Below are positions 1-64,000 of a DNA stretch of 64,000 nucleotides, one piece after another (within the stretch, counting starts at the first letter, position 1; each line of letters begins with the position of its first letter). A program made the position numbers and the translations under genes. Origin of the DNA: Branchiostoma lanceolatum (Eukaryota > Chordata > Leptocardii > Amphioxiformes > Branchiostomatidae); contig NC_089722.1 in NCBI RefSeq assembly GCF_035083965.1, positions 32,969,958 to 33,033,957 on the forward strand. The letters are read 5' to 3'. Below the pieces are notes generated by a model. The model made no database searches and was not told the DNA's origin. It saw nothing but the letters and a program-made list of their open reading frames with translations.

Positions 1-867
1 TTGTCTTATCGGCAAAGAAAATAATGTTAGGTTCGGCACTCTACATTCAAAATGTAACCATCTGTGGGCCTCTGGAGACTGAAACATACGAAAAGAACCG
101 ACAATGTCAAACGGTTCGGTCAGGTGCTGAAAATGTGAGCCCATATCACTTGCAAAGTCACAGTCAGTGCCTCTGTCAGCGTTTAAAAGCGCTACTTCTA
201 AGACTGCTGCTTCCTCGGGCGAGGAGACGCATTGGAGACATTTTAAACCTGAACTCCACAATATCTTCAGTCCGGCCATATCATCTCTATCATTGGTAGA
301 TACGACAAACTGTGCGCGACAGTCGCTACTGGCGTAGTAAGACGTGAAGTCTTTAAGATCAAGCGGACAATCTGGATTGTGAGCATTGAGAGCAATAATA
401 CCGCTATGTTTCTCCATGATCTCAACCATACCTTTTGCATAGAAACTCGCCGAACTGCCTGACTTCTTCTCTTGATCCAAACTCTGAACTGGTGTTTCGC
501 ACGTGTCGTTGTAAACAGGCGGGTAGTCTGCAACGTCCTCGACGTGTATGTTCACCCGTCGCTCCTCTGCCTCTCTGCCCCAGCGAGTGACGTTGACCGT
601 GAGATTGTACGTCGTACTGACGTCATAATCTAACGGACGTGCGACGGTGATCATAGAGGCAGTTACCACGAACCGGCCGTGTTCGTTTCCCTCTACACTT
701 TCACACTGAAATTCATCTTCTTCATTATTAGAGGTGGGTAGAATGCTGGTGACGTTACTTCCGGCAGCAGCATTTTCTGGGACTGTGGCATAAAACGGAG
801 CTGTTGGAGAGGCATTCGACAACACCAAGAAAGGAACGAGGTTGAACAAACGCTTGAAAATGTGCAT
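1..867 (-). CDS. Cadherin-like secreted or membrane protein, N-terminal exon (partial at window edge)
   Basis: A single frame stays open for 289 codons from an ATG at 867 down to the left edge; an in-frame TAA lies a short way upstream of that ATG with no other ATG between, which fixes the start. The N-terminus (basic MHIFKR followed by LFNLVPFLVL) reads as a signal peptide. Residues about 25-125 look like a cadherin repeat: PENAAAGSNVTSI, then RPLDYDVSTTYNLTVNV and a closing VEDVADYPPVY, close to the family pattern LDxE..Y.LTV..V.D.NDxxP. Several NxT/NxS sites fit an extracellular protein. Residues about 126-289 hold several cysteines (DTCETP, PDCPL, SSDCRAQ, LKCLQC, DCDF, FECR) in a region I do not recognise. 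The rest of the gene, including any membrane segment, lies outside the window. The cadherin assignment is inference from motif spacing; the open frame is seen directly. Confidence 0.72.
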   Translation of the reverse strand, partial: MHIFKRLFNLVPFLVLSNASPTAPFYATVPENAAAGSNVTSILPTSNNEEDEFQCESVEGNEHGRFVVTASMITVARPLDYDVSTTYNLTVNVTRWGREAEERRVNIHVEDVADYPPVYNDTCETPVQSLDQEKKSGSSASFYAKGMVEIMEKHSGIIALNAHNPDCPLDLKDFTSYYASSDCRAQFVVSTNDRDDMAGLKILWSSGLKCLQCVSSPEEAAVLEVALLNADRGTDCDFASDMGSHFQHLTEPFDIVGSFRMFQSPEAHRWLHFECRVPNLTLFSLPIRQ

Positions 868-1595
868 CTTGAATATCACAGCAGACTGATACTGAGCCTT
901 CACATACAGTTATAGTAACTGTTTCTCTCCCGCAAGCAGAAACCTAATAAAGTCAGGACCTTCCGTATAAGATCGAACATAATCATGCACGACTAGTTAA
1001 TAAACACCTCATTTTCCTGATTTAGAAAGAGGAAGCACTTCGTGTGCTCAAACATTCCCTTTTTCGTCTAGCAAATGGCCGTGAATGTATGGCAAGTAAA
1101 CATTGGACGCAATTTAAAGATGGAAAGATAACACTATATTTGTTCGGTTGCATGTTGGGTTTTCCCGTGCTCCTCGTTTATTCCTGAATCTAGGCCCCAG
1201 CTTGAGGGGCCGGGGGTAGGTAGGTGGGGTTTTGTTGGCGGCACGGGTTCCGGAAAATATGTAATACCTGCAATCCTATGGAAAAGCGAGAAAAAGACGG
1301 TGTCATTTATACCCAGTGGGGTAGGAGTGTTCGGAATTTTTTAACGTTCTCTCCCTTTGTAATCTCATAAATCAAAACTTTTGACCAATGAAACTTACCT
1401 TCAACCAACTACCCACAGATAAAGAAAATTAATTTTCTAAAAAAAAAAAACGAGAAGAAGAATATAGTCTGTCCTGCCGTAGCCACACCGAAACTACAAA
1501 GATTTCACAAAACATCCCCCCCCGCTTTATAATGGTATCAACCATGGGGTCAAGGCGCAGGCTCCAAAAGCTGCGTCACCCCTAGTGGTGTGGAT
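868..1595. other. Upstream flank of the cadherin-like gene, no gene seen
   Basis: This stretch should contain the promoter and 5' untranslated region of the minus-strand gene at 1-867. It has a short poly-A run near 1438 and a C run near 1507. I see no coding frame and no confident promoter element. Confidence 0.4.
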
Positions 1596-1597
1596 CT

Positions 1598-2022
1598 AAA
1601 CCCGAGTTTAGGTTTAGGTTCGGACTCGAGTCCAGAGGTTTAGGTTCAGGTCCGGACTTAAAAGTCCGGACCTGAACAATAATTTTGGAATATTTTTTTC
1701 GTATTACATGTAAAATTGCATATTGGCAGATATTTTACACGTAATTTGAAAGCTATTTATACGGAATTATATACAGTCAGTAATTAACACAAAAGTTCAG
1801 TTATAAACACAAAAACAGCAATGTTTTAATATTTTTCTAGTGCAAATTTCACGATTTAAGGAAGGTTTAAGACGGTTTAAAACAAAAAAGAGTGTATGAG
1901 TGAGAGAATTTTTTGTCAAGTCCGGACTTGTTTCCAGACGTTTAGGTTTTTTTGGACTTGAACCTAAACGTTTTACAAGTCTGGAACCGGTCCGGCCGGA
2001 CCGATCCGAACCCAATTCCAGC
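1598..2022. mobile_element. Short inverted-repeat element rich in GTCCGGAC motifs
   Basis: The ends carry the same words in opposite orientation: GTTTAGGTTCGGACTC near 1615 and GAACCTAAACGTTT near 1958, together with several copies of GTCCGGAC or its half. The AT-rich centre lies between. This is the layout of a non-autonomous DNA transposon of about 425 bp, but clean target duplications were not found, so the limits are approximate. Confidence 0.42.
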
Positions 2023-2560
2023 TATTAATGAATGAAGACCTTCATTGTATATTCGTGCCCCGAGGGGCTAGATACAGGTTGTCTAACATAAACTTAACTA
2101 ACATGTGAGTAACATATACAGTAAATTATATACAGTACATAGTTTAAACATACATGGTAGACGAAAGTGATAAGCTAAGCTAATCAAGTAGAGTCAACTA
2201 TGTACATGTGTAGATGTATGAACAGATCATGTTTCTTATTACAAGGGTTGTTTAGACGGAACAAAAATATAAATTCATCCGTTGCGTTCAAATTGTCAAA
2301 GTATGGGGATCTTTCATCAATACACTTGAAAAGAACATTTCTTTCTTTATCGTAAAGTCTACAATCTTAAATGAAGTGCCACTCATCTTCTATTTGATTT
2401 AACTTACAATATTTACAAAGTCTATGTTTTGGAAGCGTGTGGTTATGCCTTCCTGTTCCAATATGTAATTTGTGACAACTAATCCTGAATTTAATGACAG
2501 CTACTCTATGCTGTATGTTGCTTATAGATAGATACTCTTTCAATAACACGGTGACGAAAA
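2023..2560 (-). mobile_element. LINE 3' end (L2/CR1-type), 5'-truncated relic
   Basis: Reading the minus strand from about 2551, the translation resembles the C-terminal zinc-binding tail of L2/CR1-type LINE ORF2: RLCKYC followed by IEDEWHFI, then DCRLYDKERN and a terminal part ending in VDST and a stop near 2187. One in-frame TAA sits between HFI and DCRLY, so this copy cannot make the intact tail. The 3' untranslated part holds a GC-rich word near 2055 and ends in an ATTCATT-like tail near 2023-2036, as these LINEs often do. Everything 5' of the last roughly 120 codons is missing. Family assignment is from remembered motif order; a protein search would settle L2 versus CR1. Confidence 0.75.
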
Positions 2561-3875
2561 GCAGGTTTCCCTGCCGAGCCGAACGCCCAAGAAGAAACCA
2601 GTAGATAAATGAATAAGCCTCCTCGCCCTAATACCTATCTACATTCCAACTAGCCTGATTTACACGCTCGTACCCAGCGCCCTGGCCTGGATACTAGACC
2701 TTTCGCGCGATAAGATGCGATAACCCCTTTTGGGCGGGGAAGCCTAGTAGGGATAGAGTTGGCACCCGGGCGCTCTTGGCAGCCGAACTCTAATGGTATC
2801 CCGCGCGAGAGATAATTTGGGGGGCCGTGTACTATCTGTGGCGGCGGCGCAAGTTGCTTCCCCGGCTGAGGGATTAGCGCCAGAAGCCCGGTGGTCTGGC
2901 ACCCAGGCTACCAGCGCCCCGGAGAAGCCACAGGTTTAGATCGTCGGCTTTGAAATGATGTCGCCTCAAGCTCAACAAAATAAACTTTCTAGAATTCACA
3001 GCTGTCATTTTTGTTTTGTTTTGTTCTGTTCTTGATAACAGTTCCTCAGTAATTGCGTTCGCACGCCAGTACTGGCGATGTTTTACAGTGGTAGTTGACC
3101 GCTATTTCTGCTAACTATCACGGTCTAAACAAGACCCAACTTGACTATTTTGTGGGTAAAATGTTGCACAATGGTGATACGTCATAAGAAACGGAGACTT
3201 ACAAAGTGCCTTATTGTTGTCGCTGTTAGGCTGTTAAGATTACCCCTCTACATATTGCACAGAGGGGAGTCATGTCACGGAAGGGAGTTTGGCACGGTAG
3301 GGAGTTTGGCATTCTCAGCTGCCATCTCCTACCCAGGTTTGTTTGCGCAAGCAGTTCCCTGATTCGTTTGCGCTGATAGTCCCGGCCCCTTCTCGGTCCC
3401 AGGATCCGCAGTTTCACCCAAATAGAGTCACCATGCGATCTATATATGTATTGCACGTATCACCCCGAGGAGCGTGCCTGATTTTAATCGAGCTAAAAGC
3501 AGCTGTCCGCAACTGGCCAACCCCCTGGAGGGAGGGGGCATAAAACCCGGACAGCTGGAGTTTGCCTTATTATACAGACTACATTCCGACGCCTCCGACA
3601 GTTCAGTACTGACCGAAGAACTGTGGTGACCACGAGAACGAAATTTGGTACCTTTTTTGAGACATCAACCCGTCGATAATTTCTGCGGAACGTGACAGGA
3701 TCGACTGAAGGTACGTACGTGTACGGAGAACCGATAAATATTGATCTACATTATGTTTGGCCAACCGAAAAGCGTCTTACTAATGTTCTGTGCCTCGTAC
3801 TGAAAACTCCAAGGCTGTTTCTTTGGTTCAAACTGAAAGTGTTGTCTATACATCACAACATCAAAGTATTCTTAC
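2561..3875. other. Gene-free repeat-like stretch
   Basis: 2561-2960 is GC-rich with short inverted words and a CTGGCACCCAGGCTA segment near 2898 that recurs in similar form near 8540, so it is probably non-autonomous transposon sequence. A TTTTG-rich run lies near 3010. Near 3610-3645 there is a small hairpin with GTGGTGACCAC followed by GAACGAAAT, a layout similar to the foldback element just downstream. No convincing coding frame was found. Confidence 0.35.
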
Positions 3876-4165
3876 GCCGTTTTAGTTACGATACTATATT
3901 CTTAAGAGAATTCAGACACTACAACTGGATAAGAATTCGGAGATTTATTTCCGGACGCTTCCAGTGACCTTCATCACTCTACTTCAGCGTCACTAAAATG
4001 AAGTAGCAGAACTAACCAGTGCATATTTACAATAACTAGAAAAAACGGTTTTACATGGCAAATCACACAGTCATGCATAAGAGGTATTGAAAAGATGGGA
4101 AGGTTCCTATAGTAAGACAACACCGAATTACCGAATTCTTATCCAGTTGTAGAATCTGAAATCTC
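3876..4165. mobile_element. Foldback element with CTTATCCAGTTGTAG arms
   Basis: The word CTACAACTGGATAAGAATTC near 3917 is mirrored by GAATTCTTATCCAGTTGTAG near 4134, giving inverted arms with a loop of roughly 190 bp. Inside the left arm, read on the minus strand, is a GTGATGAAGGTCACTGGAAG segment followed by CGTCCGGAA. The same arm type occurs at 62955-63290. I recall such ends from Penelope-like and related non-autonomous elements in marine animals; here only the short terminal structure is present and it is a relic without a coding region. Confidence 0.55.
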
Positions 4166-4682
4166 TTTGCGACCCTTTATATATTGTTTACCTGGATGTC
4201 TAACCTTTACAAACGTAGTTCCACTATGGTTCAATCTGTAACAGTGCTTAAATGCTTCTACTCACTCTACTAAGGATGAATTCGTAACAATTGGAAGGGT
4301 CGTAAGGAGGTTCTCCATCATTCATTTTCTTCAATTGTAAAATTTCTGGTTGCCAAAACTATCCTGGCACTTGTATGTTATGTTGAAGGTTATACAGAAT
4401 CTTTTTTTTAACCTCAATCATTAATAAGTAACCTCAAAATAAACTTTCTAAAAATAGCTGATGTTTGTTCAGTATCTACGAAGTCCCTGCGTTGGCCCCG
4501 TCCCACGACGACTGCTTTTTATCTGAGCATGTTGGGTGGGCAAGTGTCAGGTCAGGGGACGGTTCATTAACAGTTGTATAAGCAGTTTTGTTGAATAGGT
4601 TCAATTTAGGGGATGGTTCACTCATTGCTTATTTTGTTGTTCAACGTGGGAGAGTCAACACGAAGCAAGTTGTAATAGTAAT

Positions 4683-4932
4683 TATTATTGTAGTTTACTT
4701 TATTACCTTCGCCAAAAAGGTTATGTTCAAGTCAATGCCGTTTATGTGTGTGTGTGTGTGTGTCTGTATCTGTGTGTGTGGATGTGTGTGTGGATATCTG
4801 CGTCTGTGTCTGTCTCTCTGTGTGTGTGTGTGTGTGTGTCTGTCTGTATCTGTGTGTGTGGATGTGTGTGTGGATATCTGTGTCTGTGTCTGTCTCTCTC
4901 TCTCTGTGTGTGTGTGTGTGTGTGTGTGTATC

Positions 4933-4963
<31 letters not shown>

Positions 4964-4995
4964 CTGTCTCTGTGTGTTTCTGTGTGTGTGTGTGT

Positions 4996-5071
<76 letters not shown>

Positions 5072-5150
5072 TTGTCTGTCTGTTGACAACATAACTCAAG
5101 TAGCTATGGATACTTATGATATCAGTTGGGGTCGGGGAAACGGAGATGAA
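4683..5150. repeat. Long (TG)n tract inside an interspersed repeat
   Basis: Bases 4746-5071 are almost purely TG with TC and TATC interruptions. A block around 4761-4817 is repeated around 4841-4897, showing slippage or unequal exchange. The tract is framed by ACCTTCGCCAAAAAGGTTAT on the left and ACAACATAACTCAAGTAGC on the right. The right frame resembles the ATAACTCAAGAA segment of the element at 51428-52265, which also carries a TG-rich stretch, so the microsatellite probably travelled with a mobile repeat. Confidence 0.8.
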
Positions 5151-5643
5151 ATTCGATAATCAGCCCCTTAGTTGTTTTCTACTGGCGAAGTGCACTTCGG
5201 ATTTTGATATCTTGTGATATTGACATGATAAGTTCATCATTGTGGAATGGTAGATAACCGCTTCTTACAAAGAGTAAGTGGTGTTGATCCCCCTATCGAC
5301 ATTTCCCCCAACTGTAATAAGGACACGATGTTTTTTGAGACTTTGAAAAGAATATTTCAGGAATGGGTTGACGGACTGTCATGATTTTTGGAATGTAAGT
5401 GATGATTTACATAATCAGATGCTAATTTGGATGTAATTAGTATAATGGGTGGGGAATATACTTTAGTACTATATACTTAATATAGACTCTACGAATAAAA
5501 TATGTACAATAGAAAATCTGGGATGAATTGTCTAAAATGCAATTGTTTCTTTGTGGTTTCCAATGTGTTATTGTCGAATATATAATACCTGAAAAAGCTG
5601 TTGTGGTTCATCAAATCGGCAAGCTTATACCTAAAATATATCG
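5151..5643. other. Upstream region of the zinc-finger gene
   Basis: AT-rich, no coding frame. It probably contains an intron or the 5' region of the following gene. A likely splice acceptor (TTCAATGCTACAG) ends at 5664, inside the open frame just before the proposed start codon. Confidence 0.3.
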
Positions 5644-5700
5644 TTGTCTACTTCAATGCTACAGGTCCGCTCTTCAGAAGTTGTTTCAGTTCTTATCATC

Positions 5701-8379
5701 ATGACAACGACAAATGCAAGTAGCTCTGAACAGGTAGGTGGGGGAACAGAAAGGCTGTCTGATAGCAGTGTTGCAAGTACCCAACACTACAGGTGTGAGG
5801 AGTGCGGCAAGCAGTTCAGTGGGCTTGGGGATCTGAAGAAACACATTAGGACTCATACAGGGGAGAAACCCTATAGGTGTGAGGAGTGCAGCAGGCAGTT
5901 CAGCCTTTTCGGCGCTTTGAAGACTCACATGCGGACTCATACAGGGGAGAAACCCTACAGGTGTGAGGAGTGCAGCAGGCAGTTCAGTGAGCTGGGCAAT
6001 CTGAAGCAACACATCAGGACTCATACAGGGGAGAAACCCTACAGATGTGAGGAGTGCAGTAGGCAGTTCAGCCTTTTCGGCGCTTTGAAGACTCACATGC
6101 GGACTCATACAGGGGAGAAACCCTACAGGTGTGAGGAGTGCGGCAGGCAGTTCAGTCGGCTGGGTACTCTGAAGGTACACATGCACACTCACACAGGGGA
6201 AAAACCTTACAGGTGTGAGGAATGCAGCAGAAAGTTCATTCAGCGGAGTGATTTGAAGAAACACATGCGAATTCACACCGGGGAGAAACCCTACAAGTGT
6301 GAGGAGTGCGGCAGGCAGTTCAATCAGCTGGGTGATTTGAAGAAACACATGCGAATCCACACCGGGGAGAAACCCTACACGTGTGAGGAGTGCAACAAAC
6401 AGTTCAGGGAGCTTGGGAATCCGAAGAAACATATTCGGACTCATATAGGGGAGAAACCCTACAAGTGTGAGGAGTGCACCATGCAGTTCCGACGTCACGG
6501 TGATTTGAAGGCTCACATGCAAACTCACACAGGGGAGAAACCCTACAGGTGTGAGGAGTGCGGCAGGCAGTTCAGTCAGCTGGGTGATCTGAAGACACAC
6601 AGGCACACTCACACAGGTGAGAAATCCTACAGGTGTGAGGAATGCAGCAGGCAGTTCGTTCAGCTGAGAGATTTGCACCCGGTGGTTGTTTTACGCCGTT
6701 GTTTCTCACAAACTCACACAGGGGAGAAACCCTACAGGTGTGAGGAGTGCACCATGCAGTTCCGACGTCACGGTGCTTTGAAGGCTCACATGCAAACTCA
6801 CACAAGGGAGAAACTCTACAGGTGTGAGGAGTGCGGCAAGCAGTTCAGTGGGCTTGGGGATCTGAAGAAACACATTAGGACTCATACAGGGGAGAAACCC
6901 TATAGGTGTGAGGAGTGCAGCAGGCAGTTCAGCCTTTTCGGCGCTTTGAAGACTCACATGCGGACTCATACAGGGGAGAAACCCTACAGGTGTGAGGAGT
7001 GCAGCAGGCAGTTCAGTGAGCTGGGCAATCTGAAGCAACACATCAGGACTCATACAGGGGAGAAACCCTACAGATGTGAGGAGTGCAGTAGGCAGTTCAG
7101 CCTTTTCGGCGCTTTGAAGACTCACATGCGGACTCATACAGGGGAGAAACCCTACAGGTGTGAGGAGTGCGGCAGGCAGTTCAGTCGGCTGGGTACTCTG
7201 AAGGTACACATGCACACTCACACAGGGGAAAAACCTTACAGGTGTGAGGAATGCAGCAGAAAGTTCATTCAGCGGAGTGATTTGAAGAAACACATGCGAA
7301 TTCACACCGGGGAGAAACCCTACAAGTGTGAGGAGTGCGGCAGGCAGTTCAATCAGCTGGGTGATTTGAAGAAACACATGCGAATCCACACCGGGGAGAA
7401 ACCCTACACGTGTGAGGAGTGCAACAAACAGTTCAGGGAGCTTGGGAATCCGAAGAAACATATTCGGACTCATATAGGGGAGAAACCCTACAAGTGTGAG
7501 GAGTGCACCATGCAGTTCCGACGTCACGGTGATTTGAAGGCTCACATGCAAACTCACACAGGGGAGAAACCCTACAGGTGTGAGGAGTGCGGCAGGCAGT
7601 TCAGTCAGCTGGGTGATCTGAAGACACACAGGCACACTCACACAGGTGAGAAATCCTACAGGTGTGAGGAATGCAGCAGGCAGTTCGTTCAGCTGAGAGA
7701 TTTGCACCCGGTGGTTGTTTTACGCCGTTGTTTCTCACAAACTCACACAGGGGAGAAACCCTACAGGTGTGAGGAGTGCACCATGCAGTTCCGACGTCAC
7801 GGTGCTTTGAAGGCTCACATGCAAACTCACACAAGGGAGAAACTCTACAGGTGTGAGGAGCACGGAAGGCAGTTCAGTCAGCTGGGTAATCTGAAGACGC
7901 ACAGGCACACTCACACAGGGGAGAAACCCTACAGGTGTGAGGTTTGTGGCAGGCAGTTCAGTCAGCTAGGTAATCTTAAGACACACAGGCACACTCACAC
8001 AGGTGAGAAATCCTACAGGTGTGAGGAATGCAGCAGGCAGTTCATTCAGCTGAAAGATTTGCACCCGGTGGTTGTTTTACGCCGTGATTTGAAGGCTCAC
8101 ATGCAAACGCACACAGGGGAGAAAGCCTACAGGTGTGAGGAGTGCACCATGCAGTTCCGACGTCACGGTGATTTGAAGGCTCACATGCAAACTCACACCG
8201 GGGAGAAACCCTACAAGTGTGAAAAGTGCAGCAAGCTTAAGCAGTTTCGATTGCCGAGTAGTCTGAGGGCTCACATGCTGGGGGCAGACGGAGCTCTCTG
8301 TCGCCTTGGTAATCATTTGCACCCGGTGGTTATTTTACGCCGTCCCGGTTGGCTAAAAACTACTACCGGGTCCCAATGA
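5701..8379 (+). CDS. Poly-C2H2 zinc-finger protein with 29 finger modules
   Basis: A probable nuclear DNA-binding protein. The frame is open from 5644 (a TTG) but the first ATG in a good context is at 5701 (MTTTNASSSEQ), and a splice acceptor may lie at 5664. After about 29 residues come tandem modules of 28 residues, Y-x-C-x2-C-x3-F-x5-L-x2-H-x3-H with the linker THTGEKP. Modules 1-12 are repeated exactly as modules 13-24. Modules 11, 23 and 27 are interrupted by LHPVVVLRR; module 25 has lost its second zinc cysteine (CEEH); module 29 is degenerate (CEKCSKLKQF...). Helix positions -1, 2, 3, 6 are mostly Q/R/E/L, G, D/N/A/T, K/T, so neighbouring fingers would read similar bases. Modules 2 and 4 are identical too. 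No KRAB, BTB, SCAN or other effector domain is seen. The last residues (HPVVILRRPGWLKTTTGSQ) come from an adjoining MITE. It could be a complete gene or the last exon of one; the coding capacity is certain, the expression is not. Confidence 0.87.
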   Translation: MTTTNASSSEQVGGGTERLSDSSVASTQHYRCEECGKQFSGLGDLKKHIRTHTGEKPYRCEECSRQFSLFGALKTHMRTHTGEKPYRCEECSRQFSELGNLKQHIRTHTGEKPYRCEECSRQFSLFGALKTHMRTHTGEKPYRCEECGRQFSRLGTLKVHMHTHTGEKPYRCEECSRKFIQRSDLKKHMRIHTGEKPYKCEECGRQFNQLGDLKKHMRIHTGEKPYTCEECNKQFRELGNPKKHIRTHIGEKPYKCEECTMQFRRHGDLKAHMQTHTGEKPYRCEECGRQFSQLGDLKTHRHTHTGEKSYRCEECSRQFVQLRDLHPVVVLRRCFSQTHTGEKPYRCEECTMQFRRHGALKAHMQTHTREKLYRCEECGKQFSGLGDLKKHIRTHTGEKPYRCEECSRQFSLFGALKTHMRTHTGEKPYRCEECSRQFSELGNLKQHIRTHTGEKPYRCEECSRQFSLFGALKTHMRTHTGEKPYRCEECGRQFSRLGTLKVHMHTHTGEKPYRCEECSRKFIQRSDLKKHMRIHTGEKPYKCEECGRQFNQLGDLKKHMRIHTGEKPYTCEECNKQFRELGNPKKHIRTHIGEKPYKCEECTMQFRRHGDLKAHMQTHTGEKPYRCEECGRQFSQLGDLKTHRHTHTGEKSYRCEECSRQFVQLRDLHPVVVLRRCFSQTHTGEKPYRCEECTMQFRRHGALKAHMQTHTREKLYRCEEHGRQFSQLGNLKTHRHTHTGEKPYRCEVCGRQFSQLGNLKTHRHTHTGEKSYRCEECSRQFIQLKDLHPVVVLRRDLKAHMQTHTGEKAYRCEECTMQFRRHGDLKAHMQTHTGEKPYKCEKCSKLKQFRLPSSLRAHMLGADGALCRLGNHLHPVVILRRPGWLKTTTGSQ
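5788..7845 (+). repeat. Perfect in-frame tandem duplication, 2 x 1029 bp
   Basis: Bases 5788-6816 and 6817-7845 are two head-to-tail copies of a 343-codon block (eleven 28-residue fingers plus one 35-residue interrupted finger). Every segment I compared was identical, including synonymous sites, which implies a very recent unequal exchange, gene conversion, or an assembly duplication. Confidence 0.9.
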
Positions 8380-8450
8380 ATACGCCAGCGGCGGAAAGCC
8401 CCTTTTGTCCGAAGAGAGACCGTCGAAACCACGGTAGACTCGATGCCAGG
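8316..8450 (+). mobile_element. MITE fragment overlapping the zinc-finger C-terminus
   Basis: GCACCCGGTGGTTATTTT near 8319 and AAAACTACTACCGGGT near 8355 form a hairpin. The sequence after it (TTGTCCGAAGAGA, then ACCACGGTAGACTCGATGCC) matches the 3' half of the element at 18155-18445. The zinc-finger ORF enters this fragment and stops in it at 8377-8379, so about the last 20 codons are transposon-derived. Confidence 0.65.
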
Positions 8451-8810
8451 TTAGCCTAGGTGCCTTCCTCCGATGTAACCACTGGCTCAATCTTTTTGCT
8501 TGCTAATCCGTACTTATATAATAAACAAGCGAAAGAGGGTGGCACCCAGGCTATTAGGGCATAAGGTGAAACTACGAATACACGCATGATCGTCACATGT
8601 CTTACAGGGACCTGATTTTGATACATTGAGAATTTTTTTTGGAGATGCTAGTAATGAACCTTCGTATCCTACGAGTAAACACACTTTGATTTTGCAAAGA
8701 TGGAGAACATTTTGTATTTCAAACATTTTGTTGGCTAGGTTGTAGTAAATATAACATTTTTTTCAGACAAAACGTCAATTATGAATTAGCTCATCAATCT
8801 AGTATTAGTG

Positions 8811-9090
8811 CATGTGTTAGGAAGGTTAAGACAAATGTCCCTTTTTATTCGTAAGAATATAAGGACATGATATTGTATACGGTAAATAATGCATATGAAA
8901 TAAGATTTTGTATTATCTTAGTATTAGTTTTGTTATTTAGAACTAACACATAGTGACAAGTCCATTCATGTGTTAGGAATATGTTAAGAAAAATGTCACT
9001 TTTATTTGTTAGAATGTAAGGACATAAAACTGTATATGGTACATAATGCATATGAAATAATATTTTGTATTATTTTAGTAATAGTTTTGT
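8811..9090 (+). repeat. Two diverged tandem copies of a 157-bp unit
   Basis: CATGTGTTAGGAAGGTTAAG at 8811 is matched by CATGTGTTAGGAATATGTTA at about 8968, and the similarity continues through AAGGACAT, ATAATGCATATGAAATAA and TTTTGTATTAT in both. No coding content. Confidence 0.75.
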
Positions 9091-10511
9091 GTATTCCTGT
9101 TCAAGAGCAGCATTAGGTGTTGATATGTAGAACAAGTATAGTTAGTTCTATAGGTAAACTCAGTCTGTAATGTTATGTTATTTGCATCTATATCTGTAGA
9201 ATTTTTAAGTTTATAACTTGACAACGATAATAAATTTTATGCTAACTATAGTAGCAAATGATGATCAGTTGACCCAACAAAATCAAGAAAATATTGATCG
9301 TTGCAAATAATGATGTTGTATATCTGTTTGCATGTGTATTGTAGTATTGTATAAAGATGTGGGTTGCGGTTTTCATCGAAAAAAAAAAACTAATACGAAA
9401 TGTTCGTTATACAATGTACTTTATTATCCATACTATCCTAATCAAAATAATGATAACATCAAGTGAATTCGTTTGTGATAGTTAAATTTTGTTTTTCATA
9501 ACCCTTTTCCATACTTAGGTATCTTTGTTAAGAATGAACATTATCAGTGTTGAATTATTAAAATAAAACTATTTTTGTTTCGATGATGAAAAAATGTCGC
9601 AATGTTTCTAAAATGAAAATCTTATCATTAAATGTAACTGTTGCGGTATTGTTCTCCAATGACTCTGTAATAACCGATATATATTTAAGTTATGATGTCA
9701 TTTAGTATGTTATGAGAAAATAATGCACCATCATGTAATACTTCCTCTGCATTAGAATAAATGTGTACAATAACACCATAAGATTGGCATATCTTACCCA
9801 GATAGGCGTTGATATGGCAATGGTCAGCAATGAAAATTATGGTGTATTATGGTAAATGGATATCTTAGGGAAATGTCATTGTTTCTTAATGTTGAATGGT
9901 GACCCTTTTACAATCTCACAATGCACAACGTGAATACATTTTGTGATATCGGGAGACCGGTCACGTGTTCCTATTTTTATCTAATACATACCTTAAGTTT
10001 AAATCTGATGTTGCAGAAACTAATGACAACTTGTAAAGTAAAAAAAAAAAGGAGACATGTGAGCATTTATTAATAAGTGCCATCGATAAAGGAGCAAGAG
10101 TGATCGGCCACAACTCACGGCCCTCAAATTCGCTATGATGTAACTATATTACACATATTAATTATCCAACGAATGGGTCTGCTTTATTCCTAATTCCCCA
10201 CTGGCTATAAGCTGTGCGTTCGAACATACAAGTGCAAAATGGTGTTTTTCTGCAAATCCGCTGTCTTTCATGTTGAGACTGGGTAAACTTGCATGAGAGT
10301 TCATTGCCACTTCTAGATGTTAACGGAACACAGGTTTTCTCTAACCATACAAAATTTTGCATGCTTACATACACGATATACAAGATATAAATCCTTATTA
10401 CTACAATGCTGCTAGAATGAATAAACGATGATGACTAAACAAAAGGAAAATACAATGTAGCAAATTGAACGGAAGCGATAACATTGATATTAATGTTGTT
10501 AGTTTCCTCTC
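9091..10511. other. AT-rich stretch without a recognised gene
   Basis: Contains short poly-A runs near 9380 and 10040 and several AATAAA words that could serve the upstream zinc-finger gene, but none is clearly its polyadenylation signal. No coding frame, hairpin or array stands out. Confidence 0.35.
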
Positions 10512-10925
10512 TGTAACAGTGGGGGTTCAAGCGCCTCCAACTGATCAGTCTAACTGGTCGCGACCTTTTAGCCTAGTGGTTGCCTGTGATCTGGGCTGCC
10601 GGTTTCGGCGTGGGTTCGAATCTCAGTTGGGATCACTTGTTTCTACTCGCTCCTTTGATTTGTTCCACTGGTTCCCACACCGGTCCTGTGAGTAACGATC
10701 AGATCACACAGGGAGTATCGTACTCGGAGACTCGGACGAGTCTAGAAAGAAAAGGGGGAGTAGTGTAACAGTGGGGGTTCAAGCGCCTCCAACTGATCAG
10801 TCTAACTGGTCGCGACCTTTTAGCCTAGTGGTTAAGGCGTGCGTGCCTGTGATCTGGGCTGCCGGTTTCGGCGTGGGTTCGAATCTCGGTTGGGATCACT
10901 TGTTTTTACTCGCTCCTTTAATTTT
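10512..10925 (+). repeat. Tandemly duplicated tRNA-derived SINE
   Basis: Two direct copies start at 10512 and 10765 (253 bp apart). Each has a polymerase III A box (TAGCCTAGTGG) and B box (GGTTCGAATC). Copy 2 reads TAGCCTAGTGGTTAAGG at 10821 and GTGGGTTCGAATCTCGG at about 10873; copy 1 lacks a 10-base piece between the boxes, so copy 2 is the better preserved. The predicted acceptor arms do not pair well, so this is a SINE head, not a working tRNA gene. A non-tRNA body follows in copy 1. Confidence 0.75.
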
Positions 10926-11241
10926 TTCCATCTCTACATGTAGATGAAAAGTGCGCCTCTAATGCTCGTTGTTAAAACGCCACAGTCAGAAAATTCTAAC
11001 GGCAATATCTATTTGTGAGTATTTTATATCGACATCGTATGTATATCTTTCTAAAGAATAGTCTAGCTAGGTTTCAGAGAATCTTCGTTTCACTAAAACT
11101 TAAACTTCTTCTATTCCCATCTTCTATTCTAAAACATTTTCTTTCTTCAAGAACACCCTTGCTTCATAATAACTAATCCACAAAAGTTTTTCTTTCTTCA
11201 TAACCTGATGTCAGACACAGAATTCATTATACCACCAAACT

Positions 11242-14200
11242 TTAAAGATTAGTGAGAGTCCCATCGAGAACAAAATCGGGTTGGTCGATCCCTACGTTGG
11301 AATGGAAAAGAATCTTAGAAATAATTCCCATCTCCCATTCCCCTATCCAGCTTTTCCCACCGCCGGGCCCCCTACTAGCGACCATATGCCCCGCCTGACT
11401 GTTGACTCCAAAAGCTTCTCGTATCTTCCCTCCCTGTATCTTTATCGCTGAATCTGATACCGAGGCAATCCATGACTTTCATCACCATTGCCTCTTTGTA
11501 CACCATCAACTCTTCGTACCTCAGAACTACATGGAAACGTTGAGTGGAACCATGGTCTGTCATCGCGACTGCTTTCTGCATCAGCTCGAGCCAAACACAT
11601 GCCGTAAACCAGACTATACCATGGGGGACAGGGAGAGATGCGAACATGGGGTTTTCCCATGGAGAGGACGCAGCCATAACGGCTATTTTCCTACTCTCGG
11701 CGTGATCTAGCTTGAGAGCTGTTAGCAGCCAGTACTTCCAATAGCTTCCTCCTGTGATCATGCGTGCGTAGGAATCCACTGTGCCGGTCAGACCACGATA
11801 CAAAAGGATGGTCTTCGCACCTGGCACGGCTTTGCACAGTAGATCTGCTATAGAAGTGACCTGTGGATGCATTGAGATTGCAATGAATCATCCTATTGGC
11901 AGTATTGCTACAATTGGAACCAAGCATAATAGACAGCAGAAAATCTTTGATATCTTTCTATACAAGACATAGTTTTTTTCATATCGAGTGGGGCTTATAG
12001 CATTCCATATTTGACTATTGACTATTGGCGGAATGTTCATCATCTGTCTGACCCAAGTCCTGTAGACACGGGACTTTTCCAAGTGTGAGTATAACAGTTT
12101 ATTTCTCAACGTGTAATTTACTACGTCACTCAGATGAACTTTAATGCTGTTACTAACCTGTCCACGCATTTTGAAACACACCACCGTTTGGGACGGGTTG
12201 CCCTGCCACAGCGTGAAGTTGAAAAGGGTGTTTGTGTGGCAAATGACGCCCATCAATTTCGCCATGTCGTCTTCATCTAGTTTCTTCTTTGTGACGACAT
12301 ATTGACAGAAGCTGGTGTAAACGTCAGACTCGGAGATGGTGTGGATAACGCCGCTCGCCTGAAGGGCCTTCGTCAGCAATGTTGAACCACAGCGCGCTGT
12401 TTGAAAATGTGTGACGTTAATAACGTCTTTTATAGTGACTGGCGTTTTTTTACGAATTTTCTTTAATACTTTTGACCTTCATATAAAATCTTTGCACCTT
12501 CCAAAGCATCTGACCTTCCTACAAAACATTTGACCCTCCTACAATCATTTTACCTTCCTATAAAACATTTGACCCGCACACAAAACATTTGACCCTCCTA
12601 CAAACATTTTATCTTCCTAAGAAATCTTTGACCTTCCTATAAATCCTTTGACCATCCTACAAACATTTGACCTTCCTACAAACCCTTCGACCTTCCAAAA
12701 GGTTGGCAGAATGGCACATATGTGTCATTTTCTATCTATTGTTTGATGAAATGAATTTGAATCTTAGCATGAAAGTCCTAATTATTTTAGCGTTGGTTTA
12801 TGTAGTAAAATCAGCCTTTTCATAATGCTCAGATTTGAATCGTAACAATGACCCAAAACATGTGACTGGCTCTTGTAAGCCTTGTTTTGTGGTGAAATTA
12901 CAGCAAAACCTTCAAAAAACAACTTTAAGGTAGACAAGCTTTAGTTACTTACTGGTTTGGAAGAGGAATGTAGTAGTGATGTGTTTGACGTCCTTAGCAA
13001 CCTCAGCAGCCACGCCCGGCAACAGGGAGAATGGAATAACCAGCAATGTTTCAGCATCTAGACGCAGTGCCTAAAATCAAAGAGATAAAGGCGACTGAGT
13101 TTTGAATGGCCCCTTTGAAAACTTTATGTACCATGACAAAAAACATCAGTTTTGAACCATAAAGGCGCGCTGTTTAAAAATGTATGACGTAATTGACGTC
13201 TACTATTGTGACCGCCATGACTGTCCGAAGAGTGACTTCAATGCAATCAATTTTCCCTCACGCTGCCCTGCTGGGTAATCCTGTTTATCGGTCTGTATCT
13301 GAATCTGTATGGCCGGTAAACCGCACTTCGGCGAAACACACCAAGCACGCGGCACGGCAGCAGCTGTTTATATTACACTGAACGGTCTGATGCACCTTAC
13401 TTTTGCACATCTGACTGCAACTATTCAGTGAAGATGTTCCTACAGTATTTGATGACAACAAGTTTCATCCCAATGTGGTTCTCGGGAAAAACGAACGGTC
13501 CATGTACGGCAGGCCCCTGTGTGGTGTCCAGTAGTAACCCTTGTGGTACATGGTGTCAGCTGGCTCTCACAGTTAGGTCGGTGTATCTTTGGCAGGGACT
13601 CGGTCTTATCTAAGTCCGAATCGAAATACCTAGGGGCCCACTCGAGTTGCAATCGCCGTGAGTCTTTCGAGACCCCGCCCTAAAATACAACAAGTTAGGC
13701 TCGCTACATGACGGTGTTGTCAAAAACAGCCTCTAAGGTACTCGACGCGGATTTCCTGTTTTCAGCGGTTGCCAACTATGATTTAATTTTCATATCTTAT
13801 ATATCTAAATATTTCATATCTATCAATACCATCTACAATCCCTTCAGAATCGTGACGTAAACTAGAAAGGCCGTCATTTACTCCTGAACAAACATAACAC
13901 ATTTCACTCTCTCCTCATGCAATAATGGACGTTTTGTAATGATCTAAGCTACATTTGTTTAAATGTGTCGTTCTTTGCGCGTGTGTTCCTGCAACATGAC
14001 CTCAGGTAACCTGAATGGAACACGTGTTCTCTGGCCAGCAGCAAACGGAACACGCGGAACCTTAGCTAGAACGTGGAGCGGAGATTGCACTTTTGGCCTG
14101 CTTTTGGTCTGAAAATAGGCCCAAAAGTCTGCATTAAGCATTTTGAAGTGACGTACACCAGACATGTGATTGAAGTCCTATACGAACATGTTCAATGCAC

Positions 14201-14772
14201 TATGTACCGAATTCCAGGTCATTTGCATGCAATACCAGGACACAAGAGCCCAAAATGTAATTTTTGCCTAGAAATACCCCACAAAAATTCCGTAAAAATG
14301 TCTTTAAGGCATGTTTAACAAAAAGATTTAAAAAAAAAAAAGCCTGGGGGTGTTTGCCGTCTTTACCTCCATGCTAAACGTCAGGTTGTTTGGTCCAAAA
14401 TTGGCGGAGTTGAATCGATTTGAAGATTTGGCAGGAGGAGAAGAAGAACATGAACACACAAAAATCATATCAATCTGCCCACACCTCTAGTATGGGGAGT
14501 GAAATATAATAACACTCCCTTACCTCGCCAAAGAAAGGAGCTTTCCTCGTCTTAGAAATGTCTTCAGACTTCGCCAAAACGAGGGTGTTAGCCTCCATGT
14601 CTGCACAGCACACGTAGAAGTCGCGACCGTGATCCCGGAAGAACTGAGCGGGGTTGTCCACTGACACTTTGTCTCCAGCTGGCTCGAAGTCGCTGACGTG
14701 AGTTCGATCCCACTGGTGATATCCTTGTCTGTGGAAACTGCTCTTGCATCGTACTTGTCTCAGGTACGCCAT
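11242..14772 (-). CDS. Sulfotransferase-like protein, five exons, apparent 1-base frameshift in the last exon
   Basis: Five exons join in phase across GT-AG introns: 14772-14524 (ATG in a good context, MAYLRQVRCK, ending APFFGE), 14474-14367 (ending LTFSME; its 5' limit is the least certain), 13070-12953 (LDAETLLVIPFSLLP to TTTFLFQT), 12396-12158 (RCGSTLLTKALQ to FKMRGQ), 11860-11242 (VTSIADLLCK to the C-terminus). RCGSTLL is in the position of the PAPS 5'-phosphosulfate loop of sulfotransferases, and KTILLYRGLTGTVDSYARM resembles the 3'-phosphate-binding segment, so a cytosolic or Golgi sulfotransferase fold is likely; substrate unknown. In the last exon, frame 1 hits a stop at 11375 after SDKDTGRED, while the next frame continues with IREAFGVNSQAGHMVASR to a stop at 11242, so one extra base lies in the G-rich run at 11427-11434. 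Without it the protein would have about 443 residues. Either a null allele, a recent pseudogene or a sequencing error. Confidence 0.72.
12471..12706. repeat. Intronic minisatellite, TTTGACCTTCCTACAAA unit
   Basis: About eleven irregular copies of a 17-22 bp unit around TTTGACCTTCCTACAAAAC, in the intron between exons 3 and 4 of the sulfotransferase-like gene. Confidence 0.8.
13148..13215 (-). pseudogene. Relic copy of the exon-4 splice-acceptor region
   Basis: On the minus strand this segment aligns with the intron-exon 4 boundary at about 12375-12445: both share GTCAC near the outer end, GACGT..ATTACGTCA-type words, ACATTTTTAAACAGCGCGC and then GGTTCAA. The match crosses from intron into exon, so it looks like the left-over of a duplicated exon rather than an unrelated repeat. 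The coding part is not usable. Confidence 0.5.
13216..14366. other. Intron 2 of the sulfotransferase-like gene and flank
   Basis: This lies between exons 2 and 3 (13071-14366 in full). Apart from the exon relic at its low end, and a poly-A run near 14330, I see nothing coding. Confidence 0.35.
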
Positions 14773-17420
14773 TTTGGAAGTGCTTCTAGAATATGAACAA
14801 TGCGACGCCTTAGCATGAAAGTTGGTAAAGTAAATAATGAGAAATAAAGTTTTAAAAAACTCCAACTAAAAACAAATGACGTGTGACGTCAGCACTGGGT
14901 CAAAGTTCGTCGGAAGTTTGTACCGCCCCCCGTCCCGGTTGAGAGAAGTGAAGAGAAAAATCGATGTCTTGGTACATGAAACTAGGATGTACTTTGTGTA
15001 GTGATTGGGGCAATGTCTGTCTAACAATAAAATACTATAAGCCATACATCTGCAGCGATGTTTAAATTCAAAGCTATTATCATTCCAAACACAAACAAAA
15101 AAGTTTTTGACCATACTGTAAATCGTACAAAACAGCTACAAAATAAGCAAACATACGCCGTTGTTTATTCTTTGCCAAACTTTTTTTTCATTCGATCAAC
15201 AAGAGAAACATAATGTTTACCTTGCGCCCTCCAGATTTTACTGATCATGCCTAGGTTTTTCACTCATTCATCTTTTACGCTGTTGATTTTTAAAGTGTGT
15301 CTTGTGTATATATACTTCTGCAATAAAGATGATGTTGAACACCCATCCATATAATCGAATCAACAAATCCTTGCAAGTAACAAAATTTAATGTAAGAGCA
15401 AGAAAATTTGAGGTGAAGACAACCACAAGACATAAGATAGTGACCCAGTACTTTTCGTCTCAAGATTCTTCTTTATAACTGGTCTGATATAATTCAGACT
15501 TCAAGGTGATAAGAAACAGTCTGTTAAGATGTTTTGGGTACAGCTTTGAGTTGATTGAGTTTTCATTTAGCACTCCTTTTAATGCATTTAACCCTATTTA
15601 GACTGGACTTTTTACAAGTGGACGTTAATGATTTCTGTAATTTTGGTAATGTTATTACGTAATATGACGTAAATATGACGTCATCTTTTTCTTTTGCCTA
15701 AATATGGAATTTCCGTAATATCTAAAGGTATTAAACAAAAAAAATGTGTCTTATTGATGTCAATGTATACAAAGATATCTGACGTTAATGCTAACTACAT
15801 AGAATGACGTCATGTGTTGTAAGCGATCCCTTTGGATGCGCCATCTTGGATCGGCCATTTTAAATTTTTTTAAAATCTTTTTTTCAACTGATGACCCCAA
15901 AACACACTGAAAATAGACTATAAACGTTAATCTTAATGCTCCCGATAAATATACTACCAGGTAGTAACGATTTGGAAGACGAAAAAGCCTGTTGATACCG
16001 AAAATAGAGTAATGGTCCGCCATCTTTGATTTTGACCGATTACGTCATCAAATTAGCATAAATTATGAATATTCAATCATGAAAATTATGTCTTGTTATA
16101 TATGATGTTAAACATGTTGGAAAACTAGTGTGGTTGAGCCAGAAAACCTAAGAAATATCATTGTTTTTACAAAATTAGTAATTTTTGCATAAAATGCCTG
16201 TCAGAAACCCGTTGCGATGACTACACGAAAAATGATAAACTTTAACCATTATCATAAAATTGTTGCCAGCTAAATCTTACGAAAAGTCACCCATTTTGGT
16301 AGTCCTAGAATTCGTCGTTTGGCAGTTATACGATGTCAAAGTTGGGGCGGGCACTTTTAGCCCCCCCCCCCTCCCCCCACACACAGTCTAGGTAGGGTTA
16401 ATAGTTTGTTCGGAGGCGCGGCGAAGAATTTGCTCCAAATTACTAAACTAGCTGGTGAGTTACGTCGAAGGCCCAGGGCGATTATGACGCCTAAACAGAT
16501 ACAGATTCTATATATAGTGTTCCTTAATTACACACCCTAAGGCCACAAGGTGACACACTTTTACACATGGACCTAGAAGACCCTAGATTGTAGCTACTTA
16601 AGGCAAATAAACAGTTTCTTTTCCTCATCAATTTTCTCCATGGAACGAGCTAAATGTTTATTGGATATGCAAAATATGCCTTGTAAACGATACAAAAATT
16701 TGCGCAACCCTTTTCTTTGACGTGATCATTACATTTTATTCAGCCCACAATGAACAAAAGGCGTGAAACACGCCTCCACTCCCTCTTGCATGTCACTGAT
16801 ATGTTGTTTATCATTGAACTATTTTACAACTAAAAGCGCCGAATTTTAGTCTCTACCAGGCTAACCGTGCCGGCTATAGGGAGAACATTTGCCGGGGGAC
16901 TTTGGTCATGGAGGGTAACATTCTCCGTAGCCGACTTCCTTTATGCAATTGATTCGTTTAGCCAATTTCTACTATATTCCCAGCGACCCGCGGAGGCTGG
17001 CAGAGCCTAGCCGAATTTCACGACATGAGTTTCATATTGCCTAGCAACGGTTGCCATGTAGATAAAATCTATATTAGAAATATGAATTTTATGGCATGAA
17101 ATGTTCATGCAAAGATTAATGCACTTATTGTTATCTTTCACCAATCTCCTTGCCTATTATATAAGAATGGGCCAGCCTTGAAGTGCTCCCAGTGACCCTT
17201 GACCTTTGAAACTGGAAACTGGTGTATTCAGTTTGACAGCTACATTTTGTACGCCCATGAGGCTTCCCAACAGGCAAGACTTAACACAATATTTAACTAT
17301 CTAGTTCCGCGTCAAAACTATTGATGTTATGTTGAATACCTACTTTTGCGGACACCTCCCTGAGAGGGGCCTGCGTGTGGGCGTCTCGAGAACGCTCAAG
17401 AGGAGGGACCGGTTACACTA
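14773..17420. other. Gene-free region with probable old repeats
   Basis: The part next to 14772 should hold the promoter of the sulfotransferase-like gene. 15650-16060 has several ATGACGTCAT-type words and the phrases CGCCATCTTGGATCGGCC and CCGCCATCTTTG in opposite settings, which suggests an interspersed element. 16355-16380 is a C run. 16860-16940 has an imperfect inverted repeat around CCGGCTATAGGGAGAACATT and ACATTCTCCGTAGCCG. No gene was recognised. Confidence 0.35.
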
Positions 17421-17811
17421 CTAGGTGCATTAATGTGAAAATTATGTGAATTTGCTGCAAAATTCCAAGAAAATGTGACATAATGTGAATCTGATTATAA
17501 ATATGTGAAACCCAAAATGTGATTTGTTTTCAAAATGTGAATCGCGAAATGTTATCATATGTGAAACAATGTGACCCTTTGAAAAATTTGAATCCATTAT
17601 GTGAATTCGCACAGCCCAAAAACGCGACCCCAAAAAATGTGAATCTGAAATGTGAGAAAATGTGAAGAAATGTGAAGAGGTCTTCTTCCGCAAACTGCAA
17701 AGAGTCAAATGTGAACTTATGTGAAATTGAAATCACATTTTTTCACAGAATCCTGGGAATGTAATTTTATGTGATAATGTTTCACATAATTTCACATTTA
17801 CCGGTGTCTAG
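17421..17811. mobile_element. MITE-like element built from ATGTGAAA words
   Basis: The left end (CTAGGTGCATTAATGTGAAA, 17421) and the right end (reverse strand CTAGACACCGGTAAATGTGA, 17811) form imperfect inverted ends of about 30 bp. The inside holds more than a dozen ATGTGAA words in both orientations. Open frames here are by-products. Confidence 0.55.
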
Positions 17812-18154
17812 CTGATTATGTGATTTTATGTGAAAAAACGCCCAACAGGCAACAGCTTTTATTTTCCACAGTAAATACAATGTTGATGTAGTAATCATCT
17901 ATATAATTGTCAATAAGAAATATATATTAATGCAATCAATCAATCAATCAATAATTCGCGAGCATCAGGAGATAATGCAGCACCCTTTAAACTTTACTTC
18001 TCCAGCTTCTACCGACGTTCGATGTTGTAAATGCTATCAGAATTAATCTCTGGCAATATTTACATTATAATATCATTATCAAGTATGTGTTAAGTGAGCT
18101 CACGGGTGGATGCTGTAAACATTTCCGCTGCTGTATGACTTCGAAATTCCTAAC

Positions 18155-18445
18155 CTGGCATCCAGTCTGGCGTGTCGTCATTAGCTATAGGCCGGGCTAA
18201 GTTCGGCCAAGCTTTCTTTCGGGAAGACTGAGCTTTCTGCCGTTACCGTACAGGTTATCTTCGGCAACAGGTGGATATCACATGGTAAAAATGTAATCGG
18301 TCGCAACGATAAACGGGGAACAAATGAACACCTACCACGTAAAACTACTATCGGGTGCCAAATATTACCCCCGGGGGCGGTAAACCCTTCTGTCCCGAAG
18401 AGATCCCGGCCAATACACGGTAGACCGGATTCCAGATTAATGGTC
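18155..18445. mobile_element. MITE, family member of the zinc-finger-associated fragment
   Basis: Imperfect inverted ends: CCTGGCATCCAGTCTGGCG near 18155 and, on the other strand, CTGGAATCCGGTCTACCGTG near 18440. The right half matches 8355-8450 through AAAACTACTATCGGGTGCC, TGTCCCGAAGAGA and CACGGTAGACCGG. About 290 bp, no coding capacity. Confidence 0.6.
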
Positions 18446-18449
18446 CCTT

Positions 18450-20830
18450 GACTTGGGATCTAAAATACAACGAGCCCAAGGAATCATACTAGAATCTAAC
18501 TTATGTTCTGATGTTAAACACCTCTATCCAACTTCTTACAGTGTCTTTAACTTTCAAAAAGAAACACGGAACCACCGACTTTTCAATACGAGACGATTTA
18601 GTAAAGGTCTGTTAGGGTGTGTATTTGTACTTTCTGTTTTGTATTTTTCAAACCCTCCACAAAACACCCATTACTCAAAATGCATTACTAGGATGCTGTA
18701 TATCTTGTCATTATAACATACATTTTCAGGGGGGGGGGGCAAAGTTTCTCAGGTTTAGAAAACAACACGGAACTACTAATTTTCTAATCCAAGACTGCCA
18801 AACATATGTTTTTTTCATGACGTGTACGAAATCCGCGCTGTGTATATATCTTCCCGAATGAAAATGGTCTAACGCTCTAAAAGTCAACAGCAGCCTATGA
18901 CCTCATACTAGAATCCGAGATATCTTGTGACTAAAAAACATATCTGTCTTTCTTCCTTCAGTGTTCCTAACACCAGAAAACAACACGGAGCCATAAACTT
19001 ATAAATACGAGACGACTTACAACAGTGTGTCCGTGAGCGCATTCAAACGCTTTAAACCGCGCGCTGTGTAACTTTCTATTTAGAAGTTTTTCCCTCGAAT
19101 CCTCCACAAAACACCCGTTACTCAAATTCAATTACTAGGATGCTGTATATCCTGACGTATTACAACATGCATTTTAGGGGTGTCAAAGGTTCGACGGTCT
19201 AGAATACAACACGGAACTACTAATTTTCTAATCCAAGACTACCAAACACACGTTTTCTTTGACATGAATGAATTCCGCGCTCTATACATTTCTGCCCGGA
19301 TCCAATTTTCCAAACGCTGTACTAGTGGCCCGTAGCCTATGATCTTATACTAGAATTCTAGCTATCTTGTGACGTTACAACAAGTCTTTTCAACTTCTTA
19401 CAGTACTCCTTACACCAGAAAACAACACGGAACCATCAACTTTTCCAATACGAGACGATTTACAATAGTGTGTCCGTGAGCGCATTCAAACTCTTTAAAC
19501 CACGCGCGCTGTGTTACTTTCTATTTAGAAATCTTTTTTTTCTCAAATCATCCGCAAAACGCCCGTTGCTTATAATGAATTACTAGGATCCTGTATGTTT
19601 TGTCGTATTAAAACATACATTTTTGAGGGGGTCAAAAGTTTGTAGGTCTAGAAAACAACACGGAACTATTAATTTTCTAATGCAAGACTGCCCAACTCAC
19701 GTTTTATTTGACGTGCACGATATCCTCGCTGTATATATTTCTGCCCGGATGCCATTTTCCAAACGCTGTACAAGTGGCCCGTAGCCTATGATCTTATACT
19801 AGAATTCTAGGTATTTTGTGACGTTACAACAAGTCTTTTTAACTTCCTAAGGTGTTTGAAACACCAGAAAACAACACGGAACCATCATTTTTTCGATACG
19901 AGACGATTTACAATAGTGTACGTGTCCGCGAGCGCATTCAAACTCTTTAAACCGCGCGCGCTGTGTTACTTTCCATTTAAAAGTTTTCTCTCGAATCCTC
20001 CACAAAACACCCGTTACCCAAATTGAATTACTAGGATGCTGTATATCTTGACGTATTACAACATGTATTTTAGGGGTTTCAAAGGTTCGACGGTCTAGAA
20101 AACAACACGAAACTACTAATTTTCTAATCCAAGACTACCCAACACACGTTTTATTTGACGTGAATGAATTCCGCGCTCTATATATTTCTGCTCGGATGCA
20201 ATTTTCCAAATGCTCTACAGTGGCCCGTAGCCTATGATCTCCTACTAGAAAACTAGGTATCTTGTGACGTTACAACAAGTCTTTTCAACTTCTTACAGTG
20301 TTCCTTACACCAGAAAACAACAAGGAATCATCGACTTTTCGATACGAGACGATTTACAGTAGTGTGTCCGTGAGCGCATTCAAACTCTCTAAACCGCGCG
20401 CGCTGTGTAACTTTCTATTTAGAAATCTTCTTTTTCTCAAATCATCCGCAAAACGCCCGTTGCTTATAATGAATTACTAGGATGCTGTATGTTTTGTCGT
20501 ATTAAAACATACATTTTTGAGGGGGTCAAAGGTTTGTAGGTCTAGAAAACAACACGGAACTATAAATTTTCTAATTCAAGACTGCCCAACTCACGTTTTA
20601 TTTGACGTGCACAATATCCTCGCTGTATATATTTCTGCCCGGATGCTATTTTCCAAACGCTGTACAAGTGGCCCGTAGCCTGTGATCTTATACTAGAATT
20701 TTAGCTATCTTTTGACGTTACAACAAGTCTTCCTACGGTGTTTTAAAAACAAGAAAACAATACGGAACCATCGACTTTTCAATGCGAGACGATTATCAAA
20801 TGTGTCCGCGAGCGTATTTTTACTCTTTTA
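18450..20830 (+). repeat. Hierarchical satellite: about 220, 447 and 895 bp
   Basis: Two related half-units alternate. Type A carries AACAACACGGAACTACTAA and type B carries AACAACACGGAACCATCAA. Type B landmarks fall at about 18563, 18977, 19421, 19869, 20316 and 20757 and type A at about 18761, 19205, 19654, 20101 and 20549, so the A+B period is close to 447 bp. Sequences in every second 447-bp unit are closer to each other (for example 19120 with 20030, and 19560 with 20458), giving a higher-order period near 895 bp. No open frame spans a unit. Confidence 0.85.
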
Positions 20831-20839
20831 ACCGCGCCA

Positions 20840-21060
20840 CCCGGTACATATCCAATTCTCGATAGTAATGGTGTTATAGGCAAAGCAATAAGTGCATAGC
20901 TATGGTCTTGAAGGACGTCCTCTCGTCCTCTGAAGACCTTGATTTTACCATAGCTACCGGGAGCGCATTTATTGGCTCCTGGTGTACAGGCTCCTGGCGC
21001 ACAGGCTGATGGGATTTTAGCCGTGACCTGTCGTGAACCTTTCAAAATGGCGGCTTGAAA
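20840..21060 (-). repeat. Interspersed repeat, copy 1 (inverted to 31005-31235)
   Basis: The segment from CACCCGGTACATATCC to TCAAAATGGCGGC appears in reverse complement at 31005-31235. Shared words include ATAGTAATGGT, GCAAAGCAATAAGTGCATAG and GGACGTCCTCTCGTCC. It is probably a short non-autonomous element; the AAAATGGCGG end is the same in both. Confidence 0.7.
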
Positions 21061-21398
21061 AATACACACAGTTCTGTGCACGCGAATTTCGTGTCAAATT
21101 TTTAAAGATGCTGTACTTTTTGAAGTGCTGACGACCTACTAATCTACCAGAGCGGTGGGTGCAGACTAATTTGGACAAGGTATCAACAGTCTTGCAGCAG
21201 GTAGGGATGCCAAAACGTCATAACTTGTACGTAGATGGTCTTCGGGGGAGGGGGGCTGTAACACCTTCTAGTAGTAACGTTATATTCTACAATCACAAAA
21301 GTAACGTCAGTACGAAGTATATATTTTGGACCTAGGACGTACTTGTTTAACAACAGTATTTCCCGTAAGATAATTTGAAATCGAGAAAATAGCGCTAG

Positions 21399-21484
21399 CC
21401 TGAGTGTCATCTTAATATTTTATCAATTAGTTCCAGGGCTGATATGAGATTCGAACCCCGGAACTAACTAGGATGACACTCGGG
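21399..21484. repeat. Hairpin with a tRNA B-box-like word
   Basis: CCTGAGTGTCATC at 21400 pairs with GATGACACTCGGG at 21471, and TTAGTTCC with GGAACTAA inside it. The loop holds GATTCGAACCCC, a polymerase III B box on the minus strand, but no A box was found. Confidence 0.45.
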
Positions 21485-22954
21485 CTTTCCTCGGTAGAGC
21501 GTAAAATTTATTGGGGCAAGTCGGTTTATAGGTTACAGAATCTGCAGCAAGTTTAAGTTGCCTTGGTATCCTCAAAAAGAAAGAAGAAGATGAAGATTAT
21601 GGTATCCGGGCTAATCAGAATTTGAAGAAGGTACATGTAGTAGCCCCCTACTAGGCAACTTACTTACCATTTCTTTTTAACCTCCTTGTTTTCATGTAGG
21701 GATATGGGTTGCATTTCATTCATTCCCACTCCCTAGAATAAATGCAACCATTTACGCTTCACAAACATTTTAGCATTTCAATTAGATTAGCTATGATTGA
21801 TGTTAAAGCTCACTGTATCTCATGGAAATAGGTATGCAGACCCTTTAATATCCATATTTATGTCATACCTGGGCCGCAAAAATGTTTGATATGGGTGTTC
21901 CAGACCATGTGATAATTTTCTGTATCACACAGGGTTCTAAGTTGTATCACACGGGCTTCCGAATATTTAGAATGCATTTTGAGCATGCCGGTTGCGCCGC
22001 CACCCAAAATTCGAATACCGGATTCGAAGGTTAGAGTCAATAGTGATACAGTTTTTTGTTCGAGGACACAAAGCTCCCTCAACTTCAGGCGCATTCCATA
22101 CTGAAATGTGTGTTTTCTTGGGTTAGTATGACTAACCTCCTTGGTATGACATAAATGAAATACAACAAGGTGTATTCCGGTCTGCATTACCCACAGTCCC
22201 AGCCCTCCTCCTGTTTGTAAACCGGGTTACATTTAGCTAGCACATCAGATTGAAAATATACTAGATGCACATTCACAAGTTACTTTCACGTAGAAGAACT
22301 CACTCGTGCTAGTGGGCAGCGATTACCAAGTCCGTCCGCCTGACCAAGCCAACTGCGCCTGCCGTAGTCCACGAAATGTTGCGGTCTCAATCAGTCAATG
22401 ATTGCTTAGAAATATATATTCAATCATTGTTTATCAAATGTAACAGCACATCTTACTTGGTGATTTCTGGGCGTTTCCTAACTTCAAAGAGATTTGACAG
22501 ATAAAGCACTCATAAGGAAGGTGTGCTTGTCAAATATATATACACTTTAAAGGAGCGGTGAACCGTGTTTATTGGAATGTTCGGCCACAAACCGGACCGG
22601 AAGTGTATGCTGTCTCATTTTTATATTGTCATAGTCCGAAATCGGAAAATGCTTACAAAAAGATTAATATACGCTAGGAAATGATATGAAGCTGCTGTAA
22701 TCTAAGTATAAGCCTGTATACGTAAATATTAAATGAGCCAGCAAAAATTGTGACATTCTTGGGACTACAGTGGGCAAAGCCGTCGGCTCGCAGTCGGATT
22801 TGGTGGTGCCCAGCTCAGTACCTAAAGCCTGCTCGGAAAGTATGTATAGGATGCAATGTTGCGGATTTTATCTGACATAAAGGTAGGTATATTCGGTGTA
22901 CTTAGACCATGTATTTTAGCAATTGTAGCGAGTCAGATTTCAGAAGGGGAAACC
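21485..22954. other. No gene recognised
   Basis: Mixed AT-rich DNA. Open frames on the minus strand at 21858-22187 and on the plus strand near 22856 have no recognisable domain. No array or inverted repeat stands out. Confidence 0.3.
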
Positions 22955-23045
22955 ACTGGGGGAGGGGGAAATCGACCTGGGGGGGGGGGGGGCGAAACGT
23001 CTTTAACAAAGGACCTGGGGGGGGGGGGACGTCTTTAACCAAGGA
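22955..23045 (+). repeat. Two G-run repeats with quadruplex potential
   Basis: CGACCTGGGGGGGG and GGACCTGGGGGGGG, each followed by an ACGTCTTTAAC word, form a direct duplication of about 40 bp preceded by a GGGGGAGGGGG run. Runs of 11 or more G are close enough together to form intramolecular quadruplexes on the plus strand. Confidence 0.7.
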
Positions 23046-25239
23046 ATGTTTCAAATATGTTGCAGGCAACCAGTAGCCAACCTTACAGACCAGCACCCAA
23101 CCATAGCGGGCCTAATTCTCCACTTAGGACTGAGGTCAGATATGATTGGCTGTTGGTCTGCCAGGATCTCAACCCAAAATACCAGGTACCAGGTTCCCCA
23201 CCTCCATAGACTATGCAGAGGCACTTCAGCTGCATTGAGAACTGTACACAGACTTATCCATAGCACTTCCCGGTATGTCTTGTTCAATTGATTTTATCAA
23301 TTGCTTTGATCAATTGATTTTATCAGTTGACTAGAAAGTACATGAACTTGATGCTACAATAGTCCCCGGCCCTCAGGCATGAGGATGGGACTAGGTACGG
23401 TAAGATACTAGAAACTAAATGTATCTTTTTTTATGGTAAGATTCAGCTTAGCCCTCAACACGCTTACATCATGTTCAACCTCATCTTAGGACTGACAACA
23501 TAGTACATGCAGTTGTGTTTTTGTCATGTGATCTTACAATATCCAAACTATTTTTAAATTTTTCTCCAGGGTCATGAAGGCCGGTCTCGCGGAGCCTTCC
23601 AAGAAAGGCTATAGAAGCCTGGAACATGAAGCTAGGTGCAGGGGAAGACTAGTAAGAGATTGTCATCATAGAGGAAGGACTGTCCATCAGTCTGTGCAAA
23701 GTACAGCATAATTTAGGCATGTGTTCCTGTTAGTTATACACCAGCAATGTTAAACATGAATGGAATGGATATTGTTAGATGAATAGACATTGGAGGACAT
23801 GTGTACATGAACTCTTCAATTAAGGACACATTTTTTTACCCTGTATTTTGATATATTTTGAACAACAGCATTCTTCCATGGTTGAGTTTCATATCCTTGT
23901 ACACCAGCTATTGTTAAGCTGAACATTACTGCAAGTCCAAACATGCTATTTAGCTGCTATATGTTTTGTTTTTTTGTTATCGGCTAACAAGGTCCACTTT
24001 GCGATTGGAACATTATGGTGGCAAGTACTCGCAGTTCTTTTTTTCAGGCCAAATTTTGTGTGACCTTTCCATCAAATCATTATACTGCTTGGCACCTTTT
24101 CTTGGCACCTTTACACCCTTTCCAAGAACCGGAATGTGGAGTTAGTGTTAAGCAATATATTGTCCGAGCATGAAAATTCTATTGATGAGGAAAATTACGA
24201 AAAAGATTAGAAAATGTGTCATTCAACGTTTGCCAATTTTATTTTCAAGGCAGTAAAGATAATAAGATGTGAGGGTGCTTATCTTTTACAATTAACTGTA
24301 TGTTGCATTTTAGTACTCTTACAAAGCAGCTTGTCTTCTCTTATGTGTGTTCAAGAAATGAATCATATATTTTGAAAATGTGCAATTTGTAAGTATTTTT
24401 CATTTAGCCTAAGTCAGGAAGTACTTACATGTAGTATTACATTAGGCCATGTTGCTTTGATTATACAGATTACATCCTCTGGGATACCCAAAACCGATGT
24501 GAACATGCGAATATGAACACAATATGAATGGTGGCTTTTAAAAATGTTATCTTCAATACATGAATATCAAAGCTGAACAATTCCTTTCAATCTATTGTAA
24601 GTTGTCTTTCGTGTACATTGTACTTAAAGCTAGGATATAGTACAAAACCTGTTAATGTTGAAATTAGCCCGGAATGAACTTGAAATGAACTGTCTTCACC
24701 TACATGCTGTACAAAATAAAATGTATATACCTAGCCTCACAATTAGGATCTGTATTTTCAGTGATACATGCACAAGCTAATGGATCATTTTAAAACCTGA
24801 GACGCCATTTAATGTGCACTACTTCGTATAAAAGTTGTACCTTTACGTGTACATGTGTGTGCGGATAGTTGTTGTGATGATGAAGAAACAAGCCACTGAT
24901 CAAAGGAGTGGTTGTATTTTATCAAACAATCGTAAACTAAAGTTCCATGATCTTAAATAATACGCTGATAATACGCTACAAGATTTACTCCCTGTCTCAA
25001 GAGCTATCTGCCTCTAAAATCACGGCCATAGCATGTCCACGGCACGAGATATCAAACAAGATATGAAAGTGTCGTTGCAGTACCCCGGAAACCCACTAGG
25101 ACGCCTATTATCAAACCTTCGTTTTCCAGATATTAGTATCTTCTGGAGTGACTTGGCAATCAAAAAGAGTTAAGCAGCCCCGAAAACATGTCTTTCTTGA
25201 CATTTCTTTAATACGGTGTATATGTTTCTTTACATCCGT
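23046..25239. other. No gene recognised
   Basis: A short duplicated word CAATTGATTTTATCA occurs at about 23284 and 23312. Some possible splice-like boundaries exist around 23060-23170 and 23570-23660, but the peptide they would encode matches no family I know. The rest is AT-rich. Confidence 0.3.
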
Positions 25240-26135
25240 ATTCCATATTCAAATCAACACAAGTAAATATATATCTAAAACTGGGATAACATACAATTCT
25301 GGGTAGCTGTAAACTACTTCAATTTCCCTGCAAAGAAAAGGGTCATAAAACGATTCTAGATCTGTCGTTATCGATCAGGAACTCCGTACAACTCATATTT
25401 GACAAATAAACGCAGGTTAGACATACTTCCAACCGGGATAGCCTACGATAGTGGGTACAAGAAACTGACTTTAGTTTTTCTGTAGATAAAACGCACTATA
25501 CACGGTACTCCGCACTGCAGTATGCTGAAGCGTTTAGAGTCATAGATCGTATATAAATCAACGCAGGGTCAAAATATTTCAATCCGGGATAGTCAACAAT
25601 ACTGGGTACCTGAAAATAACTTCAGTTTTCCAGTAGATAAAACGATTCTTTTGCAATCGATCGCGAACATGTTTTTTTCTCAGTCGCACATAACAGTTAC
25701 CGCGGGGTCGCACGCACTACACACTTTTCGGTACTCCGTACGGCAGTATGCTGAAGCGTTTAGAGTCATAGATCGTATATAAATCAACGCAGGGTCAAAA
25801 TATTTCAATCCGGGATAGTCAACAATACTGGGTACCTGAAAATAACTTCAGTTTTCCAGTAGATAAAACGATTCTTTTGTAATCGATCGCGAACCTGTTT
25901 TTTTTTTCAGTCGCACATAACAGTTACCGCGGGGTCACACGCACTATACACACTTTTCGGTACTCCGTACGGCAGTATGCTGAATCGTTTAGAGTCAGAG
26001 ATCGTATATAAATCAACGCAGGGTCAAAATATTTCAAACCGGGATAGTCAATAATACTGGGTACCTGAAAATAACCTCAGTTTTCCTGTAGATAAAACGA
26101 TTCTTTTGCAATCGATCGCGAACATGTTTTTTTCC
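25240..26135 (+). repeat. Satellite array, about 228-bp unit, four copies
   Basis: The landmark GCAGTATGCTGAAGCGTTTA falls at about 25517 and 25743, with a one-base variant at 25972, spaced 226 and 229 bp. A more diverged first copy begins near 25240. Each later unit holds GATCGTATATAAATCAACGC, CCGGGATAGTCAA and TAAAACGATTCTTTTG. The array ends sharply near 26135 in TCTCGAGCTCGGCGG. Confidence 0.85.
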
Positions 26136-28774
26136 CAGCCGTTCTCGAGCTCGGCGGCGGGCACTATTTATCTGTACGGTGGACAAGGCACTTCGTGTCG
26201 TGATGGCTTATTGCTGTTGTGTAACCATGGCCTTTTTTAATTGTTTTGAGTTGGGAAAAATGTGGCCATGAATTGTAGCATACTGGAATCAATCAGCCAG
26301 GCTTACAATATGATTTCCATCGTAATGGGGGCTTGACTAAAATCCTGGTTATTGGATCTTATTGATGTTACTGGAAGAATGCAGGGAGGATCACAACAGG
26401 TGGAACCCAAGTCAGGTATCGACACTCCTGGTCCAGTTGATACAACCACGAGAGGTGAAGCCATGCCCGGCGTCGTCAGCCCCATACATTCTGAGGAGAA
26501 TGACTGTGTCTCCGTAGGCCGAGCAAATACATGTAGCTAGACAGAGCTCAACAGGATGATGCCTTTTCTTTCATAAGCTATTGAAATATTTCATTCCAGG
26601 TAATTAACACTCTTTGATAGAGGTATTACCTTCTATTCCAAGAATTTTGCTTTAATGTGCTCCCAACGTTTTATAGTGGAGCACCTACATTTTTCCTGCT
26701 TCGCCCAATTTTTAGGGCTAGTAGTGCTTATAAGTAAAAAAGTTATAAGTAATTAGACTGACTTATTATCATTATGTAGCCAAATGATGTTGACCAATTG
26801 GGAAGGCTGCATTTTGCCATAACGATTTGCCATCAGTATTGCTCCATTATGATTCCCTTTTGTCTGCTGGCTGTACATGTACAATATGGTAGGGGGAGGG
26901 GTGAAGTTAAAAAGTAAGATTGATAAATGATGTCCTTGTTTATAGAATTTACCTTCGCTGATTTTGATTGAATCTGCTTTTTACCATATTTTGAAAGAAA
27001 CAAATCTGAATATACTGAAAGTGGACCTGTTAATTTTAACTTGACCTATGAGTATGTATGACTTGACAAATGGATCAAGTTCTGTAAGATTACAAGATTT
27101 ATACATGTATTTTACGTAGGGCTTCGCTCACTCTGTGGTTTAGGCGTTGGTTACAGGAACCAACCATGCCCAACACAAGGCTATATTACCACAATATCCA
27201 TTGTCAATAAACACTATCTATTATCCAGAATATGATCTTTGCATTCTTATCCATAGTGGACCTGTCTTTGAGTCAAATGTGAAATGACATGTACCCTTCT
27301 ATGCACATAATTACCAGTCAGGAAAAGACACAATCACCACTAGGACTGAAATGTCAGAAACGTCAGTAAATTTATTGAAACATTTCTTTATCTATTAAAG
27401 AACTGATGTTGAAAACATCACTTACAAGGCTACAAACAAATAGCAGTAGTTCTTTGGGAAATATATATATAATGTGATAATATATAACATACAGGCCATA
27501 GGACGGACCAAAAATACTCCACATGACTTTTACACTTTTTCACCAAATGTATAAACTGTTTTCTCAAAGCTGGTTTTAATGTAGATGTAGCTTGCCAGGA
27601 CCATCATAATGTTAGCAGACAGGGAAGGGGTGGTTCAGTTGGGCCTGCTGTCTTCATGCACATCAATGGTTCAGCCATGTGTTGACTTCCACGGTGTGAC
27701 TTCTGGGACCTATGACAGGAAAAAAGGAAGAATTTAATTTAAATCATGTCCTACATGTAGATTCAACCATACAGTATGCAGTATTTTACCTGTTACAGGG
27801 AGTTACAATGTAAGGAGATTGTCGACCACTGTGGATACTCCTACCCATGATTATAAATTGATAGTTTAAACTGTGACCCTCAACATATGTGTAAATCATT
27901 AAGGACATTTAACGCTTTCACATATGTACATTCAAACTTTCTTCCATGATTTGTCAATTGATACTGGTAAGCTGAGATTTTACAGACAATGTAAAACCGT
28001 ATATTGTATTGAGAAATATCTTGAACTTTGAGCAGCGCTCTGCTACCTATAAGATTAGAATCACATGTAGTTTGTCTTCCAGTCAAACCCAACAAAACTA
28101 GCACCATGTACATTTTAGAATGTAGCATAACAATCATATAGGTCATCATTTAGAAATCGTTTTCTAACATTTCACAGTTGGCAACTTTCCATACACTGAA
28201 TATGGCCTTCGAGAAAAAGGGAGCTACCTGGTACACTGGTACAAGGGCTAGGCTAGTGGGTTGGGGTACCTCAGCAGGCTACCATTTCTTGGCTTCAACC
28301 CTATAGCTATGTATGGGAGTTTGGACTCTTATACTCATGATCAGTATCTCCTTGAGGAAAAAATGGGTCAAGCTGTGGGTTATCCTGATTGAATCACGGT
28401 TATAGCGGTCGCCCAACACTGGTCAGCCCCTAAAAAAGGTCCGGACAGCAGGGATTTGCGTTAAACAGAATACAGCTAGATGTGGGTGGGTTGGAGGGAA
28501 GGCACCTGCTCATCATATTGCTGGGAGATGAGGGTAGGGGGTGGTGGTTGGTGGCAGCAATGAAGATCTCGACCAAGACTGGTAGAAAAGCCATCCATTA
28601 TAAACAAAATTCTATAATATACAATTTAGAGTGTAAGGGGAGGGGTACAAGTAGAAAATTAATAAATAAAACTGGAAGTTGGATGGGCCAAGCAATGAGA
28701 GAGCCATTGTATGACACAAATTCAAAACTACTCACAGTCTCACACTAACTGAGTGTGCCTGAATGCATTAGCTT
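26136..28774. other. No gene recognised
   Basis: An overlapping pair of 60-residue frames at 26303-26540 is open on both strands but shows no domain. The rest is AT-rich intergenic or intronic DNA. Confidence 0.3.
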
Positions 28775-28864
28775 GGAGTCCTGTCTTCTTAGCTTTAGTC
28801 CGCTACTCCTTGACGAGGAGCACAGCTTGGGTAGTGGACTAAAGCTAAGAAGGCTGGACTCCCG
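28775..28864. repeat. 34-bp inverted repeat (hairpin)
   Basis: Left arm GGAGTCCTGTCTTCTTAGCT onward and right arm ending GCTAAGAAGGCTGGACTCC pair at about 30 of 34 positions around an 18-base spacer. This may be a tiny foldback element or a structured RNA stem. Confidence 0.7.
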
Positions 28865-31004
28865 GGTATAAATGTGTGTGTGTTTGTACAATGTTTAGCG
28901 TCATTTGTGTTGTTCCTTTTTTTGTGCAGGATACACGTGCCACTATGCTGTAGCCTGTAGGCCTGACTAGCAGTATACTAGTATTGTATAGGTACAGGGA
29001 AGATAACCGTGTATTCCATGTTTAAAAAACTGGTCCTGTCTGTGTTCACTGTGGTGCATGCTCATTGCCCATCCCCCCTCCCACACACCCATCCATTCCC
29101 ATCCCCCAGGTAAGGGGAAAGACAGGTAACGTTACCACATTCTATAGTATTCTCCAAGCAGGTTTCGGTCGAGTAGGGTAGGAGTGTCCAGGATTTTTAA
29201 TGTCTCTCTCCCTTCATATTTGCCACCAAATGCATAAGGGTGGGGCATTCCTTTCAGAATCAGTGTCGCTGTCCCGCCCTGCATACCATTAATTCATTGT
29301 TTGGCAAATCCTTTATTTGCAAGGGATTATCCGCATCTGCCACACTAGCTGGGGTAAGTGTCCAGCCAGCCGTGCTGGCCCCATGCTGCCCCCATGCTGC
29401 CGTCTTTATAGCTAGTGTTTTTTGTTTGTTTTTCGTTTACAAACACTTCAATTTTCCCCAAATATGACAAAAGAATGAAAGCAACGTATGTGAAATAAAC
29501 GTGTTTATGTTTTGAACTGTAATTAAATATTGTTGCAAATTAGCCGAATGTCAGAGCACTATGAGGTTTTTTTCTCGAGGAACTTAACCAGTACCATCTT
29601 GTACCGACTGATACACAAACAAATCAATAGCAAATCAAGTACAAGGATGTATCAAAATCACACGGTGAGCTATGGGGAGACTGAAAGAGCAGAAAACAGA
29701 CATGCATTTACAAAGTTTATACACACGTTGGACCTTGGGCAAGACCAGAGACACCCACAGCGGGCAATCAGAAACTATGAACAGTAAATCTAAGCTGTGT
29801 CAGACTCCGTGCATGTTACAAATCGGCCATAATGTGTCAGAGTCATTATATCTAAAAGGCTTGAAGCATTCTGTTCTGTCGCAGAGGTGAGGGGAGAGAG
29901 ACTCGATATCTCCAGGGCACTGTGAGTGAACCCCGCCTACCCAGAGAGCTCAGCCTGCTCGGGGTGTTGGTTCACCCCATTGGATTAAACTACGGTGGCG
30001 GCGAAACTACGGTGGCTGCGAAACTCTATATCAGTATATGGCAGCTAAAAAGACAATCTGACAGAAGCGGGTCAATATAGCAGACTGGGCCCGGTAGAAC
30101 ACACCTAAGCCAGCCCGTAGAGACGGGTGACCAGGCTAACCCTGCTCGACCAGGACCTCTGCTTGGAGAGTAACCCCAATCCCCCAGCAAAGTCATCAGT
30201 ACTAGTTACCTTCCCGCCAGCCCAACCTCACATTGAGATTATTGACCCATCTTTTCCTCAACGATATTCTATTAAAGGCCGAACCCCCATGAATAGTCTT
30301 GGGGCCCAGAAAGGGTATCATGTTGAGGTAAAACACCCCACTAGCCCAGCTCACCTTTTTCGGGAACCCACAGTTAACAAATGTCACGAGCATTTGTATA
30401 TTTATATTACAATCAGGAGAGGGCTGATACTGGTTAGGTATTTCTATCTCTGTCGTTGTATTCAAAAGGTTAAAGCATAGTCGCTACGAGGAGTCTTGTA
30501 CCATATGATTTGTACCAGTCAGGAAAAAAAAACACATCCAGTTTCAGTTTGTGTTTAGGTAGTACTGTGCATCGAAAATATCGTTGTGATTTATTTATTT
30601 ATTTATTTATGTCACACATTTATTTATTGATGGCACACATCCTCGCATTGTTCACCTTGACACATGCAGTATGGTGAGTATAATATTTGCAGGTGACTGG
30701 GTACCAACAACCAACCAAGGGACCTTCTTGACCCGATAAAGAACGTTATAGTCTTGGTTATGGTCCGCCAATGTAAAATTATATGGCTGTCAACACATAT
30801 AGCGTACCATTACAGTATAACTGTTTAAATATGCGATCAAAGGGATTCGGGATATATTTGTCCTTACCTGCATCGATGCAAGGAGATACAGAGCAAATGT
30901 TACTTGCAACAAGCATTTTTTTTGTCTTACCTTTTGGGTTGTTAATTTCCCATTTCCTCCGTATGTAGTGGTCCATGTGGGCCCTGGTCGTCCTCGGCAT
31001 CGCA
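28865..31004. other. No gene recognised; TTTA microsatellite
   Basis: 29040-29110 is C-rich. 29930-30130 is GC-rich with an inverted GTGAACCCC and GGTTCACCCC pair. A (TTTA)n run lies at about 30592-30612. The 117-residue plus-strand frame at 30127-30480 is proline-rich at the start and has no recognised domain. Confidence 0.3.
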
Positions 31005-31235
31005 GCCGCCATTTTGAAACGTTCGGTGCAGGTCACGGCTATCCCATCAGCCTGTGCGCAGGCCGGAGCCACAGCCTGCGCGCCGGAGCCAATATCTTTA
31101 TGCTCCATAGTTATCGTGAATTAACGTCCTTCAGAGGACGGGAGGACGTACTCTGGTACCATAGCTATGCACTTATTGCTTTGCCTATAAAACCATTACT
31201 ATCGAGAATTGGATATGTACCGGGTGCACCATCTT
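31005..31235 (+). repeat. Interspersed repeat, copy 2 (inverted to 20840-21060)
   Basis: Begins with CGCCATTTTGAAACGTTC and ends at GAATTGGATATGTACCGGGT. It is the reverse complement relative of 20840-21060 and sits just upstream of the decayed gene at 31464. Confidence 0.7.
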
Positions 31236-31463
31236 TGTGTATGAAGGTGGGTTTTGTACATTTGTACATACATGTGACATACATGGACATTGATAATTTC
31301 TATAATTGTTGCAATGTTGATTACCTTCTGAAAGTTACTGTTTTGGGGTAATCACGTCCGCATCCCAGCTTCTTTATAAGAGCTAAGTTTTCAGACTAAT
31401 ATAAAATGCAAAGAATATACACCAAGGAATATGAACAAAGGTGTTTCTTTTTTCTATAAGCAG

Positions 31464-34400
31464 GAGGAGAGGATTAGATTATGAGATCCAAAAGAAGTCT
31501 GCAAGGCGAGTGTCTGAAGAAATAGAGGACATCCAGAAGAGACAAAACACTGAAAGTTACATGGTATGCAGAACACTATGTATTGATGTATCTATAAGTA
31601 GACATACATATTAAAGGTGCACTGTATACTCAATCAAACTTATGCTAGCATAGGTAAATAGAGTTAGTTTACATGTCTGAGTGTTGGAAAAGGTTTAATT
31701 CACTTTTGTTGTGTTAACATCATTTGATTTCTTTGCACCAATGAACACCAAGGTATCTGACAGCAGACTGGAAAATCTTGGCGACAATCCTGGGCATCAA
31801 CGGAGCCAGCAGTAAAAACTTCTGCTTGTGGTGCCATTGTAAGAAGGATGAAATCTGTGACTTCGACAGTAAGTACCCATGCAGAAATTTTAAAAGACGA
31901 TTTAAGTAAAGGAATATGCTGTGCGATGGAGAAAAAAAGAATACAACATGTAGATGTAGCTGTACCACAATCTTAGAGTTTTATATGCAAAGCTAAATAG
32001 TGCCAGCTAAATGTTGACTTATTTCAAAATTTGTATACAATGAGACACAAAATGGGCTAACATTAAGTAACAACACTTTGCTATAATACAAATGCACAAT
32101 TACCTGCTTGTTGTTCATATGTTGTGTTTCAGTACCATATGACCACCTTCATAATAGGATGATAGTATACAGTAACCAAACATAATGACTTATAATTACC
32201 ATATATTTGATATTTTTGTTTGCATACAGAACAAAGCTGGAACATTTAGAGAAGAACAGACGACCACAGCCGTTACATCGGCCAGAGAGAGCACCATGGC
32301 CATGTTAATCATCCCCTGATGACCTTTGAATTGGATCGGATCGTTCCCGATGTTCTGCACCTGGTATATCTCTAGTAAAGAATTGTGCTCATTTTCATTG
32401 AAATCAGATGTAATCCTTGTATTTGTTTTGCCCAATGAATACTGTGATGTATGTATGTTTCAGATGATGAGGATAAGAGGAAAGCTCTTTAATCAGGTAA
32501 TTAACTTTTCCACTACTTGTTTTCTATGCACTTCTACCTTGTAAATATTGCATTTACTGAATATTCGAATCATAATATTCATCTATTTTGCAACAGGTTG
32601 TTATCTGGGCCATCAACCAGCGGAGAACAGTAGAGCTGGCATTTAAGCAATGAAGGAAACCGGTGTCCTCTTCAGTGATGAAAGGCACCGGTGACGATGG
32701 CCAGGGGTCTATAAAGACATGGATTCAGCACAATGCTAAGATCAATGTCTTCTTGTATCATATACTCACACATTTAGAACATTTTTCTTCAACTTTTTCT
32801 CTAAGGTATTACTACAAAAAGTAGGCTAACAGTGTTTTGATTAAATTTTACGGCAAAACAACTGGAGCGGATTTTTGCAAAACTCGACCTTCATGATGTG
32901 CTCCAGGACAGGTGGAGCCCTAATAGGCTGACTGTAGCCAGTCTGACTGTGAGGCAGCTGAAAGGCGAGCTGCAAAATCGTAGCCTGGAAATCTCACAAA
33001 AGAAGAGCGACCTTGTAGAAAGGTCAAATCAGTTCCTGAATAGCGATATGGTGTGTTTTGGTACCACATGACCATTTTTTTTCAACAGCTGATTTTTACA
33101 TCTGTTCATATATCCTTGCCTAGAGCTTCAAAACAAGTCCTATGAATCTGTGAAGTAATGTACTGTATATCTATTTGCAATTTTTCACAGATTCTACTAC
33201 CTGAAGAGGATAAGGCGAATGCAGAACAACCAAGCATCATTGTTGACAATGTCATCAAACTGTGGAAAGTAAGTTGTTTGATTCACACTCCCATCTATGA
33301 TAATGGTGGTTTGATTTCAGTTATACAATTTGGTAGCTAGTGCATGTTCAAATTAGCGTCAATTATCCATAAGTTTAACCTTACAGGATTTCGAGGAACT
33401 TACTGAATGCTTTCCAGACAAAAGCACGACGATGGGGGTGATCTTCAGTCGAGTGACGTTTGATAAGGTTAGTGCTACAACTAAGTGGTTAAAAAGCTGA
33501 TTTCGCAACATTATAGCAATACTGTCACTGTTTCAACTGTTTTTCATTTACTTTGTTTTCTTTGTTTTCAGCATGTACATGCACGCCATGATTTACCATG
33601 TCCCACAGTTTCTGAGAAAGTACAAGTACATTAACGACCTCTCATGTGAGAGCGTAGAGCAGGTGTGCATAATTTTTTACATAATGAGAATAGTAAGATG
33701 TACACGGAAATTATGACATAACAGCATATACATGCTTTCCACACGTTGTTAGCATTACCTTGAAGTGACTTTTAACGAAAAGCTACATGTGTTTCAGAGG
33801 TAAGATACTTAGAATGTTTATTCCGCCGTAGAAAACTACACCCAAAACAGGAGGTTCCAGCACGGCAGTCAGAATAGTGGCAGGGGTAGCAAGTGGACAG
33901 TCCAGGTATGCTGATGTCTGCTTTGCGTTTTCTTTCATCACCTTCCTCTAGACATGTAAGAAGAAGAAAGTAGTATATGTTCAATGTGTATTTTCTATTT
34001 TGAAGTTTGTAGTTGACCGTACGAAGGTTGCCATACTTGTTATTGCATCAATAAAGCTTCTATGTTCAATCTGAATCTATACATGCAGGTCATGGAGTAC
34101 GATAACAGGGACCTGTTTGCTATCCTCCATAACCTGGACAGGAAGAAGGCCATAATGGGTCCCAATGCTGCACAACGAAGCGCCAACTTGCAAGGTTTGT
34201 CATATGTAATTGTAACAGTTAGCTGCATGTTGGCTTTCTAGTAGGAATATCATAATTGTTATTGGTCAGACTGGTAGGTACATGAATGTCCCAACCATCC
34301 ATTCATTTATATATGGTTGCATCCAATATTGACTACATGTACTTTACCCATCTGAATGGCCTCTGTGTTATAAGTTTCCCTAAGGATTGTCTCTTATGTC

Positions 34401-34585
34401 ACATTTCAGCAAATTTGAGAAAATCAAAATATTTTATTAACATTTCAACAGAAGTGCAACAGAGGGAGGATGCAGCGGAAGAAGACTCTGAAGAGGAGGA
34501 CAGGGAAAACGTCGCAGAGGTGGATGGTGAAACGTTTGAAGAGGATTACGAGGAGGAAATGTTTGAAGAGGATGATGATGAATAA
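31464..34585 (+). pseudogene. Decayed multi-exon gene of an uncharacterised, possibly transposon-linked family with a SAP-like motif
   Basis: Twelve exon-like blocks with good AG and GT borders run in one direction: 31464-31563 (RRGLDYEIQKK), 31753-31868 (LTADWKILATILGINGASS then FCLWCHCKKDE), 32230-32363 (ending IVPDVLHL), 32464-32496, 32598 to about 32740, about 32853-33050, 33191-33268, 33387-33467, 33572-33662 (MYMHAMIYHVPQFLRKY), 33832-33905, 34089-34194 and 34452-34585 (acidic tail rich in E and D). From memory this order (DWKfl..lGi..a.S..C.WC, then vvPDxLHL, then YMHamxYHvPqFl) belongs to a large family spread irregularly through cnidarian, fish and lancelet genomes. The 32853-33050 block includes LTVRQLKGELQNRSLE followed by KKSDLVERS, like a SAP DNA-binding motif. 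Signs of decay: an in-frame TAG near 32248, a frame change and stops in the 32598 block, mismatched phases at several joins, and missing sequence between the first two blocks. The last join (34194 to 34452) is still in phase. Confidence 0.6.
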
Positions 34586-34821
34586 GCTTGATCTGATAGC
34601 TTTTCTTTTTACCTCTCATGACTGTTAATATTGTAAATTTGAAAGTACAAAATATTATTCTATATGTATTTGATTGTCAATGTTATGTTATTATTCATTT
34701 ATCATCCAGTGACCCCCTTTTCTCTTGAGCTATATGAAAAGCAACGAGAATAGATCAATGTACAAGAAACTCCTACCTTTTAGGATGGATCCTGTTTACA
34801 ACTTCTCTTCTGAGGGAAAGG

Positions 34822-34958
34822 GTGAGCCACCCTGGATCAGTGTGCTGTGTCTCCTGTAAATATGTAAAGAAAGGCATGTGTGATAAATTGTGAGCCACCC
34901 AGGATCATTGCTCTGTGCCTTCTGTAAAGATGTACAGAAAAGGCATGTATGATAAATT
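34822..34958 (+). repeat. Two tandem copies of a 68-bp unit
   Basis: GTGAGCCACCCTGGATCA at 34822 and GTGAGCCACCCAGGATCA at 34890, both continuing to an AAGGCATGT.TGATAAATT end. No coding meaning seen. Confidence 0.8.
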
Positions 34959-35269
34959 GACTTGCAATTTAATGTAGATTTATTAAGTACATACTATATC
35001 AAGAATACAAATATATACTATATTTGTGCAAAAAGGAGGAGATTTACAATCAGGATAAAGAGATGTGTCCTATGCTTCTTGCAGTATGGTAAATAAGTAT
35101 GTGTACCTTTTGGGATCAGTTTGAAGGTCGAAGTCTCTCTGCCCCCTACTTATGACACTATAGACGAGGGTTAATAATTGTATTTAAATATGTTTTCAGA
35201 GATACTTGTATTTAGAAATACTGCAATTGGCAAAACATTAAAGCAAACAGCAACAACTCTTAAACTTAC

Positions 35270-35404
35270 CCAAACCTCTCCTCTTCTTAGCTGCTCTCCA
35301 ACAACATCTTCCACGTTATACAGTTTCGGCGGTTTTCGCCGAGTCCGCCTCAAAAACTTGGCAAACTCTTTTTCACAAAGAAAATCACTGCCGTATGGGA
35401 ACAT
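35270..35404 (-). CDS. Candidate first coding exon of an unrecognised protein
   Basis: From ATG at 35404 a 45-codon frame runs to a strong donor (TGG, then GTAAGT) at 35269. The peptide begins MFPYGSDFLCEKEFAKFLRR and continues with RKPPKLYNVEDVVGEQL, which has the composition of a real globular or basic protein rather than of intergenic DNA. I do not recognise the family. No following exon was found downstream on the minus strand, so the call is tentative. The frame remains open upstream of the ATG, so the exon could also begin further right. Confidence 0.35.
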
Positions 35405-35829
35405 TGTTGTGATTGGAAGGAGATTGGAAAATATGTGTACAGGCAGTGATCTGGGGCAGTGATCTAAGAGGTGAGGTCTGCTTTGCAGCGCACATGTGCT
35501 CAGGGGTTCCCCCGAAGGACACCGCTTGTCAGTTATCCTGTTCCCTGAAGTTAGACTTGGCCACACGTCCCATACTATATACGGTACTACAGCTAGGCCA
35601 GGCAACGCAAGTTGGGTTACTGGGACCGGGGGATTCTGTAGTATTGCAGAGAAAACTTCAGACCAGGGATCTTGTGTGGGCACAACGCTACCTAGCGATA
35701 TATACAAGTATTGTTGCTCTCCGTGACTACTAAGGAGATTAGGGTATAATCCACACCAGGCTGTGAGTCAATTAACCCTGCATTTCCCGGCTGAATTGGC
35801 CCAGATCGTAATGACATGCTATCGTCATC

Positions 35830-36560
35830 ACATCATCTGTTGCGGTAGGTGCCGCAAGTGTCCAGAATGCCCTAGAAGCAAAAATAAAGAGGGATCGGGA
35901 GGAATCCTTAAGGCGCAAATCCATTAACAACTTGGGCTGTCATACATTTGTGAATGACACCCTTACAACAACATCCAGTCCCATTCCACAAGATGCCCAA
36001 GCACTGCTGCAAGACACCCCACCAACACCACCGAACAGAAGAAAAACCTGTGCAAGTAGGTTAAAGCCCGCCCATCGTCGTCAGTCAGAAGACCAAAAGC
36101 TTGAAGAGCACTTCAGATCCTTTATAGAACAGGGAGACTGGGTTCAACTTGTTGAACTCGAACAGTCTGACACAAAATGGAGAAGGTCTCTGTGCAACAA
36201 CGTAACCCTCTAGCCTTTTCGACTTAAAAAGATTACAAAACACTTATCAAACAGTGTAAACGAAAATATTGTCCAAATTAGAGCATACGAATAAAAAAAA
36301 CGAATTTTGGTCCTCATTAGATTCTGTAGAAAATGAAATTAACGGGAGATCACACAAAAATACTACAGACCCCACTATATCACAACCACGAATGGACAGA
36401 AAGCTCCAAAGGATTGAATAATCCTATAAAACACAAAACTTTTACACAGATTTCGAAAACACGATTACTGGACGGTTAAATTAGATAAATATTCTCATAA
36501 TTTGCTAGATTTTTCTTTTTCTGCAAAATAGGTTTTAGACGGTATAAAACAATTCAATCT
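35830..36560 (+). mobile_element. LINE relic (endonuclease-RT linker region)
   Basis: About 130 codons are open to a TAG at 36211-36213 (NALEAKIKRDREESLRRK and an S/T/P-rich stretch). Beyond it, in shifting frames, come KDYKTLIKQCKRKY, EFWSSLDSVENEI and a SFSAK..VLDGIKQF segment, the order expected between endonuclease and reverse transcriptase domains of non-LTR elements. Several stops and frame changes show it is dead. The palindrome at 36648 interrupts the region just downstream. The link of the first ORF to the LINE is inference. Confidence 0.5.
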
Positions 36561-36647
36561 GGTTTGGGGTTCTCGCGCGAGATTAAGTCAACAAAACAAG
36601 AACACGTACAGATTGTAGATTCTGCTGGAATTTTGAGTTTTTTTTGT

Positions 36648-36854
36648 GTGCGACATCCACTGCACGAAATGGCCTCGTATCCCGGCGTATACGTACAGGG
36701 ATTCCTCCGGAAATATTCCATATACCGATGCGGATTTAGCGTATCCGATATAATTAACGGATACGCTAAATCCGCACCGGGATATGGAATATTTCCGGAG
36801 GAATCCCTGTACGTATACGCCGGGATACGAGGCCATTTCGTGCAGTGATCGCAC
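36648..36854. mobile_element. Near-perfect palindrome, 100-bp arms, 10-bp loop
   Basis: Left arm 36648-36747 and right arm 36758-36854 are reverse complements except for a 3-base length difference near the outer ends and two bases near ATACCGATGCGG. The spacer is ATATAATTAA. Such high arm identity points to a young foldback element or MITE. Open frames on both strands here are mirror images and not genes. Target duplications were not clear. Confidence 0.85.
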
Positions 36855-38269
36855 GAGTAACAAGTGCATCAGGAGAAGCGAAAACGATAAGGAAGGTTAC
36901 TAATAGCCACGACCATGTCATTGTGGTAAATTGCAACAACTTCACTTCATCACGTACCGTCCTACCCTGTCTGTTCCGTTTGTAGGCTTTGCTATATACA
37001 CTGGAATTAAAGATTTTGAATTTGATATATGTGCTGGATTGAAAGCTTTTCAAGACGATCACGCGTTACGACACCTCTGTTCTAAGGAAATGCGCATTGC
37101 TTCTGTTCTTACGATCCTAGGCTTTCCTGTGCTTATAAGATTAGTGAAATTGCGCGATTGGTCTTTGTTGATATGAATGTCCTACTTGCTTGACCTAATT
37201 ATCTTCGCCCTTCTAAGGTTAAAGCAAAGGCGTTCCGGAGCATATATGAGCTAACACTTGGAGTACAGGGTGAAAATGGACATAAGCCGGCCATACGTAT
37301 TTCAATACGTCTTCAATTTGCAGAGAACTTAAGATTAGATGTATATCGTTTTTTCAAAGTAACCTTTTAATTGTAAAATATGTAACAACTATTTGTTTAC
37401 TTTATCAAAACTAATGATACAATTTTTTAAGGTAAAAAAATAGTGTAAGGACAATCCCAAGAGTTTCAAAACTCGTAGTTTGTTTTTGTGTACAGCTGCT
37501 AACGTTACCTGTGAACAGAAACTAGTTACTTAACTTCTATGTCACGTTTCCGATCGCCTCACAAATTAGACGGATGTCTACAAACCTTAACGACCTCCCT
37601 CATTGGCTCTCATATTTACTCCTTACTTGTTCCTTATTCCCTGCCTCATTCGTCACTGCTATATCGTATGGTGGGTGACGTACGCACGACTACCCAATAC
37701 CGTCTCTATCTTGTTTGTGAATAGACAGAAAACTTAAGTTCTCTTCGGAGTTTACTTCACTACTTCTTAAAAAAATCGTAATTCATCCATATCATTGATT
37801 ATTCATTATAGGGCATTTCTTTAATGATCGGTTTATATCAAACATTTAAAGTCATTTTGCTAGACTTTCGTAAGTCTTTGGAATAGAAGAAGACATGGCC
37901 GATTATTCAATGTTACCCTTCTTTTGTACTGAAGATTTTATCAACAGGGGCACATCTATCACGCTTTATTAGCCCTTATTGTATTGCATTATTAATTAGG
38001 ATGTTAACTTTTATTCTATACTTGGATTATGTTAAACAATTCTTGTCATACGTTGTACCACGTACAATCATCGTGCAATGAAGTTCTTCTTATCAAAGGC
38101 ATACATGATATAATTATGTTTTTACAAGCCTTGGACTGATGTTCCAAAGGTGATGAAGTGTGTGATACGGACAAGAATACGAGAACTTCAAAGCCACAGA
38201 CATCATTGATTTTGTATACATTTATTACAATTACAAGCAAATATACAACTATCAGTTGATGCAACGCTG
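36855..38269. other. No gene recognised
   Basis: AT-rich. Short open frames on both strands show no domain. No array or hairpin seen. Confidence 0.3.
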
Positions 38270-39165
38270 GTAACTCATTACAACATCAATATCAACTATG
38301 TAACACTTGTCACTGATCACAGCATCAATATCATTTATGTAATTCTTGTCACTGATTACAATTTCACTTGTCACTGATAACAATATCAATGCTATTTATC
38401 TAACACTTGTCACTGATTACAATATCAATATTATCTATGTGATTCTTGTCGCTGATTACAACATCAATATCATTTATGTAACACTTGTTACTGATTACAA
38501 TATCACTTCTCACTGATAACAATATCAGTAGCATATATGTGAAACTGGTCACTGATTACACCATCAATATCATTTATTTAACACTTATCACTGATTACAA
38601 CATCACTTGTCATTGATTACCATATCAATTATGTGATACTTGTCACTGATTACAACATCAAGATCATTTATGTAACACTTCTCATTGATTACAACATCAA
38701 CATAGACCATGTATCACTTTTTACTAATAACATCAATATCATTTATGTAACACTTGTCACTAATTATGATAGCAATATCATTTATGTAACACTTGTCACT
38801 GATTACAACATCAATATCATTCATTTAACACTTGTCACTGATTACAATATCACTTGTCACTGATTACAATATCACTTGTCACTGATTACAACATCACTTG
38901 TCACTGAATACAATATCAATACCATCTATGTGATACTTGTCACTGATGACCATATCAATATCATTTACGTGATACTTGTCACTGATTACAACATCAAGAT
39001 CATATATGTAACAGTTTTACTGATTACAACATCAATATCGTCCATGTAACACTTTTCACTGATTAGAACATCAAGATCATTTTTTAACAATTGTCACCGA
39101 TAACAACATCAATATTATTCATGTAACACTCGTCACTGATTACAACATTAATATCAGTTGAGTAT
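38270..39165 (+). repeat. Minisatellite, CACTTGTCACTGATTACAAC unit
   Basis: About 20 irregular copies of a roughly 39-45 bp unit: ACTTGTCACTGATTACAACA, then TCAATATCATTTATGTAAC, with shorter derivatives that skip the second half. A 76-residue frame through it (NIIYVTLVTDYN repeats) is only the translated satellite. Confidence 0.85.
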
Positions 39166-40055
39166 CCTAAACAATAACCAAAAGTAAGTAAAGGAAAACT
39201 TTTCCATTCTCTTGGTTCCATCTCAGTATATCTGCCCTCTGGTTGAAAATGGGTTAGAACCTAGACTGGTACAGCTTAGATACAAATAAAGATCCATTTG
39301 AAATCCTAGGCCTTGCTTATTTGATTATATGGCATATAGATCGCACTCCTCTAAGAACAAAAAAAAAAAAACTTATTCGAGCGTGTGGCTATTTTTCTCT
39401 CTCTCAACATTTTATCAGGTGTGGATTTTAGTGTTTGCATGACATTCTTTACACTTGTCCCCTTATTTGGACTTTTGTGCTTGTTAAGTACCAAAGTAAA
39501 ATGTTTTTCTGACTCGATCTCTTTTCAGATTCGGACCTTATCGTTGTCTATTAAATGACTGGTTCTGAAATATGGATTCCTGTCAATGGAATAAACACAT
39601 CGAATTTGAAACTTAGCCCTCTCAGAAACTAGGTCATGATGTGCACCATGTGTTTTTGATCATGTCCTTTAAAAGAGGTCTCTTTACATTTTGACCACTG
39701 GACATCATTATGATAATTAGCATGAATGATGAATCAGACTCATAATTGGTTAATTATATTTTTTACTTCCCTGATATTTATTTCTAAAATGCAACCTATA
39801 TCATGACTTCCAGAATATCATGTTGACTGTATAGTATAGATAGTAATTGGTTATAATCAATGGATTTAATGTTGTACATGTGTGTATTGGCTTTTAGATG
39901 TAACAGTATTTTAAAACGACAATGTTGAATAGATGGTTTTGTGACAATAAGTGCAATTTTTTTGTGAATAAATACGATTCGTACGATGTATGTCACAATA
40001 GACGCAATTCAGTCTGCTAATGTAGTACTCCAAGTTCTGTTGATTAATAAAACCA

Positions 40056-40096
<41 letters not shown>

Positions 40097-40367
40097 CAGA
40101 TTTGTTTGGTATGGGCATATGTTGTTAAAGTAAAGCCTTCCGTCCACTCTCTGCCATGACGGGTCCTTGTGAAATTATTTTACCGGGTTGCGGAGCTCAA
40201 ATCCCAGGTTCATCTTATGATTATAGTATTATTATGATTATAGTACTTCATTAAAGATAGAACTGCTGTATGCTTTGAAAGTTGCATTTTCTATGCTCAT
40301 CTGCTTACGATTAATAAGAAGCCCGCCTTTAGAACAATTCAAGATTTTCAACGTATGACCTACTTAA
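39166..40367. other. No gene; (ATTG)n microsatellite
   Basis: AT-rich flank. Bases 40056-40096 are a clean (GATT)n run of about ten units. A poly-A run lies near 39360. Confidence 0.5.
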
Positions 40368-43342
40368 GAGTCATTGCATGAGAAAACCAGGCAGAGGTGG
40401 GAAGATGGGGGTCGGCCAAATCGGCTCCTACTTTGTATGTGTGATAGGTTTGTGGAACTATGAACAGCCATTTAATTAAAACCCTCCAGCTATTTTTCGC
40501 TATGGCGTTCTGGGACCCCCCTCCGAGACCCTCAAAAATCCAACAATTTATGGCTGAAAATTACTGAAATTGCAATGGCTACCCTCACAATTTTGATTAA
40601 GATACGATTATAAATGAAAGCAGAATTTTCATCTCTTTGAATTTTAGTCATCTTTAAGGGGCATTATCTGCCCTGGGCAGTGGCTTTGGAGAATGGTTTT
40701 ACTGTTGCTGGAGAGGGGAACATCTACTGATTCAAAAACAATCGTCGTTTAATTGGGATACTCATAACGCGAGCCGTGAATGGGGGCTGTTTATGGGGAT
40801 TTTTCGGGTTTGGGGCTATAATAGATCAGGTTGTGACGTCTCACTACGGGGTAGGTTATGGCAATTTTTTCTGCCGCTGGGTGAAAACCATGCATAATTG
40901 TCATAAAATGCTAGCACAAATCAGAAATGTTGGTTTTGGCTCTACATGGGGGATATAGGGATACTTAAAATGTAAATTAAGCTTGTTTTGCACATTTTAC
41001 AGTTGCTTTTTAAGACGTTAATCAGTAAATTACTTACTAAAAAAGGATGTACAATTTTGAAGTGGTCAATAGTGAAAAGGCTATGTATGGGGGTTATCAG
41101 GACCCCACATATGTGATATCACTGGTACACGCAGCTGTATGTAAAATCAAGAAACAAGACAGTCACTATAACAAATGTCAGGGAACAGTTTTAAGCTAAA
41201 TATATATTATACTAGTATACTTATCAATTTGGGTCAGTACATGAATCATAATGAAATCAACAGATTGTACATTGCAGTTGCAATTGTTCCATTTCAAAGA
41301 ACATTCAATATTTGGTATCAAGCATTCTCGAAGAACTCAGCCAATGACTGTAACTACTAATTTCAATCTCTTTTACCCATTTAAAAAATCTAAAATGATA
41401 CAATCCACACAATTCATGCAATACAAGGCACCTGGCTATTGGCTAGCGGGACAGCCAGGTAATTGGGAGCTAAGTGGTTTAAGTACTATGCTACAACTGC
41501 AATAGTTTTGAATATTGTTTAACCAATACAGTATCAAAGCTAACAGCATTTAATTAAAAAAAACACCAAAACATACATTTGCTGTAGGCGGTTAGAGGTT
41601 GTTATAATGTTATGGGAATGTGAAATCTCAAGGTATGAAAAAAGTTAAGGGTGTCACTGAAATTCTTTGTATGTATTATTGCCGTAATACCGATAATAGT
41701 ACATTGCCAAAAGTAAATGCTTCATAACATAGAAAAGTCCATAGAAACAGCCCAACATGTGCAGGTGCGCAGATGTAGGAGGCTTTCCCGTATACTGGTC
41801 GTGTTAATGGCAAGTGGCAAGTATGTGGAAATTGCGATGCGTCACTCCTATCAGCTTCAAGGCATTCGATCAGCCCTTCACATTTGGCGCGTTTGCAGAT
41901 GTTCGTTTCTCACAAATGATAGATGATGGCAATAGTTGTATTTTGTATTATCCCATTCATTTCATCCTCTGTGAGGTGACACAAGTTTCTTTACAAGTCC
42001 CTGTGAAGTATGACAGAATACCAACATCCTCCTTAATCGCCTTCTTGAGAGTCAGACTGAGTGAAGAACAAGTTGATGTGCATGATCTTGGACTTCAGTT
42101 TTTGCATAATGATATTCATCTGTTCAACGCGTATGTCTGTTTCAATGGTCCTATGGCATGATTTTAGGAATTGCATGCATTTTGTAAATACATGTAGCAT
42201 AAAAATTTCAATATGGTATGTGTAACCGTGGGAAAGAAAATTACATTACATGCTACAGTCATGGGCTACGTTTTTGAGAACACTTTGAAAGTTTGATAAT
42301 CTGTAAACTGCAGTTTGTTGAATTCAGTATGATACCTGTACTGATCCCGATTGACCGTCAGAATTAAATATATTTAGCTAAAGTCTAAAATTGTTCTTGA
42401 CATTTGTTATAGTCTAATTTCTTTTGTTGTCCATATAAAGTATATGTAGCTCTGCACCCATGTGCACGGGTGTGTTCCAATGATAATGTGGAGTTCTGAT
42501 AACCCCCATACATAGTCTTTTTTCATTATGTACCATTTAATGAATGAATATGCATATGATTATTTAGTGTGGAAATAACTAATTCTTAGAGAGCAACTGT
42601 AAAATGTGTAAAACAAGCTTAATTTACTTTTTAAGTATCCTTATATCCCCCATGTAGAGCCAAAACCAACATTTCTGATTTGTGCTAGCATTTTATGACA
42701 ATTATGCATGGTTTTCACCCAGCGACAGAAAAAATTGCCATAACTTACCTCGTAGTGAGACGTCACAACCTGATCTATTATAGCCCCAAACCCGAAAAAT
42801 CCCCATAAACAGCCCCCATTCACGGCTCGCGTTATGAGTATCCCAATTAAACGACGATTGTTTTTGAATCAGTAGATGTTCCTCTCTCCAGCAACAGTAA
42901 AACCATTCTCCAAAGCCACTGCCCAGGGCAGATAATGCCCCTTAAAGATGACTAAAATTCAAAGAGATGAAAATTCTGCTTTCATTGGTTTTGGTAACCC
43001 CCTAGTATACCCTCTTAACGTCAATGCTTCACCTTCCACTTTTAGTAGGTAAAACAAGGGAACCCATGCTATATGGAAATATAAAATTTATAATCATATC
43101 TTAATCAGAATTGTCAGGGTAGCCATTGCAATTTCAGTAATTTTCAGCCATAAATTGTTGGACTTTTGAGGGTCTCGGAGGGGGTTCCAGAACGCCATAA
43201 CGAAAAATAGCTGGCGGATTTTAATTATATGGCTGTTCATAGTTCCACATACCTATCACACATACAAAGTATGAGCCAATTTGGCCAACCCCCATCTTCC
43301 CACCTCTGCCTGGTTTTGCCTGGTTTTCTCGTGCAATGACTC
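40368..43342. mobile_element. 2975-bp DNA transposon with 0.77-0.89-kb inverted ends, TTAA target
   Basis: The arms 40368 to about 41140 and about 42450-43342 are reverse complements. Homology starts exactly at GAGTCATTGCA on the left and ends at TGCAATGACTC on the right, and each end is flanked by TTAA (40364-40367 and 43343-43346). The flanks beyond TTAA differ. This is the mark of a TTAA-specific cut-and-paste element (piggyBac or Kolobok groups; the GAG terminus rather than CCC makes piggyBac less likely). The right arm has an extra segment of about 105 bp near 42987-43090, and a 10-base duplication next to its end. The 1.3-kb centre has an open frame of 115 residues at 41814-42161 without a recognisable transposase motif, so the element looks non-autonomous. 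Confidence 0.85.
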
Positions 43343-43758
43343 TTAATGGAACAGCCACACAGCAATGAAACAAGAAGTCAGGTCCACACCACATGAGGTT
43401 AAAGACTGCCGAATTTGATGATACCAAAATAATGTCAATTTTGAAAAATTAAAAGTAAAAATTAAGAAAAAATATTGATGGAGGTATTGACATCAATTTC
43501 GATAGATACAATGTGCAATGTACACGTATGTTTTTAAAAGTCCACTACTTAAGAGGTTCTGTCTGTAAAAACCAAGCGTAAGGTGGCCAAAGTTTAAAAA
43601 AAATGAATTTTCTTAAATTTTGTGTGGTGGTAGGGCCCAATTGGCTCAATGTCTCATTAAAGAGCGCAAATTTAATGATTTTTGTCACAGCTCTAGCTGA
43701 TACTATTTTTAAATATAATTCTAAAGAAGAAAGGGTTCTCGATAGGGCGGGCCACAGT

Positions 43759-43908
43759 TAGTCTCCAAGCAGACCTACGGGTTGGCAAAGACCGTATCCA
43801 ACAGGCAGAAGGAGTTTTTATAGCCAACCCAAGTCTCATAGCCAACCCAAGTCTCCTTCTGCCTGTTGGATACGGTCTTTGCCAACCCGTAGGTCTGCTT
43901 GGAGACTA
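43759..43908. mobile_element. 150-bp foldback element with 9-bp target duplication
   Basis: Starts TAGTCTCCAAGCAGACC and ends with its reverse complement. Arms of about 62 bp close over a short spacer of repeated AGCCAACCCAAGTCTC words. GGCCACAGT stands on both sides (43750-43758 and 43909-43917). A 9-bp duplication fits Mutator-like elements better than hAT (8 bp). Confidence 0.88.
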
Positions 43909-44346
43909 GGCCACAGTGACCAAAAGACGTAGCTATTGTTCCCATTGTAGCAGAATTGCAACTACAGAATTGTAGGTGAAATAAACATATGTAACTTGGT
44001 TATTGAGATAAAAACGACTTTTCTATTAACTTTTCTGTTTTACAAGAAATCTGTCCTGCACTTACAAAAGTAGTTTGTAACAGTTGACTACTGGTTGCCA
44101 TGGCAATTGCCATCTTTGTTATTAATGTTGGATCTTTACATTGTTGTAGGAGGAGAACATCCATAGCTTGGCTGTATATGTAAAAAAAAATGATACCTGT
44201 AGTTTTTTTATGTTATTTTTCTGTAAACGAGGCAAAAGCTCGCATGCTTATGATGTATGATCCGCTTATCTTCGTGGAATCGATGACAACACCAGGCTGT
44301 CGAATTGATTTAAAAAAAAAAATGGTGGCGAATCGTAGGGGAACGG

Positions 44347-45169
44347 TAGTCTCCAAGCAGACCTACGGGTTGGCAAAGACCGTATCCAACAGGCAGAAGG
44401 AGTTTTTATAGCCAACCCAAGTCTCATAGCCAACCCAAGGTCTGCCACAACTCAAACAGGGCGGAGCATTTCTATTCAATAAAGGTGTCGCTGCCCCTCC
44501 TCGTTGTAATGCTAACAGCCGTACGAATGTCCGGGGTACTAATCTTTTTATGACCGATTTCTGGGACAAGCGCAGTCACCCGCGCACGTCCCAGTGGGAG
44601 GTTCGCGCCTTGTTAGTCCTCACAATAGTACAGTGTTTCCTTCACCCATGTTACCCATCGGTGATGTTTGAGGCATCATCAGAACCATTCTTACAAAAAC
44701 ACAAAAACATTCGTAGGGAATGTTTACTGTTTCAGGTTCAAGCCAACACTCGGACCGCCCCCCACCCCCTTGCATGTAACGTTAGTTGCAAGCGGCACGT
44801 GCCGTCGGAGTTAAACCTTATAAGCTAAACCTTTCTTTTGCGAAACAAAACACGCCACGAAGTAAATTATACTCTAGATATTGCTATAAAAACTCCTTCT
44901 GCAAGTTGGATACGGTCTTTGCAGCCGTTGGGTCTCAGTTGGAGACTAGACAGGCCGACCTGGCGCGGCCCTGCACGCCCGTGCGGGCGGAGAGTAATCA
45001 ACTCATAAACACAAGCAGTTTGAATAGGTAACAATTAGATGTTAATAGCCTTTGTTCAGACCGACTTGTGGCAGACCTTGGGTTGGCTATGAGACTTGGG
45101 TTGGCTATAAAAACTCATTCTGCCTGTTGGATACGGTCTTTGCCAACCCGTAGGTCTGCTTGGAGACTA
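44347..45169. mobile_element. 823-bp foldback element, same family as 43759-43908
   Basis: Same TAGTCTCCAAGCAGACC ends with inverted arms of about 100 bp, flanked by GGGGAACGG (44338-44346) and GAGGAACGG (45170-45178), matching at 8 of 9 bases. A degenerate extra copy of the arm lies inside at about 44881-44950, next to unrelated GC-rich sequence, as if the centre is a composite or contains captured DNA. Confidence 0.8.
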
Positions 45170-45710
45170 GAGGAACGGGCCAGCTTTGGGACTGTATAAG
45201 CGGGATTACGATGTTTGTTTCGCCCGGGATCAAATTGCGCCTGAATATGGTTACCGCCAACTGTTGTGTGTCGGCTGCAGTATGATGACCTCCGCCGGGG
45301 GTCAAATCAAAATGAACAGGCAAACTTAAGCTCTTTTTCACATATTTTGCATATTGTGTCCTAAAGTCAAACATATTCAATCCTCGTAATTTCCTTGAGC
45401 ACCCTGCTACAAATTTTCAGGTGTTGAACCTGCTCACTTCAAGGTCCTTAACCATTTAAATCCCCATAGGCGAAAAACTGTGTTCTGCTGCCTTAATGAC
45501 GCGATCTTCAATGTTCGGTCCCCATTTGCAAAGATCAAACTTCAGTAGAGTAGTTTTCATGTAGTTCACGGTTCCAGGTTTCTTGTGATGATTTCCGCTT
45601 GTTCATGGCAAACTCTGTATCCGACTGTGAATGTAGAACAGCATGGTGTTAAGATTGAAGAGTTAAAATAAAGATTTTCTCGTGAAGATTTTAAGATATC
45701 CAACATCACT

Positions 45711-45713
45711 CTG

Positions 45714-45763
<50 letters not shown>

Positions 45764-45774
45764 CATATAGAGAG

Positions 45775-45839
<65 letters not shown>

Positions 45840-45905
45840 TAGGTAGAAACATAGAATGAGCGAGGGAGAGAGAGATAGAGAGAGAGACAGAGAGAGAAAG
45901 GGAAA
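45711..45905. repeat. Compound microsatellite (TC)n (TA)n (GATA)n (GA)n
   Basis: TGTC and TC repeats pass into TA repeats, then about 15 copies of GATA, then GA repeats. TC and GA parts mirror each other and could form a hairpin. Confidence 0.95.
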
Positions 45906-47007
45906 GAATATATCAAGTAATCTGACTACAAGCACCGTTTCTACAAACTACAGCAAACCATTGCATCCAGGTCCTTAGGGATATTCTATTCTCCAATATT
46001 CTATATGCTACTCTACTCAGTATTTCAACCACATTCGACTCAGACAAATACTATACTTTGCTATCCTTTGGTTAATTTTGGCGTCTTTTACCTCACAGAA
46101 GCACGACGTAGGCCCACAAACACGCGCCCCCTGCATGCCCACAGAGAACGTGTTGTGGTAATCTGGGAACCCAGGGGCAGAGAACGGATCGAGGTCGCCG
46201 GGGATCCCAGGGGCACTGGACTGGCAGGCATCACCCATCTGGCAAAAAAAAAACATGCAACGTGCTGACAGGCTTGACAGGCATGCTTTATGAATCATTG
46301 ACATTGCAACACAAAGAAACTGGCAGTGATAAGACGCAGCTGCACTACGTTAAATTTAACGCGTGCAGATGCAGAAATCATATAGCATATCACAATTTCG
46401 TTCCTGTGTGCAATGTAGATATCAAACTATATTTTTTTCTTTCTCCCTAATTCTACACAATGCTTGAAAACAACTCATAGTGAAGCGCCTGGCACACATT
46501 CAGGACCATTCCTCGACTTTGCTTCCGACCACTTCCGACCAAACACAAAAACCGGAAGTAGCCTAGAATCTATCTTATTCTAGCCCCAGTTTACTCCTTT
46601 GGTCGCATTCAAACAGAACATGCATGGCTTTCCTGACTTTTCAACAACTATAGCCAGCTAACGCAGAAAAATTTTAAAGGTCACTTGGCTTGCAGGAAAC
46701 CTCGCCCCCAAGGTCCAACCACAGATGACCCTACTCACAACTAACTACCATTCATTGTCTGAAGGAGGTCGGTGGGCATGGTCGGCTATGTGTGTCTGAG
46801 CCTTGATGTTTTAGATACTTGCAGTTAAAGGCATAATAAACTGGTTTAGTATGATATGTCGACTATGGTCAAAATAATCCACAGAGTAAGCAAAAGTGTT
46901 GTTCAATTTATAACCAAAATGAATTGTTTTCTATTAACCTTACGAGAGTTTGCGGTAATGCGTGCGTCATAAGACCAAAACAAACAAAGAAAGTAAAGTT
47001 TTTGTAC
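45906..47007. other. Downstream flank of the glutamate receptor gene
   Basis: Should contain the last exon(s) or 3' untranslated region of the receptor read on the minus strand. The receptor frame could also read through to a stop at 46903. No clear tail exon was identified; a short inverted GGGAACCCAGGGGCAG and GGGATCCCAGGGGCA direct repeat lies near 46165-46215. Confidence 0.35.
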
Positions 47008-50000
47008 CGTCTGTGTCTTTCGCTTGCAGCAGTGCATCCAAATGACCTCAATCGCCACATAGATGATCGGTAGCACTAATCCAGCGCCAATGATGATGAA
47101 GATTCCGTAAAAGCTGTCCAGTCCCAGTTGATCCGCATCCGTTCGTACTATATCCCCCCCGTCCAACGCGCAGCCAACTGTCGGCCACCAGACGTTACGA
47201 AATTTGTCTATCTTCCCCTCTTCTTTCAGCTTCAGGATACTGAAGATTACAAGGAGAACAAACATCAATGTAATTTGAAATCATTCATTCATTTCTTACT
47301 TAGGCCATATATTGATTTGTTAATATGGATTACATCCTCTGGACACCCCTAAACTGTTGCGAACGTGCAAAGAAAATCAAGCTGGGCAATGAAAAGTGCT
47401 GCCTGAACAAATGATTGAACATAATGATTTTTTTATTTCTTATTTTTAGGATCTTTCTTTTTGACTTTGTCATTGACTTTGACATTCTATGACATTAGCA
47501 TCCGTTTTTTTATATTTTTTCCATTTTCGGCATATATTTACATATTTCACTTTTTGAAATATTAACAGTATGGTCACAATTTTTTTTAAACGGACGAGAA
47601 TACATTCGAGTGCGAATTTCATCAAGAAACCGATTCAGTATAGCCTTACGTGTGTCAAAACTAGTGAAATAACTTCATTTTTCGTACGCCAATTTGATAG
47701 GTGATACACAATCACTCCTCGAACACCACAATTTCAGTGTTATACTCTATGTTACTAATAAGTGACTGTAGGTAGCTTACACTAATGATAGCTTATGTGA
47801 CAGCTTGTTCCCGTGCTTGGTTGCTAACCCATATCCAAGATGGCGGAAAGGCTTGCCGACCATCGTCAGTTCACAGTTCTCGTCTGTCATGGTGAGGTAC
47901 TCCAACATTGGCGTATCATACATGAAGACAAATTCACCCTGCCAATGGAGAAAAAAATGCATATTGCCATGAATCTAAGCGAAGCATGGTAATACTATAA
48001 CATTTGGCTCGCACCTGAGGCGTCGCAAAAACAACTGAAAGAAATAAGTGCATAATACGTATACGTGTGCGCAGGCTACCTCTACAACACAACATCAATA
48101 GTACATACATATTCTCAACGTTTATTCGACACTCTTTGATGTAGGACTATTTCTGCCATAGGCAGTAATTATACACGAGTTCTTTGACCCGTCTGGACAA
48201 CACTTGGACATGCATTCTTGTTATGTTCTGCTCACCTTCTTTACTTGCTTTATTCCTTCCGGGACTTTGCTAACCATCGTTTCCTCTGCGTTCATGTAGC
48301 TCCACATCTGTCCATAGACTGTACCTGTGGCTGAATACACAACACAACATTTTTTTGTCAGTCTGTGCCTCTGCGGCCCATACCATTATACTGCGTTGCC
48401 TTCCTGCTTCTCTATACTGTAGCCATTATCACCGACACACAGGCAACACACACATTCAAACAGACACACAGAAATCAAAACCTCCGTGGTAGATGATAAC
48501 TTACTTTGTTGATCATGGAAGAAGGCAAAGGTGCTCCCGCCCTTCGGGATGCCATATTTGATTTTTGTTTGCGCGACCAGATCGTCCATGGATCTTATCG
48601 GCTGCTCCATTCTCTTGACCGTGAGGAAAGCTGTGAGGTTGGCGGTGTAGGTTGATATGACGATGAGGCCGAATAGCCCCCAGGCGCCTGCTAAAATACG
48701 GTTCGGGGTTGACCTCGGCTGATTAGGCTCTACACCTGTAGGATATATCGATATGATCACCTTTATTGTACATCATTGCGCTTTTAGACTAGGTACAGAA
48801 AACAACCACAAAGATGCAGAGCATACACAATGCCAGGACTTCAGATACTAAATATACAACTTTTGGTTCTAAAACTACAAAGGTTCTGCTTCTCCTCGTC
48901 TCTTGGCGATGTTGAGTATATAGGATGGGATTGGTTTACATGTATTCCAAACAGGATTTTCAAAAAGCATATGAAACATATATTTTTGAGCAATAGCTTT
49001 AATTATATCTATATTGAGGAGGCTTTGATACAATATCCTGAAAAAAAATAGTTAAAGCGTTATAATCTGCAATTTGGGCTTTATCTTCTATTTTACGTAT
49101 ATTTGTAGTACGTTGATGGTACTTCTTTGTCATGACTTTGGAATTTTAAGAGTGTCTTCATCATTTGAAGTAGATTTTTTTACGGCCCCTCTCACTGAGA
49201 AGCAACTAGTTGGCGACAGTCGCAAAGTGGTCATGTAGTTGCCACGCGGTTTGCAATGAACGCAAATTCGTCTCCTGTGGTGGCGATTTTTTTTGCCAGT
49301 TAAAACAATATCATCACACATACATAAAACAAAACACATAATCAAGTGAAAAGTGGTATATCGTTCGTGTCAGTTCGTTTTGGTAATTTCTGTCATTGTA
49401 AAAGTAGTCTAACGTTATGCTTATATTTCATAATATGTTTATCATGTTGCGCTAAGTAACATAAATGAATATTCCGTACTAGTGGGAGCGTGTGTAGGAG
49501 TTCTCGAGGCACCGAATCTAGTATTCTAGCTTTGAAAAGAGTTTTCAACCCATCCCAGATCTGTTATCACAAGGATTTGTTGAACTCCATGCCTCCCTAA
49601 AAAGCTCTGTGAACACCAAAACATGAGGAGCTCCAAACATATATAGCATGGCAAAGTTTTTTTTAACGGAACAATAAAGAACTTGGTTCCACATGGGCAG
49701 TCTACACTGAACGCTAGCGCTTGACGTGGGGGGGGGGGGCGGTGGGGTGTCGGGAAAGCAACAGTAACTCCTCAAAAACACAACGTACAGAGCCGAAACC
49801 ATCCTAGGAGCCCCAGGAAAACAAATTTATAAACGTCTGGCCTAGATTCTCACTCCACCTATCAAAAAACGGCAGAAAAAGGACACTACACAGGCAGTGT
49901 TCGATATCTGTTGAGTAACTTATGGTGCATTTCTATATATCTACTTGGCAGACGCCTTACTGATTTCTAAGTGCTTTTTGAACAAATATTATGGCAGAAC

Positions 50001-53000
50001 TAAGAATGCTACGTTGGTAATTTCTTTATAGCAGAGTTAGAGCAACCTAGACACCTTCGTCATGGCAATATTTTTTAATTGCCAGAATTATTTGATGTGT
50101 TTTAGTCCTTTTACATTGGTTTTGGTTCAGTTCCAACACTGCGGTTTACGATACCCTGCTCAGCAGGGCTTCGCAATTCATTTGCAAATACATCCGGCGT
50201 CAATGTGAGTGCTACGGGAAAACTTGTAAGAAACTTGCCAAGTCGTCGCCACTTTTAGTCGCCAGCTAGTTCCGTTCCAATGAAAGGGAGTTTAAGACCG
50301 CATGATCGCAGTTTATTCTTGGACTTTTTCGTCATTTTTAAATGTTATTTTGGTATGTTCACAAGTAGATGTCCTTGAAACGTTGCCGGGCAGAGGGGAT
50401 GGATATCGGATGGAAACAATTGAACTAGAGAATGCCAAAATTACTCTCATTAAAATGTGATACTGTAACAAATGTTGAAGGTTATCTTGCATCATTGGTT
50501 GAAAGATAGAAAGATAGTAGGCTTTTTAATTTACCTAATTTGCATTTCAATTTATAGCCTCAGAATCTAGCGGCGTTTTCAAACTGAAGCCCATCTTTAG
50601 GTCAACATGACCCATCTCATTGATACGTTATCAGGCCTTGAAAAAATGTTGTCTTTCCGGTTTTAGTCATGACAAAAAAGTTCTTTTTTTAGATTTTGGT
50701 CGAAACACACCAACCGAATAATTAAAATGCCGAGGTAATAAGAATAAGAATACCGATAAGTGACGCGTACGAAAACCAAGCGCTGGTTCTCAGGTCGAAC
50801 TCGGCATCATTTTCGCGCCGTGATTGATCCACGAGATTCAACTTGACTCTGACGCGACTGAGGAGATTCATCTCAACCGCTACGACGACGATGGGTGCCA
50901 CGACACCGATCCAAACCATCATTTTGAACGGTAGGAAGAACGCAAACAGCTCTCGCATGCCTTCCTTTGGCCTGGAAGAGAAAAAAAGAAGAGTAAATAT
51001 AGCGATAGTTCTTGTACTAGCCATACTTGGGTAGCACAGTATATTGTGTAACAGTGACTGTGTTCATATAGAATACAACACGTCGTATTCCGTATCGCCT
51101 GAGGTCGCGGCCCTCCCGCGGGTAAGATCGCCGGATGGCCGAAGACCGGTGGGCCATGCGACCAGCGAGAGGGCCAGGACCGATTGTTTTATAAGTTTGA
51201 ATAAATTATGATAATGAATACTAGCCTTTCAGAATATATTCAAACCGTGTCAGAATATACCCAATGGATTATTTACAAAAAGGAAACGCTCTATGTGATG
51301 AAAATTAATAATCGTATACAATTTCATATAGGTGGCAGACTATGACACATGATTTATTAATAAATTACATTTTTTCACTTATATATTCTAGTTTTCTTAT
51401 TCAATAACATGTTTATGCTATAAGTATGGCTGTATAGTCGTTATCTCCATGAAAAATGGAGATATAGTTTTGGGTGTGTCTGTGTGTTTGTTTGTTTTTT
51501 GTTTGTGTTTCCGCACCACTCCAGTCAGCATAACTCAAGAACCTCTTGAAGGATTACGATGATATTTGGTATGTGGGCAGGTGTTGTGAAGCCGAAATTC
51601 AAGGTTGATTTTGGGCCCCCTGGTATGTGCCCTTGGGCCCCCTGGTATGTGACCATGGTACTGCAGCAGAAATTCCATTTTTGTATCTCTTGACCTGGAC
51701 ATGCTATGGTCTTGATTTTTTGGTGGCAGATAGCTTGTGGTGTAATAAAGACGTGGTGTGGGTTTGGGCCCCCTAGCAGCTTGCTCTGGAACTGCAGGGG
51801 CATTATCTTGAAAATCTTCTAAGGAGAATAACTCAGCAAAGGAACGATGGATTTCCATGATATTTAGTATACAGGTAGCTTAGACAGAGATGTACATAAT
51901 GAAGTGATTATGTTAATTAGGACTTAATTTGCATAGCTAATGAGGAAAATCTATATTTGCAGTGCATGCCATTATCAGACTCAAATACATGTAACATATG
52001 TAGTTTATGGAAAGTGGAGCATCAACAGATACCAATTATGCAAAAAAATTTCCTAATTTGCATAATTGATGCAAAACACCATTATTCATCTAATTGGAAA
52101 ATTATAGGACTGTCAATATTGCAACATGTGTAAGTTAGATAAAGGTGTTTATGACCAAGCATATATTATGCAAATGTGTAATTCATTTGCATGAATAGGA
52201 TTGTTCATGCAAATGTGTAAGTCATTTGCATGAATAGGATTGTTCATGGAGATATGAGGTCGTGGAACTCTTGTTTCTATTGTTTTGGAAAGTAATAAGA
52301 CACCGATACTGCTGAAATAAGGCGAGTATCGTTGATTTTAGGGGAAAATGCGGTTTCTCCTCAATGTTGGCATAAATTATGATGATGAGCTTTTGATATT
52401 GACACCAGAACTTGGCATCACAATTTCCATGATAAATTATTAATATAGTATATGCATACTGATTACAAAAAGAACCACCAGAAATATGTTTATTTAGCAA
52501 AACAGAACGGGATTCGTTTGGACCCGATGCTGCCAGTTTCGTCACAAAAATGTATCGGTCGGATTATGGATCATGTTAGTAAATATAGTTTCAAGTACAA
52601 CGACTTTACTACGATGTGTGCAATGTGTAAGTATCAGAATGATTACAACAACTGGAATGCATTTGAGATGGAAGAAATAATTCATATCACTTTAAAGTTT
52701 GATGTACTAAATGTTGTCTCATTTAGAAAGGGATATTTCTCACTTTTTCATTATCAAGCCAGTCCCATAGTCCATGTACCGGGATGTAAAGTCGATAACT
52801 TTCTCCCGTTTGGAACTGATAGTCATTGCAGCTAGAGCGATGTCAGCGTGCTGTCAGGTGAAGAGAAAAGCATAGTCAGGAAATCTGTCAGCTGTAAATA
52901 ATATTAAAACTGACAAAAAAACTGCCAGACACTGTCTTGGAAACGACAAGGAAATAGTCTCCGACTTATTGCTATTGTCCCTAGCACATAGGAGAAGAAG

Positions 53001-54143
53001 GCAAGGAAGACACTAGCAGTAGTATTCAGGCTGATGGCATTGGGAAGGCTATGCAGGACAGAAACTTCTGGGCGGCCATGGTGGTTCGGTTGACAGATGG
53101 AGAATGGCACCCGACATAAGTCATGGCTAACTTCATAATACCCATTTATAACAGAAAGAGTTCGATTGACAGTTTGCCTTGCACTGCTTCCAAAGAAGAA
53201 ATCAAACCCCAAAGGGCTAGTTTGTATTCCGTCGTAGTTCTTATAGAATAGACGCAGCACTGGCATGGGTTCTGAACTGGCTGCTATGTTCACGGTGACG
53301 TCATCGGCAGTCATAATTGTATTATCTTGCAACAAAAGCATATATTCTAAAAAATGATTTTTTAAAGGTGTGATGTTCGGTAACAATCAATCGGTGTTTG
53401 TTTGGCGCGTACTTTCATACGGAGTAAGAATACTATTAGTTGTTAAACATTATCAGAAAATGTTGTTGTATTTTAGGTGACATAAAACTTTAATTCAACT
53501 CAAGGTAATACAGTGTTGAAGCGTCGTGTTGTCGTAACGGACAGGGTATTTTGCCCTGAGGTCTTGGGTTCGAACGTCTAACATGCCACTGATGACTTGT
53601 GACCTTGTAAAATTTTCCTTACATGACTTTCCTCACTTCACCAAGGTGTAAACGTGGGTACATAACTTCGGTTGGAAAGGTAATAATTGAAAAAAAATCA
53701 TTTTGTTTCGTTTCAATGCATCCTCATACAAGGGGCCACCGGCTATACGTCACCATCTGAAATGACAAATGCAGTCCCTTATAAAATGTCCAAGCTTGAG
53801 TCGACCCCAAGGATCAAACTCGGGCCCTAGGATCCACGATATTTGATCCAGATGGCGAAGCAGCGGGGTTGCGTTCAGGCTTGCACCACGGGGACATGAA
53901 ACCTTCACTTCAAATTCTAATACGAAATGTCAAAAGTAGATCTCTTACCCCGGAAACGAGCTCCCCCACCATACCGGACCACGTCCCGTCATCTTTCTCC
54001 GCACCGTACTGGCCGTCCTCCGGCTCGTACAGTTCATAGGTAAAGTCTAGTTGTTCCGCTAGGGCGTTGATAAGATCAATACAGAACCCTACGTACCGAT
54101 AACCCCCTGACTCGCTCTTCTCTTTCATTGTGAAAGGAGCCTC
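47008..54143 (-). CDS. Ionotropic glutamate receptor subunit, seven exons from S1 to the last membrane helix
   Basis: Exons with matching phases: 54143-53949 ([10 protein letters not shown] to VGELVSG, S1), 52850-52744 ([20 protein letters not shown], end of S1), 50971-50754 ([18 protein letters not shown], first helix; [11 protein letters not shown], pore start), 48735-48505 ([29 protein letters not shown] gate, S2 start to GGSTFAFF), 48330-48236, 47938-47781 ([13 protein letters not shown]), 47239-47008 (last helix [20 protein letters not shown]). This is a ligand-gated cation channel of the postsynaptic or sensory membrane. Binding-site residues compared with AMPA receptors: PLT is AMT (Pro to Ala, Thr kept), the carboxylate-binding Arg is kept (SKREK), Ser-Thr kept in GGST, and the usual Glu of the amino group is Asp (YDTP). 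The pore Q/R/N site is Gly. The amino-terminal domain and signal peptide were not found, so they lie upstream beyond the repeats or outside the window; the C-terminal tail is also uncertain. Class most likely outside classical AMPA and kainate groups. Confidence 0.88.
48736..50753 (-). other. Receptor intron between pore exons
   Basis: The 2-kb intron splits the pore loop coding sequence after the first base of a glycine codon. It contains a G run at 49729-49748 and otherwise AT-rich DNA with no gene seen. Confidence 0.5.
51103..51181. repeat. GC-rich hairpin in a receptor intron
   Basis: GGTCGCGGCCCTCCCGCGGG on the left pairs imperfectly with CCAGCGAGAGGGCCAGGACC on the right, about 15 of 20 positions, around a GC-rich centre. 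The local GC content is far above the surroundings, so it is probably a small inserted element. Confidence 0.45.
51428..52265. mobile_element. Non-autonomous DNA element, about 830 bp, in a receptor intron
   Basis: Ends TAGTCGTTATCTCCATGAAA and, inverted, ATTGTTCATGGAGATATGAG. After the left end comes a TGTGTCTGTGTGTTTG run and the phrase CAGCATAACTCAAGAACCTC, as in the TG-rich repeat at 4.7-5.1 kb. Near the right end a 39-bp unit (GCAAATGTGTAAGTCATTTG) is duplicated at about 52165-52245. No coding frame. Confidence 0.6.
52904..53386 (-). CDS. Unrecognised ORF inside a receptor intron
   Basis: A 160-residue frame on the same strand as the receptor, between its first two exons found here. From a possible acceptor near 53331 it reads [44 protein letters not shown] and a hydrophobic segment [19 protein letters not shown] near the end that could span a membrane. 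Composition is protein-like, but I know no family. It could be an exon of another gene, a skipped exon, or chance. Confidence 0.3.
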   Translation of the reverse strand: MLPNITPLKNHFLEYMLLLQDNTIMTADDVTVNIAASSEPMPVLRLFYKNYDGIQTSPLGFDFFFGSSARQTVNRTLSVINGYYEVSHDLCRVPFSICQPNHHGRPEVSVLHSLPNAISLNTTASVFLAFFSYVLGTIAISRRLFPCRFQDSVWQFFCQF

Positions 54144-54585
54144 CTGCAGCAGAGAGAAATGAAGAAAGACTGATTGCAGCTGCGGAGTGTGGAGACCACT
54201 GTGGCAGCAGAACACAGTGGACATCGTTCTCATTTAAAGCCATCGGATTCTTACCCGGGGCAAGTCGTAAAGGTTTAGGAAAATCAACCTTGTTCAAATT
54301 TTCAAATCAACCCTGACAATGTACTGTCAGAGTATCTAACTGCATGGTGTTCAAAACGAAGGGGTGACGACACACAGGCTTCTGGGATTTTGGAGCAATG
54401 ACGTGATGCAGAACCCCGGGGACTGTGCGTTTATTGAGCAGTGTGCCGATTCATGGAAGGTGCGTATGGGCAGGGGATATAGTGGTGTTCCACTTGGCAT
54501 GACATGTGTACTTCGTAAAATGCCTGTTGCCCTTCTTTCGCGTTTTCTATCTCCAGATACAGCATATTTTGCCCTTTGGAGGTGT

Positions 54586-57175
54586 TAAACAGAGTCCTAA
54601 ATGATTATAGATATATGTAGCTTCAATTGAATTCGACTCTTTGTCACAGCTACATAGACCCTACATACACAGAAAATTTGAAGTCAATCAGCCAAGCCGA
54701 TCTTGAGAAAATGACTTGACAAGTTGTCATTGTGTCCATCAGCCCCCCTCCCCACTTTACTGGAGTGTGGTCATGTCAACATCTCCCAGAATGTGATCAA
54801 CTAATGTAAATATTGTCAAAATTGCAGGAATCAGTAGTCAATATAACCCTCTTACTGACATGGGAATTTGATGTTGATATACATTGTATGCTGGTAATGA
54901 AGAAATATACAGTTTGGAAGTTGACCTTGATTTGACCTCTAATGTTGTTGACACCCAGCCCCATTCAAAAATTCCCCAGAATTATAAAAACATGTCTGAT
55001 TTTGGAAAAAGTAGTAATAATCAGTAGCACTTATATCACGCCAACTTATATTGGAATGCCAAGTCAATCCATGATTTTGATTACAGGATATACACTTTGG
55101 AAGTTGACCTACTTTTCAGGTGTTGTATTATTGACACCTAGTCCCATTCCAAAATTCCCCGGAAATATAAGAATATTTCTGATTTTGAAAAAAATTCTTA
55201 AAATCCGTAGTACTTATCTCTATCCAACTTATGTAGGAATATGAAGTCAATCCATGCTTTTGATGACAAAATATACACTTTAGAAGTTCCCCGGAAATAT
55301 AAAAACATGTCTGATGTTAAGGAAAAGTTCTTGGAATCATTAGTACTTATATGTCCCCAAGTTATGTAGGAATTTCAAGTCAATCCATGATTTTGATTAC
55401 AGAATATACACTTTGGAAGTTGACCTACTTTTCAGGTGTTACATCATTGACACCTAGTCCCATTCAAAAATTCCCCGGAATTATAAAGAAATGTCTGATT
55501 TTTGGAAAAATAGTAACAATCATTATTACGTATATCCCTACAACTTATATGGGAATATGAAGTTAATGTCTGATTTTGATGATGAAATATACAGTTTTGA
55601 AGTTGACCTTAATTTAACCTCTATACTTGTTGACACCCACCCATATTAAGAAATTCCCCGGAATTATAAAAACATGTCTGATTTTTGAAAAACTAGTTGG
55701 AATCAATAGTACCTATATCCCTACAACTTATATGGGGATGTCAAGTCAATCCATGATTTTGATGACAAAATATAAGCTTTGGAACTTGACCTACTTTCCA
55801 TTTGTTATGTTATTCATACCAATTCAAAAATTCCCCGGAATCATAAAACCATGTCTGACTTTTGGAAAAGTAGTAAGAAGCATTGGTACATATATCTTTC
55901 CAGCTCTTGGTGAAATATCAAATCAATCCATGATCTGGTTAAGAAAATAAAGACTTTGAAAGGACATGTAAATATGGGTGACCAAATTATCATAGGTGTG
56001 GTAACTTTAATATTCCCTAGGCAAGTATTGAATTGTTTTGTTTCCCCCAAATTAGTATTAGTCATTAGTACTCATCTTTCTTAATCATATACAGGATAAT
56101 CAATCAAATATTATGCATTTGATCAAGAAATATAGACTACTGTATACATGTATGTTAGTTGGTGAGCCATATTGATATACAGATTGACAAGTGTGTTTGC
56201 TTCAATATCCGCCCAACAGGAAATGATATGCAATTTTCATGATTTCCTTCATTATTTTAGGTCATTAGTACTTGTATCTTCACTACAATCAGGGGAATAT
56301 TACTATTAAAAGTAATGGCGTTATATTTGTTGGGTGTAGCATGTTGACTATAGTGTATTATGTGACTGCTCTGCTTTACAGGCTATAAGCGACCAAAGCA
56401 TTTTTAAACAGTGAAGTACTAAGTATTGCAGATATCATGCTGATTTTATGAAATGATTATCTAAAAAATGCCAAGCAATTGTCCTGCTCCGTTCACGCAT
56501 ATATATACTAGTACATGTGTCTGACAAATTTAAGTGGTGTATGGTGACTGTTAGTATTGAAGGGTCTAATACAAAGTATTCAAAGATCATCTATGTGTTG
56601 TAGTGAGTGCTTTGTATCATTGGCCAGCAATAATTTTCCTTTCTTTTGTTTTGAGGAAGAGGTTTAAATTATGTTCAATGATTTTGTTCAGGTACTTCCT
56701 CGGTTTGAATGAAATTAAGCAATGTACTAGTATGATGGCTCGTTCCCCATCGTCGAGGATCAGTGGGAAGGGGACTAGTACCCACACGAATATATCATAT
56801 TAAAGTACAGTGTACTCGTAAACTTTGTAATGTGAAATATATTCTTTTCTTTCAGATGGTGTCTGCTGTGGAAGCAAGTTCAACTCAAGACTTCTTATAT
56901 TGTAGGATAAGATGATGCACCCTCTTTAATAGATTTTGTGATATCTTGAGAATATTCTGGCTAATTATATGTTAAGCTGTAAAGTTGTCCCATATACAAT
57001 GTATTTCTATGAAAACATATTGTAAAGGGGAAATTTTTGCAGTTGTTTTGATGTTCCTGTTTTTCACATTGACCTCTTCACCGCAGACTTAAATCCACAG
57101 AATATTCACGATTTTACAGAAAAACCCTGTATGGCAGTTTCAACTGCGAACACAGCTAAATAAATCTCTGAGTAA
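54586..57175 (+). repeat. Segmental duplication, copy 1, with 183-bp satellite
   Basis: Runs from ACAGAGTCCTAAATGATTA to CACAGCTAAATAAAT. Bases about 54930-55950 hold five 183-bp units (landmark GACACC at 54949, 55133, 55449, 55632; one unit is shortened near 55280). The rest, 55960-57175, is nearly identical to 59320-60520. Open frames through the satellite exist because 183 is a multiple of three. Confidence 0.9.
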
Positions 57176-57191
57176 TCTGAGTAATCTCTAA

Positions 57192-60100
57192 ATAAAACAG
57201 AGTCCTAAATGATTACAGATATGTGTAGCTTCAATTGAATTCGACGCTTTGTCACAGCTACATAGACCCTACATACACAGAAAATTTGAAGTCAATCAGC
57301 CTAGCCGATCGTGAGAAAATGACTTGACAAGTTGTCATTGTGTCCATCAGCCCCCCTCCCCACTTTACCGGAGTGTGGTCATGTCAACATCTCCCAGAAT
57401 GTGATCAACTAATGTAAATATTGTCAAAATTGCAGGAATCAGTAGTCAATATAACCCTCTTACTGACATGGGAATTTGATGTTGATATATGCTGGTAATG
57501 AAGAAATATACACTTTGGAAGTTGACCTTGATTTGACCTCTAATGTTGTTGACACCCAGCCCCATTCAAAACTTCCCCGGAATTATAAAAACATGTCTGA
57601 TTTTGGAAAAAGTAGTAATAATCAGTAGCACTTATATCACGCCAACTTATATTGGAATGCCAAGTCAATCCATGATTTTGATTACAGGATATACACTTTG
57701 GAAGTTGACCTACTTTTCAGGTGTTGTATTATTGACACCTAGTCCCATTCCAAAATTCCCCGGAAATATAAGAATATTTCTGATTTTGAAAAAAGGTCTT
57801 AAAATCAGTAGTTCTTATATCTATCCATCTTATGTAGAAATATCAACTCAATCCATGATTTTGATGACAGAATATACACTTTGCAAGTTGACCTACTTTT
57901 CAGGTGTTACATTATTGACACCTAGTCCCATTCAAAAATTCCCCGGAAATATAAGAATATGTCTGATTTTGGAAAAAAATTCTTAAAATCCGTAGTACTT
58001 ATATCTATCCAACTTATGTAGGAATATGAAGTCAATCCATGCTTTTGATGACAAAATATACACTTTGGAAGTTGACCTACTTTTCAGGTGTTATATTATT
58101 GACACCTAGTCCCATTCTAAAATTCCCCGGAATTATAAAAATATGTCTGATTTTGAAAAAAGGTCTTAAAATCAGTAGTTCTTATATCTATCCAACTTAT
58201 GTAGAAATATCAACTCAATCCATGATTTTGATGACAGAATATACACTTTGGAAGTTGACCTACTTTTCAGGTGTTACTTTATTGACACCTAGTCCCATTC
58301 TAAAATTCCCCGGAATTATAAAAATATGTCTGATTTTGAAAAAAGGTCTTAAAATCAGTAGTTCTTATATCTATCCAACTTATGTAGAAATATCAACTCA
58401 ATCCATGATTTTGATGACAGAATATACACTTTGGAAGTTGACCTACTTTTCAGGTGTTACTTTATTGACACCTAGTCCCATTCTAAAATTCCCCGGAATC
58501 ATAAAAATATGTCTGATTTTGAAAAAAGGTCTTAAAATCAGTAGTTCTTATATCTATCCAACTTATGTAGAAATATCAACTCAATCCATGATTTTGATGA
58601 CAGAATATACACTTTGGAAGTTGACCTACTTTTCAGGTGTTACATTATTGACACCTAGTCCCATTCAAAAATTCCCCGGAAATATAAAAACATGTCTGAT
58701 TTTGAGAAAAGTTCTTGGAATCATTAGTTATGTAGGAATTTCAAGTCAATCCATGATTTTGATTACAGAATATACACTTTGGAATTTGACCTACTTTTCA
58801 GGTGTTACATCATTGACACCTAGTCCCATTCAAAAATTCCCCGGAATTATAAAGAAATGTCTGATTTTTGGAAAAATAGTAACAATCATTAGTACGTATA
58901 TCCCTACAACTTATATGGGAATATGAAGTTAATGTCTGATTTTGATGATGAAATATACAGTTTTGAAGTTGACCTTGATTTAACCTCTATACTTGTTGAC
59001 ACCCACCCATATTAAGAAATTCCCCGGAATTATAAAAACATGTCTGATTTTTGAAAAACTAGTTGGAATCAATAGTACCTATATCCCTACAACTTATATG
59101 GGGATGTCAAGTCAATCCATGATTTTGATGACAAAATATAAGCTTTGGAACTTGACCTACTTTCCATTTGTTATGTTATTCATACCAATTCAAAAATTCC
59201 CCGGAATCATAAAACCATGTCTGACTTTTGGAAAAGTAGTAAGAAGCATTGGTCTTTCCAGCTCTTGGTGAAATATCAAATCAATCCATGATCTGGTTAA
59301 GAAAATAAAGACTTTGAAAGGACATGTAAATATGGGTGACCAAATTATCATAGGTGTGGTAACTTTAATATTCCCTAGGCAAGTATTGAATTGTTTTGTT
59401 TCCCCCAAATTAGTATTAGTCATTAGTACTCATCTTTCTTAATCATATACAGGATAATCAATCAAATATTATGCATTTGATCAAGAAATATAGACTACTG
59501 TATACATGTATGTTAGTTGGTGAGCCATATTGATATACAGATTGACAAGTGTGTTTGCTTCAATATCCGCCCAACAGGAAATGATATGCAATTTTCATGA
59601 TTTCCTTCATTATTTTAGGTCATTAGTACTTGTATCTTCACTACAATCAGGGGAATATTACTATTAAAAGTAATGGCGTTATATTTGTTGGGTGTAGCAT
59701 GTTGACTATAGTGTATTATGTGACTGCTCTGCTTTACAGGCTATAAGCGACCAAAGCATTTTTAAACAGTGAAGTACTAAGTATTGCAGATATCATGCTG
59801 ATTTTATGAAATGATTATCTAAAAAATGCCAAGCAATTGTCCTGCTCCGTTCACACATATATATATACTAGTACATGTGTCTGACAAATTTAAGTGGTGT
59901 ATGGTGACTGTTAGTATTGAAGGGTCTAATACAAAGTATTCAAAGATCATCTATGTGTTGTAGTGATTGCTTTGTATCATTGGCCAGCAATAATTTTCCT
60001 TTCTTTTGTTTTGAGGAAGAGGTTTAAATTATGTTCAATGATTTTGTTCAGGTACTTCCTCAGTTTGAATGAAATTAAGCAATGTACTAGTATGATGGCT

Positions 60101-60520
60101 CGTTCCCCATCGTCGAGGATCAGTGGGAAGGGGTACTAGTACCCACACGAATATATCATATTAAAGTACAGTGTACTCGTAAACTTTGTAATGTGAAATA
60201 TATTCTTTTCTTTCAGATGGTGTCTGCTGTGGAAGCAAGTTCAACTCAAGACTTCTTATATTGTAGGATAAGATGATGCACCCTCATCAATAGATTTTGT
60301 GATATCTTGAGAATATTCTGGCTAATTATATGTTAAGCTGTAAAGTTGTCCCATATACAATGTATTTTTATGAAAACATATTGTAAAGGGGAAATTTCTG
60401 CAGTTGTTTTGATGTTCCTGTTTTTCACATTGACCTCTTCACCGCAGACTTAAATCCACAGAATATTCACGATTTTACAGAAAAACTCTGTATGGCAGTT
60501 TCAACTGCGAACACAGCTAA
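57192..60520 (+). repeat. Segmental duplication, copy 2, with expanded 183-bp satellite
   Basis: Begins at the same word as copy 1 and ends at the same AAATAAAT. Its satellite has nine or ten units (GACACC at about 57549, 57733, 57917, 58101, 58284, 58467, 58650, 58815, 58997), so copy 2 is about 740 bp longer. The three units from 58101 to 58650 are almost identical to each other, the most recent expansion. A 295-codon frame runs through 58039-58926. Confidence 0.9.
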
Positions 60521-62954
60521 ATAAATATCTGCGAATATTTCCCCTTGTACTGTTTTGCATATAAAAAAGACCCTTTATGACTGTTACTTTAAGAACTTTG
60601 TGTTTCTTCTTCCTTCTTATAATTAACTATGATAATTAACTTGTTGCTGAGATGTTACCCTTTAATGGGAAAAAAAAACTATTTATGATTATAGCCATTG
60701 ATAAACTGTGTATATAGCACTAAAAAGCACTACTATTGTGGCCAGTGTATTTAAAAGTTATCTATATGAAAGTCATTGATATTTTCAGTTTGTTGATTTT
60801 GTCTGTGACATACCTGAACTGAACTTGTATGTCTGACATCAAGAATTCAATGTATAAGCATTTACCTGTAATAGAATGCTGTTTTGCTTTTGGTAAGTAT
60901 AGTTGGAGTAATCTATGAATTAAGTGCCAATTTTACAACATGCATAGGATGTATGAAATCAGCCAATGTTTTCTTCAGAGCTGAAGGTACTTTTTTTCAT
61001 TTCATTTTCTTCATTTGTGCCAACCTTTTGCAGTGTTAAACGGCCAGCTTATGGCGATACTTTCAGGTGTTTTTCCTATTGTAGATTAACAAACACAAAA
61101 GTCTGTATCTGTTTTGCATCTGATTTTGCCCCGACTATGGTGAGGCAACAAACAGTAACAAAACTGCTTTAAAGATTTTTTTTTGATAAATGTACAATAA
61201 TCATGCTGAATACATGTATTGTTATTAGACTAACACATAGTTTACTATGTCACCAATAAGCATGTCACTAATAAAAGCACCCAGTAACATATTAGGAAGA
61301 TTTGGCCAGTAGTGCTGTTTAACATGAAGCGAAAGATTATCAAGAGAGATGTTAAGGTTCAACAACAAAAAGCTACCTTGCAACTGAAACTTGTCTTTAC
61401 TGTATAGCAAATTCAAGATGTTAATTAGTTTCTTTATTATTTTATTGGAATTGGCAGTGAATGTGATCTTAATTTCAACAAAGGTTTACCATACAGACAA
61501 ACGACAGTGGTTTTCTTCTTTTCTGACTTACTTTGAGACATTGACCTTATTCTTTTTCTGCATTTTGAATTAGATTTTGTTATGGAATAGTCCTTTGAAG
61601 TAAGATCTATTATCTTATTTTGTAATTTTAACCTCCTTGTTAGTAGAGAAGGTTAATGGATTAATTTCTATATACTGTAGCATAAAAGCTCCCAAACCTA
61701 TAATATATCATTCTGCAAGATGATTTTTATTAGCAAAATGGGCTAGTCAGTAGCGTCCAAAGTAGTATCCACCTAATAGTAACGCAGAAGACTCCTGATT
61801 CGGACATAAGATCATGTTTACCGCTACCAAAGGCCTCCCCGATTTAAATATACCGCGCGCACCACTTCCGGGTACCCATCATCCATTGCGAAACCCCTGT
61901 GTGGAGCCTCGTTTTCGTGCAGCATTTCATTGCACCACCCGTGTTGATTGACACCATGCTAACTGTATCTACATTTCCAACTTGAAAATGTATTTCCCAC
62001 ATTGACTTTAGTAACTGTGTGTCTAGAAATATGACTTGTAATTTTGCCGTCTATCTTGTAGTCTAAGAAACCAGTATAGACTAGGGCTCTGTAGAACGGT
62101 ACACAAAACTGCCAGTCACTGTCTCAAACTAAATCACAAGCCATTGTTGTCATTACTTTATTTCTGGGCTAAGTGTCCTTGATGTGTAGCCAAACTTTAA
62201 TTTCTGACATCTGTTGTTATTTCAAACATAAGTTGAAGAATAAGTTGTATTTGGTAAACTGTCTCAGGCAGGAGTCCACTGATGTGCGCTGCACGGTTGC
62301 CAGTAGCATACTGAAGCCTATAGTTTACATTATCCAGCCTTTATATCTAGGGTCTTTAAATGTACACATTTTTAAAACTTCCGTTACCGTTTGAAGTAAG
62401 ACATTCCTGACATTAAGATTTGCCACATATAAGATGCCAAATTGTCGTTTTTATGACGACTTAAAACTTTTATAGCTTTTAACAAAGACAGTTTGTCACC
62501 TTATATGTTGCATATCTTAATGTCAAAGAACGTCTCACTTCAAATGGTAACAGAATTCAAAATTACATAATGGGTACATTTAAATGAGAACGAGCGTGGA
62601 TCGGACTAGTACTACTAGTCCTGCGGGGCGATGATCAAGGTAATAAACTAATTAAACATCATCTGTTCTTTCATAAATATTCACATGTACATAGAAACTA
62701 CGCTTTACAATACCGATACTGAAGCTTCTGATGTTGATATCATTAAAAAGAGGTTTGTTTTCAAAAACACATATAGGAGTAAGATAATTTTACCTACCAG
62801 TACAGTCACAACTCGGAAATGTTCCTTGCCACCTTGGTCAAATGACGTTGTGGCTTGCGGGGAAAAAGAAAGAAAAATACAACAGTAAGTTTATAAAGGT
62901 TAGACATACAGGTATTACAACATTTGACTAAATTCAATCTCTACAAAGGGATAA
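60521..62954. other. No gene recognised; possible CpG-rich patch
   Basis: Mostly AT-rich. Bases 61840-61930 are richer in CpG and hold ATTTAAATATACCGCGCGC and CTTCCGGGT words, which could be a small promoter or an inserted repeat. A 19-bp perfect palindrome GGACTAGTACTACTAGTCC lies at about 62603-62621. Short frames at 62173-62394 and 62685-62888 have no recognised domain. Confidence 0.35.
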
Positions 62955-63290
62955 GATTAGGAGATAACTTCCGGGCGTTTTGAGTATCCATCACTCTTCT
63001 TCAGCGTCATGCTCTAGAATAAAATAACGAATCAATACTGGTACAAGTTTGCTATGGTGTTGTCTAACCATAGAAACGATACCAACATGATTTACGTTTA
63101 AGTGACATTTGCATACGATCGCTAGGAGTTAGTGACTTTTACATATTCAAACAAGTTAGATGCACTAGTATTGATTCGTTCTGCCTGTTAATTCAAGTGA
63201 CATTGAAGAACAGTGATGGATGTCACTCGAAACGTCCTGAAGTAATATTCAGATCTTATCCAGTTGTAGAGATTAAATTTCCTCGAATAT
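62955..63290. mobile_element. Foldback element with CTTATCCAGTTGTAG end
   Basis: Left part ACTTCCGGGCGTTTTGAGTA, CATCACTCTTCTTCAGCGTC and AACGAATCAATACT is mirrored by AGTATTGATTCGTT, GAAGAACAGTGATGGATGTC and CTCGAAACGTCCTGAAGTAA, closing over about 130 bases. CTTATCCAGTTGTAG follows at 63252. Same terminal type as 3876-4165. Confidence 0.65.
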
Positions 63291-64000
63291 ACAGCAGTAC
63301 GACGTCGTCGATGCAAAACATGCTGCCACTAGCTTACAGCTTAAGAATAAGTAAAAGATTATGTTTCCAGAATGGATATCTGGATTTGCGCTTATGTATT
63401 GTACAATATGGCTAATAGAAACTTTGTGAGCCCTTCAGTACGAATAATACTTTAAACGCCGCCACTGTTACACTCATTGCGCAAAATGCCCAATTGTAAT
63501 CAACGTACCCTAATTAGCGGAAATGGGTGATAAGTGTCAAACCTGTGTTTGCTGTATGATCGACAAGCTCAGTCGTTATCATCTTTAACATCCATGCAGT
63601 AAAGAATTGTATATGTAGGGATATGATGTAACTGATGTCAATTTGTATCTATTGTGAAAATTGGTGCGTCAGAACTAGAACGGCATAAGTTGCAAATGAC
63701 GGAAGAGCCTTGAACTATGGCGGACGTATCTAAAACAAGAGAGGACTTGAATTTGGGGTATATTTAAAAAAATATAGAAGACTTTTCAATTTTAAGTTCA
63801 GCCCCCTTTAATTGTTCAATACAAACCGCATCTTGTCCTTGTTTTCTCCTTTTATTAGAGAACGTTTCTAGGCCAGAAACAATCAATTTTGTCTGTTTTG
63901 GATTACGGCATGTCCAGACATTGCAACACCGGTATCAATTAAGTCACTGTATAAAGAAGAAGAGTATTTATCCATTAGCAACATCAAACACAGAGTTGCT
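63291..64000. other. No gene recognised
   Basis: AT-rich to the window end. A 72-residue frame at 63197-63415 overlaps the foldback element and is not supported as a gene. Confidence 0.3.

Follow-up and report, generated by a model that had tools for sequence, protein, structure and literature searches.

We found that a poly-C2H2 zinc-finger array of Branchiostoma lanceolatum carries, within three of its fingers and in frame, a 24-bp word that also forms part of the arm of a foldback MITE-like element lying at the 3' end of the same open frame. As judged from the sequence, the word looks to have been multiplied by block duplication of the array, at spacings of 357 and 1029 bp, rather than by repeated insertion, and the fingers that carry it are probably spoiled or loosened by it. 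Positions refer to the window, i.e., the whole 64,000-nucleotide stretch of DNA that was analysed, and the features are listed in Table 1.

Table 1. Features of the zinc-finger array and of the foldback elements related to the 24-bp word
Feature	Position	Strand	Remarks
Poly-C2H2 zinc-finger ORF	5635..8379	+	29 finger units; first in-frame ATGs at 5656 and 5701
First copy of the tandem block with 1029-bp period (12 fingers + 21 nt)	5787..6831	+	No difference over 1045 bp when shifted by 1029
Finger unit with word copy 1 (6676-6699)	6628..6732	+	35 aa, +21 nt; sole His residues at x10 and x23, counted from the CC pair
Second copy of the block	6816..7860	+	100% identical to 5787..6831
Finger unit with word copy 2 (7705-7728)	7657..7761	+	Same sequence as the unit with copy 1, by duplication
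Finger unit with word copy 3 (8062-8085)	8014..8127	+	38 aa, +30 nt, C-x2-C-x22-H-x3-H
GATTTG-word-GATTTG	8056..8091	+	GATTTG at 8056-8061 and 8086-8091; hexamer is also regular finger sequence in the array
MITE-like foldback element without its left terminus, joined to the last finger	~8280..8453	+	Encodes the C-terminal end and stop codon (8377-8379) of the ORF
ATTTG plus word copy 4	8315..8343	+	Left arm of the foldback element; 28/29 identical to copies 1-3
Fuller relative of the element, with paired termini	18150..18441	.	Counterpart of the word at 18334-18357 (minus), 82 bp inside the right end

The 24-bp word and its matches

The word is present without change at 6676-6699, 7705-7728 and 8062-8085 (copies 1 to 3) and with one mismatch at 8320-8343 (copy 4). 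A search of the 64 kb that covered both strands and tolerated up to six mismatches gave a sole further match, on the minus strand at 18334-18357, with five mismatches, inside the element at 18 kb. The coordinates given in the original prediction, which had been made from the letters of the window, were all confirmed, as were the one-change copy and the GATTTG hexamers at 8056-8061 and 8086-8091. The stretch common to copy 4 and copies 1 to 3 comprises 29 bp (ATTTG plus the word), of which 28 are identical (BLAST within the window, E of about 1e-5), a match that excludes chance; the copies are nevertheless not independent of one another. Read in frame 0, the word encodes HPVVVLRR, and the other two frames are likewise open, so an in-frame insertion required nothing but the right length. 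Three of the four copies lie in fingers. The proposed location of the word inside zinc fingers therefore holds for copies 1 to 3, each of which is in frame, but not for copy 4, which is outside any finger and within the foldback element. A degenerate pattern of the word gave no matches in a viral contig collection, a weak negative that concerns viral sequences only.

The zinc-finger array

Tandem 28-aa units joined by TGEKP-type linkers make up the open frame, and 24 of the 29 have the spacing C-x2-C-x12-H-x3-H; the exceptions are the three units with the word, a unit with a Cys-to-His change (7846-7929), and the last unit, which continues into element sequence. The whole ORF protein scored 425.8 bits against Pfam zf-C2H2, and no PR or KRAB domain was present among the best 25 of 34 Pfam families for this open frame. 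For divergence between units, we compared 14 distinct units (91 pairs), keeping the Cys-to-His unit and setting aside exact duplicates as well as the last unit and those with the word; mean pS was 0.39 and mean pN 0.16, counts that treat recombining units as independent. At the framework residues, pN was 0 at the first Cys, the Phe and both His, and 0.11 at the second Cys. Along the helix, with the numbering and the DNA-contact positions (-1, 2, 3 and 6) being those that we assume, pN was highest at 6 (0.56) and -1 (0.52), followed by 3 (0.38) and 2 (0.08); three non-contact positions had values of 0.46, 0.42 and 0.41, so position 3 is no more variable than these. The array probably evolved as a DNA-binding protein.

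The foldback elements at 8 and 18 kb

The element at 8 kb joins the last finger at about 8279-8282, and the C-terminus and stop codon of the ORF are consequently element sequence. Its foldback structure was seen by BLAST, in which 8282-8410 matched its own reverse complement with 66.7% identity over 129 columns, and its relationship to the element at 18 kb by a BLAST match of 8356-8453 to 18341-18439 (76% identity over 100 columns). The right end, 8430-8454, matched the left end of the 18 kb element, 18150-18174, with 88% identity over 25 bp, a match that is weak taken alone (E 0.02-0.04). In four arm-to-arm comparisons by local alignment, none of 200 single-base shuffles reached the score in any case, with a modest margin for the left arms against each other (score 22 versus a shuffle maximum of 19.5). 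The 18 kb element is short, its termini, at about 18151-18174 and 18416-18439, form terminal inverted repeats (0/200 shuffles as good), and its flanks are, by eye, compatible with a TA target duplication. Two copies of the element are thus present in the 64-kb window. Their folding is not exceptional, since 19/200 and 15/100 shuffles, respectively, were equally stable, and an inverted repeat search at default settings returned nothing in 8200-8600 or 17900-18700; it is BLAST and local alignment that reveal the arms.

That the word is related to a MITE, as had been proposed, is borne out both by the 29-bp match, which continues into the element, and by the arm-to-arm scores that none of 200 shuffles reached. 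It is, however, no MITE end. The word in the 8 kb element belongs to the left arm beside the loop, its last two bases falling within the predicted hairpin loop, and its equivalent at 18 kb is 82 bp inside the terminus; it is thus an internal piece. At the ends of the insertions in the fingers, element termini are absent.

A second foldback MITE-like element, at 8452-8562 with the ends TAGCCTAGGTGCC and GGCACCCAGGCTA, directly adjoins the first; its fold has a z of -2.5 (3/200 shuffles equally stable), and a similar end is present at 2897-2917. About 200 bp past the 18 kb MITE begins a 447-bp tandem repeat of 4.9 copies (18644-20837).

Junctions of the word in the fingers

Immediately to the right of the word, copies 1 and 2 have TGTTTCTCACAAAC and copy 3 has GATTTGAAGGCTCACATGCAAAC. 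The original prediction of a 30-bp insertion that splits a finger is accurate for copy 3, where the gain is a clean +30 nt, and fails for copies 1 and 2, where it is +21 nt and the right side is TGTTTCTCACAAAC. The last 24 bases of the right flank of copies 1 and 2 are identical to the unit at 6460, and TGTTTC, to the right of the word in these copies, had no clear source within the window. We considered TGTTTCTCA of copies 1 and 2 as possible extra MITE sequence; its best exact matches elsewhere in the window, of 11-12 bp at 15156 and 41905, are outside both elements. The left half of the word finger is closest to one finger type (43/48) and the right half to another (40/42). A special seam between two finger types, marked by the word, was rejected, because the same left/right conflict is seen in 8 of 14 other units, the Cys-to-His unit included, and we therefore place no weight on this mismatch.

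GATTTG occurs 11 times in the ORF: four occurrences adjoin the word and seven encode Asp-Leu in the recognition helix of ordinary fingers, three of the seven being duplicates through the 12-finger block. The hexamer is native to the array, and ATTTG, i.e., five of its six bases, precedes the word in the element too. The flanks are therefore better read as native finger sequence giving a 5-bp microhomology, and their interpretation as an insertion footprint is most likely wrong. With GATTTG in seven ordinary fingers, a target-site duplication around the word is not distinguishable from flanking repeats, an illustration of how a flanking repeat inside a tandem array can mimic such a duplication. 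At the left junction the microhomology is 5 bp (ATTTG), and at least 5 bp was found in 0.37% of 428,624 array-to-element joins; at the right junction it is 2 bp, which is nothing unusual, with at least 2 bp in 15.5% of joins, as counted against one assumed finger (the 8128 unit).

Duplication of the word-bearing fingers

Copies 1 and 2 lie in blocks offset by 1029 bp (12x84+21), and because the blocks show no difference over 1045 bp, these copies represent one site that was duplicated. Such perfect identity over 12 fingers means that the duplication happened very recently or that the assembly is wrong here. Copy 3 lies 357 bp (4x84+21) beyond copy 2, a period that was also found by TRF. Compared with copy 1, copy 3 has 8 changes in the 132 bases leading up to the word, none within it, and 6 in 108 bases after the divergent right junction, so that its left junction and neighbouring fingers are as in copies 1 and 2, with about 94% identity. 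Homology of this older duplication extends over three units, the next unit upstream differing at 19 of 84 bases, and the older step may have been either block duplication or conversion. Since the left junction is common to copies 1 to 3, a single capture would account for all three. The suggestion that the word was copied through the array is thus right in that it was multiplied with the array, but the copies do not represent independent events: block duplication, with 1045 bp identical, separates the first two.

Probable effect on the fingers that carry the word

With the histidines at x10 and x23, no H-x3-H pair remains in copies 1 and 2; the copy 1 unit scored 13.7 bits against zf-C2H2, matching only the first 16 of 23 positions, whereas copy 3 keeps H-x3-H at C-x2-C-x22 and scored 21.8 bits in two stretches. 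The cut-off is 25.2 bits, and the one normal unit that was scored had 34.8. The finger in copies 1 and 2 looks dead rather than re-spaced. Two other units are below the cut-off, namely the last one (17.4 bits) and the finger at 7846-7929 (14.4 bits), which stands at the end of the duplicated block and has its second cysteine replaced by histidine (CEEH). AlphaFold2 models of the copy 3 and copy 1 units with their neighbours, for each of which the input was an alignment of 11 three-unit stretches from the window, had mean pLDDT values of 46.4 and 44.0, respectively, and as normal fingers were unfolded too, nothing was concluded from them. A more elaborate role would make the MITE arm a recurrent hinge that splits the array into modules that bind separately (10 normal fingers, an insert, 11 normal fingers, another insert and so on), with the helix of copy 3 re-registered onto a partly MITE-encoded LRRDLKAH that reads new DNA bases; we regard this as very improbable.

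Origin of the insert

We lean, if only slightly, towards a single templated or microhomology-guided capture from a MITE arm, followed by ordinary duplication of the array. At its 3' end the poly-C2H2 gene passes into the truncated foldback MITE. While the array was being repaired or replicated, a strand with the GATTTG of a finger at its end would have switched once onto the ATTTG of the MITE arm, most simply that of the neighbouring 8 kb element, copied 24 bp as far as the hairpin loop (ending in CGCCGT) and then rejoined a finger at the equivalent position. The older duplication, or a conversion, would subsequently have set copy 3 apart from copies 1 and 2, and a very recent duplication of 12 fingers would have given rise to the latter two. 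The insert would disturb the zinc-binding geometry of the carrying fingers, which would then serve as spacers at most.

The neighbouring arm is the closest candidate for the donor, in that the word has 1 mismatch in 24 with it and 7, 12 and 5 with the other three arms. If the donor were a random copy diverged by 24%, a match of at least 28/29 would have P = 0.0036, a test based on two element copies in one window; a closer copy may lie elsewhere. The match of the insert to the candidate donor 8315-8343 at 28/29, together with the 5 bp of junction microhomology, is what is expected of a templated insertion. For published insertions of this kind, 2-12 bp of microhomology, on average 3.7 bp, is given for 80% of junctions among 103 events on one chromosome (PMC8421209). 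As to distance, copy 4, the presumed donor, is 258 bp from copy 3 today, in an array that has changed since. About 85% of templates are primed within 10 bp of the breakpoint in PMC5068794, and for the yeast events that PMC8421209 cites, templates are placed within 100 bp; published templates are thus mostly nearer, which counts against a template switch from the local donor.

Several other histories lead to related outcomes. A whole MITE may have transposed into a finger and later lost all but 24 bp, as would suit a word that is MITE sequence in a window with two related elements; we consider this rather unlikely, as the copies in fingers show no terminal inverted repeat, the word comes from inside the element (82 bp from the 18 kb end), GATTTG belongs to the array itself, and, by eye, the ends of the element seem to fit a TA better than a 6-bp duplication. 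Lower still do we rate the insertion of a 24-bp MITE end with duplication of GATTTG, copy 3 being the original and copies 1 and 2 decayed. Copy 3 does read exactly GATTTG-word-GATTTG, and copies 1 and 2 keep the same kind of right flank (its last 24 bases being those of unit 6460), but the word is not a terminus, GATTTG is found in seven ordinary fingers, ATTTG is element sequence as well, and we know of no mobile unit consisting of a 24-bp piece that lacks termini.

Unequal recombination, starting from an array that terminated in a finger-MITE fusion at ATTTG and whose MITE arm was then rejoined to a downstream finger by a second exchange, would otherwise give the same sequence outcome as template switching. 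In its favour, a MITE fusion does close the array (about 8279-8282), and the word is flanked by sequence of the array; however, it would take two exchanges between unlike sequences, and the upstream junction of the fusion seen today is a different one, and we assign this history a rather small chance, similar to that of the loss of a whole MITE. A somewhat larger though still minor chance is that the 12-finger duplication is an artefact of assembly, i.e., a mis-joined haplotype or an over-expanded repeat, in which case copy 2 may not exist. The absence of any mismatch over 1045 bp would fit this; against it, zinc-finger arrays ordinarily gain and lose units (PMC3890296), and copies 1 and 3 stand regardless.

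Comparison with known systems

Turnover of Prdm9-type arrays as a coding minisatellite (PMC3890296) resembles the present array in its 84-bp units, gain of blocks, and amino acids that vary strongly at positions -1 and 6 of the helix. In our case, by contrast, a non-finger scrap was co-duplicated, variation is not limited to contact positions, and PR and KRAB are absent from the best 25 of 34 families. Microhomology-mediated templated insertions (PMC8421209, PMC5068794) share the short, near-identical insert and the microhomology at the junction, but here the presumed donor, at 258 bp, is farther off than most, the event would be old, and the donor is a candidate. The palindromic elements of Rickettsia also place foldback repeat sequence in frame within protein genes; as described in PMC10969869, they are about 150 bp long and reside in many genes, as opposed to 24 bp taken from a single arm in a single array. 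Lancelet MITEs such as LanceletTn-2, which is mentioned in PMC5802833, are similar in being small foldback DNA elements beside or in a gene. Among the matches listed from titles and abstract openings of the open-access literature, none described a MITE arm inside a C2H2 array, an absence that means little. We regard the finding as real but modest, a curiosity in which transposon scrap was multiplied by ordinary array turnover, and not as a new system. It provides a small, clear example of how turnover of a zinc-finger array takes up such scrap and multiplies it by block duplication, and by itself opens no long-standing question.

Other features of the window

A 183-bp tandem repeat of 9.6 copies was found at 57505-59242, with further 183-bp arrays from 54903. 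The minus strand has ORFs at 11375-12478 that may be sulfotransferase-like.
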